This document shows, in pieces, positions 1-64,000 of a stretch of 64,000 bases of DNA. The notes under the pieces are model-generated. The model had not been told where the DNA came from. It saw only the letters and a list, made by a program, of their open reading frames with translations, and did not search any database. A program made the position numbers and the translations under genes. The DNA lies in the NCBI GenBank assembly GCA_012517325.1, contig JAAYVF010000039.1:1-64000 (forward strand), read 5' to 3'. Source of the DNA: Myxococcales bacterium. GTDB taxonomy: Bacteria > Lernaellota > Lernaellaia > Lernaellales > Lernaellaceae. Positions within the stretch are counted from its first letter, which is position 1, and each line of letters starts with the position of its first letter.

Positions 1-86
1 AGGGGCAGCTGCCCCTCCAGGACGCAGACCAGCAACCTCATCCGCTGTAACTCCTTGGGAGTCATCGAAATCATGTCCTTCTTCAT
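1..86 (-). CDS. IS transposase, N-terminal fragment running off the window
   Basis: The reverse strand from 86 to the window edge is open and reads M-K-K-D-M-I-S-M-T-P-K-E-L-Q-R-M-R-L-L-V and on to a VLEGQLP stretch. The 'TPKELQR-(hydrophobic)-VLEG' opening resembles the N-terminus of ISNCY-type transposases, where it leads into a helix-turn-helix. Possible starts are ATG at 86, 74 or 65; the last has AAGGA about ten bases upstream. Only about 28 codons are visible, so the family is a motif-level guess. The terminal-type repeats at 87-131 support an insertion sequence end here. The rest of the element lies left of the window. Confidence 0.6.
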   Translation of the reverse strand, partial: MKKDMISMTPKELQRMRLLVCVLEGQLP

Positions 87-131
87 GGGGGACATAATCG
101 CTAAGCAGTTACAGGGGACAAAGTCGCTAAG
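87..131. repeat. Insertion-sequence end: two direct copies of a GGGGACA..TCGCTAAG motif
   Basis: GGGGACATAATCGCTAAG (88-105) is followed by GGGGACAAAGTCGCTAAG (114-131). Two near-identical 18-base copies directly outside a transposase start are what one expects of the terminal or subterminal transposase-binding sites of an IS. The element therefore probably ends near 130-140, just before the promoter of the next operon. Confidence 0.55.
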
Positions 132-154
132 CTAATACAAAAACAAGCCGTGCG

Positions 155-184
155 TTGACACTTGGAAGGGGCATCGGCTAAAGT
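155..184 (+). promoter_or_regulatory. Sigma70-like promoter of the GT39-UbiA-GGR operon
   Basis: TTGACA (155-160) and TAAAGT (179-184) are separated by 18 bases. The start codon at 220 lies 35 bases downstream of the -10 box. The site sits immediately outside the IS end. Confidence 0.5.
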
Positions 185-219
185 TAGTCGTTTAAAATCG
201 TGAGGTCGGCCGAGGCAAA

Positions 220-2166
220 ATGAGTCAGGAAAAGCCCGAGGAAATTCGTCAGGAATCGACAACCGAGACCCCTCCGCCTCCGGTTGATGAAACCTTCGAC
301 TACGTGGAATTCGAGAAGAAATCGCCCCAACGCCTTTCCCGTTGGTTTTGGTTGCAATGGTGCGTGTTGCTCGGCATCGGGTTCGCGATGCTTTCCATTC
401 TCAGCGGCGGTTTCGCCAACATGCACGAATACGGCTGGAGCGACGCGGGCGAAAACCGGGTACTGCTGATCAGCAAAAACGAGATGATCTTCGCGGTCGG
501 ACTGCTGGCCATGCTGCCGCTGGTCGTTTTCCTGGTCATCGGCGCGGAACATTGGCTGGCCGGCCCGCTCGGCCGGCTGGTGGAAAAACTGGCGCAGCCG
601 CGCCGGCGCCGCCTGGTAGTCGTCGCGGCGATGATGGTCGCCGGCGCCCTGCTCTTCGGCGCGGCAAAATGGGTGCTCGACTACCAGCCGGTGACCGACG
701 ACGAAAACGTCTATCTGTTTCAGTCGCGGATTCTCGCGGCCGGCCAATTGGCGTTGCCGAGCCTGCCCGACGTGGAACCGCTGCGCGACCGGATCTTCGA
801 AGACAACATCTTTCTGGTGAACAACGGCAAGATTTTCGGCCAGTATCCGGTCGGGCAGAGCATCGCCCTGCTGCCGGGCTACCTGGCCGGCTGGCCGCAC
901 CTGATGCCGCTGGTGTTCGCCGTTTTTTCCATCCTGGGCCTTTATCTGCTCGGCAGCCGGCTTTACGGCCCCAAGGGCGGCCTGCTGGCGGCGGTGTTGC
1001 TGGCGATCAGCCCGACCTTCCTGGCGACGTCCGCCACCCTGCTCAGTCACAGCACGACCTTGTGCTGCCTGATCTGGTTTTTCTATTTCGCCCATCGCAC
1101 CTGGAAGGAAACCGGCTGGGTTCACGCCCTGTTGGCCGGCTTCTTTTTCCTGGTTTGTTTCCAGGTCCGTTCGGCGACCACGCTGCTCGCCGCCGGGCCG
1201 GTCGGCATTGCGCTGGCCGTTTTTCTGCTGCGCGATATCAAGCGGCAATGGTTGAAGATTCTTCTGCTGGCGCTGCTGGTCGGGCTGACGATCGGCATCT
1301 CGCTGTATTTCAATTACCAGATCAACGGCGATTACTTCAAAACGAACTACCATGCCGCCTGGGGCGAAGGCCGGACGCCGTTCAAGCACCCCTTCGGCTT
1401 CGGCAAAGGCGCGTGGCACATGGTGCACAGCCCCGCCCAGGGCTTTTGGAGCGCGTGGGACAACCTGCTGCGGTTGAACTGGTGGCTGTTGGGCTGGCCG
1501 ATCAGCCTGCTGTTCGTCATCGCCTGGCTGCTGCGCCGCGACAAGAAAAGCCTGGAGTGGCTCGGTTTTTCCACCGTGTTGCTGACGTTCTTCGCCTACT
1601 ACTTCTATTTCTGGCCCGGCGTTTCCGACACCGGCCCCGTGCTCTACTACGAACTGCTGGCGGTGCTTATCCTGCTGACGGTCAGCGGCATCGAGGCCGC
1701 GCCCCGGCTGCTGCTGGCGTGGATGCCCCGGCAGGTCGCCGCGCGCCGGGTGATGCTGTTCATCGTGTTTTCCTGCCTGGCCGCCTTTTTCACGTTTCAC
1801 CAATACAACGCCCGCGCGCTGCACCGGGTCGCCGAAAACGTCGCGCAGTTGGAAAAAGCGCTGGAGGATTTCGGCGTCCCCGACCGCGCGGTCATTTTCA
1901 CCAATTACTATCTGAAGAACACGACCGACAAGAATTATCAGGATAGCTGGGTGGTCGGCCGGCCGATGACCAGCCGCCTGCTCGGCGACAAACAACTCTT
2001 TTACGTCAACTACGGCCGGACGCGCGACGAGGAATTCGCCGCCAAGTATCATCCGGGCCTGCCCGCCTACGTCGTCACCTGGAATCAAAGCGGGCGACCG
2101 GAGGTCGTCAGACTGGAGGATTACCAGGTCGCGCTGTTCCCCGACAATTTCCCGGATTCGCGATGA
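220..2166 (+). CDS. Polytopic GT39/ArnT-like membrane glycosyltransferase
   Basis: A 648-residue integral membrane protein. A cytosolic N-terminus of about 40 charged residues precedes roughly a dozen hydrophobic segments. Just after an early membrane segment the sequence reads Y-Q-P-V-T-D-D-E-N-V-Y (about residues 155-165). An acidic pair in the first periplasmic loop is the catalytic hallmark of the ArnT/PMT (GT39, GT83) superfamily, which moves sugars from polyprenyl-phosphate donors. The C-terminal 120 residues are soluble. The stop overlaps the next start (ATGA at 2163-2166), so it is translationally coupled to the UbiA-like gene. The lipid carrier could be the product of those neighbours, but that is inference. 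Acceptor and sugar cannot be read from sequence. Confidence 0.75.
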   Translation: MSQEKPEEIRQESTTETPPPPVDETFDYVEFEKKSPQRLSRWFWLQWCVLLGIGFAMLSILSGGFANMHEYGWSDAGENRVLLISKNEMIFAVGLLAMLPLVVFLVIGAEHWLAGPLGRLVEKLAQPRRRRLVVVAAMMVAGALLFGAAKWVLDYQPVTDDENVYLFQSRILAAGQLALPSLPDVEPLRDRIFEDNIFLVNNGKIFGQYPVGQSIALLPGYLAGWPHLMPLVFAVFSILGLYLLGSRLYGPKGGLLAAVLLAISPTFLATSATLLSHSTTLCCLIWFFYFAHRTWKETGWVHALLAGFFFLVCFQVRSATTLLAAGPVGIALAVFLLRDIKRQWLKILLLALLVGLTIGISLYFNYQINGDYFKTNYHAAWGEGRTPFKHPFGFGKGAWHMVHSPAQGFWSAWDNLLRLNWWLLGWPISLLFVIAWLLRRDKKSLEWLGFSTVLLTFFAYYFYFWPGVSDTGPVLYYELLAVLILLTVSGIEAAPRLLLAWMPRQVAARRVMLFIVFSCLAAFFTFHQYNARALHRVAENVAQLEKALEDFGVPDRAVIFTNYYLKNTTDKNYQDSWVVGRPMTSRLLGDKQLFYVNYGRTRDEEFAAKYHPGLPAYVVTWNQSGRPEVVRLEDYQVALFPDNFPDSR

Positions 2167-3035
2167 TTCGCAAGCTTTGGCAATACCTGCTGGCCACGCG
2201 GCCGATCGAATCGTGCCTGATGATCGGCTTTCCGTTGATCGGCCTGTTCATCGCCCTGGCCGATTGGCGGGGGATCGGCTGGTTGATCGGCAAATTTTTC
2301 ATCGCCACCTACCCGCTGGTGATGTACGTCTATTGCCTCAATTCCTACGGCGGGTTGGCGCACGACGTCGTCAATCAGCGCCTGAGCGGCAACCCGGCGG
2401 TGACCGGCGAGGTCTCGGCGCGCGAGTTGCTGTGGCTCGCCTACGGCGGCGTCTTCTTTTCGGGCCTGCTGTATTTTCTCTGGTTTCCCCATTGCCTGCT
2501 GCCCTGGTTGCTGATCATCGGGAACTGGACGCTGTATTCGCACCCGGCGGTTTATGGCAAAAGCCTGCCGCTGGTCGGGACGTTCCTCCACTTGATCGGC
2601 GGCGTGCTGCAATTTCTGCTCGGTTACGCGGCCGTGCGGCCGCTCGACCGGACGTCGCTGTTGATCGGCGCGTACTTCGCGCTGGTCTTCGCCGCCGGTC
2701 ACATCAACCACGAGGTCAAGGATTACGAGCCCGACTGCACGGCGGGGCTGCGCACCAACGCGGTGGTGTTCGGCCCGCGGCGGATGTTTTCGTTCGCCTT
2801 TTTCCTGTTCGCCTTCGCCTTCGCGTATTTGTCGGTTTTGAGCCTGGCCGGCGTGATCGCCTTCCGGTTCGCCTGGCCGTACCTGGCGATATTTTTCCCA
2901 CATTTGCTGCTGCATTGGCGCGCCGTCCGCGGTGAATGGACCGGTTACGATCGCACCTATCAGATCGTCTACCGCACCCTGTTCGTGATCGCCGGCGTTT
3001 TTCTCGTTTTCGCCAAGTGGCGGGCGCTGCATTGA
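2163..3035 (+). CDS. UbiA-family prenyltransferase
   Basis: A 290-residue membrane protein with about eight hydrophobic segments. UbiA enzymes bind prenyl diphosphate through Mg2+ held by two Asp motifs. The first is a variant here, N-S-Y-G-G-L-A-H-D (about residues 60-68). The second is recognisable as D-Y-E-P-D followed by G-L-R-T-N-A (about 186-196), close to the classic DxxxD...G.RT pattern. The start overlaps the upstream stop. A geranylgeranyl reductase follows 13 bases downstream, so the prenyl product is probably reduced afterwards, as in tocopherol, chlorophyll, menaquinone or ether-lipid pathways. No other gene of any of those pathways is visible, so the acceptor is unknown. Confidence 0.8.
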   Translation: MIRKLWQYLLATRPIESCLMIGFPLIGLFIALADWRGIGWLIGKFFIATYPLVMYVYCLNSYGGLAHDVVNQRLSGNPAVTGEVSARELLWLAYGGVFFSGLLYFLWFPHCLLPWLLIIGNWTLYSHPAVYGKSLPLVGTFLHLIGGVLQFLLGYAAVRPLDRTSLLIGAYFALVFAAGHINHEVKDYEPDCTAGLRTNAVVFGPRRMFSFAFFLFAFAFAYLSVLSLAGVIAFRFAWPYLAIFFPHLLLHWRAVRGEWTGYDRTYQIVYRTLFVIAGVFLVFAKWRALH

Positions 3036-3048
3036 GGAGAGCCGTCGG

Positions 3049-4158
3049 ATGAGCCTTTCCCGTTATGATGTCATCGTCGTGGGCGCCGGGCCCTGCGGAT
3101 CGACTGCGGCCCAGGAAATCGCCAAGGCCGGATACAACGTGCTGTTGCTGGAACGCGATTCCTACCCCGGCGAAAACAATTCGTGCGGCGGCGGCCTGGG
3201 AAATTTCCTGCAAAAGAAATTCGACCTGCCCGACAGCCTGATCCAGAAAAAAATCCGTCGCGTCCAACTGGACCTGGGCTTCGAGAAAAAAACCTATCAG
3301 GCCGACCGGCCGGTTTACATGAGCGTCAAACGGACCGAATTCGATCGCTACCTGGCCGACCGGGCCGTGCGGGCCGGCGCCGAATTGCGCCTGCGGCAGA
3401 CGGCGATGAATTACGATCCGTTCCACAAGGTGCTGACCGTGCTCGACCGCCCGAGCGGCGTCCAGTGGCAGGCGACGGCGAACATCGTCGTCTTCGCCGA
3501 CGGCGTCCGTTCGCTGGCGTTCAGCGAATGCGGCCTCGGCGTCGACCCGAGCCGCGAGCCGATCGTCGGCCTGGCCTACGAACTGGGCTATCCCGACAAT
3601 CCGCACGACGCGTTTGAGTTTTTCTTCGACGAGCAGAAATTGCCCTACGGCTACTATTGGGTTTTCCCGACGCGCGACACGCTGAACGTGGGCGTCGGCG
3701 GCCCGGTGAAAAGCATCGGCAAACAGGCCAAGGACTTTCTGCTGAAGTTCATCGACAGCCGCGAGGATTTGCGCGGCCGGGCGGCGGTCCGCAAGACGGC
3801 CGGGATGATCCCCAGTTACGTGGCCTCGCGCCTGCACGGCGACGGCGTGCTGGTGGTCGGCGACGCCGGCGGCTTCGTCAATCCGCTCACCGGCGGCGGC
3901 ATTTTCCTCGGGATGGTCAGCTCCCAGCTCGCGGCCCGCACCGCCAACGAAGCCCTGCGCGAAGGGCGCACCGACGGCGCGTACCTCGCCCGCTATTCCT
4001 GGCGCGTCAAGTCATCGCCCTTCTACCTCGGGCTCAAGACCTTCCACGGTCTGGTGACCTACAGCCAGAATCACTTGAAACGGACCGGCAAGCCGGTGCT
4101 CGGCAAAATTTTCAAGCTCTATTCCGACATCGGCGATTTCACGCTGCGGCACCTGTAG
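3049..4158 (+). CDS. Geranylgeranyl reductase family flavoprotein
   Basis: A 369-residue FAD-dependent oxidoreductase. The N-terminal dinucleotide-binding motif is D-V-I-V-V-G-A-G-P-C-G-S (residues 7-18), followed by E-R as the ribose-binding acid. The family Cys-Gly-Gly-Gly motif (S-C-G-G-G-L-G, about 45-51) and the second FAD motif V-V-G-D-A-G-G-F-V-N-P-L-T-G-G-G (about 267-282) are both present. The family saturates the double bonds of geranylgeranyl or longer prenyl chains. GAGGAG lies 9 bases before the ATG. It is the third gene of the operon after the GT39-like and UbiA-like genes. A plausible role is saturation of the UbiA product or of the polyprenyl carrier used by the glycosyltransferase. 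Confidence 0.85.
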   Translation: MSLSRYDVIVVGAGPCGSTAAQEIAKAGYNVLLLERDSYPGENNSCGGGLGNFLQKKFDLPDSLIQKKIRRVQLDLGFEKKTYQADRPVYMSVKRTEFDRYLADRAVRAGAELRLRQTAMNYDPFHKVLTVLDRPSGVQWQATANIVVFADGVRSLAFSECGLGVDPSREPIVGLAYELGYPDNPHDAFEFFFDEQKLPYGYYWVFPTRDTLNVGVGGPVKSIGKQAKDFLLKFIDSREDLRGRAAVRKTAGMIPSYVASRLHGDGVLVVGDAGGFVNPLTGGGIFLGMVSSQLAARTANEALREGRTDGAYLARYSWRVKSSPFYLGLKTFHGLVTYSQNHLKRTGKPVLGKIFKLYSDIGDFTLRHL

Positions 4159-4173
4159 CCGCGCCGCTCGTCG

Positions 4174-5058
4174 CTACTCGCCCAACGCCGGCACGATCGT
4201 GTCGCGGGCGAATTGCGCGAAGGTCGTCGGGGTCCGCCAATCCGGCACGGTCGTCAAACCCTTCAGCAACAGGCCCGAATCGAACGCCTGCGCCAGTTCT
4301 ACGTACTGGCCGGCCACGTCGGCGCTGATTCCCAGGCCGACGAGCGCGTCCCGGACCTGGTCCGGCGAGACCTGGACGTACTCGATCGGCCGGCGGATTT
4401 CCCGGGAAATGATCGCCGCGATCTCGCCGTAACTCAAATCTTCCGGGCCGAAAAAGGTCAGCACGCGGCGACCGGACCAGCTCAGGTCGGCCAATTGCTT
4501 CGCTGCCACTTCGGCGATATCGCGCGTGGCGATCATCGGCACCCGAACCGCCGGCGAAACCGCCTGAAACAGCGCGCCCATCTGTTTCATCGTTTCGAGC
4601 GAACCGAGGATGTTCTCGTAAAACGCGGCCGGGCGCAGATGCGTGACGTTCGCGGCCACGCCGTCGAGAATTTTTTCGATATCGTGCAGGCCGTTGACCG
4701 GTCCCGCCCCGCTGCCCAGATGGGCGCCGAGGCTGGACAGGTGAACCACGTGCGCAATGCCGTTTTTCTGAATGGCTTCGGCGGCGATCCGCCCCAATTC
4801 GCGCTGATAGGCGCGGAAATCGGCCACCTCGACGTTTGGCGGCGTCAGCCAGAAAAGCGCCTTGGCACCTTGCGTGGCCTCCCGCACGAACCCAGCATCG
4901 TTCAGCGACCCCTGCTTGACCGTCGCCCCCATGACCGCAAACCGCGCCACATTTTCCGGGTGCCGAGCCAGCAGAGTCACTTTTTTACCCGCCTGCAGCA
5001 GAATTTCCGTCAACCGCGAACCGATTTTTCCGGTCGGAGTGGTGATGACGATACTCAT
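4174..5058 (-). CDS. NmrA-like atypical short-chain NAD(P)-binding protein
   Basis: 294 residues with an N-terminal Rossmann motif, T-T-P-T-G-K-I-G-S-R (GxxGxxG variant), and then V-T-L-L-A-R-H-P, whose Arg fits NADP(H) binding. Later L-S-S-L-G-A-H (about residue 100) stands where extended SDRs have their active-site Ser, and the Tyr/Lys pair is not obvious. This is typical of NmrA/HSCARG redox-sensing or isoflavone-reductase-like proteins. ATG at 5058 is chosen because GGGGGA lies 9 bases upstream; a TTG at 5082 would add eight residues. The gene converges on the GGR gene with a 15-base gap. Confidence 0.75.
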   Translation of the reverse strand: MSIVITTPTGKIGSRLTEILLQAGKKVTLLARHPENVARFAVMGATVKQGSLNDAGFVREATQGAKALFWLTPPNVEVADFRAYQRELGRIAAEAIQKNGIAHVVHLSSLGAHLGSGAGPVNGLHDIEKILDGVAANVTHLRPAAFYENILGSLETMKQMGALFQAVSPAVRVPMIATRDIAEVAAKQLADLSWSGRRVLTFFGPEDLSYGEIAAIISREIRRPIEYVQVSPDQVRDALVGLGISADVAGQYVELAQAFDSGLLLKGLTTVPDWRTPTTFAQFARDTIVPALGE

Positions 5059-5125
5059 GATGGCATCCCCCATATTTGACAACCATTCTCAACAAATGAA
5101 ATATAGGGACGAATCCTGAAAAGAC

Positions 5126-5141
5126 AATCCGGCGCCGGATT
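5126..5141. promoter_or_regulatory. Perfect 16-base palindrome between rpoH and the NmrA-like gene
   Basis: AATCCGGCGCCGGATT is fully self-complementary and lies 24 bases after the rpoH stop and about 70 bases before the NmrA-like start. On the minus strand it is followed by GTCTTTTC. It could be a weak terminator for rpoH or an operator for the reductase; the sequence does not decide. Confidence 0.4.
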
Positions 5142-5164
5142 ATTGGATTGGGTAATCTTCGATA

Positions 5165-6070
5165 CTAACGGGCGTCGTACTGCTCGGCGCTCAGGCCGCG
5201 CCGCTGGAAAAAGCCGCGCATTTTATCGAGCAGCCCCGATTCGATTTTTCGCGCCCGCTCTCGCGAGAAGCTGAATTCGTTGCCGATTTCCTGCAGCGTA
5301 AGCGGTTCGTCGGTCAATAGGCGATTGTAGAGAATGAACTTTTCCTTGTCCGAAAGGCGCGGTTCGAGGTCGGCGATGGCCTCGCGCACCATCCGGCGCT
5401 CCTGGCCGACCGCAATCGCCTCGTCCGGCTGAGATTCGTGCGCGGGGAAAAGGTCGCTGACCGTTTCCTTGCCCTTCTCGCCGACCGGCATGTCCAGCGA
5501 AACATCGTTGCTGCCCAGGCGGCCTTCCATTTCCACGACCTCACGCTCGGAAACGTGCAACGATTGACCGATCAACTGCGCCGTCGGGACGATGCCGCGC
5601 GCTTCCAGGCGGGCCTTTTCCTTCTTGAGGTTGAAGAACAGCTTGCGCTGCGCCTGGGTCGTGCCGATCTTCACCATTTTCCAGTTGTTGAGGATGTAAC
5701 GGATGATGTAGGCGCGAATCCACCACGAGGCATAGCTGGACAGCTTGACGTCTTTGTATGGATTGAACTTCGCCACGGCCTGCATCAGGCCGATGTTGCC
5801 TTCCTGAATCAGATCCATCACCTGCATGAATTGGCGGCGGTACTCGAAGGCGATCTTCACCACCAGGCGCAGGTTGCCCAGCACGAGGCGGACGCCGGCT
5901 TCCTTATTGCCGTTTTCGAACAAATCGACGGCAAAGTTGTATTCTTCTTCCGGAGTCAGTAGCGGTAGTTCCCGCAACCGCGCCAGATAGGTTTCCAGCG
6001 GACCGGTCGTGACCAGACTTTGCTGGGGCGATCGGATCAGCGCGGTTTCGGGTTGGATTTTTTTTGCCAT
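5165..6070 (-). CDS. rpoH: RNA polymerase sigma-32 factor (heat-shock sigma)
   Basis: A 301-residue sigma-70 family protein. Region 1.2 opens with P-L-E-T-Y-L-A-R-L. Region 2 contains D-L-I-Q-E-G-N-I-G-L-M-Q-A-V and S-S-Y-A-S-W-W-I-R. The RpoH box is present as Q-R-K-L-F-F-N-L (about residues 139-146) and separates RpoH from RpoD, RpoS and FliA. Region 4.2 is a helix-turn-helix (L-T-L-Q-E-I-G-N-E-F-S-F-S-R-E-R-A-R). No region 1.1 is present and the length is normal for RpoH. The gene is monocistronic with its own candidate promoter at 6203-6230 and a 5' leader of about 125 bases, long enough for thermosensor-type control, although I did not fold it. Confidence 0.9.
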   Translation of the reverse strand: MAKKIQPETALIRSPQQSLVTTGPLETYLARLRELPLLTPEEEYNFAVDLFENGNKEAGVRLVLGNLRLVVKIAFEYRRQFMQVMDLIQEGNIGLMQAVAKFNPYKDVKLSSYASWWIRAYIIRYILNNWKMVKIGTTQAQRKLFFNLKKEKARLEARGIVPTAQLIGQSLHVSEREVVEMEGRLGSNDVSLDMPVGEKGKETVSDLFPAHESQPDEAIAVGQERRMVREAIADLEPRLSDKEKFILYNRLLTDEPLTLQEIGNEFSFSRERARKIESGLLDKMRGFFQRRGLSAEQYDAR

Positions 6071-6202
6071 CTCTTGATGTCTCCGCTCGGATGTCGAACG
6101 CTTGGCGATTCATTGCCCTTTCGACACGAAAACCCTCCGTCAGGTTCGATCACTTTCAGCCACACCCGGCATTCGATGGCCGCTTGCGCTATTTACTAAG
6201 TA

Positions 6203-6230
6203 AAAATAAAGTGGTTAATTCCTTTGTCAA
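6203..6230 (-). promoter_or_regulatory. Candidate rpoH promoter
   Basis: On the minus strand TTGACA (6230-6225) is followed after 16 bases by TATTTT (6208-6203). The flanking stretch is AT-rich compared with its surroundings. Confidence 0.45.
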
Positions 6231-6373
6231 GCTCATTTCGGCCCATTTCAGCGCGCGCAAAAAAGTTTGCTGACGTTATCAAAGTTGATTTAAAATTTCC
6301 AGAGGGAAATCGAGAAAAAGTCGCCGCGTCGGCAAACGCCTTTTTCGACCACCGCTCACACAAAAAAATCGAG

Positions 6374-6414
6374 AAAAAACCGGCGCTTTCCTTTTCGGGA
6401 AAACGCCGGTTTTT
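6374..6414 (-). terminator. Rho-independent terminator after the PHP-lipoprotein operon
   Basis: AAAAACCGGCG and CGCCGGTTTTT form an 11-base stem around a loop of about 18 bases. The terminal U-tract is in the minus direction, and the A-rich left side could also serve the plus strand. It lies 15 bases past the stop at 6429. Confidence 0.75.
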
Positions 6415-6428
6415 ACCTTCAACAACTG

Positions 6429-6962
6429 TTACCGGCCGGTCGGTTTTTCCGGTGGCCGGCCGACGAAAATCTCCTGATCCGCCGGCGCATCGACGCCGAC
6501 CCCGAAACGGAAGTTTACCTCGCCGCGCAAGGGGACTTCCTCGATTTTCGCCGGCAATCGCACCTCGCCCTGGGGCCGCATGGTCAGCAGGTACTCCGGC
6601 GCATTCCACAGGTTCATGTCCACCAGCGAAAGGTGGTGCAAACCGTGCTTCAAGGCCAACGGCGCCTCGAAAACATAGGACCGCCTTTCGTCCTCGGCCT
6701 TGGCGCTTTTCACGACCCAGGCAAGGTTTTGGTTGTCCACGGTCAATTGAACCAGGGCGATGATCCGGCTTGCTTGCAGTCGTGGATCGGCGCCGTTCGG
6801 CGCGATGCCGTCGTCGAACAGTTCGAGGGTCACCTTGGCCGGCGCCAGCGTGTACACGGCGTGAAAGTGCGAATGCCGCCCCAGCTTGTGGGCCGAAGTC
6901 GGCGTCGCGGCCACCACCAGCAGCAGCGCGATCAGCCAAAGGGACTGCCGGCGCACGGTCAT
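6429..6962 (-). CDS. Exported protein of unknown function with His-rich N-terminus
   Basis: 177 residues. M-T-V-R-R-Q-S plus a hydrophobic run and T-S-A-H make a Sec signal peptide ending near residue 24. The mature protein starts with a His cluster (H-K-L-G-R-H-S-H-F-H) that would suit metal binding, and the remainder looks beta-rich. The start overlaps the stop of the PHP-domain lipoprotein (ATGA at 6962-6959), so the two are translationally coupled. It may be a periplasmic partner or metal-delivery factor for that metallohydrolase, but this is inference. The family was not recognised. Confidence 0.65.
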   Translation of the reverse strand: MTVRRQSLWLIALLLVVAATPTSAHKLGRHSHFHAVYTLAPAKVTLELFDDGIAPNGADPRLQASRIIALVQLTVDNQNLAWVVKSAKAEDERRSYVFEAPLALKHGLHHLSLVDMNLWNAPEYLLTMRPQGEVRLPAKIEEVPLRGEVNFRFGVGVDAPADQEIFVGRPPEKPTGR

Positions 6963-9715
6963 TCCTCGACCGGCAGACCCGGAGCGTCGAACGCGTGATT
7001 GCAATTCGCATCGACCCAGATCGGGTTGGTGATCGCGAAAACCCGCTCGCGATTGACCGGATGAGTCGTCGCCGACGTATGCCCGGCTTCCACCACGAAA
7101 TAGGCGTCGCCGTCCAGCGGAAGAACCACGGTATCGTCGAACCGCACCACCTCGGTGGTATCGGGGATCACGATCTCCGTGGCCAATTCGCCGTGGTTCG
7201 TGTAGACGCGCAGGTAATTGACGTCCATCCAACTCGGCGCCTGGACGCGAATCAGCAGGCTGATTTCGGTGTCGGTCGCGCAATCGACGAACCCGCCGAT
7301 CGTCTGATCGGCGATGCCGAAATTGATGAACGGGCCGTTGCTGACCTCGCTCCGGTGCGCCAGGACCGAATCGACCATGTCTTGAACCGTGGCGTCGGCG
7401 GGGTTGTCGGTGGGCATCGCGTACACGTTGCGGGCGTTGCCCAGTTCGGAAGACGGCGTATGCGAATCGCTGTTGCCGGTCATCGTGTATGTATAGCCCT
7501 GATCCAGCAGGCTGTACCAGTCGATCAGCGTTCCTTTGTCGTCGTTGCCCGAGTTGAAGACCTCGATGGCGTCGAAATTATCACCCCAGCGATCGGGATC
7601 GACCGACCCGATGCCCACCGCCGGATCGTATTTCACATAATTGAACCAGCCGGAGCTGTCGCGCGGGTGATTGATCTGCACGATTTGCGCCCCGAAATCG
7701 TTGCGCGCGATTTCCCACATATCCGGGAATTCGTATTTCTCCTGCGCCACGCCGTCCGCGTCGTAATGAACGAACGGCACGCCGTAATAGTCGGGCCGGT
7801 CCGCCCGCTTGGTCAGCGGCCAGGTGTTGAAGTGGCCCCAAACCGGGCTGATTTCCGCGCCGATCACCGGATGGATGAACGCTTCAGCGCCCTCAGCCAC
7901 GACGTAGGGCAGGTAATCGGACATCGTGTCGTGATCGGTGAAGACCGGCATTTCCAGGCCGGCCGCGGCCATTTCACGGACGCGCGATTCGGCCAGAGCC
8001 TGCGAATCCACCGAGAACTGGGTATGGACGTGGAAATCGCCGGTCAGGTAGCCGGTCGTGTCGACCGAACGCACCAGCACGTCGTCGAATTCCGCGTTGT
8101 CGCCGGCGACGATCGTCACGTTCTGCACGGCGATTTCGTATTCGTAACCGCGCGAGGCGGTGATCGTGTAATCGCCCGGCGCGACGCGCTCGATGCCCGT
8201 GCCGGTCACGCTCCAGACGCGATGCACGACGTTGTCGGTCGGCGCCGCGTCGAATCCCGCCTGCAGCGACAGCTTGCACGGCACGGCCGCGCCGTCGCCG
8301 TCGATCACGAGGTAATCGAGAAAGCCCGGAACCGTCGCCGGAACATCGATCGCTGTTTTATCGCCGGCGGTCACCGTCACCGCGACCGGCGTGCCGGCGA
8401 CCCGACCGGGACCTTCGGTCCAGAGTTGATAATCCCCGGGCTCGACCTCGATCGAAAACGCGCCTGATTCATCCGGCCAGGCTACGCCGACGTAGTTTTC
8501 TCCTTCGGGGCGGTCGTCGGTGATCAGCACTTCGAGTTGGGTGAAGTCGTCGCCGCTGTCCAGCACCACCGTGCCGTCGATCGTGCCTACGGCCTTGTTG
8601 CCGTCGAATTGATTCAAAGTCGCGTTGAACATTGTCGTGTCGCCGTTGCCGACGATCAGCAGCCGCTCCTGGGCGCCCTGGCCGAGCGGCTCGAGCGGAA
8701 TCATGCCGGTGATCAGCGGCACGATGTCGCCGTCGACGTAAGGCGCCCAGAATTTTTCCTCGGGGCTGGTGGTGGCCAGGGCATAGGAAACCGGTTGCCA
8801 GCGGGTGTTCGTGCCGCCGACCCACCGCAGGTTGGCGAGCAGGTCGAAATCGCCCATATCGTAACCGGCGCGCGGCGAAAACGGCCGCGTCTCGTCGCCC
8901 CAAAAGACGAAATCGGCCAGCAGCACGTTGCGCGCGGCATTGGTCGTGTCCTTCAAGATCGTATTGATGTGCAGGTAGTTGGTGTCGGGATCCAGCGTGT
9001 ACTCGACGGTTTCCTCCAACCCGTAATCCCAGGTTTTGACGAGGTGGTCCACGATGCTCACGCCGCCGTCCTTGCCCGTCACGCGAATCTTCGCCGAGCC
9101 CTCATTGCCCGCCGCGACGATCCGAAAATCCTTCGCGTAGAAGGCGCGCGCCAGGCCGATCATCTGATCCAGCGCCCACAAGCCGTCCATGCCGTCCTCG
9201 CCTTGCGGCCGCGCCAGATCGGCGTCGATGACGTTGCCCGCGTAACCCATCCAGCCGACGCCCGCATGCTCCGGCGAGCGGATGATGAATTCGACTTCCG
9301 AGTTATAAATCTTCAGATCGCCGATTTCACCGCGAGCCCGCGGGCCGCCGATCAGTTCGTCTTCGCTGGTGATGATCCCTGCGCGGACCTCGCCGGGGCC
9401 GAGCGTATCCGACAGATTGGCCCAAACGTAAGGCGAGCTGTCGTCGTCGTTATCATCGTCGTTATCGTTGTCGTCGTCGTTATCATCATTGTCGTCATCG
9501 TCATCGTCGTCGCCGCTGTCGTCGTTGTCGTCATTGTCATCGTCGTCGTCATCGTCAACGGCATCATCATCGGCGGGCGTCGTATCGTCGTCCGACCGGT
9601 CGTCATCATCGTCATCGCCGGTCGAACAACCGACGAGGAACAACGAGGTCAGCAACAGGAAAAGGATTGTCAATGACAATCCGGATCGCGCGGTCGCCAC
9701 GAGGAAGCGTTTCAT
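6959..9715 (-). CDS. Asp/Asn-linker lipoprotein with C-terminal PHP (CehA/McbA-type) metallohydrolase domain
   Basis: 918 residues. The signal peptide ends in a lipobox, S-L-F-L-V-G-C (Cys30). An Asp/Asn-rich linker of about 60 residues follows, then beta-rich domains. The PHP hydrolase has its four metal motifs: G-D-F-H-V-H-T-Q-F-S (about residue 560), V-F-T-D-H-D-T-M, I-N-H-P-R-D and G-N-S-D-S-H-T. PHP domains are di- or trinuclear metal phosphoesterases; CehA-type members are exported. The C-terminal region contains a small beta-domain. The start at 9715 has AAAGGAGTG at good spacing; an in-frame start at 9733 is less likely. The downstream His-rich exported protein overlaps its stop. The substrate is unknown; a phosphodiester or ester outside the cytoplasm is the natural guess. 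Confidence 0.8.
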   Translation of the reverse strand: MKRFLVATARSGLSLTILFLLLTSLFLVGCSTGDDDDDDRSDDDTTPADDDAVDDDDDDDNDDNDDSGDDDDDDDNDDNDDDNDNDDDNDDDSSPYVWANLSDTLGPGEVRAGIITSEDELIGGPRARGEIGDLKIYNSEVEFIIRSPEHAGVGWMGYAGNVIDADLARPQGEDGMDGLWALDQMIGLARAFYAKDFRIVAAGNEGSAKIRVTGKDGGVSIVDHLVKTWDYGLEETVEYTLDPDTNYLHINTILKDTTNAARNVLLADFVFWGDETRPFSPRAGYDMGDFDLLANLRWVGGTNTRWQPVSYALATTSPEEKFWAPYVDGDIVPLITGMIPLEPLGQGAQERLLIVGNGDTTMFNATLNQFDGNKAVGTIDGTVVLDSGDDFTQLEVLITDDRPEGENYVGVAWPDESGAFSIEVEPGDYQLWTEGPGRVAGTPVAVTVTAGDKTAIDVPATVPGFLDYLVIDGDGAAVPCKLSLQAGFDAAPTDNVVHRVWSVTGTGIERVAPGDYTITASRGYEYEIAVQNVTIVAGDNAEFDDVLVRSVDTTGYLTGDFHVHTQFSVDSQALAESRVREMAAAGLEMPVFTDHDTMSDYLPYVVAEGAEAFIHPVIGAEISPVWGHFNTWPLTKRADRPDYYGVPFVHYDADGVAQEKYEFPDMWEIARNDFGAQIVQINHPRDSSGWFNYVKYDPAVGIGSVDPDRWGDNFDAIEVFNSGNDDKGTLIDWYSLLDQGYTYTMTGNSDSHTPSSELGNARNVYAMPTDNPADATVQDMVDSVLAHRSEVSNGPFINFGIADQTIGGFVDCATDTEISLLIRVQAPSWMDVNYLRVYTNHGELATEIVIPDTTEVVRFDDTVVLPLDGDAYFVVEAGHTSATTHPVNRERVFAITNPIWVDANCNHAFDAPGLPVEE
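9437..9619 (-). repeat. Asp/Asn-rich linker coding repeat (PHP lipoprotein)
   Basis: Runs of GAC/GAT and AAC/AAT codons in mixed order encode D4-8, N, DD, N, DD blocks directly after the lipobox. Synonymous codons are shuffled, so it is not a simple DNA microsatellite. Confidence 0.85.
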
Positions 9716-9805
9716 CGATTCACTCCTTTGCAATAGCCATCCGTCGACGCTGTTTCTCGATCACTTCGGTTTACCATTTACTGATTTGCAGTCGGACGAT
9801 GAAAA

Positions 9806-10096
9806 TCAAAAAACCGGCGGTGAGCGAGACGCCCGGTCGTTGACTGGGACGGCTTGCGGCAAACAAAAAACCGAATTTCCCAACCGGGTTACCATGGCGG
9901 GTAGAACCAACCATGCCGGTAAAACCGCGAGCGTGAGGAAAAATCCCATCAGCAATTGGCATAGCGGGCAGTTCGGATCAAACTGGCGACCTTGCGTCGC
10001 ATAGTGATTGTGGACAAGTGACAGGCACACAATGGCGAGAAAGGCGATTGCCAGAATAATAAAAAAAGATTTCTTCGCCAGCGCAACCATTTTCAT
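9806..10096 (-). CDS. Small membrane protein with HNH and CPLC motifs
   Basis: 96 residues with two hydrophobic helices. Between them lies L-V-H-N-H-Y...F-D-P-N-C-P-L-C-Q. A His pair followed by Cys-Pro-x-Cys on the outer face resembles small DUF2946-like proteins tied to metal handling. The start at 10096 (M-K-M-V-A-L-A-K-K) gives a normal positively charged N-terminus; an ATG at 10117 would add seven residues. No strong ribosome-binding site is visible for either. It sits alone between two lipoprotein genes on the same strand. Function unknown; the sequence could also be a weakly expressed relic. Confidence 0.5.
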   Translation of the reverse strand: MKMVALAKKSFFIILAIAFLAIVCLSLVHNHYATQGRQFDPNCPLCQLLMGFFLTLAVLPAWLVLPAMVTRLGNSVFCLPQAVPVNDRASRSPPVF

Positions 10097-10195
10097 CGGC
10101 TGGAATTGTAAACACATTCCTTACTTTTTCATAGCCCATTCAAAATATTTTTTAAATCTCAATAGTAAATTTCTGATGAAATTATGGCCCTGTAT

Positions 10196-12223
10196 CTAAT
10201 CCTCTACTTCGTTGGTGTACTTCAAAATCGCGCCATGAATGCCGACAGCAAAAGCATTTCCGGTGAGGGTTCCCCCGACGGCTTGCAACCACCGCTCGGG
10301 AGCGTTGGTCTCGGAAACCTTCCAGGAGGTTCCATCGAAATGCAGAATCGCGCCATCGGAAACGACGAAAACATCCGAGGCCGAGCTGCCCCAAACACTG
10401 GTTTTCGCTGCGGCAGGCAAACCGGTCACTTCCGACCAGGCCGATCCGTCAAAATGAAGAAGAAGGTCGTAAGGAAGGGAACTGGTTGACCCGCCCGCCG
10501 CGTAGATATCGGTCGGCGACGATCCCCAAACCGACAGCAAGGCATGATCCGTGCCGCTCGCCATCGCCGCCCAATCCGCGCCATCGTAATGCAGAATGAC
10601 TCCACCCTCGCCCACGGCGTACACGTCGGTGGAAGAAGATCCCCAAACGCTCAGCAGGTAAAGCTCGGGATGGCGCAACATCTCCTTCCAGTCCACACCG
10701 TCATAGTGCAAAATAACATGAGTGCCGACCGCAAAAATATCGGAAGAAGACGTTCCCCAGAGGGCCTGCAATGACAACTCCGGGCTGCTGGCCATGGTCG
10801 ACCAGGTGTTGCCGTCGTAATGGAGAATCTCACTGCCGTTTGCGGTCGCTAAGGCATAGACATCGGAAGGCGACGTGCCCCAGATACTCAAAACCCAACC
10901 ATCCGGCCGCTGAACGACCGACCAATGGGTACCGTCGAAATGCAGGATCACTCCGCCGGACTCTTCGATGAAATACATTCCCCCACCGACATACACATCG
11001 TCCGCCGAACTACCCCAGACCGCCTTGAGGTCGGTTATCGTCAGACTCTTGGAAATTTCTTCGACCGTCGATCCGTCGTAATGCAGGATCCGGTTTGGAC
11101 GCACCATATCCGCGCAATCGCTACCGACCGCATAGACATCCGTCGGCGAGGACCCGCCGACTCCATTCAACCCGCCGTATTGTTGATCGGTCAATTCCGT
11201 CCAAGCGGGATTGTCGTAACGATAAAACAGGGAGTAGCAGGAGCCCCAGCCCATCGGCGACCCCAGGCACTCCATGCCGACGGCGAAGACCGCCTGGCCG
11301 GAGATATCTTTGATGTCTTCAATCGAGCCAAGGTATGAATCTGGCCACGACCATTCACCGTTCGTGTAATCGACAATCCCCCCACTTAAAGAATAATAAG
11401 GACCTTCATTGAATCCGACCAAAATGTTATCGGCTGCAGTTCCCTCGATGGTATGGAAGGAGGCCCAGGTGTTCTCCGAATTATGATACATCAGCGACCA
11501 AGTGAAACCGTCGAAGCGCAGCACGTCCGACCTGCCCACGGCATAAACCTCGGTCGGTGAATTGCCCCAGACATCCATGAGAAAGTGAATCCCGGCCACC
11601 CCCGGAATAATCGCCCAGGTCAAACCGTCGAAATGCAGAATCACATCTTCGTAATTCGTCAGGTCATACCCGACGACCCAGACATCCGCGGAGGAAAAAC
11701 CATGAACGTCATTTAGCTGATAGCGTTCTTCGGCCACCACCGGCGCCCACTCGACGCCGTCGTAATGCACGACGGTCGTGCCGCCGACAGCGTAGATATC
11801 GGAAGAGGATAAACCCCAGACCGCGGTGAGTGGTTCGGTCGTATTACTGGCCAGCGCGGAAAAAATCACCCCATCGAAATGCAGAATGACGCCGCGGTCG
11901 CCGACGAAATACATATCCTCGGACGAAGTACCCCAAACTCCGGCCAACCAGCCGCCGACCGGCCAGGGATTTTGCCAACACCATCCTTCGGAATTGCAGA
12001 CTGAATAATCGGCGAAATCATCGTTGTCGTCATTGTCGTCGTCATCATCGTCGTCGTCGGTATCATTGTTGTCGTTGTTGTCGTCATCATCATCTTGAGC
12101 CTGCCCCGAATCGGATTCGGAGTCGTCGTCGCCGCCCTGCTCGTCACCCGAACACGCAACGATAATCAAAACCCATAGCGCCAGCGTTGCCGCAAAGCCG
12201 ACGAACGAAAACCTGATCTGCAT
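10196..12223 (-). CDS. Asp/Asn-linker lipoprotein with 14 WGSSxxDVYAVG repeats (double propeller-like)
   Basis: 675 residues. The signal peptide ends in a lipobox, L-I-I-V-A-C, followed by an Asp/Asn-rich linker. The rest is 14 consecutive repeats of about 40-50 residues, each built on S-V-W-G-S-S-x-x-D-V-Y-A-V-G, then I-L-H-Y-D-G and a Trp. Repeats of this size usually form one beta-propeller blade each, so 14 suggests two seven-bladed propellers. ATG at 12223 has GGGGAA six bases upstream; an alternative ATG lies at 12235. The neighbour at 12257 is a paralogue with the same architecture and repeat number. Predicted surface-exposed; ligand unknown. Confidence 0.75.
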   Translation of the reverse strand: MQIRFSFVGFAATLALWVLIIVACSGDEQGGDDDSESDSGQAQDDDDDNNDNNDTDDDDDDDDNDDNDDFADYSVCNSEGWCWQNPWPVGGWLAGVWGTSSEDMYFVGDRGVILHFDGVIFSALASNTTEPLTAVWGLSSSDIYAVGGTTVVHYDGVEWAPVVAEERYQLNDVHGFSSADVWVVGYDLTNYEDVILHFDGLTWAIIPGVAGIHFLMDVWGNSPTEVYAVGRSDVLRFDGFTWSLMYHNSENTWASFHTIEGTAADNILVGFNEGPYYSLSGGIVDYTNGEWSWPDSYLGSIEDIKDISGQAVFAVGMECLGSPMGWGSCYSLFYRYDNPAWTELTDQQYGGLNGVGGSSPTDVYAVGSDCADMVRPNRILHYDGSTVEEISKSLTITDLKAVWGSSADDVYVGGGMYFIEESGGVILHFDGTHWSVVQRPDGWVLSIWGTSPSDVYALATANGSEILHYDGNTWSTMASSPELSLQALWGTSSSDIFAVGTHVILHYDGVDWKEMLRHPELYLLSVWGSSSTDVYAVGEGGVILHYDGADWAAMASGTDHALLSVWGSSPTDIYAAGGSTSSLPYDLLLHFDGSAWSEVTGLPAAAKTSVWGSSASDVFVVSDGAILHFDGTSWKVSETNAPERWLQAVGGTLTGNAFAVGIHGAILKYTNEVED
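12014..12140 (-). repeat. Asp/Asn-rich linker coding repeat (first 14-repeat lipoprotein)
   Basis: About 40 codons of mixed GAC/GAT and AAC/AAT follow the lipobox. A Gln/Ser-containing break lies on the N-terminal side. Confidence 0.8.
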
Positions 12224-12256
12224 TAAATTCCCCATTTAGCATCAATGACCGCCTTT

Positions 12257-14302
12257 TCAAAAAGACTTATGCAAGATGGCTCCATAAAGGCCGGCGACAA
12301 AAACATCATTGGTCGGCGTTCCGCTGACCCAACTCAACATGTTATCCGAAGCGCCCGTCTCGATCAGAGTCCAGGAATTGCCGTCAAAGTGCACTAACTC
12401 GTGATCGACGACAACGTATACATCCGTCGACGATCGTCCCCAGATGCTGGTAATCGTTCCATCCACCGGCAAGAACACCAGCGACCAGGAATTGCCGTCA
12501 TAATGGCGCAAATCGCCGCCGCCCGCATAGATGTCGTCCGCCGCTGAACCCCAAACAGCATAGAAGGATTCCTCGGTCCCGCTATCCATCGCCGTGCATT
12601 GCACGCCGTCATAATGGTAGATCGAGCCGAAATATCCGATCGCGTACAAATCGGACCCGGATGTTCCCCAAATGCCGCTCAACCCTTCAGGCGATGGGCA
12701 AGCCAGCGTCGTCCAAACCGATCCGTTGTAACGATAAATCGCTTCTTCGTTGCCAATGAGATAAACCTCATCGGAGGACAGCCCCCAAATATATTTGGGT
12801 TCAGGCGGGATCTCGTTGGCCATGGACGTCCAGGAAACGCCGTCATAGTGAAAGATGACATCTTCATAAGGATAAAATCCATTATGGCCGATCGCAAAAA
12901 CATCCGTGGGCGAAGATCCCCAGACGCTTGTCATAAAGTAGTCCGATTCGAGCTGTACCGACCAGATCGAGCCGTCATAATGGAGAATTTCCCCATACTG
13001 GCTCTGCGGGTCTAAAAACATCGAAGAGGTTCCGGTGACCGCGAACGCATCGGTACTGGAAGCCGCCCAAATACCTCTGATGGGAATCGGAGCGATATTC
13101 CTCGAAAATCGGGACCACTCCTCCCCGTCGTAGCGCAAGATCGTATGGGTGGTTTGTTCGGCATCGCGTGAGCCGATGGCGTAAACATTCTGTTCCGAGG
13201 TTCCCCAGATGGCGGTCAGGCCAGCCGACTCGAAGGGGGTTCTTGTCAACCAGGTCGAACCGTCATAGTGAAGAATGATCCCCCAACATTCGGCGCCGTC
13301 ATGATGAAGCCGTGGGTAACAGGCGTATCCCGCCGCCCAGATGTTAGTCGCGGAGGAACCCCAGATGTCTAAAAGAATACCCGACGCGGTGTAGGTTTGG
13401 GACCAGGCCGATCCGTCGTATTGTTGAATAAAACCACTGGGAGCCCATCCATAACCGCCGCCGCCCACGCTAAAGACCTCCGTGGACGAATCGCCCCAAA
13501 TGCCGGAAAAGAAAGCAATCATCGGTTCCGGCGCGTCCATGTCTGTCCAGGCCGTTCCGTCGTAATGCAGGATTTTCCACCCACCCGTAGCAAAAACATC
13601 GCTCGATGAAGTGCCCCAGACATCACTCAATGTAAGTCCGCTTGTTTCGGCGGATTCGACCAACCAGGAATCGCCGTTATAGTGAAGAATGGCGTCGACC
13701 GAATTTACCTCATCAACGCCTACCACGAAAACCTGGCCGTCGGGTGATCCCCAAATACCTCCCCAAGTGTATTGGTCGTTATTCAAAATGATCGACCAGG
13801 CATCGCCGTCGTAATGCAGGAGGACCGAACCGCCGGTCGCGTAAATGTCACTGGATGAGAAGCCCCAGACATTGCTCAGCGATACGGTCGTGCCGCTGTC
13901 CATCCTGGTGAAAACAGATCCGTCATAATGGAGGATGAGGCCCGCTTCCCCGACAAAAAAGAGGTCAGTCTCTGAAGAGCCCCAAACACCGCCCAACCAG
14001 TTGCCGACCGGCCAGGGATTTTCCCAACACCAACCGTCGGCATTGCAAACGTACTCCAAATCCAGATCGTCGTTATCGTCATTGTCGTCATTATCGTCGT
14101 TGTCGTCATCATCGTCGTCATCATCATCGTTGGTATCATTGTCGTCATTGTCGTCATTGTCGTTGTTATCATCGTCGGCGGAAGAGTGATCGTCGCCATC
14201 ATTCGTTTGGTTGGTCGAGCAAGCTCCGACGATAAGCATTGCGAGGAAAAAGAAGAGAATAATCCTGAAGTGGTTCGTAACCAAACGTGTCGACCTTTTC
14301 AT
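12257..14302 (-). CDS. Asp/Asn-linker lipoprotein, paralogue with 14 WGSSxxDVYAxG repeats
   Basis: 681 residues. It has a signal peptide with lipobox (L-I-V-G-A-C), an Asp/Asn linker, then a W-C-W-E-N-P-W-P-V-G-N-W-L stretch almost identical to the one in the neighbouring lipoprotein. 14 repeats with V-W-G-S-S...D-V-F-A-x-G...I-L-H-Y-D-G-x-x-W follow. The start at 14302 is chosen because M-K-R-S-T-R begins a normal signal peptide; longer frames reach 14380 but lack a signal. The pair lies in tandem on one strand with a 33-base gap, so it arose by duplication. Repeat sequences have diverged while number and order are kept. Confidence 0.75.
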   Translation of the reverse strand: MKRSTRLVTNHFRIILFFFLAMLIVGACSTNQTNDGDDHSSADDDNNDNDDNDDNDTNDDDDDDDDDNDDNDDNDDNDDLDLEYVCNADGWCWENPWPVGNWLGGVWGSSETDLFFVGEAGLILHYDGSVFTRMDSGTTVSLSNVWGFSSSDIYATGGSVLLHYDGDAWSIILNNDQYTWGGIWGSPDGQVFVVGVDEVNSVDAILHYNGDSWLVESAETSGLTLSDVWGTSSSDVFATGGWKILHYDGTAWTDMDAPEPMIAFFSGIWGDSSTEVFSVGGGGYGWAPSGFIQQYDGSAWSQTYTASGILLDIWGSSATNIWAAGYACYPRLHHDGAECWGIILHYDGSTWLTRTPFESAGLTAIWGTSEQNVYAIGSRDAEQTTHTILRYDGEEWSRFSRNIAPIPIRGIWAASSTDAFAVTGTSSMFLDPQSQYGEILHYDGSIWSVQLESDYFMTSVWGSSPTDVFAIGHNGFYPYEDVIFHYDGVSWTSMANEIPPEPKYIWGLSSDEVYLIGNEEAIYRYNGSVWTTLACPSPEGLSGIWGTSGSDLYAIGYFGSIYHYDGVQCTAMDSGTEESFYAVWGSAADDIYAGGGDLRHYDGNSWSLVFLPVDGTITSIWGRSSTDVYVVVDHELVHFDGNSWTLIETGASDNMLSWVSGTPTNDVFVAGLYGAILHKSF
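14055..14200 (-). repeat. Asp/Asn-rich linker coding repeat (second 14-repeat lipoprotein)
   Basis: About 48 codons of D and N in D-D-N units follow the lipobox, with mixed synonymous codons. Confidence 0.8.
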
Positions 14303-14492
14303 TTTTACGCCAATCAATAGGTGATGCATCAGTCCTGAACTATATATATAATAATATCGCATCCGCCGCCGATCCGTCAATGAAATTAATCGCCTGACCG
14401 GGACTTCGTCCCAAACAAGCAGACATCAGGATAATTCCTTGTATTGCAACGTTTTTTCTCAATTCCGCCCTGCAAATCGCACAAAAGTCTAC

Positions 14493-14521
14493 TTGGCAGG
14501 GTAAAAAATCGTCCTTATACT
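14493..14521 (+). promoter_or_regulatory. Strong sigma70-like promoter of the universal stress protein gene
   Basis: TTGGCA (14493-14498), a 17-base spacer and TATACT (14516-14521) match 5 of 6 in each box at ideal spacing. The start codon follows 53 bases later. Confidence 0.7.
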
Positions 14522-14574
14522 GAAGACAGATCGTGTTATTTGAGCGAATCGCCCGACCGAAAGGAGAGAAAATA

Positions 14575-15090
14575 ATGCTGCCTTTCAACAAGCGATTTCT
14601 CTGCCCGACGGACTTCAGCGACCCTTCCCTCAAAGCCATCGACGCCGCCGGTCAACTGGCCGCCCATTTTGCCGCCGAGCTGGTGCTGTTGCACGTCATC
14701 GTTCCCCTGCCGACGATTTCCGCGCCTTTGATGCCGCCGGCGACCGCCTCGATCCCCTACAACCTGAACGAGTATCTCGAGGAAATCGAAAAGACCGCCC
14801 GCGCCACGTTGGCGAAAATCGCCAAGGAACACCTGGCGCCGGAAATCCCGGTCGATTTGCTGGTGGTGCGGGGAAACGCCGCCGATGAAATCATCCGAAT
14901 GACCGCCGAGGTCAAGGCCGATCTGATCGTCATCGCGACGCACGGTTGGACCGGCTGGCGACATTTGATCTTCGGCTCGGTGGCCGAAAAAGTGATCCGT
15001 TATGCCGAGATTCCGGTCCTGACGATCCGCTGCCGGGAAGACGGCAAATCGGGGAAAAATACCGGACTGGTCGGCGAATGTTCTTCCTGA
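14575..15090 (+). CDS. UspA-family universal stress protein
   Basis: 171 residues, one Usp domain. It starts K-R-F-L-C-P-T-D-F-S and carries the nucleotide-binding signature A-T-H-G-W-T-G-W-R-H-L-I-F-G-S-V-A-E-K-V (G-x2-G-x9-G-S/T) near residues 120-140, so the ATP-binding class is likely. AAGGAGAG lies 9 bases before ATG 14575; the longer frame from 14533 has no ribosome-binding site. A strong promoter precedes it. It is probably cytosolic and stress-induced, and partners are not indicated by the context. Confidence 0.85.
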   Translation: MLPFNKRFLCPTDFSDPSLKAIDAAGQLAAHFAAELVLLHVIVPLPTISAPLMPPATASIPYNLNEYLEEIEKTARATLAKIAKEHLAPEIPVDLLVVRGNAADEIIRMTAEVKADLIVIATHGWTGWRHLIFGSVAEKVIRYAEIPVLTIRCREDGKSGKNTGLVGECSS

Positions 15091-15140
15091 ACCGCCGATT
15101 TTCGTTAAAATAGGCGCCACACCGAACGTGAGGTTGGGAA

Positions 15141-15752
15141 ATGAACCAGACCGGCTTGATTTATCGTTTTCTGGCCGTCGCCACATTGGTGGCGCTGGTC
15201 ATCGGTTGCGCGGTGAAATCCGAAACGCTCAACTCGATGATCAACGCGGCCGAGGCATTGCAGGCAAAAGACTACAGCCGCTTTGCCGATTACGTGGACG
15301 TGGAAGCGATCATCGGCCAGGCCGTGGATCTGACCTTCGATGAAATGCAAAAGCACGCGAAAAAGAAATACGCGGGCTTGCTGGGCAACGTCGCGGATCT
15401 GGCTAAGCCGTTTGCCGTCACGCAGACGAAAAAACAATTCGCGAAAATGGTGGAAAACGGCGAGATTCTCAAAGCGGCGCCCGGGATCAGTCGGCTGCCC
15501 TCGAGCGAAGTCCTGCTCAACCTCGTGCAACTCTTCGGCGTGCCGAAAACCGATGATAAAAATTATAAAATTGTCGACGTCAAACAGACAAACGACAAAG
15601 AACGTCTTAAAATCAACGTACGGATGAAAGCCGGCGACCCTTGGTTGCCGCTGGACTTGGAGTCGGTAAAGGCCGGGGATCACTACCGCATCACGCGGAT
15701 CGTTAATTTGGATCAGGTCTATAAGCAACTGCTGAAGAATCTGCCGCACTGA
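15141..15752 (+). CDS. Small lipoprotein, DUF2939-like
   Basis: 203 residues. The signal peptide has a lipobox, L-V-I-G-C (about Cys23), without an Asp/Asn linker. The mature part holds A-L-Q-A-K-D-Y-S-R-F-A-D-Y-V-D-V and a later beta-rich half, resembling the DUF2939 pattern in which a helical K-D-Y...V-D segment precedes a folded C-terminal region. GAGGTTGGGAA precedes the ATG. A TAAAAT box at about 15107 may belong to its promoter. No function is known for the family. Confidence 0.65.
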   Translation: MNQTGLIYRFLAVATLVALVIGCAVKSETLNSMINAAEALQAKDYSRFADYVDVEAIIGQAVDLTFDEMQKHAKKKYAGLLGNVADLAKPFAVTQTKKQFAKMVENGEILKAAPGISRLPSSEVLLNLVQLFGVPKTDDKNYKIVDVKQTNDKERLKINVRMKAGDPWLPLDLESVKAGDHYRITRIVNLDQVYKQLLKNLPH

Positions 15753-15863
15753 GAAAAAACGGAGCGGCCGGTTTTACGATAAGTCAATTTTTAGAAATCT
15801 ATTCACCATTTGGCGATAATGGGCGGCAGTCGGCTTAACGGAGGACTTACTGGGAGGCTCGGT

Positions 15864-16355
15864 ATGAGAAAAATATTGCTTCTGCTTCTGGCTCTTTCCG
15901 CGGCGATGGTCTTCGCCTGGGCTTGCAACAACGGCGACGACGATGACAACGACGACAACGACACATCGATTGACGACGACAACGACACCGCGGTCGACGA
16001 CGATGATGACGATGACGACAACGATGACAACGACGACAACGACGACGACAACGATGACAACGATGACAATGACACTACACCCACGCCACCGGAGTATCCG
16101 AACAACCACGATGTCACCTGGAACTGCTACACCTGCCATGCCTCCGTTTTCATGGGCGTGACCACCAAGGAACCGCACAACCACGCGTATACCGCCCCTG
16201 GCCAGTGCGTCGGCTGCCACCAGGAAGGCGACTTCACCAATCCACCGTACGAGGGCGGCCATAACTGGAATCAGAATTGCCTGCTTTGCCATGCCGGCAA
16301 GCATGGAAAAACCTGGCAGAGCAAAAACGAATGCCTGGTTTGCCACGGCGAATAG
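15864..16355 (+). CDS. Asp/Asn-linker lipoprotein with four CxxCH haem motifs
   Basis: 163 residues. A signal peptide ends at A-W-A-C (Cys21), an Asp/Asn-rich linker of about 50 residues follows, and then a compact domain contains C-Y-T-C-H, C-V-G-C-H, C-L-L-C-H and C-L-V-C-H, plus extra His for axial ligands. This fits a small tetrahaem c-type cytochrome held on a flexible acidic tether at the membrane surface. GGAGG lies before ATG 15864; a longer frame from 15810 lacks a signal peptide at its start. A terminator follows. The electron partner is unknown; no oxidoreductase is adjacent. Confidence 0.8.
   Translation: MRKILLLLLALSAAMVFAWACNNGDDDDNDDNDTSIDDDNDTAVDDDDDDDDNDDNDDNDDDNDDNDDNDTTPTPPEYPNNHDVTWNCYTCHASVFMGVTTKEPHNHAYTAPGQCVGCHQEGDFTNPPYEGGHNWNQNCLLCHAGKHGKTWQSKNECLVCHGE
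15934..16078 (+). repeat. Asp/Asn-rich linker coding repeat (tetrahaem lipoprotein)
   Basis: About 48 codons, nearly all Asp or Asn with a few Thr, lie between the lipobox and the first haem motif. Confidence 0.85.
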
Positions 16356-16383
16356 TGAGCCTTTGACTTTTTCAACCAGAACC

Positions 16384-16416
16384 GTCCGGCGGGCATCGCC
16401 CGCCGGACTTGTTCTT
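16384..16416 (+). terminator. Terminator of the tetrahaem lipoprotein gene
   Basis: A 10-base perfect stem, GTCCGGCGGG / CCCGCCGGAC, with a 5-base loop is followed by TTGTTCTT. Confidence 0.8.
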
Positions 16417-16429
16417 AAGCAACCGGCAT

Positions 16430-16456
16430 AAAAAAGGCTCCCCGGATCGGGGAGCC
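16430..16456 (-). terminator. Terminator of the TolQ/TolR operon
   Basis: GGCTCCCCG / CGGGGAGCC (9-base stem, 3-base loop) is flanked by AAAAAA on the left, which is a U-tract in the minus direction. It lies 33 bases past the last stop of the operon. Confidence 0.8.
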
Positions 16457-16488
16457 TGGGAAAGCAGCAAAAGGGTTCGTCCGGCGGT

Positions 16489-17271
16489 TTATTCCGTCTC
16501 GCCGCCCATTCCCTTGATTTTCTCATCAACCGGTTCCGGCGTCGGAATCGCGCCCGGCGGAATGTCGAAATCGTCGATTTCATAAGCCACGTACGGCGCC
16601 GATTGCAACAAACCATGGCCGATGGCGTGCAAATCGACCGTGCCGCCGCCGGGCAGATCTTGCTGCTTGTAGACTTCGACGTTTTCAGTGGCCAGTTGCT
16701 TCAGGCTCATATCCAGAAAAGTGAAGCTGACTTTGATATTGCGAATGGGTTTGTCCCATTGATTGATGATTTTGCCGTTGATCATGATATCGTTCTGGAA
16801 GGGCAATACTTCCACCGCCATATCCAACGGAATGAGGTTCAAACCATCGGCCGCGCTGACCCGCTCCAACTTGGTCATCACCTTCTTGCGGTCGACCCAG
16901 CCGGCCATGGTGTCGTTTTCGATGCGGATAAACCCGGGTACGCGTTTCGTTTCCAGGTAACGTTCGTCGCGCGAGGCGTGGCCCAATAGGGTGGCGACCG
17001 GGCTGGGTTCGTTGTATACCGGCACCTTGTCGACGACCGGATAAACGAACTTCACCACTTTCGGGATTTCCGGGATCTGTTGCATTTGAAAATAGCCTGA
17101 CAGGCTGAGAATCAGCAGAATCAGAAACGAAACGACCAGGACGATCAGCAAAATGGCCCAGACGTAACCGGAACGCTTCAATCGAGCGATATCGTGCTCG
17201 ATATCGAAGCCGTTTCCGCTGCCGTTTTGTCCTCCAGTGGGCCTATCCGGATTTCGAAGATTCGGTTCCAT
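16489..17271 (-). CDS. Single-pass membrane protein with SH3b-like and FxLYD-like beta domains
   Basis: 260 residues. A cytosolic N-terminus of about 40 residues leads into one TM helix (about 40-60, W-A-I-L-L-I-V-L-V-V-S-F). The outer part holds V-P-V-Y-N-E-P-S-P-V-A-T-L-L-G and G-F-I-R-I-E-N...G-W-V-D-R, the pattern of a bacterial SH3 domain. After it come I-N-G-K-I-I-N and I-R-N-I-K-V-S-F-T-F-L-D, an FxLYD-type immunoglobulin-like fold. GGGAGGGGGC precedes the ATG. It is the last gene of the TolQ-TolR-TolR operon. A role linking the energised complex to the cell wall is an inference from SH3b domains. Confidence 0.65.
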   Translation of the reverse strand: MEPNLRNPDRPTGGQNGSGNGFDIEHDIARLKRSGYVWAILLIVLVVSFLILLILSLSGYFQMQQIPEIPKVVKFVYPVVDKVPVYNEPSPVATLLGHASRDERYLETKRVPGFIRIENDTMAGWVDRKKVMTKLERVSAADGLNLIPLDMAVEVLPFQNDIMINGKIINQWDKPIRNIKVSFTFLDMSLKQLATENVEVYKQQDLPGGGTVDLHAIGHGLLQSAPYVAYEIDDFDIPPGAIPTPEPVDEKIKGMGGETE

Positions 17272-17294
17272 GCCCCCTCCCGCGAATCGTGGTT

Positions 17295-17834
17295 TCAAGT
17301 GCGCGTCTGTAAATAACGCTCCTTGTTGGCACGATAGTCCTTGACCTCTTGCAAAACGGTCCGGGCTTTGGCATCGGATGCCGCAGCGGCCTCCAACTCA
17401 ACAATCAACCGATCCGCAAACGCCAGGTCTTCCTGAACCCGGGTGCGCAGACTTTCTAAAGCCTGATTGAAAACACCCGCCATATTCTGGAATTCGTCGC
17501 CATGGCGCAATTGGACTTTATGAGTGTAGTCGCCTTGATGAATGAATTGCAGATTCCTGCCGAAATTGACGATCGGCCCCATGATTTTATTGCTGTATCG
17601 CAGGCCCAGGAACGCCACCCCGATCATGATGAGAATCATCGCCAAAAGCAGATTGAGGAAAATGGCGACCAGGGAAAGTTGGCCGTCGTTCCCGGTGATC
17701 AGCGAGAGAACCAGAAAAACCAACATCCCGGCCAGAACAAAGCCGGTCAGCAGCAATAAAAGGTGAGTTTGGGCCGGGTTGCCTAAAAAAAGTTGTTTCC
17801 GCCGTTCCGTCCCGATCGGTTTTTGTTCGGCCAT
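17295..17834 (-). CDS. Two-TM HAMP-like membrane protein
   Basis: 179 residues. Two adjacent TM helices (about 27-50 and 60-85) are followed by a cytosolic segment K-I-M-G-P-I-V-N-F-G-R-N-L. This matches the P-x-x at the start of HAMP AS1, and a predicted coiled coil (L-E-S-L-R-T-R-V-Q-E-D) follows to the end. No kinase, cyclase or MCP domain follows, so it would pass conformational signals to another protein. ATG 17834 has GGAGG nine bases upstream. It is the fourth gene of the TolQ/TolR operon. Confidence 0.6.
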   Translation of the reverse strand: MAEQKPIGTERRKQLFLGNPAQTHLLLLLTGFVLAGMLVFLVLSLITGNDGQLSLVAIFLNLLLAMILIMIGVAFLGLRYSNKIMGPIVNFGRNLQFIHQGDYTHKVQLRHGDEFQNMAGVFNQALESLRTRVQEDLAFADRLIVELEAAAASDAKARTVLQEVKDYRANKERYLQTRT

Positions 17835-17872
17835 TGCCTTGTCCTCCATCCTTGTCAGGCTTGCCCGCCGGG

Positions 17873-18505
17873 CTACGCCCCACCACCATCCGAACGCAGA
17901 ACCATCAAACGGTATTTGGAAAACGACACGCTGCCGACTTTCTCGCTGGCTACCGCCTGGCCCGCCGAATAGATGACTTGCATGATGATGTGATAGGGAA
18001 CGTCTTGGTCGGCCAGGATGGTCAGATTGCCCTGGAATTTAAATTGTTCGTTGATTTGACTGAGTCTTCCTTGCTGCTCGGCCTCTTTCACCAAGGCTTT
18101 CTGTAGCGTCGGAATCAAATATTGGTTTTCTGAATCGACGTATTTTTCATCCACCGTTCCGTTGTGGATTTCCGCGACTTTTCTGGATTCGACGGTGATT
18201 TCGCCCTTGGAAATGAAGACCTTGACGGCTTCGACCGGGTTGATCTGAATGGTGGAGTACGGGAGGGTCATTTCCTGGGTCACGGTAACCGATTCGTTGG
18301 AGAAGGACACGCTTTTGAGAAGAAAGACGAGGATGATCGTCATCATGTCCATCATGGCCACGATGTTCAGGTAGGTGATTTCCTCGGAGGCCCGTTTGGC
18401 CTTGGTGACCTTGCGCCGCCGTTTACGCATCAGGGTAAGCGCATTGAAAAAAGCGTCGCCGTCGCCGGCTCGGCGTTCAACGTGGGTTTCGGATGTTCCG
18501 ACCAT
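17873..18505 (-). CDS. ExbD/TolR-family protein (second copy)
   Basis: 210 residues. The N-terminus is basic (R-K-R-R-R-K-V-T-K-A-K-R). A single TM helix follows with the proton-path Asp in M-M-D-M-M-T-I-I-L-V-F-L-L, and then a periplasmic ExbD domain ending in G-S-V-S-F-S-K-Y-R-L-M. ExbD/TolR dimers sit in a TolQ/ExbB pentamer and couple proton flow to work at the outer membrane or in motility. The start is one base from the stop of the first ExbD gene. The copies differ enough to be a fixed hetero-pair, as in AglR/AglS of gliding machinery. Confidence 0.85.
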   Translation of the reverse strand: MVGTSETHVERRAGDGDAFFNALTLMRKRRRKVTKAKRASEEITYLNIVAMMDMMTIILVFLLKSVSFSNESVTVTQEMTLPYSTIQINPVEAVKVFISKGEITVESRKVAEIHNGTVDEKYVDSENQYLIPTLQKALVKEAEQQGRLSQINEQFKFQGNLTILADQDVPYHIIMQVIYSAGQAVASEKVGSVSFSKYRLMVLRSDGGGA

Positions 18506-18506
18506 G

Positions 18507-19082
18507 TTATTGCGCTCCGCGATTCGTCAAGACGCCCAATTTGACATTATCGAACAAAATCCGTTCGTTTTTGTTGCGCAATGTATCCATCGCTTTAACC
18601 AAGGTTTTGTACGGGACGTCTTTGTCTGCTGAAATGATGACCGCTCGTTCGTTCGGGTACGCATCCTTGATTTCGACCGCTTTCGCATTGAGCGTATCAA
18701 AATCATAATCACCGTTCGGCAACATGGGAATAGCCGGCAAAAGGCCGCCGATGCCCGCGAACGTAAAACCGGTATGCGTAATGAACAAAGTAAGCGTCAA
18801 CTCCTTTTTTTCTTCCTCGGGAGTCTGTTCTTCCTGTTTTTGAGCATCACGGACTGCCTGCGATGCGGGCGGGAAAATGCTGAGAATGCCGAGCGGCAAA
18901 AACGCGGCAATCGTCACCAACATGAAAATGATGAGGTTCATCATCACGTCCAGGTAGGGGACGAGATTTAATTCTTCCAGCGCGTGATAGTCGCCGACTT
19001 TGCGCTTGGCGCGGCGTTCAAGTACCGCCGCGGCTTCGCGTTCTTCGGCTTCTTTCGATTTCGTGGGAACGCGCTTGGCCAT
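18507..19082 (-). CDS. ExbD/TolR-family protein (first copy)
   Basis: 191 residues. It has a charged cytosolic N-terminus of about 35 residues and a TM helix with the conserved Asp in L-V-P-Y-L-D-V-M-M-N-L-I-I-F. A Glu-rich stretch (Q-T-P-E-E-E-K-K-E) precedes the periplasmic domain, which holds the typical V-I-I-S-A-D-K-D-V-P-Y-K-T. AGGAGG lies 7 bases before the ATG. Its longer acidic insertion after the membrane segment separates it from the second copy. Confidence 0.85.
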   Translation of the reverse strand: MAKRVPTKSKEAEEREAAAVLERRAKRKVGDYHALEELNLVPYLDVMMNLIIFMLVTIAAFLPLGILSIFPPASQAVRDAQKQEEQTPEEEKKELTLTLFITHTGFTFAGIGGLLPAIPMLPNGDYDFDTLNAKAVEIKDAYPNERAVIISADKDVPYKTLVKAMDTLRNKNERILFDNVKLGVLTNRGAQ

Positions 19083-19134
19083 TACGCAACCTCCTGTTCA
19101 GGTTTCCCTACGCCATGACCGCGATTGCGTCCCC

Positions 19135-19770
19135 CTACTTTTGTTCCGAACGCTTGCGCAAGACTAGGAAATTTTCGAGTGTAACGGCGCTGACTTCCAA
19201 ATCGGCGACCAGCTTTTTGGCGGTACCGGCCAGGACTAGGTGGCCGATCATGCAGATGATCGCGATCGCCAGACCGACGGCGGTGTTATTGAGCGCTTCG
19301 GCAATGCCTCGGGCCAAAAACGCCGCTTTCTGTTCGGGGCTGACCGCCGCCAAGCCGCTGAAGGATTGAATCAGACCGAAGATGGTACCGATGAGGCCGA
19401 TGAGCGTGGCGATGTTCGCCAACGCCCACAAATTGGAAACGCGTTTTTCCAACTGGGGTGTCACCCGCATCAACTCTTCATCGATCCCTGCGGAGATCTC
19501 CATCACGCTGGCGTTGGCGCGCGAAAGACCGGCGTTGCAAACCTGAGCGACCGCCGCTTTGGTGGTCTGGCAGATTTTCACCGCCCGATCCAACTCGCCT
19601 TTTCGCACCATTTTCAGCATCGAATCGACGAACGCATCGGCCTTGATTCGATATTGCACGAAAAGGGCGACGATGCGGTCGACGATCGTTGCGATAACGA
19701 TGACAGAGACAAACAGGTTGATGTAGATTGGTATGCTGGCATGACGGAAAATATTCGCAAGGGCTTCCAT
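19135..19770 (-). CDS. MotA/TolQ/ExbB-family proton channel subunit
   Basis: 211 residues. TM1 is near residues 8-30; TM2 (A-N-I-A-T-L-I-G-L-I-G-T-I-F-G-L-I) and TM3 (N-N-T-A-V-G-L-A-I-A-I-I) carry the conserved Gly/Thr pattern of the ExbB/TolQ pore. M-E-A-L at 19770 has GGAGAGGA upstream and replaces a longer start at 19800. It heads an operon with two ExbD/TolR genes, a HAMP-like protein and an SH3b-like protein. The TolA/TonB/Pal genes of the classical systems are not adjacent, so this is more likely an Agl-like or uncharacterised energiser than Tol-Pal. Confidence 0.85.
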   Translation of the reverse strand: MEALANIFRHASIPIYINLFVSVIVIATIVDRIVALFVQYRIKADAFVDSMLKMVRKGELDRAVKICQTTKAAVAQVCNAGLSRANASVMEISAGIDEELMRVTPQLEKRVSNLWALANIATLIGLIGTIFGLIQSFSGLAAVSPEQKAAFLARGIAEALNNTAVGLAIAIICMIGHLVLAGTAKKLVADLEVSAVTLENFLVLRKRSEQK

Positions 19771-20374
19771 TCTCTTCCTCTCCTGCAAAGAGCAATTCAA
19801 TAACCCGTGTTTTCTACCTCAAGTAAATCCTCACTTGGCGCTGGGCTCCCCTCCAGCAGCTAACTTAAGCCGACCCCTTGCAGCAAGGATACGCCTTGCA
19901 GGGTTCGGATGATGATCCAATTTTATACGAAAAGCAAGAGGAATTCTATAATTCAAGACGATTTTTCGAATTTCCCCTCACTGCGCCACCTATTAAAAAG
20001 GAAGACTTTTCCGGATAGGAAAAGATACAATCATTCATCGCGATACGAATCTTCCTTCCTTGTCGAAATTTGCTCTCGATATTTACCCGGAGAAAAGCCG
20101 GCGTCAAGGCCATTAATTCGGCCGCTTTCCATTCATTCGATTCTTCTGTTTTGACAAATAATCATCCAAACGCGCCGAGTGTCGCGCGGAACCATTTGAC
20201 CGGGCTCGTATCATGCAAAAAGCGCTTTCATTGAAATTTTAGACTACCACGCCTCCTGATTTTCGATCGGGACGGTGCCGCGCGGCCGCAAAACAGGCTT
20301 TTTGACCCCGGTGCTGACGAAACCATACCGAATGCGGTACCATAGCAATCCTGTCAACACAGAGGGGTCGGTCG
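19771..20374. other. 604-base intergenic region between divergent operons
   Basis: No convincing gene. It is more AT-rich than the flanks. It holds the perfect inverted repeat CCTTGCAGCAAGG (19876-19888) with a further CCTTGCAG copy at about 19894. There is also a GCTGG...CCAGC hairpin at about 19841-19858 and a TACCG-AATG-CGGTA hairpin at about 20328-20341 near the GH5 start. It presumably contains promoters for both the TolQ operon and the GH5 gene; none fits a consensus well enough to call. Confidence 0.5.
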
Positions 20375-21916
20375 ATGAGGAAAAACATTCTCCTGCTCGC
20401 GCTCGTTTTCTTAACGTCTCTGTCGGCGATGATCGGCTGCAATGCCGACGATGACCCCGGATCAACTACAGGGCAGGCTAAGGCGGATGACGATGACGAC
20501 AATGATACCGCCGATGATGATGACGACAATGATGACGACAATGACGACGATAATGACGATGACAATGACAGCGGCGACGATGATGACGACGATGACGACG
20601 ACAACGATAACGACAACGACGACGATGACGACGACAACGACACCTCCCCCGTGCCGCCGACGCCGCAGATAACGGACGATCTCGGCCGCGAGGTCATCAT
20701 CCACGGCGTCAATGTTTTCGGCTTGGAATTCGGCTCCTGGTGGGTCCAGCAGGAGGATTTCGACCGCATCGCCGGCTGGGGCTTCACCCACGTTCGGCTG
20801 CCGATCGCCTGGAAATATATGGAACCCGTCGAGGGCGAGTGGGATGACACTTATCTCATCGAACACGTGGCGCCGGTGCTGGACATGATCGAAAACGCCG
20901 GGCTGAAGGCGATCGTCGGCATGCATCAATGGCAGTTCTGTTCGACCTTCGGGGGCAACGGCGCGCCGGACTGGGCCTGCGCCGAAGGCTATTCGCCCGA
21001 TCTGTTCGGGCTCATCCAATTCGCGGCCGATTTCTGGTCCCGCGACCTGGACGAGCATTGGGCGACGGCTTGGGAACTGGTGTGGGACACGGTCGGCGAA
21101 CATCCAGCCATCTGGGGCTATGATCTGTTCAACGAGCCTTGGGGCGGAGTGCAAACCGCCTTCCCCGCCTTCGAGCGCGACACCCTGACTCCATTCTATC
21201 AGGATCTGATCGATCGGCTGCGCACCCGCGACACCGTGCGCTGGGCGCTGGTCGAGCCGGATTTGTTCAACACGATCCTGCCCTGCCAGCTTGAGCCGCT
21301 GGACGATTCGCGCGTCGTCTACGCGCCGCACATCTATTCGGGCGGCACGGCGCTGGACAGCATCGGTTACTGGGTCAACGAACAGTTCATCGATTGGGAC
21401 AATCGCCGTTACGACAAAGACCGCGACCGGCTGGGGTGGCCGGTGCTGGTCGGCGAATACGGCATCACCTCCTGCGTCGAGGGCCCGGCGGAATGGACGC
21501 GCGATTCGGTTTCGGCGCACGATCGCTATACGATGAGCGAAACGGTGTGGGTCTATTCCAAGGACGACTGCGGCTGGGGCCTGCTCGACGCCGCGGGCAA
21601 CGAAAAACCCTATTACCTGCCGTATCTCATCCGTCCCTATCCGCGCGCCGTGGCCGGACATATCGAATCGTACGACTTCGATTTCGACACCGGCGTGTTT
21701 GAACTGGTCTTCACCAATACCGCCGCGACCGGAGTGACCGAGATTTACGCCCCGGCGCGCCAATATCCCGGCGGATTCACGGTCGAATGCTCCGACCCGG
21801 CAGGCACCTGGTCATCCGAATACGACGACGAAACCCAGGTCGTTTCACTGCAAACCGATCCGGATTCGCCCAGCCACACGGTAACCGTCATGCCGGCCGC
21901 GCAACGCAACCGCTAA
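20375..21916 (+). CDS. Asp/Asn-linker lipoprotein, GH5-family glycoside hydrolase
   Basis: 513 residues. The signal peptide ends in a lipobox (S-A-M-I-G-C, about Cys22), an Asp/Asn-rich linker runs to about residue 90, and a TIM-barrel catalytic domain follows. GH5 marks: I-H-G-V-N near the start of the barrel, H-V-R-L-P-I-A-W, the acid/base in G-Y-D-L-F-N-E-P-W (about residue 253), Y-A-P-H-I-Y, and the nucleophile in L-V-G-E-Y-G-I (about 369). The short C-terminal beta domain and the D-L-F-N-E-P-W-G-G spacing resemble endoglycoceramidase-type GH5 more than cellulases. It likely acts at the cell surface on a glycoconjugate or beta-glucan. Confidence 0.8.
   Translation: MRKNILLLALVFLTSLSAMIGCNADDDPGSTTGQAKADDDDDNDTADDDDDNDDDNDDDNDDDNDSGDDDDDDDDDNDNDNDDDDDDNDTSPVPPTPQITDDLGREVIIHGVNVFGLEFGSWWVQQEDFDRIAGWGFTHVRLPIAWKYMEPVEGEWDDTYLIEHVAPVLDMIENAGLKAIVGMHQWQFCSTFGGNGAPDWACAEGYSPDLFGLIQFAADFWSRDLDEHWATAWELVWDTVGEHPAIWGYDLFNEPWGGVQTAFPAFERDTLTPFYQDLIDRLRTRDTVRWALVEPDLFNTILPCQLEPLDDSRVVYAPHIYSGGTALDSIGYWVNEQFIDWDNRRYDKDRDRLGWPVLVGEYGITSCVEGPAEWTRDSVSAHDRYTMSETVWVYSKDDCGWGLLDAAGNEKPYYLPYLIRPYPRAVAGHIESYDFDFDTGVFELVFTNTAATGVTEIYAPARQYPGGFTVECSDPAGTWSSEYDDETQVVSLQTDPDSPSHTVTVMPAAQRNR
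20451..20646 (+). repeat. Asp/Asn-rich linker coding repeat (GH5 lipoprotein)
   Basis: About 60 codons, mostly GAC/GAT with single AAC/AAT, lie between lipobox and catalytic domain. Confidence 0.85.
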
Positions 21917-22041
21917 GCGGCGGGCGATCGGCGCCGGGCTTTCCGGCGTTGCATATTGCCTTTACAAAGTAATTTCGCTACAAAAGGAATAAATGGGATG
22001 GATATCCATATCCGATTAACCGAACAATCAAGGAGGACAAG

Positions 22042-24303
<2,262 letters not shown>

Positions 24304-24325
24304 TTCTTTTTAATGACCGGCAGAC

Positions 24326-24366
24326 AAAAAAACGCCGCGCGGTTCATCGATCCGCGCGGCGTTTTT
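24326..24366. terminator. Bidirectional terminator between convergent genes
   Basis: AAAAAACGCCGCGCGG and CCGCGCGGCGTTTTT pair over about 15 bases around a 9-base loop. It serves the lipoprotein gene ending at 24303 (plus) and the TetR gene ending at 24375 (minus). Confidence 0.85.
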
Positions 24367-24374
24367 CTTGCGGT

Positions 24375-25085
24375 TTAGAAAAGATTGCCCTGCAAGGTTT
24401 CACGCGAGACGGGCGGTTTTTTCACGGCCGGCGCCTTCAGCACATTGGCAAAAACCGCCTGCAGGCAGTTTTCGATCCGCGGGCGCAGGGCCGCCGCATC
24501 CGCCACCGGCCAATCGGGATCGGGAAAATAGAACGAATGGAGAAACTTGGCGCAAACCATCTCGGCCAGGGAACGCACCGCTTCGGCCGTGACTTTCGGC
24601 TTGAGCTCGCCCCGCTCCTGGGCAGCGGCGATTTGCGCGGCGAGCGTTTCGCCGGGAAGCAGGCACGCGATCAATTTTCCCCTTCCCGGCAATTGATCCT
24701 GGAACAGGTGCCGCAGGAAAAAGCGGCCCGTATCCGACCGATCATCCAATAGAAAGTCGCGCTGAAAAACCAATTCAGTCGCCAGGAACTCGCGCAGGTC
24801 GGCGAACGGCCGCTCGCCGATCCGCCGTTGCCGTTCGTCCTTCCAGGCCGCAACCGAGCGATCGATCAATTCCCGGAGCAGTTCCTCCTTGGTCGGGAAA
24901 TAGCGATACATCAAACCGGCGGCCATCCCGGCGCGGCGGGCGATATCGCGCGTCGAGGCGGCGAAATAGCCTTGTGCGGCGAATTCGGCCAAAGCGGTGG
25001 CGAGAATCTTCCGCCGGGTGTTTTCCCGCTGGGCTTGTGAATCGCGGCCGGGTCGTGTTCCGGTATCGTTGGAATCGGGCGACAT
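24375..25085 (-). CDS. TetR-family transcriptional regulator
   Basis: 236 residues. The N-terminal DNA-binding domain holds R-R-K-I-L-A-T-A-L-A-E-F-A-A-Q-G-Y, the helix-turn-helix S-T-R-D-I-A-R-R-A-G-M-A-A-G-L-M-Y-R-Y-F, then P-T-K-E-E-L. The C-terminal ligand domain is all-helical. ATG 25085 has GAGG eight bases upstream. It is divergent from the lipoprotein gene at 25320 across a 234-base gap, so autoregulation or control of that gene is possible. No obvious enzyme or pump neighbour indicates a ligand. Confidence 0.85.
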   Translation of the reverse strand: MSPDSNDTGTRPGRDSQAQRENTRRKILATALAEFAAQGYFAASTRDIARRAGMAAGLMYRYFPTKEELLRELIDRSVAAWKDERQRRIGERPFADLREFLATELVFQRDFLLDDRSDTGRFFLRHLFQDQLPGRGKLIACLLPGETLAAQIAAAQERGELKPKVTAEAVRSLAEMVCAKFLHSFYFPDPDWPVADAAALRPRIENCLQAVFANVLKAPAVKKPPVSRETLQGNLF

Positions 25086-25319
25086 AAACAGAACCTCGAT
25101 TGGTGAGCGTTTGCTCAATTTATATTCCGCCCCACCGTGACTGGCAAGTTGAAATCAGGTCGGTTTCACCTGATTCGGATAAGTGGCCCCGTCATCCACC
25201 AATCCACCCACTGGGAAAGTGCAGTAAATTGATAAAATCAATTCCATCCCTGAAAGTATTTGACCATCGTGCCAAAATTCATTATTCTTTTAACCATCGC
25301 AGGCTGACGGGAGATTACG

Positions 25320-27917
25320 ATGAGGATTAGCTCCTATTGGCTTTTCCTTTTCTCTCTACTGGTCTTCGTTCCCGGCATTTCTTCCTGCGACAGCACCCAA
25401 AATGACGACGACTCCGCCGGTGATGATGACACCACACCGGGACAATATCCGAATGACGACGACGATGGCCCCGACGACGACAGCGCCGGAGACGACGACG
25501 ATAACGATGATGACGATAACGACAATGACGACAACGATGACAACGACGACAACGATGATTCCGCCGCATGGACCTGCACGACGGTTTACGAAACGCTTTA
25601 CCTGGCTTGCGGCCGCGTCGTCTACAACGGCGAAGCGACCGTTCCGCTCGAAACGGCCGTCGCCGCTTGCGAATCCGGTCTCGAAGGTTTGGGTCTCGAT
25701 GGCGCGACGGCCGGTTGCATTATGAACAACGCACCCGATTGCGAAAACATCACCAACTGTCTCTACGGTTCCACGGTCGATGACGACATGGACGAGGCTC
25801 CGTTATCCATCGAAAAAGTCGAGGGTGGTCCGCCGGGCCGAACCGGCGCGGCGATCGTGCTCGACGATGCGGACGCCCCGATTATCGCCGCCGTCAGCGG
25901 TCGCGATTTCAATTTGTATCAATCCGGCGCCGCGACCTGGACCAGCTCGCGTCTCGCGCCGCTGGTCGATTACCCGGCCCTGGCCCGCGGTCCGGACGGG
26001 CGGTTGCACGCGCTGTTCGTCGATCTGCCCGCACGGCGGATCGTCCACGGCGTTCAAACCCTCGCCGGTTGGGAATTTGATATCGTTGACGATCAACCGT
26101 TGCTGGATTACGCGTTTTGCCGCCTGACGATCGACAATGACGGTTTTGTGCATGCCGTGTTCTTCGCCACCGATCCCGAATACGACGCTTACAGCACTTT
26201 TTATGCGACCAACCGAAGCGGCTCCTGGGTGACCGATGAAATCGGCGGTGGGCTCTATTCCTTCACCTACCTGGCGCCGCGGCTGGCGGTGGACGACGAG
26301 GGCAAGGCGTACATCGTTTTCGCGCAATTGGGATCGGCGCCGATGTATACCAACTACTACAATATGCTTTACCTGATAACGAACCGTTCCGGCGAATGGG
26401 ATTTTGAGTATATCGCGGTGGGTCCCTGCTACCAAGGCACCCATTATTCTTACGATACCGCCTTTTCCTCCGGACCGATCGCGATCCGGCCGAACGGCGA
26501 TCTGGTTGTTTTAACCTCCTATTCCTATACCACTATGCAGGATGGCTACGTCACCACGGACATCGATCAAGTGCGCCTTTACACGCGCGATGCCGGCACC
26601 GGCGAATGGTCCTTCGAAGGCCTGCTGGGAACGTCCGCCATCACCCTCGACCGTGCCATACAACTGGATTCGGCCGGCGAACCACGGCTTCTTTTCTCCG
26701 ACCGGGACAACGCCACGTATTACGGGTTCCTGACGGAAGACCGTTGGGAATTTGAAACCCTTCCCGGCGATCCGTGTGATCAACTCGATCTGGCGCTGAC
26801 CGGCGCCGACGAACCGCGAGTCGCTTGCTACCGCGAAGCGGACACCACCCTTCATTACTTGACGACGACGACGAAGGGCTGGGCCGACGAAGCGATCGAT
26901 TCGCAACCCTTCATCCCCTATTCCAGTGACTTTTACGCTACCGCCGCCGATTGGTCGGCGAGCAACGGCGGCGCCGTGGCCTACTGGCATGATGCCGACA
27001 ATATCCAGACGTACGTGGCCGAGAATTCAGCCGGCGCCTGGCAGGCGAGCGCCGTGCCGAATGCCGGCAATACCAAGGGCCAACCGGCGCTGGCCTACGA
27101 CAGCGCGGGCGGTTTGCACCTCGCCTACCTGGAAACAGACGAACTCAGCGTCACCCGGCTCGTCTATGCCGTGCCCGTCGGCGACCAGTGGCAATTCACG
27201 GTCGTGGCGGCGGAAAACGTCGACCGTTACAACCAGCCCACGCTGGCCCTCGACGGCGCCGACCAACCGCATTTGATTTATATTGACCCGGACGATCATT
27301 TGCGCCATGCCTGGCGCGGCGGAGATGATTGGGACGATCGGCGCATCATCTGGACGACGGAAAACGCCGGCGATCCCGCCTTGACGGCCGCCCCGGATGG
27401 ATTGTTGCATCTTTGCTATACTGATCAAACTGCCGTCTATTACGCGACGAACGAGACCGCCTGGTTACAAGCCGAAACGGCATCGGATCCGAACGCGGGC
27501 TCAAGCAGCACCTGTTCTATCGCCGTCAGCGAGGAGGGAATCGTCTATATCGCATATCTGGATTACGGCGAAGGCGACGTACGGCTGGCCGCCCGCTATC
27601 AAGGTGTTTGGAACCACACCCGGATCGCATCCTACACCGGCTCGAATTATTTCAATTATTCCTTCATTGCCGCAGCCGGTAATGGGCGGCTTCATCTTTC
27701 CTACCTGGATCGGATGAACGGCGGCGACTACAACTACCTTTACGTCCTGATCCATTACACCAACGCGGACGGTGCCTGGCGCGAATCGATCATCGACTAC
27801 CCGACCAATTTCAATTTCCTGAATCGTTCACCGGTCATGACCATGGATGAAACCGGCCGGCCGCACTGGTTCTATCAAGGCTACGGCGCCGTCTGGCATG
27901 CCACATTTGATGAATGA
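25320..27917 (+). CDS. Asp/Asn-linker lipoprotein with beta-propeller-like repeats
   Basis: 865 residues. The signal peptide ends P-G-I-S-S-C (Cys23) and, unlike its relatives here, has Asp at position +2, the inner-membrane retention signal in E. coli. After an Asp/Asn linker and a short Cys-containing helical region (C-T-T-V-Y-E...C-E-N-I-T-N-C), about a dozen beta repeats follow. These have a G-x-x-H-A/L-x-F/Y-x-D pattern (R-L-H-A-L-F-V-D, F-V-H-A-V-F-F, L-H-L-A-Y-L-E, L-H-L-C-Y-T-D, L-H-L-S-Y-L-D), suggesting a beta-propeller. No catalytic residues are recognised. GGGAG lies before the ATG. Confidence 0.7.
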   Translation: MRISSYWLFLFSLLVFVPGISSCDSTQNDDDSAGDDDTTPGQYPNDDDDGPDDDSAGDDDDNDDDDNDNDDNDDNDDNDDSAAWTCTTVYETLYLACGRVVYNGEATVPLETAVAACESGLEGLGLDGATAGCIMNNAPDCENITNCLYGSTVDDDMDEAPLSIEKVEGGPPGRTGAAIVLDDADAPIIAAVSGRDFNLYQSGAATWTSSRLAPLVDYPALARGPDGRLHALFVDLPARRIVHGVQTLAGWEFDIVDDQPLLDYAFCRLTIDNDGFVHAVFFATDPEYDAYSTFYATNRSGSWVTDEIGGGLYSFTYLAPRLAVDDEGKAYIVFAQLGSAPMYTNYYNMLYLITNRSGEWDFEYIAVGPCYQGTHYSYDTAFSSGPIAIRPNGDLVVLTSYSYTTMQDGYVTTDIDQVRLYTRDAGTGEWSFEGLLGTSAITLDRAIQLDSAGEPRLLFSDRDNATYYGFLTEDRWEFETLPGDPCDQLDLALTGADEPRVACYREADTTLHYLTTTTKGWADEAIDSQPFIPYSSDFYATAADWSASNGGAVAYWHDADNIQTYVAENSAGAWQASAVPNAGNTKGQPALAYDSAGGLHLAYLETDELSVTRLVYAVPVGDQWQFTVVAAENVDRYNQPTLALDGADQPHLIYIDPDDHLRHAWRGGDDWDDRRIIWTTENAGDPALTAAPDGLLHLCYTDQTAVYYATNETAWLQAETASDPNAGSSSTCSIAVSEEGIVYIAYLDYGEGDVRLAARYQGVWNHTRIASYTGSNYFNYSFIAAAGNGRLHLSYLDRMNGGDYNYLYVLIHYTNADGAWRESIIDYPTNFNFLNRSPVMTMDETGRPHWFYQGYGAVWHATFDE
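25401..25562 (+). repeat. Asp/Asn-rich linker coding repeat (propeller-like lipoprotein)
   Basis: About 50 codons; the early part also carries T-T-P-G-Q-Y-P, the late part is pure D-D-N units. Confidence 0.8.
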
Positions 27918-27996
27918 TCGGGACGATTGAAGTTAGCTGATAAAAAACGCAGGCCGAGATGGGGAATGATCGGAAAAATCCTTGATGAGGTCTCCG

Positions 27997-30270
27997 ATGA
28001 AAACATTGATCGGCTTGTTTCTCCTTTTTTCCTGCGTCGCTCTGCTGGGAGCATGCAATTCAGATGACAACCATTCAGGACAAGATGAATCCTTCTCGGC
28101 GATCGATGACGATGATGACGACGACAATGACGACAACGATGATCTAGTAGACGACGATGACGACGATGACGACAACAATGACGACAACGATGATCTAGCA
28201 GACGACGATGACGATGATGACGACGATGATGACGACGACGACAACGACGACAACGATGATAATGACGATAACGATGATAACGACGACGATGACAACAACG
28301 ACGACAACGACGATGATGACAATGACGACAGCACGCCGGTTTGGTGCAGAACCGATCTAGACTGCCGGACCAAGACTTACGATCATGCCGCCGGAACTAT
28401 CGAAACCGTCCTGGACGAAGAGTGCGACAACCAGCCGGAAGAGTGCGGTTTCGATCAGCTCAATGAAAACGGCAAAAGTCAACTTTATCGCGAGGCGGAT
28501 AACTGTAGCGGGACGCCGGACGACTACTGCCGATCGACCCATTACAATCACTCCGGCCAGGCTGTTTACGTTATTTCCGCCAATTCCTGTGAGTTGGGCA
28601 ACGCCGGCTGCACTTCCTACTACTACGATGAAGCCGGCCATCAAACCTGGGCGTATTCTCGCGGCTGCGCTTCGGGCTTGGATTACACCGCCACCCACCA
28701 TCAATACGATAGCCGGGGGAGGCTCATTTTAGAGGAGTACAGCTACTATCCGCATCTCGGCCCGCCCGAATATTACACCTGCGAAACGACGACCTACCAC
28801 GACGGACCGGATTACTCTCGCTGGGAATGGGATGAAAACTGCGATGGATTGCTCGAAGAATGCGGCATCGGCTTTTTCGATGAAAACGGCTGGACCACCC
28901 GGATCGAATGGGACACCGATTGCGACGGCCACGCGGACGTTTGCGACGACCTTTTAAACGACAGTCACGGTTGGGTGGTCAAAGAAGACTACGATACGCT
29001 TTGCGACGGCATTTACGACACCTGCATCGAATATACCTACGATACCGACGGCCATCAGCTGACCTATCGCCGCGACAACGGTTGCGACGATGAACCCGAG
29101 TCTTGCCAGGAAAGCACCTACAATGAGGCAGGCCAACGGCTGACCTACCGCAACGATCCGCTTTGCGACGGCACCTATACCAATTGCGTGTTCTGGACCT
29201 ATGACGAACAAGGCCGGCAAACCGCCTACGAATACGAAGTCGGCGATTGCGACGGTGTTCCCGAAAGTTGCAGTTACACCACCTATATCGACCTCAATGT
29301 CGAATCGAACGAGTCCGCGAAAAAATCACCCTCGCCGATCGCAGCCAAACCGGTAGTGGTTCCGCCCAATCGAAGCACGTCCGTGGAAGCGGATGCCTGC
29401 ACCGAGGAACTGACTTGCTGGCACTACAGCACCGATCCCACCGGTCGCGAACATCAAGGCCGCCGAGACGACGACTGTGACGGCACGGCCGACTATTGCG
29501 ATAAAACCGTGACCGACGAGGCGGGACGACGCTACGAATCATGGGTCGATCATGACTGCAACGGTGTTCCCGACGGCTCCTGCGAACAATACGGTTATGA
29601 TCGGCAAGGCCGGCAGATCACGCGGCTGACCAGCGACACCTGCGATCCGAACGATTATTATTATGGAACCTACAGCGTCCGCCTCGACGACCTCAATCTG
29701 GATTGGGGCATTTACAATGACACCTGGCCGGATTACGGGGTCAACTTCGCGATCTCGACGCTGACGGACGACGAAGGCCGGCTTCAACTGACGGAAGCCT
29801 ATGCTCATTACAGCGACATTTATGGCTTCTTTTACTCCATCACCTACGAATACGACGACCTGAACAACACCGTTTATATTCTGCAAGACCACATCAGCGG
29901 GTTGTTCGAGGACATGTGCGAGATGCAGCAACTCGATGAGAACGGATTCATCATCGAAGTCACGCATTCCTCCAATTGCAGCTTTGGCCCCGACTACTGC
30001 ACCACGTTTACGCGAGACGAGTTCGGCAACTCCCTGACCGAAAACATCGACCTCTTGTGCGACGGCACGTTGGATTCATGCCTGACCAGAAACTACAACG
30101 AGAATGGCTTGATTCTGAGCGAGGATTTCGATGCCGGCTGCGTCGGCAGTCCGGATTCCTGTCGCCGGTGGCAATACGATGATCAGGGGCGAATGATCGC
30201 TTACGAGTACGACGAGACCTGCGACGGAATTCCCGATCAATGCACGTATTACGATTGGGGCACTCGTTAG
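27997..30270 (+). CDS. Asp/Asn-linker lipoprotein with YD-like repeats carrying paired cysteines
   Basis: 757 residues. Signal peptide and lipobox (A-L-L-G-A-C, about Cys20) are followed by the longest Asp/Asn linker of the window (about 90 residues). The remainder is built of units of about 27-30 residues reading Y-D-x-x-G-R-x-x-x-Y-x-x-D-x-x-C-D-G-x-P-D-x-C. The Y-D-x-x-G-R half is the RHS/YD-repeat motif. The D-x-x-C-D-G-x-x-D-x-C half resembles Ca2+-binding MopE or thrombospondin-3 loops, with a Cys pair in place to form a disulfide per unit. A K/P/S-rich break lies near residue 440. No RHS toxin tip or cleavage core is present. ATG 27997 has GAGG upstream. Confidence 0.75.
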   Translation: MKTLIGLFLLFSCVALLGACNSDDNHSGQDESFSAIDDDDDDDNDDNDDLVDDDDDDDDNNDDNDDLADDDDDDDDDDDDDDNDDNDDNDDNDDNDDDDNNDDNDDDDNDDSTPVWCRTDLDCRTKTYDHAAGTIETVLDEECDNQPEECGFDQLNENGKSQLYREADNCSGTPDDYCRSTHYNHSGQAVYVISANSCELGNAGCTSYYYDEAGHQTWAYSRGCASGLDYTATHHQYDSRGRLILEEYSYYPHLGPPEYYTCETTTYHDGPDYSRWEWDENCDGLLEECGIGFFDENGWTTRIEWDTDCDGHADVCDDLLNDSHGWVVKEDYDTLCDGIYDTCIEYTYDTDGHQLTYRRDNGCDDEPESCQESTYNEAGQRLTYRNDPLCDGTYTNCVFWTYDEQGRQTAYEYEVGDCDGVPESCSYTTYIDLNVESNESAKKSPSPIAAKPVVVPPNRSTSVEADACTEELTCWHYSTDPTGREHQGRRDDDCDGTADYCDKTVTDEAGRRYESWVDHDCNGVPDGSCEQYGYDRQGRQITRLTSDTCDPNDYYYGTYSVRLDDLNLDWGIYNDTWPDYGVNFAISTLTDDEGRLQLTEAYAHYSDIYGFFYSITYEYDDLNNTVYILQDHISGLFEDMCEMQQLDENGFIIEVTHSSNCSFGPDYCTTFTRDEFGNSLTENIDLLCDGTLDSCLTRNYNENGLILSEDFDAGCVGSPDSCRRWQYDDQGRMIAYEYDETCDGIPDQCTYYDWGTR
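28063..28332 (+). repeat. Longest Asp/Asn-rich linker coding repeat (YD/Cys lipoprotein)
   Basis: About 90 codons of Asp and Asn with internal near-copies of a unit ending D-D-L-(V/A)-D (about 28099-28152 and 28153-28200), a sign of recent internal duplication. Confidence 0.85.
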
Positions 30271-30291
30271 CCGACCGCCGTCGGACGCGGA

Positions 30292-31956
30292 TTATTCCGG
30301 CAGGGCGGCGGCGACGACGCGATTCCGGCCTTGCTTCTTGGCGTCGTACAACGCTCGATCCGCGTCGCGAACCAACATATCCACCCCGGAAGGATCGGGA
30401 AAAGAAGTGATGCCGATGCTGACCGTTTGCACGATTTCGTGCGCCGAGCATTTGCAGTAGGCGCACGCTTCGCGCACCTGTTCCGCCACCTCCTGGGCCT
30501 TGAACACCGGACATCCCGGCATGAGAACGCAAAATTCCTCGCCGCCGTATCGGCAGGGCAGATCCACCAGGCGGACGTTGCTCTTGATCAAGCGGGCGAT
30601 TTCGCGCAAGACCAGATCCCCGGTTTCGTGGCCGTAGGTGTCGTTGACCTGTTTGAAATGGTCCAGGTCGATCAACATCAGACTGAACGGCTCGCCACGC
30701 CGCCGCGCCTGATCGATCAGGGTATCCAACTGCGAATCGAAATAGCGCCGGCTCAACAATCCCGTCAGCGAATCGTGATAGGCCAGTTCTTCCAGGATAT
30801 GGGTTTTGTGGCCGATTTCTTCCAGGAGCTGCTTCACCTTGAGCAAACTTTTCATCCGCACCTGGAATTCCTCGCGGCCAAACGGCTTGACCAGGTAATC
30901 GTTGGCGCCGCTGCTCAGGCACGAGAGGATGCCGCGGCGCTGCCCTTCCTTGGCGATGACAACGATCGGCAGCGCTTCGAACAGCACATCCCGGCGCAGT
31001 TTTTCGATCAACGCGGGCCCGTCGATCTGTTTCGTCGTCAGATCGAGGGCAATGATGTCCGGGATCGTCACCGACAAGTGTACCTGGAACTCCTCGACTG
31101 TTTTGCACAGGTTCATCCCGAGGCCTTGTTCCGAGAGAAGCTTACCGAGAATGGAGGCGGTGATCGGGTCGTCCTCCAGGACGATGGCGCTGCGGCGGCG
31201 CGCGTGCCGATGCTGCACGACGATTTTACCGACGAGCCGCGACAGTTCGTCCCGATTGACCGGCTTGCGCAAATAGTCCACCGCACCGACCGAAAATCCA
31301 TGCGGCAGGGAATCGTCGTCCTGCTGGCCGCCGATCAGAATGATCGGCAGTTGCCGGGTTTTGGATTGGGCGGCCAATTCCTCGCCCAATCGCAAGCCGG
31401 AGTGACCCGGCATTTCGATATCCACCAACAACAAATCCGGCGAATTTTCCAGAATCAATCCGTGGCCGCGTTCGGTGTTATCGGCCGTCAGCACCGTGAA
31501 TCCCATCCCGTGCAACTCGCGCTCGAGAAAAGCGCGAACGGTGATGCTGTCGCTGACGATGATCACCAGCGGAAACTCGCGGCGGGCGATTAACTTCTTG
31601 TGCTGAAACTGATTGAGCACATCCAGGACTTGTTCGGGAGTGAACGGTTTGACCAGAATGCCGTCGATCGAATTGTACTCCCAAAAATTTCGGATCTCGC
31701 GATCGTCCAGCGAAGTGGCGACGATAACGGAGATCTGCGACAAACCGGGTGTCGCCTTGATCCGGGCGATGACCTCCCGCGGATTGAAATCGTGCGGAAC
31801 GCCGGGGCCGATTAAAAAATCGGGGGTAAAAGCAATCAACTCATTGATATCGGCCGGGGTGCCGGAAAAAAACCGGACTTGATAGTCGCTGTCCTTGAAG
31901 CATTGCTTCCACATGGAAACCATGAAGGAAGAGCTTTCGATAATCGCTACTTTCAT
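30292..31956 (-). CDS. Diguanylate cyclase with three receiver domains
   Basis: 554 residues: three REC domains and a GGDEF domain. REC1 (1-115) lacks the phospho-acceptor Asp (P-D-F-L-I-G-P-G-V) but keeps V-K-P-F. REC2 has L-L-L-V-D-I-E-M-P and R-K-P-V; REC3 has I-I-A-L-D-L-T and V-K-P-F-G. The cyclase has the active signature R-Y-G-G-E-E-F and, five residues before it, R-L-V-D, an intact RxxD inhibitory site. Architecture is PleD plus one extra pseudo-receiver. It should make c-di-GMP when phosphorylated, with product feedback. It stands alone on the minus strand, convergent with the YD-repeat gene, and may feed the PilZ and HD-GYP proteins encoded at 44-51 kb. Confidence 0.9.
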   Translation of the reverse strand: MKVAIIESSSFMVSMWKQCFKDSDYQVRFFSGTPADINELIAFTPDFLIGPGVPHDFNPREVIARIKATPGLSQISVIVATSLDDREIRNFWEYNSIDGILVKPFTPEQVLDVLNQFQHKKLIARREFPLVIIVSDSITVRAFLERELHGMGFTVLTADNTERGHGLILENSPDLLLVDIEMPGHSGLRLGEELAAQSKTRQLPIILIGGQQDDDSLPHGFSVGAVDYLRKPVNRDELSRLVGKIVVQHRHARRRSAIVLEDDPITASILGKLLSEQGLGMNLCKTVEEFQVHLSVTIPDIIALDLTTKQIDGPALIEKLRRDVLFEALPIVVIAKEGQRRGILSCLSSGANDYLVKPFGREEFQVRMKSLLKVKQLLEEIGHKTHILEELAYHDSLTGLLSRRYFDSQLDTLIDQARRRGEPFSLMLIDLDHFKQVNDTYGHETGDLVLREIARLIKSNVRLVDLPCRYGGEEFCVLMPGCPVFKAQEVAEQVREACAYCKCSAHEIVQTVSIGITSFPDPSGVDMLVRDADRALYDAKKQGRNRVVAAALPE

Positions 31957-32353
31957 CCGGTAGTCTCAACGACCTGTTAATTTTTCACGCCGCGCACCAT
32001 ACGGGAAGTTTTCAGCGAACAAGTCCCACTTTGTTCATTGATCGGCAGGGTCGCGACAAACCCTAATAAAAACAATGAAAAATTTTGCTTTGACGAGACA
32101 TCGCTGTGGACCAGGATGAGCGCGAAAACATTCACAGCGGTTTCAGAATGGATGGCCGGTCGACCGCTACAGGAATGCCGAAAATCATGAGCGGACGCTC
32201 ACGGTCTGAACGGGTCACCTCCGGTCGTGATGCGCACCACGACCGTCCCGCTAAAATCGGCGATAAATCATTCGCTAAATATTCATTTATTATCAAATAG
32301 ATATATTGCATTTGCTAAAGCTTAACTTCATGTCCGATGACGGCGTTTTTCCA
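31957..32353. other. 397-base intergenic region, no gene seen
   Basis: AT-rich near both ends. It holds the inverted repeat CGGTCGTG-(8)-CACGACCG (32222-32245) without a U-tract, possibly a regulator site or an mRNA 3' structure for the GMC operon. The promoter of the diguanylate cyclase gene must be here but no box is convincing. Confidence 0.45.
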
Positions 32354-33889
32354 CTAGTCCGTCGGCGTCGAACGCCCCAGAATCGCATCGGCCACTTTGT
32401 AGCCCAGGCAATAAATGATGAACGCGCAGTTAGCCAAGAGCGGCGCCGGAAAGATGCTGCCGTCAGCGATCCAGACATTATCCATATCCCAGACGCGACC
32501 GTTCGGATCCACGACCGAGGTTTTCGGATCCAGGCCCATGCGGCAGGTGCCGGTCTTGTGAACCACGTCGATACCGCCGGTAAACATTTGCGTGGCGTCG
32601 GCGCCGGCGTTGATCTGAATTTCCTTCGCGACCTTGACCGCCGTTTCCAGCCATTCCAATTCCTGCGTGTTCGGCTCGAAGACTACGTTGGGCAACGGGT
32701 CGCCGTATTTGTTCTTCTTCGTCGCGTGCGGCAGCACGGAATTCTCGGTGAAGCCCTGGTCGTAACTACGCACCAGCGGCGCCGAGCAGATGACCTTGCT
32801 GTAATTCCGCATGAACCGCTTGAACTTGAGGCCCAGCAGATCGTAGAGGTCTTTTTTCTCCATGACCTCGACCATGCCGCCCATGTAGGTCGGCGGCGCG
32901 GCCATGTTGAACTCGAGCAGATAGCCGGCGTCATAATTCTGGTACAGATCGTTCAGTTCGACGACCTGCCCCTGATAGGTGCGCACGTCGTCGCGGGCGA
33001 GCACGGCGTAGGTGGCGCGGAAGAAGTGACCGCGCAGGTTCTTGCCCACCTGCCCCGACGAATTGGCCAGCACCTCGCCGTTGCGGCCCGACCAGTGCAG
33101 CAGCATTGGGGTGATCATCGAGCCGCTCGACAGGATGTAGTTGTCGGCCGAAATCTCGTGCTCCTCGGTGTATTCCATGCCGATGCCGGTCGGGATGCGC
33201 TTCAGATACGAGATGCTTTCGATGCGCGTGCCGGCCGCGTTGGTGTTCAGCCGGCGCACCCAGCAGTTTTCGCGGACTTCGGCGCCGTACCACTTCGCCT
33301 TGGGCAGCGGCACCGTCAGGGCGTTGGCCTTGGCGTTGTAACGGCAGCCGAGGATGCAGCATTTGCACTGCCGGCAACGCCCGTGATAGACGCCGTACTC
33401 GAAATACGGTTCGCGGTTGAAGGCCGATTGGATCGGGCCGAGGATGCCGCCCGCCGCCTCGTTGACGACCTGGGCGTAATGGCTCAGTTCCTCGATCGGC
33501 CAGCGCGACACGTGAAAGCGCTTTTTCGTCAGATCGATGTACGGCTGAAATTCGTTCCTGGTGAACGGCCAGTAACCGGAATCGAAGTCGCGCGGAATCG
33601 ATTCCTCGAGCACGCCGCCGTAAGCGGTCGTGCCGCCGCCCGCGCATTCGCCCATGTCCGTCCGCCAGACCCGCCCGGCGTATTCCTCGTGCCAGAACAA
33701 ACCGTCGGCGACGGTGTCGAGGAACTTCTGGCGATCGGCGAAGTGATTGGGCGAACCGTAGGTAATGTCCAGGTCCTTGCCCGCTTCGAGAAACACGACC
33801 TTGTACCCGGCCTGGGCCAGTTCGCCGCCGACCGTGGCGCCGCCGGCGCCCGCTCCCACGATGACGAAATCCACGTGCTCTCTTTTCAT
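32354..33889 (-). CDS. GMC-family FAD oxidoreductase (large subunit of a dehydrogenase complex)
   Basis: 511 residues. The FAD motif is V-D-F-V-I-V-G-A-G-A-G-G-A-T-V (residues 5-19). A Cys-rich segment (C-R-Q-C-K-C-C-I-L-G-C-R-Y-N-A-K) lies around residue 180. The C-terminal GMC motif contains D-V-V-H-K-T-G-T-C-R-M-G and N-V-W-I-A-D-G-S-I-F-P. Length and motifs match FAD subunits of membrane-bound alcohol/sugar/gluconate dehydrogenases. It has no signal peptide and could be carried out by the Tat signal of its partner. The start at 33889 overlaps the stop of the subunit-3 gene (ATGA); AAGGGG lies upstream. Substrate unknown. Confidence 0.85.
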   Translation of the reverse strand: MKREHVDFVIVGAGAGGATVGGELAQAGYKVVFLEAGKDLDITYGSPNHFADRQKFLDTVADGLFWHEEYAGRVWRTDMGECAGGGTTAYGGVLEESIPRDFDSGYWPFTRNEFQPYIDLTKKRFHVSRWPIEELSHYAQVVNEAAGGILGPIQSAFNREPYFEYGVYHGRCRQCKCCILGCRYNAKANALTVPLPKAKWYGAEVRENCWVRRLNTNAAGTRIESISYLKRIPTGIGMEYTEEHEISADNYILSSGSMITPMLLHWSGRNGEVLANSSGQVGKNLRGHFFRATYAVLARDDVRTYQGQVVELNDLYQNYDAGYLLEFNMAAPPTYMGGMVEVMEKKDLYDLLGLKFKRFMRNYSKVICSAPLVRSYDQGFTENSVLPHATKKNKYGDPLPNVVFEPNTQELEWLETAVKVAKEIQINAGADATQMFTGGIDVVHKTGTCRMGLDPKTSVVDPNGRVWDMDNVWIADGSIFPAPLLANCAFIIYCLGYKVADAILGRSTPTD

Positions 33890-34497
33890 TTGCGCAACCC
33901 CTTCTTCAGGCGGACCGGGAACATTTTCGCGTCCGGATAGCCCTCGCAAGGCAGGTGGAACGTGCCGTCCGGATCTTCCGGATCGAACCAGTTCATCGAC
34001 TCGAAAAGCTCCAGCGACAGATCGGGGTCTTCCACTTCATACGTGCCGATCATCGAAACCGTGAGAATGCCCGACAGCATCTGGTTGATCAGGTAGCTCT
34101 GATCGTCGCGTTCGGCGATCCACTGGTGCAGCGCCGCCATCTTTTCCTCGTCGGTGCACTGGATGAACTTCTTGCCCGCTGTCTGCTTGGCATAGCGATT
34201 GAGGTAGAGCACCGCCATCATCTGGCCCATGCTGCCCATCGTCGCCGCCAGCACCCAGTCGCCGCCGTAGTCGGAGCCCTTGAAGTCGCCCGGGATCTCC
34301 GGATCGGGCGGCACGATGATGTCCACCACCGCGGTGATTTCCGGCGCCGGCGCCGGCCCGTCCTTGCGCCGCGGGTCGCCCGGCATCCAACCGTCCAGTT
34401 CATCGGCGAAGGCCTTGCCTTTCAGGCCCGCCGTATTCGCCAACAAGGCGGAAAACATCATGGCCGTCGATGTAAACAGAAACTCTCGCCGGTTCAT
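33886..34497 (-). CDS. Gluconate 2-dehydrogenase subunit 3-like protein with Tat signal
   Basis: 203 residues. The N-terminus N-R-R-E-F-L-F followed by a moderately hydrophobic stretch is a twin-arginine signal. The mature part (P-E-I-T-A-V-V-D-I-I-V-P-P-D; R-D-D-Q-S-Y-L-I-N-Q-M) fits the small subunit family that escorts GMC dehydrogenases. It lies between the cytochrome gene (15-base gap) and the GMC gene (4-base overlap), so the three form one complex. The Tat signal on this subunit implies that the FAD-loaded large subunit is co-exported. Confidence 0.8.
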   Translation of the reverse strand: MNRREFLFTSTAMMFSALLANTAGLKGKAFADELDGWMPGDPRRKDGPAPAPEITAVVDIIVPPDPEIPGDFKGSDYGGDWVLAATMGSMGQMMAVLYLNRYAKQTAGKKFIQCTDEEKMAALHQWIAERDDQSYLINQMLSGILTVSMIGTYEVEDPDLSLELFESMNWFDPEDPDGTFHLPCEGYPDAKMFPVRLKKGLRK

Positions 34498-34512
34498 GGT
34501 CGTTCCTTTGCG

Positions 34513-35382
34513 TTAGTGTTTTTTCTTGGCGGGCAGATCGATGACGCCGTTGATGTGCGTACCCGCTTCCAGAATGTTGCGCTGCGCGTCGACCGAGGTC
34601 GGGTGGCAGGCGGCGCAATTGGCGTCGGCGTTGCCCTCGGGATCGGTCAAGCGGTGGCAGGCGCCACATTGGGAAGCCTTGCCGCCCGTCTCGCCCCACA
34701 CCGGCTCTTTGTACGTGCCGCCCTGCAGCGTCGCGCCGTGGCAGTAAACGCCGGAGCATTTCGTGCCGTCCCAGACCGGCTTGGCGCCGTTGATCGTGGC
34801 GAGATTGGCGAAGGTGACTTCCACCTTGCCGTCGCCGTCGATGTGCCCGGTTTCCCAGACCTCCAACGGCACGACGTGGCAGTTCGAGCAGTTCACCCGA
34901 TGCGCCGGGATCGGATCGTCGCGCATCGCGGCGTGCGAACCGACGCCTCGCTTGTCCGCGCCGCATTCTCCCTTGAGATTCTGCGGCGGCGAAGTGCCGA
35001 GGTTCCAGCCGTGGCAGGACGTGCAACCGACCGCGTATTCCACTTCGCCGTCCTGATGCAGGGACGGTTGAATGAACGAGTAATCCGCCGCGATGACCGC
35101 GCCGTGGCAGCGGTAGCAGCGCGCGTTTTCAGGGTGGCGCATGGTTTTGGGTGGCATGTCGTGGCAGTTCGTGCAGCCGGACGGGATTTCGTAGATCGGA
35201 TAGCCGCAATCGTCCACTGTGGCCGGGCTGGTGTCGTTGTCGTCATCGTCATCGCCCGCGCTGTCGTCATCGCCGCTGGAACCGTTCGAATGGCAACCGG
35301 CCGCGAAAACGGCGGCAAAGGCGAGAAGAACCAAAAGCCAAAATAGACGGGCACGATACAAGATTCGCAGTTGTCTACGCAT
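34513..35382 (-). CDS. Multihaem c-type cytochrome lipoprotein (CxxxxCH/CxxCH type)
   Basis: 289 residues. The signal peptide has lipobox F-A-A-G-C (about Cys29) and a short Asp linker of about 20 residues. Haem motifs in order: C-T-N-C-H, C-Y-R-C-H, C-T-S-C-H, C-S-N-C-H, C-S-G-V-Y-C-H (CX4CH), C-G-A-C-H and C-A-A-C-H. The mixed CxxCH/CX4CH arrangement is typical of Geobacter-type cytochromes. It is first in the operon with subunit 3 and the GMC oxidoreductase, and probably accepts electrons from the flavin. In the classical gluconate dehydrogenase this role belongs to a trihaem subunit, so this seven-motif version is a variant. Confidence 0.85.
   Translation of the reverse strand: MRRQLRILYRARLFWLLVLLAFAAVFAAGCHSNGSSGDDDSAGDDDDDNDTSPATVDDCGYPIYEIPSGCTNCHDMPPKTMRHPENARCYRCHGAVIAADYSFIQPSLHQDGEVEYAVGCTSCHGWNLGTSPPQNLKGECGADKRGVGSHAAMRDDPIPAHRVNCSNCHVVPLEVWETGHIDGDGKVEVTFANLATINGAKPVWDGTKCSGVYCHGATLQGGTYKEPVWGETGGKASQCGACHRLTDPEGNADANCAACHPTSVDAQRNILEAGTHINGVIDLPAKKKH
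35222..35282 (-). repeat. Short Asp-rich linker (multihaem cytochrome)
   Basis: About 20 codons, D-D-D-S-A-G-D-D-D-D-D-N-D-T-S, directly after the lipobox region. It is the shortest member of the linker set. Confidence 0.65.
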
Positions 35383-35563
35383 GGGCAGTCTCGCTCTAAT
35401 ATAAAATGACGTTGCTCTTCATCGGCACCTTAATTTTATCGCGCGCCCCGTTCCGGTTCCGGAAACGAAAAGCGGACGGGATTAGAAGACCATTAGTCGA
35501 TAATTGCCTCGAGAGTCAAGCGAAGATCGGTATCCATTGCAGAAACCGGACGGAAAACCGCGG

Positions 35564-36028
35564 TCAATCGACGAGGGCCGCCAGCACCTGGTCGAGGTGG
35601 CCGTCCACTTTAACCTTGCGGAATTCGCGCACCAGGACACCTTGCTCGTCGATGAGGAAGGTCGACCGCTCGATGCCCATTTTTTTCTTGCCGTACATCG
35701 TCTTTTCTTTCCAGACACCGTAAAGGCGGGCGACGACTTTGTCTTCGTCGCAGAGCAGGGCAAACGGCAGTCCGTACTTGGCGATGAATTTTTGGTGGCT
35801 GACCGCGCCGTCGGGACTGACGCCGACGATCACCGCGTTGGCCCGGGCCAGCCGTTTCGCCTCGTCGCGGAACGCGCAGGCTTCCCGGGTGCAGCCGGAA
35901 GTGTTGTCCTTCGGATAAAAGTACAAAACGACCTTCCGGCCGCGAAAATCGACGAGCGACACCGGCCGCTCGTTCGCGTCCGGCAAAGTAAACTCCGGCG
36001 CCGGGCGCCCGATCGTCGGTACGGCCAT
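35564..36028 (-). CDS. bcp: Peroxiredoxin of the BCP/PrxQ class
   Basis: 154 residues, normal for the family. The peroxidatic and resolving cysteines lie in N-T-S-G-C-T-R-E-A-C-A-F-R-D (CX4C, about residues 43-48), the two-Cys BCP arrangement; Y-F-Y-P-K-D precedes them. It reduces hydroperoxides with thioredoxin in the cytosol. ATG 36028 has GAGGAG upstream and lies one base beyond the stop of the iron-sulfur flavoprotein gene, so they are co-transcribed. A longer frame from 36061 is not needed. Confidence 0.9.
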   Translation of the reverse strand: MAVPTIGRPAPEFTLPDANERPVSLVDFRGRKVVLYFYPKDNTSGCTREACAFRDEAKRLARANAVIVGVSPDGAVSHQKFIAKYGLPFALLCDEDKVVARLYGVWKEKTMYGKKKMGIERSTFLIDEQGVLVREFRKVKVDGHLDQVLAALVD

Positions 36029-36029
36029 G

Positions 36030-36635
36030 TCAGATCTCCTCACGGTAGTTCGGATCGGCAATCATCTTCCGGCCCAGTTCCCGCGCATCGGCCATCGCCG
36101 TGGGGTGCAGCGCGATGTCGCCCAGGTGGTCGACGCGCCGGTAATAACGATTGGCCGCCAGTTCGGTGTAAAAGGACTTCATCCAGTAGCGGACGATCAA
36201 CTGCATGCCCTCGAACAGCCGCGGGCCGTGCGTCGCCGCCACGCCGAACAACACTCCCCGCCCCTTGCGCCGCGGCTGATGCAGAATTTCCTTCCGGGCC
36301 CACAGCGCCTGTGTGCGGTCGATCAGCAGCTTGGCATGGGAAGTGACCGAGTAAAAATAGACCGGCGTGGACAACGCCACCAGGTCGGCCCGCCAGAGTT
36401 TTTCGATGAGCAGCGCGGCGTCGTCGCGAAAAACGCAGATGCCGTTGGCGAAGCATTTCTCGCACCCGTTGCAAAGATGGATCGACTGCTCGGCCAGGCG
36501 GATTTTTTCCGTTTCCGCTCCCGCCTCCTGCGCTCCGGCCAGAAAGGCGTCCAACAGCTTGTCGCTGTTGCCGCCGACGCGCGGGCTGGCGGCCAGACCG
36601 ATAATCGATAATTCTCTGGGTAACGGCAGATTCAT
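36030..36635 (-). CDS. Iron-sulfur flavoprotein / NAD(P)H-dependent FMN reductase family
   Basis: 201 residues with a flavodoxin-like fold: I-I-G-L-A-A-S-P-R-V-G-G-N-S is the FMN phosphate-binding loop. C-N-G-C-E-K-C-F-A-N-G-I-C (about residues 55-67; CX2CX2CX5C) is the [4Fe-4S] motif of ISF proteins, which pass electrons in oxidative-stress or anaerobic metabolism. The pairing with Bcp supports a peroxide or oxygen defence role. The ribosome-binding site is weak. Confidence 0.8.
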   Translation of the reverse strand: MNLPLPRELSIIGLAASPRVGGNSDKLLDAFLAGAQEAGAETEKIRLAEQSIHLCNGCEKCFANGICVFRDDAALLIEKLWRADLVALSTPVYFYSVTSHAKLLIDRTQALWARKEILHQPRRKGRGVLFGVAATHGPRLFEGMQLIVRYWMKSFYTELAANRYYRRVDHLGDIALHPTAMADARELGRKMIADPNYREEI

Positions 36636-36776
36636 GTGGCTTTCAAGATAACCCAGCCAGACGCCGGGTCAACCCGGCCAGCGGTCGGCGAAAGCGACCC
36701 TTGCCAGCCTCGGCGACACGTGATAACTCAGATCAACTTACGAATCCGCGCTGATTAATGAAATTCGGATGGTTCG

Positions 36777-38315
36777 ATGACCGGTATCCTGATTACCAAT
36801 AGCCCTGCAATGGCCATCACCCTTTGCGTGCTGACCGCTCTGGCGGTCGTGGCGCGCCATTACCTGATCAAGGCCGGCAAACGGCGCTGGCCGGTGACCG
36901 TCGCGCTTTTCATCCTGGCGGTCCTGGCTTACCTCGACTTCGCGCATGCGCGGGTCATGGCCTCATTCGTGCCGGCGCGCAAAGGCGCCTACCACTACTT
37001 CATGGGCGCCAAGTACTTCAAGGAAGTCGGGCAATTCAACCTGTACCGCTTCACCCTGCTGGCCGACAAGGAAACCAAAATCGACCGCCTGAAAAAGATC
37101 AAGAAGGTGCGCAACCAGCAGGATTACGAGCTGATGCGGGCTTCCCAGGCCCTGAAGCTGGCGATCGAGGAACGGCCGAAGGCGTTCAGCGACGAGCGCT
37201 GGGCCGAGTTCAAGCGCGATTGGGTCGCCATGAGCCGCGATCTCCCTCCCGCCGTCTGGGAGCGCATGCTGCAGGATCGCGGCTTCAACCCGCCGCCGTT
37301 TTGGTCCTTCATTCCGGGCACGGTCGCGCAATTCATCGACATTTCCAACAATCAGGTGTTCATGTGGGCGATGCACATCGACATGATCGTCTTCGCGCTC
37401 GCGGTCGTCGTTGTCGGTTTGTGCTGCGGGCTCGACGCCGCCCTGCTGGTGTTTTTATACGTGGTCCTGGCCTGGTTTTACGAAAGCAAGTTCATCGGCA
37501 CCTATTTCCAATTTTTCTGGCTGGCCGGTCTGATCGTCGGCATGTCGCTGCTGCGCCGCGGCTTCGGCAAGATTTCGGCGGCCTGCTTCGCCCTTTCGGC
37601 CATGCTACGCCTTTTCCCGCTGATGTTCGTCACCGGGCCGGGCATCGCCTGGCTGCGCGATTGGTGGCAAACACGCCGCTGGTCGAAAGCCTGGACCGGG
37701 TTCCTGCTGGCCTTTTTCATCGCCAGCCTGATTTTCGTCGGCATCGGCTTGACCCGCGGCAGGGGCCCGGCTTCGACCAAGGATTTCGTCTCGAAAATCA
37801 CCATGCACGCCGACAACCAGAAGTTCGACACCAACAAATTCGGGCTGAAGCGGGCCATTGCGCTGAAGCTGACCGATCCCTGGCCGTTCATCAGCATGGA
37901 AGAACGGGTCGAACGGTTTTTCCAGAACAAGGCGCTGTATCATTTCCTCCTCGTCGCCATCGTCGGCCTAATGATCGCGGCGGTCTGGAAGAAGGTCGAC
38001 GGCGACGCCTGGGTGGTGCCGCTCGGCGCGGTGATCATCTTCGCGTTGATGACCGCCTCACGATACTACTTCTTGCTCTGGGTGGTTTTTCTCATCCCCG
38101 GACGGGAAAACGACCGGCGCGGCTTCGCGGCCTTCGCCGACGCCCTGCTGTTTCTGAACAACGCCTTGATGTTCTTAATCGTCCACGTCCTACACGATCG
38201 TGCGGCGTTCACCGCCGGCAACTTTGGTTTCCTGGCCTGCTCGCTGCTCTTCCCGCTTTATTTGTTGCTCCACGGCCGGCGGGAAACCGAACCCGAGAAA
38301 ACCGCTCAACCCTGA
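36777..38315 (+). CDS. Polytopic membrane protein, GT87/DUF2029-like
   Basis: 512 residues. About ten hydrophobic segments are interrupted by a large hydrophilic loop (about 65-185) containing Y-H-Y-F-M-G-A-K-Y-F-K-E-V-G and G-F-N-P-P-P-F-W. A loop of this kind after TM2, with N-P-P, is seen in GT87-type polyprenyl-linked sugar transferases, but no catalytic acid pair is certain. A short C-terminal Glu-rich tail is cytosolic. The alternative start ATG 36810 would shorten the N-terminus by eleven residues. Transcribed alone; acceptor and donor unknown. Confidence 0.6.
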   Translation: MTGILITNSPAMAITLCVLTALAVVARHYLIKAGKRRWPVTVALFILAVLAYLDFAHARVMASFVPARKGAYHYFMGAKYFKEVGQFNLYRFTLLADKETKIDRLKKIKKVRNQQDYELMRASQALKLAIEERPKAFSDERWAEFKRDWVAMSRDLPPAVWERMLQDRGFNPPPFWSFIPGTVAQFIDISNNQVFMWAMHIDMIVFALAVVVVGLCCGLDAALLVFLYVVLAWFYESKFIGTYFQFFWLAGLIVGMSLLRRGFGKISAACFALSAMLRLFPLMFVTGPGIAWLRDWWQTRRWSKAWTGFLLAFFIASLIFVGIGLTRGRGPASTKDFVSKITMHADNQKFDTNKFGLKRAIALKLTDPWPFISMEERVERFFQNKALYHFLLVAIVGLMIAAVWKKVDGDAWVVPLGAVIIFALMTASRYYFLLWVVFLIPGRENDRRGFAAFADALLFLNNALMFLIVHVLHDRAAFTAGNFGFLACSLLFPLYLLLHGRRETEPEKTAQP

Positions 38316-38425
38316 AAACCGACCGAAAAAATTTCACGACTAGTTGCGACTGCGACTCAGGATGATTATTTTCCCTTCAGGACAAAGACCAACCGATAAA
38401 CGGACGGCAACAAGGAGTAATACCC

Positions 38426-38941
38426 ATGGCGGATCGCACCGGAATGATCGCGCTGCACGGCAACGCGTTGACCCTGACGGGAACGGAAATCAAAGTCGGC
38501 GACAAAGCCCCGAACGTCACCCTGACCGGTAACGACCTGGCCCCGGTGGAACTGGCTTCCTTTCAGGGAAAGGTCGTCATTCTCAGCACGGTGCCGTCGC
38601 TGGATACGCCGACCTGCGACACCGAAACGCGCACCTTCAACCAAAAAGCCGCCGGCCTTGGCGCGGACATCGTCATCCTGACCGCCAGCCTGGACCTGCC
38701 CTTCGCCCAGAAGCGCTGGTGCGGCGCGGCGGGCGTCGACAAGGTCACCACCCTTTCCGATTACCGCGAGGCGGCGCTGGGCAAGGCGTTCGGTGTGCTG
38801 ATCAAGGAGCTGCACCTGCTCGCCCGCGCGATTTTCGTCCTTGACCGCCGGGGCGTCGTGCAATACATCCAACTGGTGCCGGAAGTCAGCCAGGAACCGG
38901 ATTACGAGGCGGCGCTCGCCACCGCGCGGAAATTGCTCTAA
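38426..38941 (+). CDS. tpx: Thiol peroxidase Tpx (atypical two-Cys peroxiredoxin)
   Basis: 171 residues, family length. It has the peroxidatic Cys in S-L-D-T-P-T-C-D-T-E-T-R-T-F (about Cys64) and the resolving Cys in L-P-F-A-Q-K-R-W-C-G-A-A-G (about Cys98), the spacing of Tpx. G-D-K-A-P-N-V-T-L lies near the start. It removes alkyl and hydrogen peroxides using thioredoxin. AAGGAG precedes the ATG. With Bcp it makes two peroxidases within 3 kb. Confidence 0.92.
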   Translation: MADRTGMIALHGNALTLTGTEIKVGDKAPNVTLTGNDLAPVELASFQGKVVILSTVPSLDTPTCDTETRTFNQKAAGLGADIVILTASLDLPFAQKRWCGAAGVDKVTTLSDYREAALGKAFGVLIKELHLLARAIFVLDRRGVVQYIQLVPEVSQEPDYEAALATARKLL

Positions 38942-39087
38942 ATCCTTTTTTTCACCACTGTTCCGAGGAGGATTCTGGCCGTCTCGATAAGGGCGATCCT
39001 TTTCCGGGTGCCATGGTCTTCGATCCGTCCAGATCGATGGCCATGCCGAGCCGATACCTTTAGTCCGCCTGGACAACTCCATTCCAT

Positions 39088-39131
39088 CGCCCTGAACAAC
39101 ACCAATCGTCGCCCTGAACAACACCAATCGT
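39088..39131. repeat. Two 22-base tandem repeats
   Basis: CGCCCTGAACAACACCAATCGT occurs exactly twice (39088-39109, 39110-39131); a third partial copy (CACCCTGAAC) runs into the hairpin pair that follows. Confidence 0.8.
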
Positions 39132-39132
39132 C

Positions 39133-39185
39133 ACCCTGAACTTGTTTCAGGGTCTTGAGTCGAGATGCCGAAACAAGTTCGGCAT
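39133..39185. repeat. Pair of opposed hairpins (mobile-repeat-like)
   Basis: ACCCTGAA-CTTGT-TTCAGGGT (39133-39153) and ATGCCGAA-ACAAG-TTCGGCAT (39165-39185) are perfect 8-base stems with 5-base loops. The loops are complementary, so GAACTTGTTTC and GAAACAAGTTC form an inverted pair. This recalls dispersed intergenic REP-type elements. Confidence 0.75.
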
Positions 39186-39249
39186 GACGGTGTGGTGGGC
39201 GGCGGCATGACGGGTCGGTTGGCGTTGGCATGACGGGTCGGTGGGCGAC
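39181..39249. repeat. Three 23-base tandem repeats
   Basis: Units start GGCATGACGG at 39181, 39204 and 39227. The last two differ at only a few bases; the first is more diverged. The first unit shares its start with the right arm of the second hairpin. Confidence 0.75.
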
Positions 39250-39338
39250 GGTGTGGGTTCCGGCTTGTGCTCGGAAAGACGGTGTAGTTATTAACGCGAC
39301 CAGGCGTATCGGCTGTAGCGTTACCGTTTGCCTTTTGC

Positions 39339-39367
39339 TTGACACTCCGCTTCAATTGGCTATAGGT
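39339..39367 (+). promoter_or_regulatory. Sigma70-like promoter of the beta-barrel protein gene
   Basis: TTGACA (39339-39344), a 16-base spacer and TATAGGT (39361-39367). The 5' leader is about 50 bases. It lies just past the repeat cluster. Confidence 0.55.
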
Positions 39368-39421
39368 TGTTTATCGGATAGTGCCAACACACTATATCTA
39401 GTAATCAGATGGGAGTCTAAC

Positions 39422-39982
39422 ATGACCACGAAAACCGTTAGAATATTCGTTCTGGCACTGATTATCGCCCTCTCGCTCGCCTTGCCGGCGATGGCCAAGG
39501 ACCTGACGCAGCGGCTCGGCCTGGGTTACAACTACCAACTCGGGTTCAACGTGCTGGACGACCGGTTCGACAACGCTTTCCTATCGAACGACAGCCTTTC
39601 GGCGAAATATTGGTTTACCCCGCAAATCGGCGTGGAAGCCATGGTCGGCTTCGTTTACGCCAAAAATGAGGACGACAAAGGCGTCGGCGCGGAATTCGGC
39701 GCCAAGTTCCTCTACAACCTGATCATGGAGCAACAGATGAACATCTACACCGGCGGCGGGCTCGGGTTACTGCCGATATCGGTGGATTTCAACGACAAGA
39801 CCGACAACAACGTCGGCTTCATGCTGCAGGGCTTTTTCGGCACCGAGTTTTTCCTGGAAGGGCTGCCCAACCTGGGCTTCGACGTGGAAGTCGGGCTGCA
39901 ATACATCGATTACGACAAATACCAGCAGTTCGGCACCTACGGCGGCGGTTTCGGCCTATTCGGCATCCGCTACTACTTCTAA
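39422..39982 (+). CDS. Outer-membrane beta-barrel protein
   Basis: 186 residues. Signal peptide M-T-T-K-T-V-R...L-P-A-M-A with cleavage near residue 25. The rest is alternating amphipathic strands rich in Gly and aromatics (L-G-L-G-Y-N-Y-Q-L-G-F-N; V-G-A-E-F-G-A-K-F-L-Y). It ends G-L-F-G-I-R-Y-Y-F, with the C-terminal Phe that the Bam machinery recognises. The size fits an 8-strand OmpW/OmpA-like barrel. GGGAG lies before the ATG. The reading frame stays open upstream to 39230, through the repeats, but that part is not coding-like. Confidence 0.8.
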   Translation: MTTKTVRIFVLALIIALSLALPAMAKDLTQRLGLGYNYQLGFNVLDDRFDNAFLSNDSLSAKYWFTPQIGVEAMVGFVYAKNEDDKGVGAEFGAKFLYNLIMEQQMNIYTGGGLGLLPISVDFNDKTDNNVGFMLQGFFGTEFFLEGLPNLGFDVEVGLQYIDYDKYQQFGTYGGGFGLFGIRYYF

Positions 39983-40004
39983 AACGATCGCGGCTTTAAA
40001 CAGG

Positions 40005-40036
40005 ACCGCCCGGCCGATTCGGCCGGGCGGTTTTTA
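40005..40036 (+). terminator. Terminator of the beta-barrel protein gene
   Basis: ACCGCCCGGCC / GGCCGGGCGGT stem, 5-base loop, followed by TTTTTACTTC. It may also act for the convergent subtilase gene. Confidence 0.85.
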
Positions 40037-40052
40037 CTTCTTTACGTCAGAA

Positions 40053-42989
40053 TCAGAAGCCGCAACCGCCGATCGAGCCGTTGTCATCGTCGTCGTCGCC
40101 GTCAGCCTGATTGTCGTCGTCATCGCCCGTCGAGGCGTCGTCGTCGGTGATGTCGTCGTTGTCATCGTTGTCGTCGTTGTCGTCGTTGTCGTCATTGTCG
40201 TCGTTGTCGTCGTCATCGTCGTCGCCGCCGCCGACGCATTCGTCCATTGCCTCGTCACAGGTTTCGTCCGCATCGCAAGGATTGCCGGTGTTGTCGCAGG
40301 TGTCGGCGCTCTCGTCGCAGCTCTCGACGCCGTTGCAGAACTGGCCGTCGTCGGCGCACGGGGGCACTCCGGCGATGCAGATGCCGTCCCGGCAGACTTC
40401 CTCGCCGTTGCAATAGATGTCGTCGTTGCAATCCGGGTCGCCTTCGCACTCGTTTGTCCAACCGTATAACCGCAGGTTGTCGATCATCCAGTACCATTCG
40501 TAATACGCGTTGTAGTAGTGGAAGCGAAGCTGCAGCGTGCTGAGGTCGCCATCGGAAAGATCGATCTCGGCGGTTTCCTCGTAGTCATTCGTTTGGTAAC
40601 GCATGACGTTTTCCCAAACCAAAGCGCCGTTGATCTTCACGTCCACATCGCCGACTTCCTCGCTATAGCTGTAGAAATAGTGGTCGAAGCGCAGGAAGAC
40701 GTTCTCGTAATCGCCGACGTTGATTTCCTCGCTGATCAGCTGTTCGTCCATGTTCGAGCTCGAATAGTAATCCGAGTCGCAAATCATGAAGGTGCCGCTC
40801 ATCAGGCTGTTGGAACGGCCGCCGGGATTGGTGTCGGTCCAGGTGCCGCTGCCGGTGCCGCCGTCGACGATATCCCAGTCATGCAGCCACTTATTGCCGC
40901 TGTCTTCCCAGGTTTCTTCCCAGATGACCACCGGGCCGACCGGCTTGGCGTAGATTTCGATCGCGTTGGTGTCTTCGTGGCCGAAGGAATCCTCCGCCCG
41001 AACCACGTAATAGTAGGTCGTGCCGTTGACGACCCCGGTGTCGACGTAGGAGGTCTGTGCCGTGCTGGCGGTCGGGCTCAGGAAGTTCTGGCCGCCGCTG
41101 GTCAGGGCGCGGTACACGTTGTAGGTAACCGGCGAAGCGTCGATCGCGGTGTTCCACGACAGGGTGACCTGATTGTCGCCGGGCATCGCCAGGGTCAAAC
41201 CGCCGAAAACGGGCGGCGCGCAGTCGATGATCGCCGCGTCGGTCTTGGGCACGTTGGTGCCGCCTTCGCCGTCGTCGGCGTCGATGTAACGGACCAGCAC
41301 GTCGTCGCCGTTGTGGATTTGCAGGATGCCGTCACCGGCCTGCATCGCGCCGACGGCGGTAACGATGGAGCCTTGATAGACGCCGTCATCGTCGGTGGCG
41401 TCGAGGGTGACCGTTTCCGGCGTCGTCTCGGTGGTGCTGCCGATCTCCACGTCGATCGACGGGCCGGTCAGGTCGGCGTCGCGCACTTCGATGTCGATGG
41501 TGTCGCCGCAAGCGAAGGCTTCGCCGATTTCCACCTTGCCGTCGGAGCTGACGAAATAGTCCATCAGGTAGTAGTAGGCCTCGACGAGATCGATCCGGCC
41601 CATGCCGAAGGTGTTGTCTTCGCCGGCCGAGCCCAGATCGACCGCGGTCATATAAAGGCCCATTTTGATTTCATCGGGAGTCGCCTCGGGGAACGCCTGG
41701 CGGAGCAACAGCACGGCACCGGCCACGTGCGGGGTGGCCATCGAGGTGCCGCTCATGAGCTGGTAGCCGCCGCCTGGCATCGCGCTGCGGACGTCGACGC
41801 CGACCGCCGAGACTTCCGGCTTGATCGAACTGCCGTCGCAATCGGACGGGCCGCGGCTCGAGAAGTCGGCAATGGTCGAGTTGTCCTGCTCCAGGGCACC
41901 GATCGAGAAAACGTTGTATTGCGAGGCGACGCGGTTGCCCGGGCTGCGCAGGGACGACGAATCGGGGCCCTCGTTGCCGGCCGCGAACACCACCACCACG
42001 CCGGCCGCTTCGGCGGCGTCGATGGCGGCGTTGAAGTCGGCGCGGCAGGAGCCGTAATACCATTGGTTCAAGCCCCAGGAATTGTTGACGACGTCGGGCA
42101 CATCGTCCAGGGTCGCCGGGTTTTCATCGGGGTCGGCCATCCATTGGAAAGCCGCAACGGCGTCGGAGAAGATGTTGCCGCCGGTGTCGATGGTTTTCGC
42201 ACCGATCCACTTCGCGCCGGGCGCCATGCCGATCTGGTTGCCGGCGCCGTCATCGCCCAGAATGGTGCCGAGCGTGTGCGTGCCGTGCTGGCCGGAATCG
42301 GTGGGGAAGGTCTCGCCGTCGAGCGGGTCGAACCACGCCGCCGAGGGCGCGACGCCGACATCCAAGCCGCGCCACCGGTCGGCAAACGCCGGGTGGTTGC
42401 CGTCGGCGCCGGTGTCCTGATCGCAAGCCAGGGTGCCGGTGCCGTCGATGCCCAACGCCCACAATTCAGGGGCGCGCGAAGCGGTGATGCCGTTTTCCAC
42501 CCCGCGGCCGGCGATGTTGGAAGGAATCGGCGTACCCACCGGTTCGATCAATTCGATCGGGTAGTCGAGATACACGACCTTGACCTCGGGTTGCGCGGCC
42601 AGCAGGCGGATGAAGTCGGGCATGGCCTGCACGGCGAACCCGTTGACGATCCAGAACGGTTTGAATTTCTTCACCTGACGCATGATCTGGCCTTCATGCA
42701 ACAGTTCGGCCACGGGGCCCTGGCTGATGTCCGCGACATCCTGCAGTTGCGTGATGACTTCGTAGTGGCTCCGCGCCCGGCCGCCGCCCGCTTTCTTCGC
42801 GTCGGCGAGCGCCTGATTCAAATCCACTTGCTGCTGAAGAATGACCAGTACTTTCACGATATCGGTGGGCTTGGCATTCGCCAGTTGATCCGCCAAATCG
42901 GGATCCAGAGTTCCCGCCACAGCAGTGTTTTGCCATACTCCGGCCATGACGGCCGCGGCCAGCATCAAAACCATCAGTATTCGCTTCAT
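40053..42989 (-). CDS. Secreted subtilisin-like (S8) protease with C-terminal Cys-rich module and Asp/Asn tail
   Basis: 978 residues. An ordinary signal peptide (N-T-A-V-A, cleavage about residue 25) has no lipobox. An I9-like propeptide (K-V-L-V-I-L-Q-Q-Q-V; about 30-130) follows. The S8 triad is in D-T-G-A-D-G-N-H-P (about Asp190), G-Q-H-G-T-H-T (about His235) and G-T-S-M-A-T-P-H-V-A-G (about Ser415). C-terminal of it are a fibronectin-III-like domain, a MAM/jelly-roll domain (W-E-E-T-W-E-D-S) and a Cys-rich module (C-N-G-E-E-V-C; F-C-N-G-V-E-S-C). An Asp/Asn tail of about 50 residues ends G-S-I-G-G-C-G-F. GAGGAAAAG precedes ATG 42989; the frame upstream to 43100 lacks a signal. The C-terminal Cys may anchor the protease. 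Confidence 0.88.
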   Translation of the reverse strand: MKRILMVLMLAAAVMAGVWQNTAVAGTLDPDLADQLANAKPTDIVKVLVILQQQVDLNQALADAKKAGGGRARSHYEVITQLQDVADISQGPVAELLHEGQIMRQVKKFKPFWIVNGFAVQAMPDFIRLLAAQPEVKVVYLDYPIELIEPVGTPIPSNIAGRGVENGITASRAPELWALGIDGTGTLACDQDTGADGNHPAFADRWRGLDVGVAPSAAWFDPLDGETFPTDSGQHGTHTLGTILGDDGAGNQIGMAPGAKWIGAKTIDTGGNIFSDAVAAFQWMADPDENPATLDDVPDVVNNSWGLNQWYYGSCRADFNAAIDAAEAAGVVVVFAAGNEGPDSSSLRSPGNRVASQYNVFSIGALEQDNSTIADFSSRGPSDCDGSSIKPEVSAVGVDVRSAMPGGGYQLMSGTSMATPHVAGAVLLLRQAFPEATPDEIKMGLYMTAVDLGSAGEDNTFGMGRIDLVEAYYYLMDYFVSSDGKVEIGEAFACGDTIDIEVRDADLTGPSIDVEIGSTTETTPETVTLDATDDDGVYQGSIVTAVGAMQAGDGILQIHNGDDVLVRYIDADDGEGGTNVPKTDAAIIDCAPPVFGGLTLAMPGDNQVTLSWNTAIDASPVTYNVYRALTSGGQNFLSPTASTAQTSYVDTGVVNGTTYYYVVRAEDSFGHEDTNAIEIYAKPVGPVVIWEETWEDSGNKWLHDWDIVDGGTGSGTWTDTNPGGRSNSLMSGTFMICDSDYYSSSNMDEQLISEEINVGDYENVFLRFDHYFYSYSEEVGDVDVKINGALVWENVMRYQTNDYEETAEIDLSDGDLSTLQLRFHYYNAYYEWYWMIDNLRLYGWTNECEGDPDCNDDIYCNGEEVCRDGICIAGVPPCADDGQFCNGVESCDESADTCDNTGNPCDADETCDEAMDECVGGGDDDDDDNDDNDDNDDNDDNDDNDDITDDDASTGDDDDNQADGDDDDDNGSIGGCGF
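40066..40236 (-). repeat. C-terminal Asp/Asn tail coding repeat (subtilase)
   Basis: About 55 codons of D-D-N units, ending three codons before a Gly-Gly-Cys-Gly-Phe stop. In contrast to the lipoproteins it is at the C-terminus. Confidence 0.85.
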
Positions 42990-43118
42990 GTTCTTTTCCT
43001 CTTTCCAAGGGATTGCCTTCAAATCCGATGCAGTTTGACATGAAACCGGGCGCTGAACAATAGTGGGAAAGCTACAATAACGAGCTTTTTGGGAAAACAA
43101 AAATTTCTGCGAAATAGG

Positions 43119-44090
43119 CTAGCGGCGCTGGCCGGTTTCCAATTGCCAAGCGCCGTCGACCAGGGTCAGCAGGATCGTGCCGTTCACGTCGGTGCGATAA
43201 AGCTCCATTCCGGTGGCCTCGTAGGCGTTCAGCGTCGTTTGCGCCGGATAACCCATGGCGTTTTCGCCGACCGACAACACGCCGATGGATGCGCCTTGCT
43301 GGGCGACGAAATCCGCGCTGAACGGCGCATAACCGTGCGCCGGGATTTTTATCACGTCGCAGTCGATCAATGCTCCGTAGTCGTCGTAGATTTCCTGTTG
43401 CGCCGTGTTACGGATGTCGCCGGTGAGCAGCACCCGAGCGCCCTGATAGGTGACCAGTTGCACCAGGCTGTTGTTGTCGTATTCGGGATAGTCGCTGTCG
43501 GCATGGACCGTCAGGATTCCCGCGTCGCCCAATGAATCGAAATCACCCTGCTCCTTGACGACCGTCGGTCCGCCCCATTCCTGTAATTTTTGTTGGAACT
43601 GCAGGTAAGCTTCCTCTTCGCTGGCTTCGCCGTTGGTCCAGACCGTGCCGACCTCGACGCAATCGAAAACTTCCGACAAACCGCCGCAGTGATCGTAATC
43701 GGGATGCGTCAGCACCATGACGTCGATCCGCTCGATGCCGCGCGCCGCCAAATCCGGGCAAATGATCTCGCTGCCGCTGCCGATCAGGCCACCGTCGACC
43801 ATCATCGTGTAGGGGCCGGGAATTTCGACGAGGATCGCGTCGCCCAGGCCGACATTGTAAAAGCGGGTGGAAAAATTTTGCGGGTCGAAAGTGACGTCGT
43901 CGTTGTCATCGTCGCCGGTATCGTCATCGCCGCCGGTATCGTCGTCGCCGCCGGTATCGTCGTCGCCACCGGTATCGTCGTCCGCGTCATCGTCGTCATC
44001 CGCCGCGGGATAATCGAGCCCGCCGCAAGCCGCCACCAACCAGCAAGCCACCAACGCCGCCGCCAGGATCCAACCGCTTATTTTTTTCAT
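43119..44090 (-). CDS. MBL-fold (ComEC-C-like) metallohydrolase lipoprotein
   Basis: 323 residues. Lipobox W-L-V-A-A-C (about Cys22), then a linker with four D-D-D-T-G(-G) units instead of D-D-N. The catalytic domain has F-Y-N-V-G-L-G-D-A-I-L-V, T-H-P-D-Y-D-H-C-G-G (HxDxDH zinc motif), L-L-T-G-D-I-R and I-P-A-H-G. This order is that of the soluble beta-lactamase-like domain of ComEC/Rec2 and its free-standing exported relatives, implying a phosphodiester substrate such as DNA or a nucleotide outside the cell. It follows the subtilase on the same strand but is probably separate. Confidence 0.82.
   Translation of the reverse strand: MKKISGWILAAALVACWLVAACGGLDYPAADDDDDADDDTGGDDDTGGDDDTGGDDDTGDDDNDDVTFDPQNFSTRFYNVGLGDAILVEIPGPYTMMVDGGLIGSGSEIICPDLAARGIERIDVMVLTHPDYDHCGGLSEVFDCVEVGTVWTNGEASEEEAYLQFQQKLQEWGGPTVVKEQGDFDSLGDAGILTVHADSDYPEYDNNSLVQLVTYQGARVLLTGDIRNTAQQEIYDDYGALIDCDVIKIPAHGYAPFSADFVAQQGASIGVLSVGENAMGYPAQTTLNAYEATGMELYRTDVNGTILLTLVDGAWQLETGQRR
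43896..44012 (-). repeat. 18-base tandem repeat coding D-D-D-T-G-G units
   Basis: Four near-exact 18-base units (reverse strand: gccgccggtatcgtcgtc type) encode DDDTGG. Unlike the D-D-N linkers this one is regular at the DNA level. Confidence 0.8.
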
Positions 44091-44200
44091 GCGCGCCCGC
44101 TCCCGGATAAACGAACCTCGCCGACTTGGCGAAGCATTTTACCGCGATTGCCGGTGAAAAGGGTGAAAAATGTCGTCGTCATTTTTCGGTTGCCGACGGT

Positions 44201-45307
44201 TCAGGCATCGCCCATCGCCCGGCGAAACATCGTCGCGCGGCACTTGGCGTCCTCGTTGCTTTTACGGATTTCGAGGATCTGATCGACGATCTCGAAAAAC
44301 GCCGCCGTCACCTGGGGATCGAAATGCGCCGGGGCCATTTCGCGGATGATCGTCAGCGCCTTGTCGTACGAAAAGGCTTCTTTGTAAGGGCGGTGCGTCG
44401 TCAGGGCGTCGAAAACGTCGGCAATGGCGACGATCCGGCCGACCTTGGGGATGTTATCCCCTTGCAGGCCGCGGGGATAGCCCGTGCCGTCCCATTTTTC
44501 ATGATGGGTCAGCGCCACGACTTCCGCCATTTGAATGACGTCGAAATCGGATCCGCGCAGCAATCGCGCGCCGATGGTGGTATGTTGCTTCATCGTCTCC
44601 CATTCGTCCGGATCCAGTTTGGCGGGCTTCAATAAAATTTTGTCCGGGATGCCGATCTTGCCGACATCGTGCATCGGCGCCGCGTACAACAGGGACTCGC
44701 TGTCGCCGGGATTGAGCTCCATCTTCCGGGCGATCGCCGCCGCGTAAAAGCCGATCCGCATGATGTGCGCGCCGGTATCCTCGTCCTTGTATTCGGCGGC
44801 TTGCGAGAGCCGGAAAATCGTGTCGAGCGACGCCAGTTTGTTTCGCTCCAGCGCCTGCTTGAGCTGCACCGTGCGATGCGTCACCTCGGTTTCCAGTTGC
44901 TTCTGGTAGTGGAGCAGATAGTCGTTGTATTCCTTGACTTTCAGCAGGCTGCGAATCCGCGCCTGCAACTCGATCCGGTCGACGGGCTTGGACATGAAAT
45001 CGTCCGCCCCGGCGTCCAGGGCATGCACCCGGTCCTTCACCTCGCTCAGGGAGGAAATGATCACCACCGGAATTAATTTCAACTGGGCATCGTTTTTCAA
45101 TTGCCGCGTGGCTTCCAACCCATCCATCATCGGCATGCGAATGTCCATCAAAATGACTTCCGGCGACAGTTCGCGGGCTTTTTCGACGGCGATTTTACCG
45201 TTGGCCGCCTCGACGACTTCATAACCGAGACGCGTCAGCATGGTCTTGAATAGGAGTCGGTTGGAGTCCTCGTCATCGGCCACCAAAATGCGTTTTGGTC
45301 TGTCCAT
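44201..45307 (-). CDS. RpfG-like response regulator: REC plus HD-GYP c-di-GMP phosphodiesterase
   Basis: 368 residues. The REC domain (1-120) has acidic pocket V-A-D-D-E, phospho-acceptor I-L-M-D-I-R-M-P and M-S-K-P-V. A short coiled coil (Y-L-L-H-Y-Q-K-Q-L-E) leads to an HD-GYP domain with M-H-D-V-G-K-I-G-I-P-D, H-T-T-I-G-A and H-H-E-K-W-D-G-T-G-Y-P-R-G, all metal and signature residues present. Size and layout match RpfG. It hydrolyses c-di-GMP when phosphorylated, presumably by the hybrid kinase encoded just upstream (183-base gap, same strand). AAGGAG lies 8 bases before ATG 45307. Confidence 0.92.
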   Translation of the reverse strand: MDRPKRILVADDEDSNRLLFKTMLTRLGYEVVEAANGKIAVEKARELSPEVILMDIRMPMMDGLEATRQLKNDAQLKLIPVVIISSLSEVKDRVHALDAGADDFMSKPVDRIELQARIRSLLKVKEYNDYLLHYQKQLETEVTHRTVQLKQALERNKLASLDTIFRLSQAAEYKDEDTGAHIMRIGFYAAAIARKMELNPGDSESLLYAAPMHDVGKIGIPDKILLKPAKLDPDEWETMKQHTTIGARLLRGSDFDVIQMAEVVALTHHEKWDGTGYPRGLQGDNIPKVGRIVAIADVFDALTTHRPYKEAFSYDKALTIIREMAPAHFDPQVTAAFFEIVDQILEIRKSNEDAKCRATMFRRAMGDA

Positions 45308-45490
45308 CAAACCGTCTCCTTCCACTTTTGCGGACAAATAATGATTGATCGTCTCACCGTTTATCGGCAGAAATCCTTGGACCGATGAGCCGAAAAAAGT
45401 ATCATTCGGTATGGATAGCTGCCGACCCTGCCCGTCGCACACGCAACTTTTTGATATGATAGCACTTTTGGCATAATAGGCAAGATTTTT

Positions 45491-48130
45491 TTAAGCGGAA
45501 TGCGAATCCGACGATTCGGCGGCGCCGATTTGCAGCGGGAATTTCATGATGAATTCCGCCCCGCCGCGGCTTCCCTTGGAAAGCGCCTGGATATCGCCGC
45601 CGTGCGCGACGACGATATTGCGCACGGTTGCCAATCCCAACCCGGTGCCGGACTTTTTCCCGGAAGTCGCGAACAGGTCGAACAGCGTATCCGTAAGCTC
45701 GGCGGGGATGCCGGGGCCGTCGTCGGCCACCCGCACCTCGATGGCCTGGCGCTCCGGCTTCACGCTGATCCAGATGTGTTTCGGCGGCCCGTCCGCCGCG
45801 TTTTCAACCAGGGCTTCCTGGGCGTTTTTCAGCAGATTTTCAAACACTCGCTGCATCCGGTTGGGATCCCAATTCAACTCGACCGACTCGTCCTTGCCGA
45901 GATCCAGGATGAGTTCGATCCCCATCGCGGACAGGCGATCGCGGATCGGCGCGCAAATGCGTTCGAGATAGGGTTTCACCGCGGTGGGCATGGTTTGCAA
46001 ATCGACGGCCTTGCCGCGCGCGAAATCCAGCACCTCGGTGATCATCTGTTGCAGCCGCCGGGCCTCGAGGACGATCGGGTCGATCATCTCGCCGACCGAA
46101 TCGACCGCGCCGGCCTCGACATCGGCCTTGAGCAGCTCGGCGAAACCCAGAATCGAGGTGAGCGGGTTTTTCAGGTCGTGAACAATGGAACTGGTCATTT
46201 TGCCGATCGCGCTGAGCCGGCTGTCGCGTTCCTGCAAATTCTTTTCCAAGCGGTGAACGCGCAGATGGGCCGCCAGGCGCGCTTCCAGTTCGCGCATTTC
46301 GAACGGCTTGCTGATGTAATCGTTGGCCCCGATCTCCAGGCCCTCGACCACGGCCTCGGCGCCGGACTTGGCGGTCACCATGACCACCGGAACCTTGTCG
46401 TAGGCGCCGTCGGCGCGCAGCCGGCGGCAAAATTCGTAGCCGTCCATGCGCGGCATCATCACGTCGGAGAGAATGAGGTCGGGGGTGAACCGGCGCAGTT
46501 TTTCGAAGGCCTCGACGCCGTCGTTGGCCGTTTCGATCCGGTAGCGGTTCGACAGCGAGTTGGCCACGAAGGTTTGCAGATCGAGGTTGTCCTCCAGATA
46601 CAGGAGGCGCGGCGCGTCAGCCGGCGCCTGGTTCTTCGCCGCCGCGACGGAGTCGGCGCGGCTTTCCAGCTTGGCGCCCTCGACGTCCGACAACAGGGTG
46701 CGCGCATCGGAACGTTTTTCGAGTTGCGCCCCGACCAACGCCGCGGTGCGCTCGGCCGCCATCTTGTCCTCGATACGGCGGCCGGGGTTGCGCCGCCGTT
46801 CCAACGGCTTGAATTCGGGGTTCCGCGGCAATTCCACGTGAAAGGTCGATCCTTCGCCCAGGCGGCTTGTCACACTGATGCGCCCGCGATGCAACTTCGT
46901 CAGTTCCTTGACCATCGCCAGGCCCAGGCCGGTGCCTTCCGATTGGCGCGACAACGTGTTGTCCACCTGCAGGAAGCGCTCGAAGATATCGTCGAGCTTG
47001 TCCTCGGGAATGCCGGTGCCGGTATCGGCGACCTCGAACCAGATCTTGTCCGCGTCGTAATCGATCCGCAAAACGATGTGGCCGCCCTGGGGAGTGAATT
47101 TCAGCGCGTTGGAAAGCAGGTTCGCGGCGATCGTCTCGACTTTTTCGGGATCCATCGGGCATTCCGGCACGCGGTCCGCGTTTTCCAGCGAAAGCGCAAT
47201 GCCCTTGCGCGCGGCGTGCGGCCGCGCCGCATCGGTCAATTCCTTCAAAATGGCGCCGAGATTGGTGGCAGTGTAATGGCACTGGAGATTGCCGGAATCC
47301 ATCTTGGCGAAATCGAGGATCGTGTTGACCTGACGCAGGAGTCGCCGGGCGTTGGTGTCCATGGCCGCGAGCATTTCGGGCGTGCTCGCCGGTTCGCGGC
47401 CCTGGCGCAACGCTTCCAGCGGCCCGAGAATCAGCATCAGGGGCGTGCGCAGCTCGTGGCTGACGTTCGAGAAAAAGCGCATCTTGGCTTCGTCGAGGGC
47501 CTTGAGGTCCTCGTTGTTTTTCTCGATCTGCATGCGTTGCATGACGTCTTTTTTCCGCGTCCGTTCCTTTCCCCAGTTGGCGAAAATGGTGAAAATCGAG
47601 GTGCCGCCGAGAAAGAACACCGGCCGGCTCACGCTCACCAGCGTCGCGGTGTCCATCGCCACCGCCAGGTTGACCGCCAGATAGCCGCCGACGACCAGGA
47701 GGCAGCAGACGATGGTGGGTTTCATCGGCCAGGGCATGAACAACCCTGCCACGAAGAGCGCCATCAGCACGCCGATGTAATAGTCGCTGGCGAACCCGCC
47801 CATCAACGGAATCATGATCACGATGCCGAAGGCGGAACTGAAAACGACGCCGACCGAGATCGCATAAGCCAGCCGGCGGCCGAGCGGCCGATTGAGCAGC
47901 GCCAGGCCGATCAGGTAAGTGGCCAGAACGCCCAGGCGGAAAAGCAGAAACAGCTTCTTGTTTTCCGGCGAGGCCAGCAAATCCAAAAACCAGAACAGCG
48001 GATAGACGAACGAGGCGATCCACAACGCGTACTTGGTGTGCAGGATCGTCTTGTCCAGCGTTTCCTGGCGCAAGCGCTCCCGGAAAACAGGATTTTCGGT
48101 CGGTTCCGGTTTGACACTTTCCGTCAACAA
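45491..48130 (-). CDS. Membrane hybrid histidine kinase with HK-REC-HK architecture
   Basis: 879 residues. An N-terminal sensor has about six TM helices (about 30-195, including G-G-F-A-S-D-Y-Y-I-G and P-W-P-M-K). Kinase 1 has S-H-E-L-R-T-P (His about 223) and A-D-T-G-T-G-I-P. A REC domain has I-L-S-D-V-M-M-P (Asp about 554). Kinase 2 has V-H-D-L-K-N-P-L (His about 651) and A-D-D-G-P-G-I-P (about 805). A multi-TM kinase followed by a receiver with its own kinase output equals PhcS joined to PhcR, or RpfC with a kinase instead of HPt. The TTG start at 48130 overlaps the previous stop by 7 bases; no ATG is near. It probably senses a lipophilic signal and drives the HD-GYP regulator. Confidence 0.85.
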   Translation of the reverse strand: MLTESVKPEPTENPVFRERLRQETLDKTILHTKYALWIASFVYPLFWFLDLLASPENKKLFLLFRLGVLATYLIGLALLNRPLGRRLAYAISVGVVFSSAFGIVIMIPLMGGFASDYYIGVLMALFVAGLFMPWPMKPTIVCCLLVVGGYLAVNLAVAMDTATLVSVSRPVFFLGGTSIFTIFANWGKERTRKKDVMQRMQIEKNNEDLKALDEAKMRFFSNVSHELRTPLMLILGPLEALRQGREPASTPEMLAAMDTNARRLLRQVNTILDFAKMDSGNLQCHYTATNLGAILKELTDAARPHAARKGIALSLENADRVPECPMDPEKVETIAANLLSNALKFTPQGGHIVLRIDYDADKIWFEVADTGTGIPEDKLDDIFERFLQVDNTLSRQSEGTGLGLAMVKELTKLHRGRISVTSRLGEGSTFHVELPRNPEFKPLERRRNPGRRIEDKMAAERTAALVGAQLEKRSDARTLLSDVEGAKLESRADSVAAAKNQAPADAPRLLYLEDNLDLQTFVANSLSNRYRIETANDGVEAFEKLRRFTPDLILSDVMMPRMDGYEFCRRLRADGAYDKVPVVMVTAKSGAEAVVEGLEIGANDYISKPFEMRELEARLAAHLRVHRLEKNLQERDSRLSAIGKMTSSIVHDLKNPLTSILGFAELLKADVEAGAVDSVGEMIDPIVLEARRLQQMITEVLDFARGKAVDLQTMPTAVKPYLERICAPIRDRLSAMGIELILDLGKDESVELNWDPNRMQRVFENLLKNAQEALVENAADGPPKHIWISVKPERQAIEVRVADDGPGIPAELTDTLFDLFATSGKKSGTGLGLATVRNIVVAHGGDIQALSKGSRGGAEFIMKFPLQIGAAESSDSHSA

Positions 48131-51100
48131 GATTTACACGCCCTGACAATCACCGCCGTGGTGGGATCTCCGAAAGATTCCGTGGTCAGGACGTCCGTAA
48201 ATCCTGCTTCGGCCACCATGCCCGCGAACGCATCGGCCGCGAAAAATTGGAATCGGCCCTCGTCCTCCAATTCCATGACGCAGCCGACGAAACTGGCGAA
48301 TTCGCGCAAACTGTCGAGCAGGCGCACCCTTTCCGCCTCGTCCAAATCATACCGCGCGGCAATGGTGCGCGCTTCGTCCAAATAGGATTTGGAGGAATCG
48401 AAATTGGGTTTCAGACTCGAGACGACCAGGATGCCGCCCGGTGACAGCAACCGGTGGAATTCCCGCAGGATCGAAAGCGGATCGTAGGTATAGGAGAGCA
48501 CCAGGGAACAACCGATGCGATCGAAGCAGCCGTCCGGCGCCTCGAGCCGGCATTCGCGATTCGCGGGGCCGAAATTCAGCCGGCTGAACGCCAGGTTGGC
48601 GGCGTTCGCGGCCGCCGCGCAGCCGGGACGCAAATCGCCCGGCACGGTCTGGCGAGTCAAAAAGCGGCTGGCGCGGGACAAATCGCGGACGATTTCCCAC
48701 TCCTCGTCGTTGAGGGCCGGGTATTTTTTCCGCGACACGGCCGCTTCGGGGATCTCGCCGCGTACGAAACGGTGCAACGTGGAATCGTAAGCGGCCAGCA
48801 GGCGCTTGAGCGCTCCGGCGTGCAACCCTTCCACCCGGCCGAGCAACGCTTCCAGGCTGTGCAGGCGCCCCTGCAGAAAATCGCGCCAGGGCAACAGGCG
48901 CGCTGCTTCCAGGTTCATCACGCGGCAATCGAGGTTGACGGCCGGCCGCTGTTCGCCGGGCAAATCGCCGAGCCACGACTCGATCTTTCGCTTCGTCAGC
49001 TCGACCGCCCCGGGAACCAGATCGATGCAGGCCAGATCCAGCCGTTCGCCCGGCGCGGTGAAACGCCGCAGCAACCGCAGAGAAAAATTGCCGGTGCCGC
49101 AACCGATGTCCGCGACGCGCAACCCCGAGGCCAGGTCGAGCCAATCGACCTGCCGATCGAGGAACGCGACATAATCCGGGTTGTACAGCAGGACATCGTA
49201 ACCTTCCCGCTCGCCCGCCGTGCCGAACAGGTGGCGGTTCCAGAAGTCCGTCGCGTCGGTGATGTTTTCCTTCTTCACGCGAGCCCATTCGGCGTCGTCC
49301 TGCCGGGCGAAGGCGGCCATGTCCGGTTCGCCGGCTTCGATGTTTTTTCCGAACAGGTGCCGGAAGATGGATTCGCCGATCAATTTGAACGAGGCGATCG
49401 CCTCGTCGCCCGATTTGAGAATGTGCCCCGAGGGCAACTCGAAAATTTCCCGCCGGCCGCCGCCCGGCGCGTTGAGCAGTTGCCGGACGCGTTCGCGCGT
49501 CACCATGTAATCGTAAGTGCCGACGATCCAGGTGACCGGAATCGTGATTCGCTCCATGTCGGCGCGCGCCTGATCCAGAAAAGCCATGCCCCGCTCCATG
49601 GCGTCGGGGAAGACATAATTGGGATCGGCCAGCCGGCCGTAGATGAGGAACGGTTCCGCCTTCTCGCCGTGCAGATAGTATTGGAACAGGTCGATGCCGG
49701 CGAGGTAGTTCTGGAACATATCCTGCGCGTCGGGGCAGCCGAACGGAGCGATCCACAGATCGACGGGTGGCTTCTCGCCGTCGGCGATCAACCGCCGGGC
49801 GGCCATCGCCGCGACCGAAAACGTCAGCACCACGCGCCGGCGGGGGCGAAAACGCTTTTCGAGGTGGCGCAGGCTGGCCGACAGATCCGACTCGAGTTGC
49901 GAGAAGGTCCACTTGAGGTACGGTGTGCCGCGCGCCTCCATTTCGGGATCGATGTAGCTTTCGCCCACCGTGTGCGTGGCATCGAACCGCAACACGACGC
50001 CATGGACGCCTTGCCGCTTGAAATTATCCACCAGCGTGCGCGCCAACAGACTGAACACTTCCTTGCGTTTGAGAAAGGCCGGCGCCACGACGACCGCCAC
50101 GTCCACGTCGGGCGCGTCCTCGTTGATGTCGAACGTCGCGTTGAGCAGGGCGACGACGTTTTCGCCTTGGGCGTTTTTATAACGGGCGATGTTAACCGGC
50201 TCCCGCCCCTTGCTCGCCTTGCCACGCAACCGGCGCCGCGCCTGTTCCTTGACCACGCCCCAATAGCGGGTCAGCGTGTTCCAAACAGTCGGTTTGACCG
50301 AACGGCGTTGCAGGTCCGCGAAGGCATCCCGCTCCGACCGGTCATCGGCGAAACGCAACCCGATCAGCCATTCCTCGGCGTTCAGGCGGGTCAGGCGCTT
50401 GATCGTGGCGCCGTCGAATTCGCGGACTTCTTTCCCGTCCAGCAAATGAAAGGCCGGCAGGCGCATTCCTTCCATGAAGAGGCAGCCTTGCGGCGCGCGC
50501 AGGGAAAAACCGTTTTCGCTCAGGTCGACCACCGGGAAACGAATCGGGCAACCGGCGAGTTGGCTCGTTTGCATTTCCACCCAGGCGCCGGCCTGCATCC
50601 GGCGCGGACCCGAACGGCGTTCGTTGTGGTAAAGCCGTTGGGGCCAGCGCAGAATCGTTTCCTCGCCGGTGGATTCGATCAATCCCTCGAATAGCAGGTG
50701 CAACGGGCCGTTGAGCACCGCCACGTAGATCGCCTTTTCGTTGCCGCTCAGCGGTTTTTCCAGCTGCCGCAGTTTCAAGCGGTCGGCGCCGATAAAAATG
50801 GCCGCGGCGCCGGGCTCGGCCTTGCCGTTGGGATCGATCACCAGAACGCGGTGGCCGTTTTGACCGGCCGCGGTCAGCCGTTCGCGGATCGCGGCGGCGT
50901 CGCTCAGCGGCAGCAAGTTGCCGGACAGGACGTCCTTCATCCGGGATTGAATGCGAACCACCGCCTCATCCATTTCCGCGAAGCCCGCGTAATGGCGCAG
51001 CCGCGACAGATCCTTGTGGTGCAAATCCTCGAAGCGCAGGGCGAAGCCGTCCTCGTCCACCCGAATCACTGAACCACCGACCCGAATCGGCCCCTTGGCG

Positions 51101-51432
51101 CCCGTCGGCAGCTGGATCCGCAATTCAACGCGAGTCCCGACCGGCGGTTGCTTCGACGAGTGAATATAAGCGGCCTCCGAGCTTAGGTCGGCCACATAGG
51201 CATCGGTCGGGAACCCGGATTCCACCGCAGCGGCTAACGGGGCGTTTGTTTGCCGGCGCGTCGCTCGGCGCAATTCACGATCGGTTCCGGGCCGAAAAAC
51301 GCCTTCCGGGTCCTTCCCGCCGTCGGAAGTGACGATATTTGCTTTTGACGCATCGACGGCAGGCTTCTCCGAGTAGGCATTTCCTGAAGAATCGACCAAT
51401 ACTTTGGTGTGTGATTCATCGCAGTTATGCAT
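48124..51432 (-). CDS. PilZ-PilZ-alpha/beta hydrolase-SAM methyltransferase fusion
   Basis: 1102 residues, an unusual four-part fusion. PilZ-1 (about 50-150) has R-R-A-T-R-R but a weakened second motif (D-L-S-S-E-A). PilZ-2 (about 265-370) has both c-di-GMP motifs, R-R-S-G-P-R-R and D-L-S-E-N-G. The alpha/beta hydrolase (about 405-690) has a LuxD-like nucleophile region T-F-S-V-A-A (Ser about 537, no glycines), G-T-Y-D-Y-M-V (Asp about 639) and S-G-H-I-L (His about 669). The class I methyltransferase (about 740-1095) has motif I V-A-D-I-G-C-G-T-G-N-F. No signal peptide. It is first in a run with the hybrid kinase (overlapping stop and start) and the HD-GYP gene. A c-di-GMP-gated enzyme that makes or methylates an acyl signal is the working idea. 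The start has no clear ribosome-binding site. Confidence 0.8.
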   Translation of the reverse strand: MHNCDESHTKVLVDSSGNAYSEKPAVDASKANIVTSDGGKDPEGVFRPGTDRELRRATRRQTNAPLAAAVESGFPTDAYVADLSSEAAYIHSSKQPPVGTRVELRIQLPTGAKGPIRVGGSVIRVDEDGFALRFEDLHHKDLSRLRHYAGFAEMDEAVVRIQSRMKDVLSGNLLPLSDAAAIRERLTAAGQNGHRVLVIDPNGKAEPGAAAIFIGADRLKLRQLEKPLSGNEKAIYVAVLNGPLHLLFEGLIESTGEETILRWPQRLYHNERRSGPRRMQAGAWVEMQTSQLAGCPIRFPVVDLSENGFSLRAPQGCLFMEGMRLPAFHLLDGKEVREFDGATIKRLTRLNAEEWLIGLRFADDRSERDAFADLQRRSVKPTVWNTLTRYWGVVKEQARRRLRGKASKGREPVNIARYKNAQGENVVALLNATFDINEDAPDVDVAVVVAPAFLKRKEVFSLLARTLVDNFKRQGVHGVVLRFDATHTVGESYIDPEMEARGTPYLKWTFSQLESDLSASLRHLEKRFRPRRRVVLTFSVAAMAARRLIADGEKPPVDLWIAPFGCPDAQDMFQNYLAGIDLFQYYLHGEKAEPFLIYGRLADPNYVFPDAMERGMAFLDQARADMERITIPVTWIVGTYDYMVTRERVRQLLNAPGGGRREIFELPSGHILKSGDEAIASFKLIGESIFRHLFGKNIEAGEPDMAAFARQDDAEWARVKKENITDATDFWNRHLFGTAGEREGYDVLLYNPDYVAFLDRQVDWLDLASGLRVADIGCGTGNFSLRLLRRFTAPGERLDLACIDLVPGAVELTKRKIESWLGDLPGEQRPAVNLDCRVMNLEAARLLPWRDFLQGRLHSLEALLGRVEGLHAGALKRLLAAYDSTLHRFVRGEIPEAAVSRKKYPALNDEEWEIVRDLSRASRFLTRQTVPGDLRPGCAAAANAANLAFSRLNFGPANRECRLEAPDGCFDRIGCSLVLSYTYDPLSILREFHRLLSPGGILVVSSLKPNFDSSKSYLDEARTIAARYDLDEAERVRLLDSLREFASFVGCVMELEDEGRFQFFAADAFAGMVAEAGFTDVLTTESFGDPTTAVIVRACKSC

Positions 51433-51791
51433 ACGTTCGAATATGACAGATCAATGGTAAAAGGTCAAGCGAATCTGCCTAGTTGATCCAAAGATACTAG
51501 CAATATTCAATCTTATCAAACAATTATTTATTTGATATTATTCACTGGATTAGTTTATCAAAGCCAACCTAACTATTGAATTGTAAATGACAAATATTAC
51601 TTTTTCACCTTTGGAAAATACTTATAATAACCATCTTTTGCCGCCCTTGGGGGCGAACTGAAAAATACGAGTGAAAAAAATCCGTCGTTTTCGAAACCAA
51701 ACACTTCCCTCCGGCCGCGATGGCGGTTCCGCCGCCCAATATCCGGCCGCAATCGGAGTGAAAATCGCCCCCGGATCCGGTCGCAAGGGTG
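51433..51791. other. AT-rich intergenic region upstream of the PilZ-fusion operon
   Basis: No gene. 51440-51640 is strikingly AT-rich against GC-rich flanks and contains several inverted short repeats such as ATTTGTAAATGACAAAT-like pairs (about 51580-51596). It probably carries the promoter and regulator sites of the minus-strand signalling locus. I could not single out a -35/-10 pair. Confidence 0.45.
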
Positions 51792-51819
51792 TTGACACCG
51801 CCGCCTATTCTGCTAGCGT
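51792..51819 (+). promoter_or_regulatory. Candidate promoter of the serine biosynthesis operon
   Basis: TTGACA (51792-51797), a 16-base spacer and TAGCGT (51814-51819); the start codon is 35 bases on. The -35 is perfect, the -10 weak. Confidence 0.45.
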
Positions 51820-51854
51820 TCCGCCGTGATTTACCACTTCTACCGAGGGAATTG

Positions 51855-53099
51855 ATGGCTACGGTCAAACCTTTTCGCGGCTATCGTCCGCAACCCGACC
51901 AGGTGAAACAAATCGCTTCCCCCCCCTATGACGTCTTGGATTCCGAGGAAGCCCGCGTCATGGCCCGGGGAAACGAGATCAGTTTCTTGCATGTGAACAA
52001 ATCCGAGATCGACCTGCCGCCGGATACCGATCCGTACTCGCCGCTCGTTTACGAGACGGCGGCCGCCAATCTGCGGCGGCTGATCGACCAGGGCCACCTG
52101 CGGCGCGATCCCCGGCCTTGTTTTTACCTTTACCGGCAAAAGATGGGCGATCACGTCCAGACGGGCGTCCTGGCCGCCGTGAGCGTAGCCGAATACGACG
52201 CCGATCTGATTAAAAAACACGAGCACACGCGCAAGGACAAGGAAGACGACCGCACGCGTCACACCGACATCTGCAACGCGAACGTCGGCCCCGTCTTCTT
52301 GACCTATCGCGCCGATCCGCAAATCGATGAAATCATCGCCCGCTGCCAGCAAAGCCGGCCCGATTTCGATTTCGTCGCCGACGACGGCATCGGACATACA
52401 TTGTGGGTCGTGGACGACCCGGCGACACTGGCCGCATTGCAACAGGCCTTCATTCGCATCCCGGCCCTCTACGTCGCCGACGGGCATCACCGCAGCGCTT
52501 CGGCGGCGCGCGTCGGCCGCGAGCGGCGCGAGAAGAATCCGCGCCATACCGGCCGCGAAGCCTACAACTACTTCATGGCCGTGGTGTTCCCGGACAACCA
52601 ATTGAAAATTCTCGATTACAACCGCGTGGTCAAGGACTTGCACGGCTTGACCCCGGCCGCGTTCCTCGAGCGGCTGCGCGAGAAATTCGCCGTCGAACCG
52701 GCTGCCGCGCCCGCTCCGCAACGGTTGCACGACATCGGCCTCTATCTGGAAGGCCGGTGGTACACAATGACCGCCAAGCCGGGAACCTACCCGGCCGCCG
52801 ATCCGGTGAAAAGTCTCGATGTCGAGATCCTTTCCGCCAACGTGCTCGCGCCGCTGCTGGGCATCGTCGATCTGCGCACCGACAAGCGGATCAACTTCGT
52901 CGGCGGCATCCGCGGCACGCGCGAACTCGAACGGCTCGTCGACGGCGGCAAATACGCGGCGGCTTTCGCCATGCATCCGGTGACGGTCGACCAACTGATG
53001 GCCATCGCCGACGCCGGCCGGATCATGCCGCCGAAATCAACCTGGTTCGAACCGAAACTGCGCTCCGGCATCGTGGTGCGCATCATCGAAGAAGATTAA
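51855..53099 (+). CDS. DUF1015 family protein, serine-operon associated
   Basis: 414 residues. It carries the family landmarks V-K-P-F-R-G-Y-R-P near the start, S-P-P-Y-D-V, K-K-H-E-H-T-R-K-D-K-E-D-D-R and the strongly conserved V-A-D-G-H-H-R-S-A-S-A (about residues 212-222), which recalls ParB/sulfiredoxin-fold proteins. The family is often next to serA and serC, as here, but its reaction is not settled; a role with free serine or phosphoserine is inferred from context. ATG 51855 with GAGGGA upstream replaces a longer start at 51789. First gene of the operon. Confidence 0.85.
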   Translation: MATVKPFRGYRPQPDQVKQIASPPYDVLDSEEARVMARGNEISFLHVNKSEIDLPPDTDPYSPLVYETAAANLRRLIDQGHLRRDPRPCFYLYRQKMGDHVQTGVLAAVSVAEYDADLIKKHEHTRKDKEDDRTRHTDICNANVGPVFLTYRADPQIDEIIARCQQSRPDFDFVADDGIGHTLWVVDDPATLAALQQAFIRIPALYVADGHHRSASAARVGRERREKNPRHTGREAYNYFMAVVFPDNQLKILDYNRVVKDLHGLTPAAFLERLREKFAVEPAAAPAPQRLHDIGLYLEGRWYTMTAKPGTYPAADPVKSLDVEILSANVLAPLLGIVDLRTDKRINFVGGIRGTRELERLVDGGKYAAAFAMHPVTVDQLMAIADAGRIMPPKSTWFEPKLRSGIVVRIIEED

Positions 53100-53168
53100 C
53101 CCTAACCGGCAAGGCAGCGTCTGCGACTCCCCAGTAGGGCGCGGACCTGAATACGAAGGAGACATCAC

Positions 53169-54053
53169 ATGTTGATCCTCATTGCTGACGCGTTTGACGA
53201 GGCGTTGCCGAAGAAACTGGCGAAATTCGGCGAAGTGACCAGCGACGCGGCCCGCTTGCCCGAGGCGGAAATCGTACTCGTGCGGTCGAAAACCAAATGC
53301 ACCCCGGCCTGGATCGATCAAGCCAAAAAACTCAAGCTCATCATCCGCGGCGGCGTGGGGATGGACAATATCGACAAACCCTACGCCCAATCCAAGGGCG
53401 TCAAAGCGGTCAATACCGCCAAGGCTTCGTCCATCGCCGTCGCCGAACTGGCGTTCGCGCTGATGATCGCCGTTCCCAACCAGGTAATCCGCGCCGACAA
53501 CTCGATGAAAAAAGGCGAATTCCTCAAGAAAGAAATCAAACGGACGGAACTGTTCGGCAAAACGCTGGGCCTGTTGGGCCTGGGCAACATCGCCACCGAG
53601 GTCGCCGGGCGGGCGAAGGCCTTCGGCATGAAAGTGATCGCCTACCGCAAATCGGGCCGGGCGTCGGACGCCGCCACGGTGGTGCAAAACGTCGACGAGC
53701 TTTACGCCCGGGCCGATTACATCTCGCTGCACCTGCCGCTGACCGACGAAACGAAGGAAATGATCAACGCGGCGGCGCTGGCCAAGATGAAAAAAGGCGT
53801 GATCATCGTCAATACCGGCCGCGGAAAAACCGTCAACGAAGCGGATTTGAAAGCGGCGTTGGAAAGCGGTCAGGTCGCCGCGTACGCCACCGACGTTTAT
53901 TACTCCGACCCGCCGGCTCCGGATTGTCCGCTGCTGAGCGCGCCGCACACCTTGATGACGCCGCATATCGGCTCGCAGACCAAGGAAAACATGGATCGCA
54001 TAGGCGACGTCGCCGTCGAAATCATTGCCGATTTTGTGAAAAGTGCGAATTAA
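53169..54053 (+). CDS. serA: Short D-3-phosphoglycerate dehydrogenase
   Basis: 294 residues, the short form with no ACT or ASB regulatory domain. It has I-R-G-G-V-G-M-D-N-I-D, the NAD motif G-L-L-G-L-G-N-I-A, the catalytic Arg in N-T-G-R-G-K-T-V-N and the catalytic His in T-P-H-I-G-S-Q-T. The segment that normally has the catalytic Glu (D-V-F-x-x-E-P) reads D-V-Y-Y-S-D-P-P, an Asp substitution. It oxidises 3-phosphoglycerate in the serine pathway; assignment rests on its place between the DUF1015 gene and serC. Without ACT domains it should escape serine feedback. GAAGGAG precedes the ATG. Confidence 0.82.
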   Translation: MLILIADAFDEALPKKLAKFGEVTSDAARLPEAEIVLVRSKTKCTPAWIDQAKKLKLIIRGGVGMDNIDKPYAQSKGVKAVNTAKASSIAVAELAFALMIAVPNQVIRADNSMKKGEFLKKEIKRTELFGKTLGLLGLGNIATEVAGRAKAFGMKVIAYRKSGRASDAATVVQNVDELYARADYISLHLPLTDETKEMINAAALAKMKKGVIIVNTGRGKTVNEADLKAALESGQVAAYATDVYYSDPPAPDCPLLSAPHTLMTPHIGSQTKENMDRIGDVAVEIIADFVKSAN

Positions 54054-54066
54054 AAGGAGGAATGGC

Positions 54067-55146
54067 ATGAAACGGGTACACAATTACTACGCGGGTCCGG
54101 CGGCGCTGCCCTTGGAAGCCCTGGAATACGCCAACAAGGAATTCCTCGATTTCGAAGGCACCGGAATGTCGGTGCTCGAAATCTCCCATCGCTCCAAGGA
54201 ATACGACAAGGTACACAACGAAGCCAACGCGCTGGTCAAGGAATTGCTGAGCCTGCCCGATAACTACCACGTGCTGTGGCTGCAGGGCGGCGCCAGCACG
54301 CAATTCGCCATGGTGCCGATGAACCTGTTGGGCGGCGACAAGACCGCCGACTACCTGCTCACCGGCTCCTGGTCGAAAAAGGCCTTGAAAGAAGCCAAGA
54401 TCGTCGGTAAGGCACGCGCGGCGTCTTCCTCCGAGGAGAAGAACTTCTCGTTCATCCCGAAAACCTACGACCTCGATCCGAAAGCCGAATACGTCCACCT
54501 GACCAGCAACAACACCATTTTCGGCACCCAATATTTCAATTTCCCCGCCACCGGCAACGTGCCGCTGGTGGCCGACATGTCGTCCGACTTCATGTGGCGG
54601 CCCTTCGACGTCAAGCCGTTTGGCTTGATCTACGCCGGCGCGCAGAAAAACCTCGGCCCGGCGGGCGTGACCCTGGTCATCATTCGCGACGACCTGCTGG
54701 CCAAGTGCAATCCGAACCTGCCGACCATGTTCAAGTACGAAACGCACGTCAAGGAAAACTCGCTGTACAACACCTGCCCGTGCTTCTCGATCTACATCGT
54801 CCGCAACGTGTTGCGCTGGCTCAAGGGCCTGGGCGGCCTGGCCGAAATGGAAAAGCGCAACCGCGCCAAGGGCGAGCTGATCTACGGCGTGATCGACGGC
54901 TCGAACGGCTATTACAAGAACCCGAACGCCGCCGAAGACCGCAGCCTGATGAACGTCGTGTTCCGCCTGCCGAGCGAAGAACTCGAGGCGAAATTCGTCG
55001 CCGAAGGCAAGAGCAACGGTTTCATCGGCCTCAAGGGCCATCGCTCCGTCGGCGGCATCCGCGTCTCGATGTACAACGCCACCTCGGTCGAGTCGATCCA
55101 GGAGCTGACCAAGTTCATGAAAGACTTCCAGCTAAAGAACGGCTGA
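54067..55146 (+). CDS. serC: Phosphoserine aminotransferase
   Basis: 359 residues, PLP-dependent fold type I. It has N-Y-Y-A-G-P-A-A-L-P at the start, E-I-S-H-R-S-K-E-Y, L-W-L-Q-G-G-A-S-T-Q-F (phosphate-binding) and the Schiff-base Lys in Y-A-G-A-Q-K-N-L-G-P-A-G (about Lys200). C-terminal G-L-K-G-H-R-S-V-G-G-I-R-V-S-M-Y-N-A is the family end. It converts 3-phosphohydroxypyruvate and glutamate to phosphoserine. AAGGAGG precedes ATG 54067, 13 bases after serA. A terminator follows. Confidence 0.95.
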   Translation: MKRVHNYYAGPAALPLEALEYANKEFLDFEGTGMSVLEISHRSKEYDKVHNEANALVKELLSLPDNYHVLWLQGGASTQFAMVPMNLLGGDKTADYLLTGSWSKKALKEAKIVGKARAASSSEEKNFSFIPKTYDLDPKAEYVHLTSNNTIFGTQYFNFPATGNVPLVADMSSDFMWRPFDVKPFGLIYAGAQKNLGPAGVTLVIIRDDLLAKCNPNLPTMFKYETHVKENSLYNTCPCFSIYIVRNVLRWLKGLGGLAEMEKRNRAKGELIYGVIDGSNGYYKNPNAAEDRSLMNVVFRLPSEELEAKFVAEGKSNGFIGLKGHRSVGGIRVSMYNATSVESIQELTKFMKDFQLKNG

Positions 55147-55169
55147 GCCGAATCATTCGTCAACGTCCG

Positions 55170-55202
55170 GAGCGGCCCCCCTCGCGGGGCCGCTCTTTTT
55201 TG
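55170..55202 (+). terminator. Terminator of the DUF1015-serA-serC operon
   Basis: GAGCGGCCCC / GGGGCCGCTC stem with a short loop and TTTTTT tail, 24 bases after the serC stop. Confidence 0.88.
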
Positions 55203-55314
55203 AAGGCGACACCTTTTCAGGGCCCGGCGGTTCTGCTAATTAACAATCGCTTATGTGTGGGGATTGGAGAGCGACGCGATCGGTGTCCGTCGTTTTTCCG
55301 AAGGGGTTCCGCCA

Positions 55315-56613
55315 ATGAAAAAAGTGATCTTCTGTTTGCTGTTCCTTCTCGCTTTCGCCGCCGCCCCGCTGTTCGCCCAAACGGGCACGATCAGCGGCGT
55401 GGTCTACCACGACGGCAACCAATCCTCGGAATCCGTCTTCGTGCAGGAAATCGACGAATCGGACGCGTTGCTGCCGAATATTCCTGTCTCCCTGCTGGAC
55501 GGCACCAATGAAACCGAAGTCTTCACCGGGGACGACGGCGCCTATGCGTTCACCGATCTCGCGCCCGGCACTTATTTCGTCGACGTGGAACTACGCGATC
55601 ACGACTGCACCAGCAACAACCAGGGATTGCGCACGCCGGAAGCCATTCGCGAAGGCGCCCTGACCATCGTATCGCTGGGCGACAGCATCGGCATCCAAGG
55701 GCCGGAATTTCCCTATCCGACGCGCCTGAGCTGGTTGTTCGAAAACCTGGCCACCGTCACGCTGCACAACCTCCACGTTTCGGGAAGCCGCAGTTGGGAA
55801 TGGCTGCCGGGCGACGAACACGCCTACTGGGAAAACCTGGCGATGCCCGTGCTGCCCGACGCCGATATCGTCACCGTGACGATCACCGGCAACGATCTCG
55901 AGGTTTACGTCGACGGCTTGGAGCCGCCGTACAATCCGCTCGACATCCTGCAGGCGTTTCTAGCCAATCCGCAATATCTGCTGGAAGCCGTACCGCGGCT
56001 GAAGGAACTGCTGCAAAACATCAAGGACGTCAATCCGGACTGCGACCTGGTTTTCATCGTCTATCCGAACTTCGCCAACAGCGATTTCTTCCTGGAATAC
56101 ATCCCGGAAACCTTTCAGCCGCTGACCATGTGGTTGATGAGCCTCGCCGTGGGTTGGGAGCGCGGCGCGGCCGCGGAAATCCAGGACATCGTCATCACCG
56201 ACACGATCAATTATTACGGCGACGAGCCGCTGGATCCTTACCTGGTCGACATCGTGCATCCCAATGACGCCGGTTCCCAAGTCTACGCCGAACAGACCTT
56301 CCGTGCGCTGGGCGGCGTGGTGTTGGAAGACGCCAAATTGGGAGAAGACCGGATGACCGGTTTCTACGCGCCCGAACTGGCCGATGACGATGATGATGAT
56401 GACGACGATAATAACGACGACAACGACGACAATGACGACAACGACGATAACGACGACAACGACGACACCTCGCCCGCCGACGACGATACCGCCGACGACG
56501 ATGACGACGACAACGACGACAACGACGACAATGATGATAACGACGACAATGACGATTCCGCGGGAAGCGGAACCGGCGACGACGATGACGACGACAGCGG
56601 GTGCGGCTGCTGA
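55315..56613 (+). CDS. Secreted SGNH/GDSL hydrolase with SdrD_B-like domain and C-terminal Asp/Asn tail
   Basis: 432 residues. An ordinary signal peptide (L-F-A-Q, about residue 21) is followed by a beta-sandwich domain with S-G-V-V-Y-H-D-G and G-A-Y-A-F-T-D-L-A-P-G-T-Y. The SGNH esterase has block I V-S-L-G-D-S-I-G (Ser about 123), block III T-I-T-G-N-D and block V D-I-V-H-P-N-D (Asp/His). The last 75 residues are two Asp/Asn-rich tracts with a T-S-P-A break and the end S-G-C-G-C. No lipobox at the N-terminus. It is like the subtilase in having the linker and a terminal Cys pair at the C-terminus. ATG 55315 follows AAGGGG. Confidence 0.82.
   Translation: MKKVIFCLLFLLAFAAAPLFAQTGTISGVVYHDGNQSSESVFVQEIDESDALLPNIPVSLLDGTNETEVFTGDDGAYAFTDLAPGTYFVDVELRDHDCTSNNQGLRTPEAIREGALTIVSLGDSIGIQGPEFPYPTRLSWLFENLATVTLHNLHVSGSRSWEWLPGDEHAYWENLAMPVLPDADIVTVTITGNDLEVYVDGLEPPYNPLDILQAFLANPQYLLEAVPRLKELLQNIKDVNPDCDLVFIVYPNFANSDFFLEYIPETFQPLTMWLMSLAVGWERGAAAEIQDIVITDTINYYGDEPLDPYLVDIVHPNDAGSQVYAEQTFRALGGVVLEDAKLGEDRMTGFYAPELADDDDDDDDDNNDDNDDNDDNDDNDDNDDTSPADDDTADDDDDDNDDNDDNDDNDDNDDSAGSGTGDDDDDDSGCGC
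56380..56610 (+). repeat. C-terminal Asp/Asn tail coding repeat (SGNH hydrolase)
   Basis: Two tracts of D and D-D-N codons, split by a short T-S-P-A-D segment and followed by S-G-C-G-C. Confidence 0.88.
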
Positions 56614-56652
56614 GCGGATTCCGGCGCGTAGCGCGCGACGACGGATGACCGC

Positions 56653-58557
56653 TCAGATTCCGGCTTGAATCGCTTCAATCCGCGTCAACAGATGATCGGC
56701 TTCGGCCAACAGGTCGTCCGCCGGTTCGCCGGCGGCGATCGCCAATTCGAGGTCCGCCATCACCTTGGGCAGGCGGTCGATTTCCAGGCCGGCGGCGGCG
56801 TCCCGAATGGTTTCGGCCCAATCGCGCGCCTGCTCGCTTTCCCCGGCAATCAGGGCTTGTCGCAGGTCGTTCAACTGGCGGCGGCTGTCTTCCAGAAAAG
56901 CCTTCAGCACCTCGCGCAGCACCGCGCGATCCTGATCGAAATGAGCCAATAAGCCCGCCACGTCCACCAGTCCGCGGCCCAGCCAAATCGCCGGCTCGTC
57001 GGCCGCCATGAGTTTTTGCAGGCTGTGATGGATCACCGCGCGCAGGTCGCCGCTCGTGGCCGGCTTGGCCACCGCGCCGTCCCAACCGCGCGCCTTCCAC
57101 GTATCCTGTTCCGCAAGCCGATCGGCCGGCAGCAGCACCATCCAGGTCGCTTTCGCCGGCGGCGCGCCCCAGTTTTCCGCCACGGCCGCGGCGTCGGCCT
57201 CGTCGATGAAGAGCAGGTCGACCGCTTGCGGTTCGGGCGGCTCGTCGGTTCGATAGGCGCGGACTCGACAACCCGCTTCCTCCAGCAGCCGCCGGATCAT
57301 CATTTCGTGCCCGGCCTGGCGATCGATCACGCCCACCCGGACCTGGCGGATTAGCCGTTCGCGCAGCACGTGGCGCGTGATGAAACCCGCGGTGGCCGGA
57401 GAGGCGCCGTGCTCGGCCGGCGCCAGCAGCGCCAAGGTCCGAAACAATTCGCTCGGCCCGATCGGCATCGTCAGGTAGGCGGCAAAGCCGATCCCGCGCA
57501 GCCGCGCCGCGTCGCCGCGCCGTCCGGCCGGCGTCACCAGAATCAGTGGCGTGTGGCGCAAATGGTCGTCGGCCCGAATGGCCCGGCCCAGATCCTCCGC
57601 CGTCTGGCCGTTGCCGCGCGGAAAGAAAATGATGTTTTCGAACGGTTCGGCCCAGGCCACGGCCTCGCGCAATTTCCCCAGGCAATTGGGCTTTTCGCCC
57701 AATACCTGAACGCGGCACCCCCAGCGGTCGAGCCAGGCCAGCAACGGCGACTCCACTTCCGGCTCGTCGGTGATCAGGCAAATCCGCCGGCCGGCCACCA
57801 CCGCGTTTTCGCGCTCCCGCCCGTCCGTCCCGGTCGCCCGCCTGGCGAACGGCCAATCGACAATCAGCACGAAATCGCCGGTCGCTTCTTGTTCGGCCGC
57901 GACGCGGGCGCCCATCGTCAACAGCAGCATCTGGGCAACCGTCAGGCGGATCAGTGGCGGCGTCGTTCCCGCTTCCAGCAAGGTCGAGGCATGGGCGACA
58001 TCGGTGGCCGTCGAAAAATACCAACGCAAGCGCGACGAGCGTTCCGCGGCCGCCGGCAACCGAAACGCGAACCGCACCGTCGCTTCGCCGGCCCGATCAA
58101 GTTCGTTATCCACGGACAGATGCAATTCCCGGGAGCCGAGTTCCGGCGGCAACGCGAGAATCAGGTTTTTCAACGCCTGCCGCACGCGGCCCGGATCGCC
58201 GACCACCTGCCCGGTCAGATCCGGATGCGCGAGAAAATCGCCGTCGACGCCGCGGGCGCGCAGCTCGACCTCGCACTCGTTCCGCAAGTCGGCCAGCAAG
58301 GCCGGCAAATCGAACGATTCGCGCCAGAACGGCAGATCCTTTTCCGTCAGCCGCACCCAGTCGAGAATATCGTTGATGAGGGAAACCAACTCGTGCGCTT
58401 CGCCGGTGACGAGTCGCAGCAGTTGCTTTTCCACGTCCGGCCGCGCGGCGCCCGACAGGTCCGCCAACGCTTCGATGGCGCCGTTGAGCGGTTGCCTAAC
58501 CCGGTGGCTCAGGCCGGCGAAAAATTCGCCGTGCGGTTTGCGCTTCGCTTCGTTCAT
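56653..58557 (-). CDS. Degenerate hybrid histidine kinase (pseudokinase) with two REC-like and HPt-like domains
   Basis: 634 residues laid out as HisKA-HATPase-REC-REC-HPt (BarA-like) but eroded. The HisKA keeps His in G-L-S-H-R-V-R-Q-P. The ATPase lacks the G1 box and has A for the N-box Asn (K-N-L-I-L-A-L). REC1 has no phospho-acceptor (N-I-I-F-F-P) and T-M-P-I for T-K-P-I. REC2 keeps Asp (L-L-F-I-D) and A-K-P. The HPt has A-E-T-I-R-D where A-H-T-x-K-G is expected. No TM or sensor domain. The start overlaps the stop of the HEAT-like gene (ATGA). It may be a scaffold or a phosphate sink through REC2 only; gene decay is less likely, as the frame is intact. Confidence 0.75.
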   Translation of the reverse strand: MNEAKRKPHGEFFAGLSHRVRQPLNGAIEALADLSGAARPDVEKQLLRLVTGEAHELVSLINDILDWVRLTEKDLPFWRESFDLPALLADLRNECEVELRARGVDGDFLAHPDLTGQVVGDPGRVRQALKNLILALPPELGSRELHLSVDNELDRAGEATVRFAFRLPAAAERSSRLRWYFSTATDVAHASTLLEAGTTPPLIRLTVAQMLLLTMGARVAAEQEATGDFVLIVDWPFARRATGTDGRERENAVVAGRRICLITDEPEVESPLLAWLDRWGCRVQVLGEKPNCLGKLREAVAWAEPFENIIFFPRGNGQTAEDLGRAIRADDHLRHTPLILVTPAGRRGDAARLRGIGFAAYLTMPIGPSELFRTLALLAPAEHGASPATAGFITRHVLRERLIRQVRVGVIDRQAGHEMMIRRLLEEAGCRVRAYRTDEPPEPQAVDLLFIDEADAAAVAENWGAPPAKATWMVLLPADRLAEQDTWKARGWDGAVAKPATSGDLRAVIHHSLQKLMAADEPAIWLGRGLVDVAGLLAHFDQDRAVLREVLKAFLEDSRRQLNDLRQALIAGESEQARDWAETIRDAAAGLEIDRLPKVMADLELAIAAGEPADDLLAEADHLLTRIEAIQAGI

Positions 58558-59723
58558 CGCGATTTCTCCCGCCGCGTGAGAAAACTGCGCGCCTGTTGGC
58601 GAGTGAAGCCCGGCACGTTATGGCTGCCCGCGAGTTTCCGCAAATCCTTGTCGTTGAGCATGGACAGCGCGCGATAGACGAAGCGGGCCGGGGTTTTCGG
58701 ATGCCAACACAATTGATGCTGGACCTCGTAATAGCGGGTCCAGTCGCGGTTGTTGCAGATGCGGTCGATAACGTTTTGCGGCATCGAGCGCTCCTTGACG
58801 ATCTCGACGATCTCGGTGATCGTCAGGCGCTGGTTTTGCAGCACCGATTCCTGGACCAGCTTGTTGGGGTTGCGGATCAGCGCCCGCCGCGTTTCCGTGT
58901 TGCCGCGCATGGCCAGCAGCATCTTGTCGATCATCGTCAGCTTGGCGATGCGCTTGAGCAAAGGGGTGCGCCGGTCGTCCGTCAGTTTCTGTTCCGGCTC
59001 CTGCACCAGATCGTCGGCGAACATCTCGTCGAACGGCAAATCGAGCGCCAGCAGGTCCGGAATCCGCACGCAGGGATGGAGCCGCTCGTCGGGGATTTCC
59101 AACGTCGCCGGCGCCGTTACCGCCGGTTCCGGCTCGACCGGTGGAGAGGGCGGCGGCTGAGCGGCGACGGTTCGCCATTCGGGCGGCAGATCCTCCTCGT
59201 AAGCCCGGCCTTTTTCCACCTGATAGAATTGTTTGAGCCGATCAATGGTGCTTTGCGGCGTGTGGCGGTTGCGCGTCAGGCCCAGCAACACGAACGGATA
59301 GCGCAGAATGGCTTTTTCGTTGCCGGCGATGATGCCAAGCACGCTTTCATGGCGGGTGTGTTCGGCCAGGTAATACAGCGTGTCCGGCTGCACGTTGCGG
59401 TGCAGCGCCACTTTTTCATGCAGGTGGTTGTTGTCGAATTCCTGGGTCGCCAGAAAATGCAGCAGCTTCGGACTGGTGTCCGCGCCGATGCCGACCAGGG
59501 TCAGGCTTTCCGGCAGCTCGCGCAGGCTTTTCTGCGCCTCGCGGGCCACGGCCGCTTCGCGGTCGCCGGACAGGTAATACAGCGCGAGCAGCAAATCCCG
59601 GGTGCCGAGCGGGATCAAGCCGCGGGCCATGGCGATCTTTTTCGCCGCCGGCATTTCCGGCGTGATGATCGCCTGCAAGGCCGGCGAAAGCTCGTGGTAT
59701 TCCAATCGTTGGTAGCGCGGCAT
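58554..59723 (-). CDS. HEAT/LRV-like helical repeat protein of unknown function
   Basis: 389 residues, all-helical, cytosolic. Repeats of about 25-35 residues have L-x-x-L-A/V-x-N-x-x-T/L patterns, for example V-A-L-H-R-N-V-Q-P-D-T-L-Y-Y-L-A-E-H and I-C-N-N-R-D-W-T-R-Y-Y-E-V. A Pro-rich hinge (P-P-P-S-P-P-V-E-P-E-P) near residue 195 divides two halves. The C-terminal L-S-M-L-N-D-K-D-L-R-K-L-A-G resembles DUF2336-like repeats. ATG 59723 is preferred to GTG 59753. Coupled by 4-base overlap to the pseudokinase, so the two probably form a complex. Confidence 0.6.
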   Translation of the reverse strand: MPRYQRLEYHELSPALQAIITPEMPAAKKIAMARGLIPLGTRDLLLALYYLSGDREAAVAREAQKSLRELPESLTLVGIGADTSPKLLHFLATQEFDNNHLHEKVALHRNVQPDTLYYLAEHTRHESVLGIIAGNEKAILRYPFVLLGLTRNRHTPQSTIDRLKQFYQVEKGRAYEEDLPPEWRTVAAQPPPSPPVEPEPAVTAPATLEIPDERLHPCVRIPDLLALDLPFDEMFADDLVQEPEQKLTDDRRTPLLKRIAKLTMIDKMLLAMRGNTETRRALIRNPNKLVQESVLQNQRLTITEIVEIVKERSMPQNVIDRICNNRDWTRYYEVQHQLCWHPKTPARFVYRALSMLNDKDLRKLAGSHNVPGFTRQQARSFLTRREKSR

Positions 59724-59777
59724 TTCGTGTCCCGTGAGAGCTGCTAGGGCCACTATAGGAATCTCGTCTTTCCGGCG

Positions 59778-61490
59778 TCAAGGGAAACGAACGGCCAGCG
59801 TTTCCCGCGCGACGTTGCCCAACCGGTCGACGGCGACGATCGTCGCCGTTCGCTCGCCGCGAATTTTCCACCAGACGCTCGCCTCGGCTCGCCCGGAACG
59901 CGGTGAAAAATCGACCGTCGCCCGGCGATCTTCGATCCAGACTTGCACCCCGTCGGTCGCGATGCCCGTCTGTTCGTCGGTGACGCGAAAGGACAGGAAC
60001 CGTTTGCCGGGACGCTCCCGCACGGCTTCGATCCGCGGCGGCCGGTGGTCGCGGATCAGACAAAACGTGCCGAACTCGGTGGACTCGCCGGAAACCGTGT
60101 CGGTCGCCGCGTCGTAGCGGGCGCCGAGAAAGACCGGCCGCCGTCCCGCCAGAACCACCCCGAGTTTTTCCCGATCCGGCGCGTTCGGGGCGACGGCAAA
60201 ACGTACGCCGAATTCCTGCCGCGCCGGCAGGTCCGGCGGCGTCACCGCGTAGCAGGCCAGCGCACCGTCCGTGGCCGCGGAAACCGGAACGATCGACGGC
60301 GCGAACGGCGCGAAAAAGCTTTCCGCGTGACCGACCAAGGCGAAGCGCCGATCGCCGCTCGGCTGTTCGCGACCATTGAAAAACAACGCCTGGTCGAACA
60401 GTGATTGCCAGGGACGCCGAACGGCGGCTTCGTTCACCATCAGTTGAAAAGTCGCCCGGGTTTCATGGCCGGCGGCGTCGGCGACCGTCAACTCCAGGCG
60501 ATGCGCCCCGGCCGGCAGCCGGTCCAGCAGGCTGTCGTTCTTGCCGGTAAAAAACGGCAGTTCGACCGGATACGGATTGTAGAGGCGCAGCAACGACCGC
60601 TTGTCCGCGGGGTCGCGATCGTACATCACCGCCTGCAACGGCCGATCGAACCAGCTCCAGCGGTCGAAGCGCAGTTCGAAAAACGCCTGCCCGTCGACGC
60701 GTAGTTCCAGGCGATACGGATAGACCGCGTCACCCTTGGCCGCAAAGCGGTCGCTCGCGGCCACCGCAATGCCGACCGGGCCTTGCACGAAAATCGGCGC
60801 CGGCGCGGTTTCGTCGGCCGGCCAATCGATCAGCAGCGGCGCGGGTTGCCCGTTGACCGTCGCCCCGGGCGCGGTCGGCGTAAATTGGATCGCGTGGATA
60901 TCCGGCGCGAGATCGTCCGGCACCGGGAAACCGTTCCGTAGCGGATTGAGACTGATGAATTCGTTTTCACGCAGCTCGAAATGCAGATGAGGCGTCTTCG
61001 TGCCGCTATTGCCGCCGAAGCCGATCACCTCGCCGCGGCGCACGGCGACGGCCGGTTCCCATTCATCATAGTAGTAATCCAATCGCTCCAGACCCGTTTG
61101 ACGGCGAAGCTCGCGGGCCAGATTCTGCAGGCGCGGGCTGAAGCGGTCGAGGTGGGCGTAAACGGCGACTTTACCGTCGGGCAACCGGAGATAGACCGCT
61201 TTCCCATAGCCGTATTTCGAGTCGCGCAGGCGAATCAGGACGCCGTCGTCGATGGCGACGGCCGGCGCCATGCCGATGCGGCCGAACAGGGACAGATCGA
61301 TGCCGGCGTGCGGATGATCGAAGCGCGGATCTCCGAGCACGCTGGTGATTTTTTTCGCTACCCCTTTCAAGGGCCAGAGATAGGTTCCGGCCTCGCCCGC
61401 GGTCGCCACCCCGGCCGCAAACAGCGGCCAGAGCAAGAAAGTGATCGCCAGCCAAAGCCATGGACCGGACATGATTTTTTTCACCGGCAT
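59778..61490 (-). CDS. Exported M23-family peptidase (LytM/lysostaphin type)
   Basis: 570 residues. Signal-anchor or signal peptide at 8-32 (W-L-W-L-A-I-T-F-L-L). The M23 domain comes first, unusually near the N-terminus: H-P-H-A-G-I-D-L-S (HxxxD, about 57-65) and the H-x-H motif T-P-H-L-H-F-E (about 165-171), both metal sites present. After it come about 350 residues of beta-sandwich domains with bacterial Ig-like look (L-R-V-D-G-Q-A-F-F-E-L-R; S-F-R-V-T-D-E-Q-T-G-I). It probably cuts peptidoglycan cross-links during growth or division. Start at 61490 has GAGG upstream. Divergent from carD. Confidence 0.85.
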   Translation of the reverse strand: MPVKKIMSGPWLWLAITFLLWPLFAAGVATAGEAGTYLWPLKGVAKKITSVLGDPRFDHPHAGIDLSLFGRIGMAPAVAIDDGVLIRLRDSKYGYGKAVYLRLPDGKVAVYAHLDRFSPRLQNLARELRRQTGLERLDYYYDEWEPAVAVRRGEVIGFGGNSGTKTPHLHFELRENEFISLNPLRNGFPVPDDLAPDIHAIQFTPTAPGATVNGQPAPLLIDWPADETAPAPIFVQGPVGIAVAASDRFAAKGDAVYPYRLELRVDGQAFFELRFDRWSWFDRPLQAVMYDRDPADKRSLLRLYNPYPVELPFFTGKNDSLLDRLPAGAHRLELTVADAAGHETRATFQLMVNEAAVRRPWQSLFDQALFFNGREQPSGDRRFALVGHAESFFAPFAPSIVPVSAATDGALACYAVTPPDLPARQEFGVRFAVAPNAPDREKLGVVLAGRRPVFLGARYDAATDTVSGESTEFGTFCLIRDHRPPRIEAVRERPGKRFLSFRVTDEQTGIATDGVQVWIEDRRATVDFSPRSGRAEASVWWKIRGERTATIVAVDRLGNVARETLAVRFP

Positions 61491-61666
61491 GAAATCCGTC
61501 CTCGCTCCCGAATCGCCTTATTTTCGTTTCGCACGGATGCCGTCCGCTGGCAAGATAGAATCTCGCTTGACGCCGCGGCCAAGCGAAAACGCCCGCGAAA
61601 ACCCGATTCGGTCCTTTCGGAAAAATTCATTTCGTGCTAATATTCATTAGTTTAGGGAGGAAAGCC

Positions 61667-62155
61667 GTGCAAATGTACAAAATCGGGGATATCGCAGTCT
61701 ATCCATCCCATGGAGTGGGTGTCATCGAAGGAATTGAGCAGAAAGAAATCGGCAACCAGGTTTATACCTTCTACATGCTGCGAATTCTGGAAAACGACTA
61801 CACCATCATGGTGCCGACGCACAACGCCGACAAGGTCGGCCTGCGTCCGCCCATCGGGAAAAAAGAAATCCGCGAGATCTGGCAAATTCTGAAAGACACC
61901 AGCGTGACCATCGACAACCAGACCTGGAACCGCCGCCAGCGCGAATACAACGACCGCATCAAGACCGGTTGCGTCAAGCAGTTGGCCGGCGTGCTGCGCG
62001 ATCTTTACGTCCTGGCCCGCGTGAAGGAATTGTCGGACGGCGAACGCAAAATGCTGAAAATCGCTCGCTCGCTGCTCGTCGGCGAGCTGTCGGCGGCCAC
62101 CGCCAAAACCCCCGACGCGATCGTCAATCAGATCGAGGCGCTCTACCAAAGTTGA
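61667..62155 (+). CDS. CarD-family transcription regulator
   Basis: About 162 residues. The N-terminal RNA-polymerase-interacting Tudor-like domain reads Y-K-I-G-D-I-A-V-Y-P-S-H-G-V-G-V-I-E-G-I; a helical C-terminal domain follows (L-A-R-V-K-E-L-S-D-G-E-R-K-M). No Lys-rich HMGA tail, so it is CdnL-like rather than M. xanthus CarD itself. It binds the RNAP beta subunit and steadies the open complex at rRNA and other promoters. GTG 61667 is chosen because GGGAGG lies seven bases before it; ATG 61673 would be 13 away. Confidence 0.88.
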   Translation: MQMYKIGDIAVYPSHGVGVIEGIEQKEIGNQVYTFYMLRILENDYTIMVPTHNADKVGLRPPIGKKEIREIWQILKDTSVTIDNQTWNRRQREYNDRIKTGCVKQLAGVLRDLYVLARVKELSDGERKMLKIARSLLVGELSAATAKTPDAIVNQIEALYQS

Positions 62156-62214
62156 TCCCGCGCCCCATTCCGATTAAAGTACGGGCCAACATGCCCTAGC
62201 ACGAGGAGTGTATC

Positions 62215-63315
62215 ATGCGTCGTTTCCTGTTGATGCTCGCCCTGCCCCTGCTCGCCGTCGCCGCCCTGGCCCTGGCCGCCAACGTGCAAATCTGGCCGCA
62301 ACTGCCCGGGGTGCCCAACTATTCCATCGGCCTGCCCGAGGCGATGTACGGCCAACACCCGATGGATCGCGAAAGCTACGGCGAAGGCTGGTTCTGGCTG
62401 GGCGCCTATAACGACGGTTCGTACAGCTTCACCAATTTCATGATCTCGAACCTGGGACCGGGCGATAACAAAGGGACCATGGACGTCACCGTGTGGGAAC
62501 CGAGCGGCAAGACCTATCTGCAACGGGCCGCCTTCACCTCCGGCCCGATGAAAGCCGCGGTCGGCACGATGGACGTGCAGGTCAACAACAATCGCGTCTG
62601 GGGCAAGTATCCCAACTTCAACCTCAAGCTGGCCGAAAAAGACATCGCCATGGACCTCCAGTACCAGGCGATTCTGCCGAGTTTCACCATCAACAGCGGG
62701 CGGGTCGTCTACGGCAAGGTCGACGATTACTACTCGGTCTACGTCACCACGCCGCGCGCGAAGGTCACCGGCACCATCAAAACGCCCGGCGGCTCGCGCC
62801 AGGTGACCGGCTACGGCTACACCGACCACGGCGTCGTGACGATGATGCCGTACGAGTACTCGAACCGCTGGTTCACCCTGCGCAGCTTCCACGAAAAATA
62901 CACGCTGGACATCCTCGAATTCACCGTGCCGCAGAAATTCGGCGGCCAGACCGTGCCGATGATCATCTTCGGCGAAAACAACCAGATCGTTTACGGCGGC
63001 ACCCAATACAAATTGACGCCGAGCAACTGGCAGACCGAACCCAAGTTCGGCAAGAAATATCCGGGCGATTACGATTTCGTCATCGACCGCCCGGGCAAGA
63101 TCAAGGTCGAAGGCCATTACGCCGTCAAGAAAGTCATGCACGTGATCGACATTCTCAGCCAGTTGAACTTCGTCGAACGGCAGATCGCCGGCCTGTTCGC
63201 CAAGTCCTACGTCCTGCGGTTTTTCGTCGAAGTGAAAGCGAACGTGACCTATCCCGACGGGCGGCAGGAAGCGTTCACCGCTCCGGGCGTCGCCGAAGTG
63301 CTCTACATTCAGTAA
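62215..63315 (+). CDS. Exported lipocalin/CrtC(AttH)-like protein
   Basis: 366 residues. Signal peptide M-R-R-F-L-L-M...A-L-A-A (about 20). The body is beta-rich, with V-T-G-Y-G-Y-T-D-H-G in the middle (about residues 198-207), close to the G-x-G-Y-x-D-H signature of the Svf1/CrtC/AttH fold (two lipocalin-like barrels), and later W-F-T-L-R-S-F. Members hydrate carotenoids or bind hydrophobic ligands. The C-terminal 120 residues bear no known motif. GAGGAG precedes the ATG. The assignment rests on one motif and predicted fold. Confidence 0.55.
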   Translation: MRRFLLMLALPLLAVAALALAANVQIWPQLPGVPNYSIGLPEAMYGQHPMDRESYGEGWFWLGAYNDGSYSFTNFMISNLGPGDNKGTMDVTVWEPSGKTYLQRAAFTSGPMKAAVGTMDVQVNNNRVWGKYPNFNLKLAEKDIAMDLQYQAILPSFTINSGRVVYGKVDDYYSVYVTTPRAKVTGTIKTPGGSRQVTGYGYTDHGVVTMMPYEYSNRWFTLRSFHEKYTLDILEFTVPQKFGGQTVPMIIFGENNQIVYGGTQYKLTPSNWQTEPKFGKKYPGDYDFVIDRPGKIKVEGHYAVKKVMHVIDILSQLNFVERQIAGLFAKSYVLRFFVEVKANVTYPDGRQEAFTAPGVAEVLYIQ

Positions 63316-63325
63316 GCCGATCGCG

Positions 63326-64000
63326 TCAGGAGGCCGCGGCCGCCGGATTCGACCGTCGCGGCCAAAAGGCGCCGAGCAAAACGACCGCGATCAGGCCGAC
63401 GACTCCGCCCAGCGTCAGCCACCAGGCGAACCGGCGCAACGGCGTCGTGCCGAAGGAAAATTCCAGCCGGTGCTCGCCCGCCGGCACGCGCACCGCCACC
63501 AACCCTTGCGGCGAATCGGCGAAAGTCGTCGCCGGCCGGCCGTCCAATTCGGCTTCCCATCCCCGATACCAGAAACGATTGAGGTAAACCGTACCGTCCT
63601 GAACCAGGGAAACCGTGGCGCGGTAATGGCGCGGCCCGAGGCGATCGATCGCCGTCACCGTGCCGGTCTCCGGCTCGATCACGACGGCGGGATCGGCGGT
63701 TTCGCGGGGCTTTTTAATCACGCCGACCGGCAGAAAATCGTCGCGCGCCGTCGCGTTGACGTTCTGTTGCCGGAGTGCGTTGATGTCGACGGTTTTCTCC
63801 AACCGCTCGTAGCGTTTTTGCTTGGCGCGGCGCGGATAGTCGGCGACCCGGAAACGGTGATGATCGCCCTTCTTGGTGTCCAGCAACAGGAATTTGGAAT
63901 AGGTGTAGGGGTAATAAGCCAGAAACGGCAGCAGAACGACCATCGCCGCCAGCCAGGCGCGCCATTTTTCCGGCGCCTGCTCGGCCACCCACTGTGCGAC
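63326..64000 (-). CDS. C-terminal part of a YfhO-like membrane protein (5' end outside the window)
   Basis: The frame is open to the window edge, so at least 224 residues of the C-terminus are present. It begins with a TM helix (W-L-A-A-M-V-V-L-L-P-F-L-A-Y-Y) and a soluble beta domain with F-W-Y-R-G-W-E-A-E-L-D-G-R-P and V-P-A-G-E-H-R-L-E-F. It ends in a TM helix and a short basic tail. A 'GWxxxxDGxP...VPxGxHxxxxxF' domain before a last helix is the C-terminal signature of YfhO-type glycosyltransferase-like proteins. A GTG at 63988 is probably internal. Convergent with the CrtC-like gene (10-base gap). Confidence 0.75.
   Translation of the reverse strand, partial: VAQWVAEQAPEKWRAWLAAMVVLLPFLAYYPYTYSKFLLLDTKKGDHHRFRVADYPRRAKQKRYERLEKTVDINALRQQNVNATARDDFLPVGVIKKPRETADPAVVIEPETGTVTAIDRLGPRHYRATVSLVQDGTVYLNRFWYRGWEAELDGRPATTFADSPQGLVAVRVPAGEHRLEFSFGTTPLRRFAWWLTLGGVVGLIAVVLLGAFWPRRSNPAAAAS

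Follow-up and report, generated by a model that had tools for sequence, protein, structure and literature searches.

Two tandem seven-bladed beta-propellers of the Asp-box type make up the GH74 xyloglucanases, and propellers also occur in periplasmic two-component sensors of the BT4663/BT4673 type. Fourteen four-stranded blades arranged as 7+7 are found in the tandem WD40 proteins AIP1 (1nr0), Utp21 and WRAP (2YMU), in which, according to the excerpted parts of PMC3897721 and PMC6805158, an N-terminal strand d closes blade 14. Ycf48 (PF14870), as described in the excerpt of PMC8038367, is a seven-bladed lipoprotein that assists the assembly of photosystem II. Here we compare these systems with two adjacent lipoprotein genes, designated P1 and P2, that are located on the minus strand of the window (the whole stretch of 64,000 nucleotides that was analysed). 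A literature search of limited extent, by motif strings and by propeller, Myxococcota and lipoprotein, found nothing on their family.

The translated ORFs of the window contain both genes (Table 1); P2 precedes P1 with a gap of 21 bases, and its ATG lies 26 codons downstream of the TTG at which the mechanical ORF begins. Read by eye, both products start with a signal peptide and a lipobox followed by the +1 Cys, in agreement with the pattern [LVI][ASTVI][GAS]C given in the excerpt of PMC8038367, and no membrane helix was seen after the signal peptide. Then follow an acidic linker, a Cys/Trp-rich segment, here called the cap, and units of ~40 residues each. The preliminary description had counted 14 repeats in both proteins, and this number is confirmed by manual segmentation, by an HMM built on the unit and by later profiles; 13 units are complete in each protein and unit 14 is truncated after the third strand. 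About 80 of the 93 genome-wide matches of P2 fall in the N-terminal linker part.

Table 1. Features of the P2-P1 gene pair (positions in the window).
Feature	Position	Strand	Description	Basis
P1	10196..12235	-	679 aa lipoprotein, 14 propeller units; second gene of the pair	ORF and unit counts
P1 signal peptide and lipobox	12152..12235	-	IVAC, Cys28	read from translation; lipobox pattern from PMC8038367 (excerpt)
P1 linker	11999..12151	-	Asp/Asn-rich	read from translation
P1 cap	11945..11998	-	CNSEGWCWQNPWPVGGWL; putative closing strand and loop	alignments; role from structural alignment
P1 units 1-7	11027..11944	-	predicted propeller 1	unit limits by segmentation; fold by homology with P2 model
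P1 units 8-14	10199..11026	-	predicted propeller 2	unit limits by segmentation; fold by homology with P2 model
P2	12257..14302	-	681 aa lipoprotein from ATG at 14302, 14 propeller units; first gene of the pair	
P2 signal peptide and lipobox	14219..14302	-	VGAC	read from translation
P2 linker	14048..14218	-	Asp/Asn-rich	read from translation
P2 cap	13994..14047	-	CNADGWCWENPWPVGNWL	DSSP strand at model residues 10-14
P2 units 1-7	13079..13993	-	predicted propeller 1	model residues about 15-320
P2 units 8-14	12260..13078	-	predicted propeller 2	model residues about 321-600

We consider it probable that P1 and P2 are double seven-bladed propeller lipoproteins, closed by the cap, built from Ycf48-type blades and most likely used as binding heads. 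In these secreted proteins, units 1-7 would fold into one propeller and units 8-14 into a second, each unit providing one four-stranded blade (strand a, VWGSS; b, DVYAVG; c, ILHYDG; d, W-S-x-M). The cap before unit 1 would supply the missing strand d of blade 14, tying the beginning of the chain into its end, and the NPxPxG loop would join the two propellers. The resulting topology would be that of AIP1, Utp21 and 2YMU, realized with Ycf48-type blades, and the acidic Asp/Asn linker may keep the propeller pair away from the lipid anchor. In a comparison of loop lengths over 1298 units, nearly all insertions fall between strands b and c, at model positions 15-16. Turns of fixed length on one face, variable b-c loops on the opposite one and many diverged copies per genome make a binding head the likeliest use. 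The unit counts, the predicted fold, the relation to Ycf48, the steps of seven and the contrast between constant and variable loops are computed results; the closure of propeller 2 by the cap, the location on the surface and the role in binding are inferred.

The relationship to Ycf48 is apparent at the level of alignment profiles. The family profile A1 matches the seven-bladed Ycf48 structure 5ojp among PDB sequences (E 3e-15, profile positions 198-474), and the 277 positions covered correspond to about one propeller, i.e. to homology over a whole ring. Single-sequence searches were uninformative, thus an alignment profile was needed to detect this link: P1 retrieved only an acidic-stretch match from the PDB, the Pfam and NCBIfam scans of P1 and P2 yielded nothing beyond weak hits on acidic or unrelated models, and both proteins lack a PF14870 match at E 1 and hence stay below the Pfam gathering level. 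A distant relative (L124) scores 19.8 for PF14870 against a cut-off of 27, and cap-bearing Roseateles-type proteins with Ycf48-type DGGxTW units align with the P1/P2 family by profile (probability 97.7). P1 and P2 share with Ycf48 the lipoprotein character and, in the blades, the pattern G-x-G-x-I-L plus an Asp-Gly turn that precedes Trp, but they are double and capped, HYDGxxW replaces the Asp box, and no photosystem link is known for them. With Ycf48, the photosystem II assembly lipoprotein of PMC8038367 (excerpt), as the closest solved relative by sequence, they might also be periplasmic factors that aid the formation of a membrane complex. This appears rather unlikely, as the many matches per genome (38 in G063 and 34 in G002, some of them from one ORF) and the Ig domains that form a stalk-like N-terminal part in two of the nine relatives examined fit display better than a single assembly step.

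The preliminary description had proposed that the fourteen blades form two seven-bladed propellers, and structure prediction supports this proposal. The AlphaFold2 model of P2, calculated from an alignment of 14-unit proteins only, is all beta (pLDDT 88.9, pTM 0.86) and shows four-stranded blades in two closed rings of seven. AIP1 (1nr0), GH74 xyloglucanases and WD40 double propellers are among its top Foldseek matches (E about 1e-14 to 1e-15). With VIA-align, the single seven-bladed propellers 7bie, 7big and 2z2o fit inside model residues 15-320 (Z about 30, rmsd 2.1-2.4), and 2ymu aligns 537 residues across 8..599. The WD40 chains G-beta, RACK1 and PkwA (5yzv) align over 263-271 residues that are distributed across about 7..599, a range that fits a composite of the cap and propeller 2 in the model. 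The resemblance to tandem WD40 proteins is one of predicted architecture: P1 and P2 have no WD40 family match in Pfam or NCBIfam and no GH/WD signature, and none was found by the single-sequence (P1) or the profile search of PDB sequences. Unlike tandem WD40 proteins, they are secreted lipoproteins whose putative closing strand is a distinct, conserved Cys/Trp cap. BT4663/BT4673-type sensors gave a weak profile match (3v9f, E 1.2e-5) and Foldseek matches (4a2m, 3ott), but P1 and P2 contain neither a kinase nor a regulator part. The double-propeller match to GH74 (E about 5e-15) also raises the idea of an enzyme with a catalytic cleft between the rings, which we regard as improbable: full conservation in the 25-row alignment A1 is confined to nine columns of the cap, a single blade Trp and a single Gly, an acidic pair conserved among the units is not evident by eye, and Pfam, NCBIfam and the profile search of PDB sequences gave no GH74 match for P1 and P2.

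The same number of repeats in two strongly diverged proteins had been taken as a sign of a fixed fold. The equal counts alone prove little because both proteins descend from one 14-unit parent. Where they match, P1 and P2 have 41% identity, and they are sisters in a 27-row tree (support 100/98); this placement and their end branches (0.9 and 1.0 changes per site) reveal an old tandem duplication through which both inherited the 14 units. Only four of the 14 P1 units find their best match in the same-numbered unit of P2, hence the unit order is carried by the full-length alignment and cannot be recovered from unit similarity alone. A sequence echo between units i and i+7 was sought and gave no clear signal, as the slight rise at offset 7 within proteins (0.045 ± 0.030) is nearly matched at offset 6 (0.037 ± 0.025). 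What exceeds chance or simple inheritance, and sustains the earlier conclusion, is the constancy of 14 across diverged relatives.

The number of units is a multiple of seven in 85 of 93 complete, cleanly tiling relatives (39 with seven, 44 with 14 and two with 21), i.e. strongly preferred without being absolute, and the repeat counts thus show no wide variation. The eight exceptions have six (three proteins), nine, 11, 13 (two) and 16 units; in the 11-unit case the gene is frameshifted and one more unit was seen downstream, and the nine of L095 and the 13 of L127 may reflect collapsed assemblies. A binomial value calculated for the census disregards common ancestry and was set aside. Not counted among the 93 are truncated ORFs at the end of a contig or locus, repeated occurrences of one protein across loci, ORFs in which fewer than three units were present or no unit matched at E 1e-8 (thus L122, with two units, and Ycf48-type proteins) and 31 ORFs that are complete but have irregular spacings, undefined residues, more than one cluster or an extended tail. 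Of these 31, the full 14-unit profile aligns without large indel to L069, L087, L092, L097, L102, L119, L120, L124 and L128, and L108, L218 and L205 fit no multiple of seven as counted. Set B consisted of seven genomes picked for holding capped proteins; from its 80 match rows 60 regions were taken, some spanning several rows, seven rows were already in set A and six were left out. Most complete capped proteins align to the full-length profile without an indel of 15 or more, and 14 units persist at 20-43% identity to P2. Three seven-unit relatives (L062, L063, L065) are natural circular permutants that start at strand b and finish with strand a. In the model of a 21-unit relative (L125), single propellers match at 288-560 and 561-819, corresponding to units 8-14 and 15-21; a three-propeller reading is tentative given its pTM of 0.49 and a pLDDT below 50 in the cap and much of unit 7. 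A drifting tandem array, with 14 common to P1 and P2 only as duplicates of one gene, could draw on their sisterhood and on some relatives with very similar units whose copy number has shifted (16 in L210, 13 in L127). The persistence of 14 units at low identity, the clustering of the census at seven and 14 and a unit-to-unit comparison showing no recent homogenisation inside P1 or P2 make it very improbable.

The Trp-rich segment, previously noted as nearly identical in both proteins, shares 19 of 25 residues between P1 and P2 (CNADGWCWENPWPVGNWLGGVWGSS vs CNSEGWCWQNPWPVGGWLAGVWGTS); it is probably the strand closing the last blade and not a plain conserved flank. Unit 14 lacks strand d, and the alignment ranges of the cap match those of WD40 closing strands, which suggests that the cap is a closing strand plus loop that completes blade 14 as in AIP1, Utp21 and 2YMU. 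Its pLDDT in the P2 model is 76-77. Among relatives that were not selected by the cap, it is present in 20 of 23 fourteen-unit vs one of 37 seven-unit proteins; fourteen-unit proteins without cap exist (L050, L193). The invariance of G-W-C-W-N-P-P-G is partly built in, because relatives were retrieved by this pattern, which occurs in 68 stretches of GTDB species, not all of them family members. Positions outside the pattern are a fairer measure of conservation: among 61 rows, Cys is found at -4 in 49, Leu at 7 in 37, Gln at 9 in 41 and Leu at 13 in 47. Relatives found by homology have looser caps (e.g. WCWNSPLPQGN). No capped protein was found in the viral contigs searched. A count outside the steps of seven comes from betaproteobacterial proteins that carry this cap, in which 15 Asp-box units were read by eye. 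A single 14-bladed closed ring or an open superhelix, as might be imagined from units that run on without visible break and one closing strand for the entire array, is extremely improbable given that seven-bladed propellers superpose both on residues 15-320 (rmsd about 2.3) and on the cap with the C-terminal half (about 2.5), that 7-unit and 21-unit relatives exist, and that published natural propellers, in the excerpt of PMC6805158, have four to twelve blades.

The fold and the topology of the double propeller are of known kinds; what is new is a family of double propellers in FEN-1099 and Myxococcota, related to Ycf48 and so far unnamed, together with its cap and its copy number mostly in steps of seven. 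Tentatively, these lineages may harbor surface receptors that form a large family without a name and consist of Ycf48-type blades, added or lost mainly in whole-ring steps (7, 14, 21), with a cap stapling the first and last ring, in which the variable loops of the paralogues, all on one face, would form a diversified recognition repertoire. The P1/P2 family, unnamed in Pfam and NCBIfam for P1 and P2, gains a fold together with a domain grammar and marker motif. It also represents a natural data set for the gain and loss of blades, with diverged members at seven, 14 and 21, some circularly permuted members with seven blades, and 16- and 13-unit members that look caught in transit.

The 14 repeats that had been counted by eye in each of the neighbouring lipoproteins P1 and P2 were also recovered by HMM. 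Both proteins share one layout, in which a signal peptide with lipobox is followed by an Asp/Asn-rich linker, a Cys/Trp-rich segment (the cap) and the 14 units with the consensus VWGSSxxDVYAVG...GxILHYDGxxW; unit length is 37-52 residues, with the last unit shortened to 25-29. The tree places P1 and P2 as sisters (support 100/98) on long branches nested among FEN-1099 proteins, and the sequences thus indicate an old tandem duplication of one 14-unit gene within this lineage. The phylum FEN-1099 has also been proposed as Ca. Lernaellota or Podoxiota (see PMC13248872), and the MAG fen_1099 presumably belongs to it. Further tandem pairs, each of two adjacent 7-unit ORFs, are found at loci L202 and L049.

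Coordinates of propeller genes and acidic stretches in the window and at two loci of relatives
Locus	Position	Strand	Feature
Window	12257-14302 (from its ATG)	-	P2, first gene of the pair
Window	10196-12235	-	P1, second gene, 21 bases after P2
Window	9452-9670		match to P2 acidic stretch
Window	15855-16112		match to P2 acidic stretch
Window	22024-22311		match to P2 acidic stretch
Window	25329-25556		match to P2 acidic stretch
Window	15810-16355	+	short lipoprotein with acidic linker like that of P2
L126	1153-4431	-	21-unit ORF
L126	4078-6864	+	21-unit ORF, head to head with the former, open frames overlapping
L210	1515-4130	-	capped, 16 very similar Cys-bearing units

P2 was modelled from the cap to its end on an alignment (25 rows) of 14-unit proteins that carry the cap (mean pLDDT 88.9, pTM 0.86), and the best PDB matches of the model in Foldseek are multi-propeller proteins, namely, axonemal doublet proteins, AIP1, GH74 and sensor propellers. 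In VIA-align, propellers that lack an N-terminal closing strand align within model residues 15-320; WD40 propellers, which possess this strand, map with about 269 residues over the range 7 to 599, which fits only the cap joined to residues beyond 320. These two classes of range set the limits of the predicted rings, units 1-7 and units 8-14, in agreement with the two seven-bladed propellers of the preliminary description, and they imply that blade 14 is most likely completed by the cap (strand at residues 10-14). The predicted fold of P2 resembles 2YMU, whose 14 blades likewise form two rings of seven (see PMC6805158). The NPLPQGN part of the cap would form the 14D-1A connection between the rings.

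Among clean ORFs, with the set chosen by cap left out, the cap is present in 20 of 23 14-unit proteins vs. one of 37 7-unit proteins, and in most 7-unit fen_1099 proteins its place at the start is taken by an ordinary strand d, for example WSAMxSGT. The Trp-rich segment, previously noted as nearly identical in P1 and P2, is therefore conserved but more than a flank, most likely the closing strand specific to double propellers. Three 7-unit fen_1099 proteins (L062, L063, L065) are natural circular permutants that begin with strand b and end with strand a of the four-stranded blade, an arrangement compatible with a closed ring.

The census covered the window, the FEN-1099 class and its neighbours, the 68 stretches (mostly from Myxococcota MAGs, some of them chance matches in unrelated frames) retrieved with the cap pattern from genomes of 84,980 species, and 80 rows from a homology search in seven genomes of this set. 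In the 93 complete, cleanly tiling ORFs, 7, 14 and 21 units dominate (39, 44 and two ORFs), but 6 (three), 9 (one), 11 (one), 13 (two) and 16 (one) also occur, so that the proposed constancy of number holds as a prevalence of multiples of seven. The 11-unit entry is a frameshifted gene with a closing unit further downstream, and the 16 units of L210, which break the rule of seven, are apparently a recent amplification. The full-length 14-unit profile still fits strongly worn members with no large indel, and it is about seven units too short for L125 and L126. The 21-unit L125 model has low overall confidence (pTM 0.49), with single-propeller matches at 288-560 and 561-819, corresponding to units 8-14 and 15-21.

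Within its own genome (G000, 5.2 Mb) P2 has 93 matches, of which about 80 cover only the Asp/Asn-rich stretch that follows the lipobox; this suggests that lipoproteins of this lineage share the acidic linker genome-wide. One such lipoprotein in the window (15810-16355) carries several CxxC/CxxCH motifs by eye and is probably a small multihaem cytochrome.

No family in Pfam or NCBIfam names the repeats of P1 and P2. The profile of the 25-row alignment matches Ycf48 structures over one propeller (E 3e-15), and in proteins of Pelomonas, Roseateles and Paucibacter (L072, L099, L100, L135) the cap also stands before plain units of Ycf48 type that have DGGxTW boxes and align with the P1/P2 family by profile even with the cap excluded. 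By our reading, the three complete ones (L072, L099, L135) have 15 Asp-box units, a number not divisible by seven; a 7+8 arrangement is one possibility. The main rival to a binding function is a periplasmic assembly role like that of Ycf48.

The b-c loops of a propeller lie on one face. Across 1298 units, turns a-b and c-d are almost constant in length, and insertions are almost entirely restricted to the stretch between b and c. Bacterial Ig domains precede the cap in two of nine relatives scanned, at the place of the acidic linker in P1 and P2, and copies are numerous per genome (G002, of the same family as G000, has 34 matching stretches and G063 has 38, some sharing one ORF). Taken together, these sequence features suggest a lipid-anchored putative binding head with a variable face.

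Follow-up and report, generated by a model that had tools for sequence, protein, structure and literature searches.

The gene treated here codes for an enzyme of a kind not described before, which joins c-di-GMP-sensing domains to a LuxD-like domain for acyl-chain release and to a methyltransferase. Its near-constant pairing with one membrane sensor kinase suggests a new bacterial system in which a lipid signal is made and sensed under the control of c-di-GMP, and we see an even chance that a c-di-GMP-regulated synthase for a methylated acyl signal is encoded here next to the kinase that serves as its receptor. The gene lies in the window, that is, the whole stretch of 64,000 nucleotides that was analysed, and has the following parts.

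48124..51432, minus strand: whole fusion gene, 1102 aa (ORF call, structure model)
50989..51270, minus strand: PilZ domain 1, residues 55-148 (Pfam PF07238; beta-barrel in the model)
50638..50940, minus strand: YcgR-N-like (PilZN) domain, residues about 165-265 (profile match to PP4397, 2GJG/3KYF; Foldseek match to YcgR, 5Y6F)
50323..50637, minus strand: PilZ domain 2, residues about 266-370 (second Pfam PilZ stretch; RRSGPRR and DLSENG complete)
49333..50199, minus strand: LuxD-type alpha/beta hydrolase, residues 412-700, triad S539-D641-H670 (family profile, Foldseek, bridging homologue G148)
48127..49320, minus strand: class I SAM-dependent methyltransferase, residues 705-1102 (Pfam Methyltransf_31/23/11/25)
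48613..48915, minus strand: helical insert of about 100-120 aa within the methyltransferase (alignment; helices in the model)

The fusion is one intact gene, a single open frame with an ATG start (window:48124-51432:-), in which a PilZ domain, a YcgR-N-like domain, a second PilZ domain, a LuxD-type alpha/beta hydrolase and a class I methyltransferase follow one another. Pfam finds PilZ (2.5e-13) in two stretches and the methyltransferase at residues 773-819 and 940-1008, whereas the hydrolase part has no significant match. The best PDB match of the AlphaFold model (pLDDT 84) is LuxD (1THT), and YcgR with c-di-GMP (5Y6F) is also among the top folds. The initial annotation had read four domains, PilZ, PilZ, hydrolase and methyltransferase, and had proposed a Pfam architecture search; Pfam (for PilZ and methyltransferase), the family profile and Foldseek uphold that order, but the YcgR-N-like domain between the PilZ domains, seen by Foldseek and profile match, had been overlooked. 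The proposal that c-di-GMP controls both acyl release and methylation agrees with the predicted domains. The kinship with LuxD and the status of the PilZ motifs also held up on analysis, but the view of a lone enzyme did not, as the gene belongs to a conserved cluster with a hybrid kinase that carries a six-transmembrane (6TM) domain.

The annotation had named split genes in every close relative as the mark of a false fusion. To the reading that a frameshift or the assembly joined separate genes we assign practically no probability, because unbroken copies exist elsewhere: full-length homologues at 47% (G003) and 55% (G400) identity, and dozens more in further genomes, already refute it, and nothing speaks for it apart from a single in-frame TAA in one copy (G062). 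Intact homologues were found in several phylum-level groups other than that of the window; in one large phylum, 55 of the 379 sampled genomes have one, and a one-off architecture is thus ruled out. Only 4 of the 386 genomes in a cross-domain sample carry the fusion, and a repeat with a broader profile added no carriers. A first profile scan of genome contigs, from a two-row alignment, confirmed no relative, its patterns lying outside the parts conserved in distant members; a second recovered L025 and L026 together with generic methyltransferases. On plasmids, tblastn gave no match for the hydrolase-methyltransferase part and nothing significant for the 6TM domain, and with the hydrolase of G148 it found one record annotated as an acyl transferase, presumably a lux construct. 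Literature searches returned no paper on PilZ with LuxD and, for PilZ with methyltransferase and quorum sensing, no title or abstract with the fusion architecture.

The usual targets of PilZ proteins are motility or polymer secretion. Here, the PilZ/YcgR module would bind c-di-GMP and set the activity of the enzymatic half. As in YcgR and PP4397, a YcgR-N-like domain precedes a PilZ domain; the fold matches YcgR in complex with c-di-GMP (5Y6F), and the profile matches 3KYF. Unlike YcgR, which is a flagellar brake, the module would serve as the input of an enzyme, and the long form of the fusion carries an extra N-terminal PilZ domain. Both receptor motifs, RxxxR and [DN]xSxxG, are complete in PilZ2 (RRSGPRR at 272 and DLSENG at 303), as initially annotated; R273 is kept in 40 of 41 homologues, and R277 and G308 in all 41. 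D303 (23/41) and S305 (27/41) are less conserved, and therefore c-di-GMP binding may not be universal in the family. PilZ1 retains RxxxR (RRATRR at 55; R55 in 27/27 homologues) and is complete except for G87A: its second motif reads DLSSEA at 82, where 30 of 33 homologues have the glycine, so this domain is weakened, again as annotated. The alanine in PilZ1 and the partial loss of D and S in PilZ2 across the family would agree with PilZ domains that bind no c-di-GMP and act only as the scaffold of a constitutive enzyme. We regard this as quite improbable, given the complete motifs of the window PilZ2, the conservation of RxxxR in both domains and the many lineages that encode c-di-GMP enzymes next to or within the cluster.

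The hydrolase has the motifs TFSVA at 537, GTYDY at 638 and PSGH at 667, and the Ser-Asp-His set already recognised in the annotation (Ser539, Asp641, His670) is invariant in all 44 aligned homologues. Ser539 aligns to LuxD Ser114 (AxSxS) by way of G148, and TFSVA stands in place of GxSxG, as annotated; in the family the nucleophile motif is mostly [ST]xSx[AS], with G or Q in the last place in a few members. LuxD (1THT) is both the best PDB sequence match of the family profile (6.5e-8) and the first-ranked Foldseek match of the model (1.3e-12, TMt 0.77), and G148 matches Pfam PF02273 (Acyl_transf_2) at 8e-35 and 1THT at 9e-29. The gathering score of PF02273 is passed by G148 (120.9 bits) and G062 (21.0 bits) and not by the window protein, which is therefore a distant relative of LuxD and not a formal family member. 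It shares with LuxD, a myristoyl-ACP thioesterase, the alpha/beta hydrolase fold, the triad and the non-GxSxG nucleophile elbow, but is only about 16% identical to it and is joined to PilZ and methyltransferase domains, and no luxC/luxE context was seen around the fusion. The hydrolase would use Ser539 to release the acyl chain of an acyl-ACP or acyl-CoA thioester. In the lux system, LuxD forms an acyl-enzyme and can hand the acyl chain on. A similar transfer to an acceptor, with the methyltransferase modifying that acceptor or the product, would yield an N-acyl or secondary-metabolite signal instead of a methyl ester, and the LuxD-like nucleophile motif would suit such an acyltransferase; we nevertheless consider it improbable, since the systematic scan, which covered signalling and MMPL domains, recognised no consistently adjacent gene for acceptor synthesis.

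The methyltransferase has the clean motif I that had been annotated (DIGCGTG at 775), and G777, G779, S976, Y981 and S1005 are kept in 44 of 44 homologues. Its helical insert splits the Pfam match and is present in some clades only. Phosphoethanolamine N-methyltransferases head the matches of its profile, which also include many small-molecule methyltransferases of unrelated kinds; as these matches are mixed, the sequence does not point to an acyl carboxylate as substrate, and NCBIfam places the window methyltransferase in no family above cut-off. On our preferred reading, the tethered methyltransferase would use SAM to methylate the product released by the hydrolase, and the leading guess for the outcome is a fatty acid methyl ester.

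The fusion opens a conserved gene cluster that also encodes a dedicated 6TM hybrid kinase together with c-di-GMP turnover enzymes or an MMPL exporter, so its likely function is lipid signalling, not lipid metabolism. In the window, the other elements of the cluster are the following.

45491..48130, minus strand: hybrid sensor kinase, 879 aa, 6TM-HisKA-HATPase-REC-HisKA-HATPase (ORF call, Pfam)
47495..48130, minus strand: 6TM sensor domain of the kinase (model pLDDT 95.8; fold match to ImcA and adenylyl cyclases)
44201..45442, minus strand: REC-HD-GYP response regulator, putative c-di-GMP phosphodiesterase, 413 aa (Pfam Response_reg and HD_5)
51433..51788, minus strand: AT-rich, divergent intergenic stretch upstream of the fusion gene, probably where the cluster has its promoter (promoter-like matches)

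The kinase gene, whose TTG start overlaps the stop codon of the fusion, and the REC-HD-GYP gene had both escaped the initial annotation. The kinase has its phosphorylation motifs (H225, D556, H651), and the response regulator, which likely starts at an ATG at about 45307, has intact HDVGK and HHEKWDGTGYP motifs. The promoter-like matches, at 51608, 51519 and 51468, are consensus matches only. A hybrid kinase with the same conserved 6TM domain follows the fusion on the same strand in 41 of 45 loci, often in overlapping reading frames, and is built as 6TM-HK-REC-HK or with HD-GYP replacing the second HK. Two of the four remaining loci are contig ends; L086, with no kinase near the fusion, and G148, where a 7TM-GGDEF protein takes its place, count against the proposed signal system. 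A REC-HD-GYP or GGDEF protein often comes after the kinase, and HD-GYP or GGDEF is found in or next to 14 clusters; a membrane hybrid kinase is accompanied by REC-HD-GYP in the window, G003 and G400, and the kinases of L087 and L089 carry a fused HD-GYP themselves. Fifteen of the 17 short-form loci have an MMPL/RND exporter gene between or beside these genes. An apparent MMPL-kinase fusion in L103 (a 1606-aa open frame) was dropped, since that frame contains no MMPL domain and the MMPL gene lies in another one.

The 6TM domain is present in a single copy in the window genome and in G003; it was not found in G001, G002, G004 and G006, which lack the fusion, and G005 has a weak match only. Pfam assigns the window domain to no family, and it has no significant sequence family; MASE8 (PF20968) matches 10 of 42 relatives with E up to 0.1, and L026 stays below its gathering score (21.7 versus a cut-off of 26.2). 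The model resembles ImcA (8WCN) and adenylyl cyclases 5 and 9 (TMq 0.62-0.72, with a weak E-value of 2.4e-3), that is, the hexahelical membrane sensor fold of class III adenylyl cyclases, CqsS and ImcA. This fold also serves other ligands. The membrane domains of adenylyl cyclases have been reported as fatty acid receptors (PMC11606603), a property known for the mammalian domains, and the adenylyl cyclase-type 6TM design has been exchanged with the quorum receptor CqsS (PMC4821796).

Instead of making a diffusible signal, the fusion might deacylate or methylate a membrane lipid, for example at a headgroup amine, as c-di-GMP changes, with the 6TM kinase sensing the state of the membrane. MMPL proteins transport structural lipids, the best PDB matches of the methyltransferase profile include phosphoethanolamine and phosphatidylethanolamine N-methyltransferases, and a kinase sensing membrane composition would likewise be linked to the enzyme. 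We hold such remodelling to be rather unlikely, as the nearest hydrolase is an acyl-ACP thioesterase and not a phospholipase, and it is signalling that more typically shows such one-to-one pairing with one kind of kinase and with c-di-GMP enzymes. In the signalling system that we favour, the product would leave the cell unaided, or via the MMPL exporter where one is encoded, and the 6TM domain would detect it within the membrane; the REC and second kinase module would relay to the REC-HD-GYP protein or, in other lineages, to a GGDEF protein or an HD-GYP domain on the kinase itself, and the resulting change in c-di-GMP would feed back on the synthase.

A lipid-releasing enzyme that c-di-GMP switches allosterically would be a novelty. 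Should the adjacent kinase have the product of the fusion as its ligand, the cluster would form a complete synthase-(exporter)-receptor system in those 55 genomes of one large phylum; a class of ligands could then be assigned to the orphan 6TM sensor domain, with a bearing on the debate over adenylyl cyclase membrane domains as lipid receptors. Somewhat short of an even chance, in our view, is the broader proposal of a widespread, hitherto unknown class of signalling between bacterial cells. In it, a single protein would act both as receptor of c-di-GMP and as synthase of a lipid autoinducer, by means of its thioesterase and methyltransferase, and would be paired with a hexahelical-receptor kinase of its own and, in one branch, with an MMPL exporter; c-di-GMP would thus directly gate production of the signal, and the signal would reset c-di-GMP.

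By analogy, the proposed system is best read as built on the same logic as RpfF/C/G and PhcB/S/R. RpfF has the crotonase fold and is unrelated to the LuxD-like plus methyltransferase synthase proposed here, and no crotonase domain was found in the neighbouring genes scanned. As in the Rpf locus, to which the kinase is likened by architecture, an acyl-signal synthase would be encoded together with a membrane hybrid kinase and a REC-HD-GYP phosphodiesterase, and RpfC binds the fatty acid DSF (PMC5391125). The Phc system of Ralstonia (PhcB-PhcS-PhcR/PhcQ), likened by description, also encodes a methyltransferase synthase with a membrane kinase and a receiver: PhcB makes the fatty acid methyl ester 3-OH MAME, which is sensed by PhcS (PMC8578825, PMC11960443). 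PhcB is described as a methyltransferase only, whereas the fusion adds a thioesterase and PilZ domains, and kinase and receiver form one protein at the fusion locus. Unlike in Rpf, the putative synthase itself carries c-di-GMP sensor domains, which would make direct feedback possible.

The fusion gene of the window is read as follows, with domain assignments that are almost certainly correct (genes in window coordinates, domains in residues of the fusion):

48124-51432, minus strand: fusion gene, one ATG-initiated frame, 1102 aa
residues 55-148: PilZ1
residues about 165-265: YcgR-N-like domain, between PilZ1 and PilZ2
residues about 266-370: PilZ2
residues 412-700: LuxD-type alpha/beta hydrolase
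residues 705-1102: class I methyltransferase with a helical insert
45491-48130, same strand as the fusion: partner hybrid sensor kinase, 879 aa, its start overlapping the stop codon of the fusion

The order proposed in the initial annotation (PilZ, PilZ, LuxD-type hydrolase, methyltransferase) is present, but with a fifth, YcgR-N-like domain between the two PilZ domains. Pfam recognised the PilZ (2.5e-13) and, with several models near 1e-10 to 1e-12, the methyltransferase; the hydrolase part stayed under every Pfam cut-off. The AlphaFold model, computed from a 44-sequence alignment (mean pLDDT 84.3, pTM 0.73), had LuxD as its top Foldseek match in the PDB (1THT, E 1.3e-12, TMt 0.77), with c-di-GMP-bound YcgR (5Y6F) at rank 13 (E 1e-10). 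Profile searches agreed, the hydrolase matching 1THT (6.5e-8) and the PilZ module 8U0I and PP4397 (2GJG/3KYF), while the methyltransferase profile matched many families and was assigned to no specific one. The likeness to LuxD that had been noticed at the outset is thereby borne out, as is the Ser-Asp-His set: S539, D641 and H670 are invariant across the 44 aligned fusions, and so are R482, D484, G490 and S492. The nucleophile S539 lies within [ST]xSx[AS] in most of these proteins and aligns, through the homologue from genome G148 as a bridge, with Ser114 of LuxD (AxSxS). The substrate of the hydrolase is probably an acyl-thioester.

An assembly fusion or frameshift joining separate genes, which split genes in close relatives would have betrayed, was rejected: the copy in G003, a genome of the same class and the sole close relative found among 60 genomes around that of the window, is likewise one intact frame (47% identity over the full length), and other genomes carry the fusion too. 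When 386 genomes from across Bacteria were searched with a profile, four proved to be carriers (the window genome, G003, G062 and G148). A scan of named genomes added 'Proteobacteria bacterium isolate F1-120-MAGs226' (locus L026), in whose phylum 55 of 379 genomes searched had strong hydrolase-plus-methyltransferase matches, mostly in open frames of 800-1300 aa. The nearest homologue (L085) comes from G400, a genome drawn from another phylum, and has the three-gene order of the window; at 55% full-length identity (64% over hydrolase plus methyltransferase) it is closer than the same-class G003 copy, which suggests transfer between phyla or mis-binning. The G062 copy (L020:5179-8109, JAUYMQ010000518.1) carries a single TAA in frame, within the hydrolase part, and may be a pseudogene, a strain mix or a sequencing error; a second contig (L050) has a near-identical methyltransferase end with the kinase downstream.

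The family has a long form with PilZ1 (about 930-1300 aa) and a short form (about 800-960 aa) consisting of YcgR-N-like plus PilZ, hydrolase and methyltransferase; gene starts are approximate, and most genomes compared are drafts or MAGs. The PilZ of the short form was assigned by alignment with PilZ2, and only 9 of 18 such proteins matched Pfam PilZ at E 0.01. In G148 (L021:6904-9468), the place of the YcgR-N-like domain and second PilZ is taken by a lipid-binding domain of SRPBCC/START-like type (PF03364, 1.2e-6), located between PilZ and LuxD. The remark that PilZ1 is weakened and PilZ2 complete is true of the window, where position 87 is Ala and D303 and S305 are intact, but not of the family: G87 is present in 30 of 33 aligned homologues (and R55 in 27/27), whereas D303 is kept in only 23 and S305 in 27 of 41, and the remark must therefore be confined to the window. 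The other PilZ2 positions are nearly constant (R273 in 40/41, R277 and G308 in 41/41). Very probably, the PilZ module binds c-di-GMP.

The partner kinase begins with a six-helix membrane domain (6TM), followed by HisKA-HATPase-REC-HisKA-HATPase, with H225, D556, H651 and the ATP-site motifs all present; G003 encodes the same kinase (50% identity). A kinase with this 6TM domain lies downstream on the same strand in 41 of 45 fusion loci, a count based on stop-to-stop frames in loci picked for a strong fusion match rather than from random genomes, related loci not being independent events. Two of the four exceptions (L020, L110) are contig ends, with the kinase seen on a sister contig of L020; in G148 a 7TM-GGDEF protein follows directly, 4 bp 3' of the fusion; and in G756 (L086) the fusion has no linked 6TM kinase. 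In its sister clade (L087, L089), a 6TM kinase with HD-GYP is present. The window genome and G003 each hold a single copy of the 6TM domain, and a search for it in G001, G002, G004 and G006 found none. Its model (pLDDT 95.8) matches the membrane domains of the diguanylate cyclase ImcA and human adenylyl cyclases 5 and 9 at TMq 0.62-0.72, yet with E from 2e-3 to about 1. Membrane domains of adenylyl cyclases have been described as receptors for fatty acids (PMC11606603); the adenylyl cyclase-type 6TM design has been exchanged with the quorum receptor CqsS (PMC4821796).

The remaining neighbours, scanned for gene types whose domain profiles were seeded from these same loci, vary between clades of a maximum-likelihood tree. 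The window, G400 and G003 have a separate REC-HD-GYP gene, its HD and GYP motifs intact in the window; in L087 and L089 the second kinase module gives way to HD-GYP; a GGDEF gene comes next in 8 loci of another clade; G148 has an HD-GYP nearby besides its GGDEF; and most members of the L026 clade have a REC-HATPase response regulator upstream. In short-form loci an MMPL/RND gene directly follows the fusion in 11 of 17 and lies beside it on the opposite strand in 4 of 17 (Pfam MMPL matches of 1e-29 to 2e-37 for the five intervening proteins scanned). Around one and the same enzyme and sensor domain, the proposed functions of synthase, exporter, receptor and c-di-GMP turnover are thus combined in varied ways. 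Near the L026 fusion, on the opposite strand, L026:1-4902 encodes a large ketosynthase/acyltransferase multidomain protein, by eye of the polyketide or polyunsaturated fatty acid synthase type. In the window, a subtilase-family protease (40053-43100, 1015 aa) and a metallo-beta-lactamase-fold protein (43119-44090) are encoded just 3' of the REC-HD-GYP gene and share its strand, and a GGDEF-domain ORF away from the cluster (30292-31956, about 554 aa) is a possible further c-di-GMP source.

On the simplest reading, the fusion would be a lipid-signal synthase encoded with its own receptor. Relatives of LuxD free acyl chains that are bound to ACP; here an acyl chain would be freed by the hydrolase and converted by the methyltransferase tethered to it, and the 6TM kinase would sense the resulting product. 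The level of c-di-GMP would then shift through the HD-GYP or GGDEF output, and the synthase, responding through its PilZ domains, would complete a feedback loop. That the product is the ligand of the partner kinase has about an even chance; that it is specifically a methyl ester is rather doubtful. In the Phc system, the methyltransferase PhcB makes 3-OH MAME (PMC11960443, PMC8578825), which PhcS senses, and in the Rpf system DSF is sensed by RpfC (PMC5391125); the fusion methyltransferase may act like PhcB, and the partner kinase like PhcS and RpfC. The fold of the Rpf synthase is absent from the fusion, which for this reason is not filed under Rpf. On this reading the fusion and its kinase would work like Rpf and Phc, but they are not classed under either.
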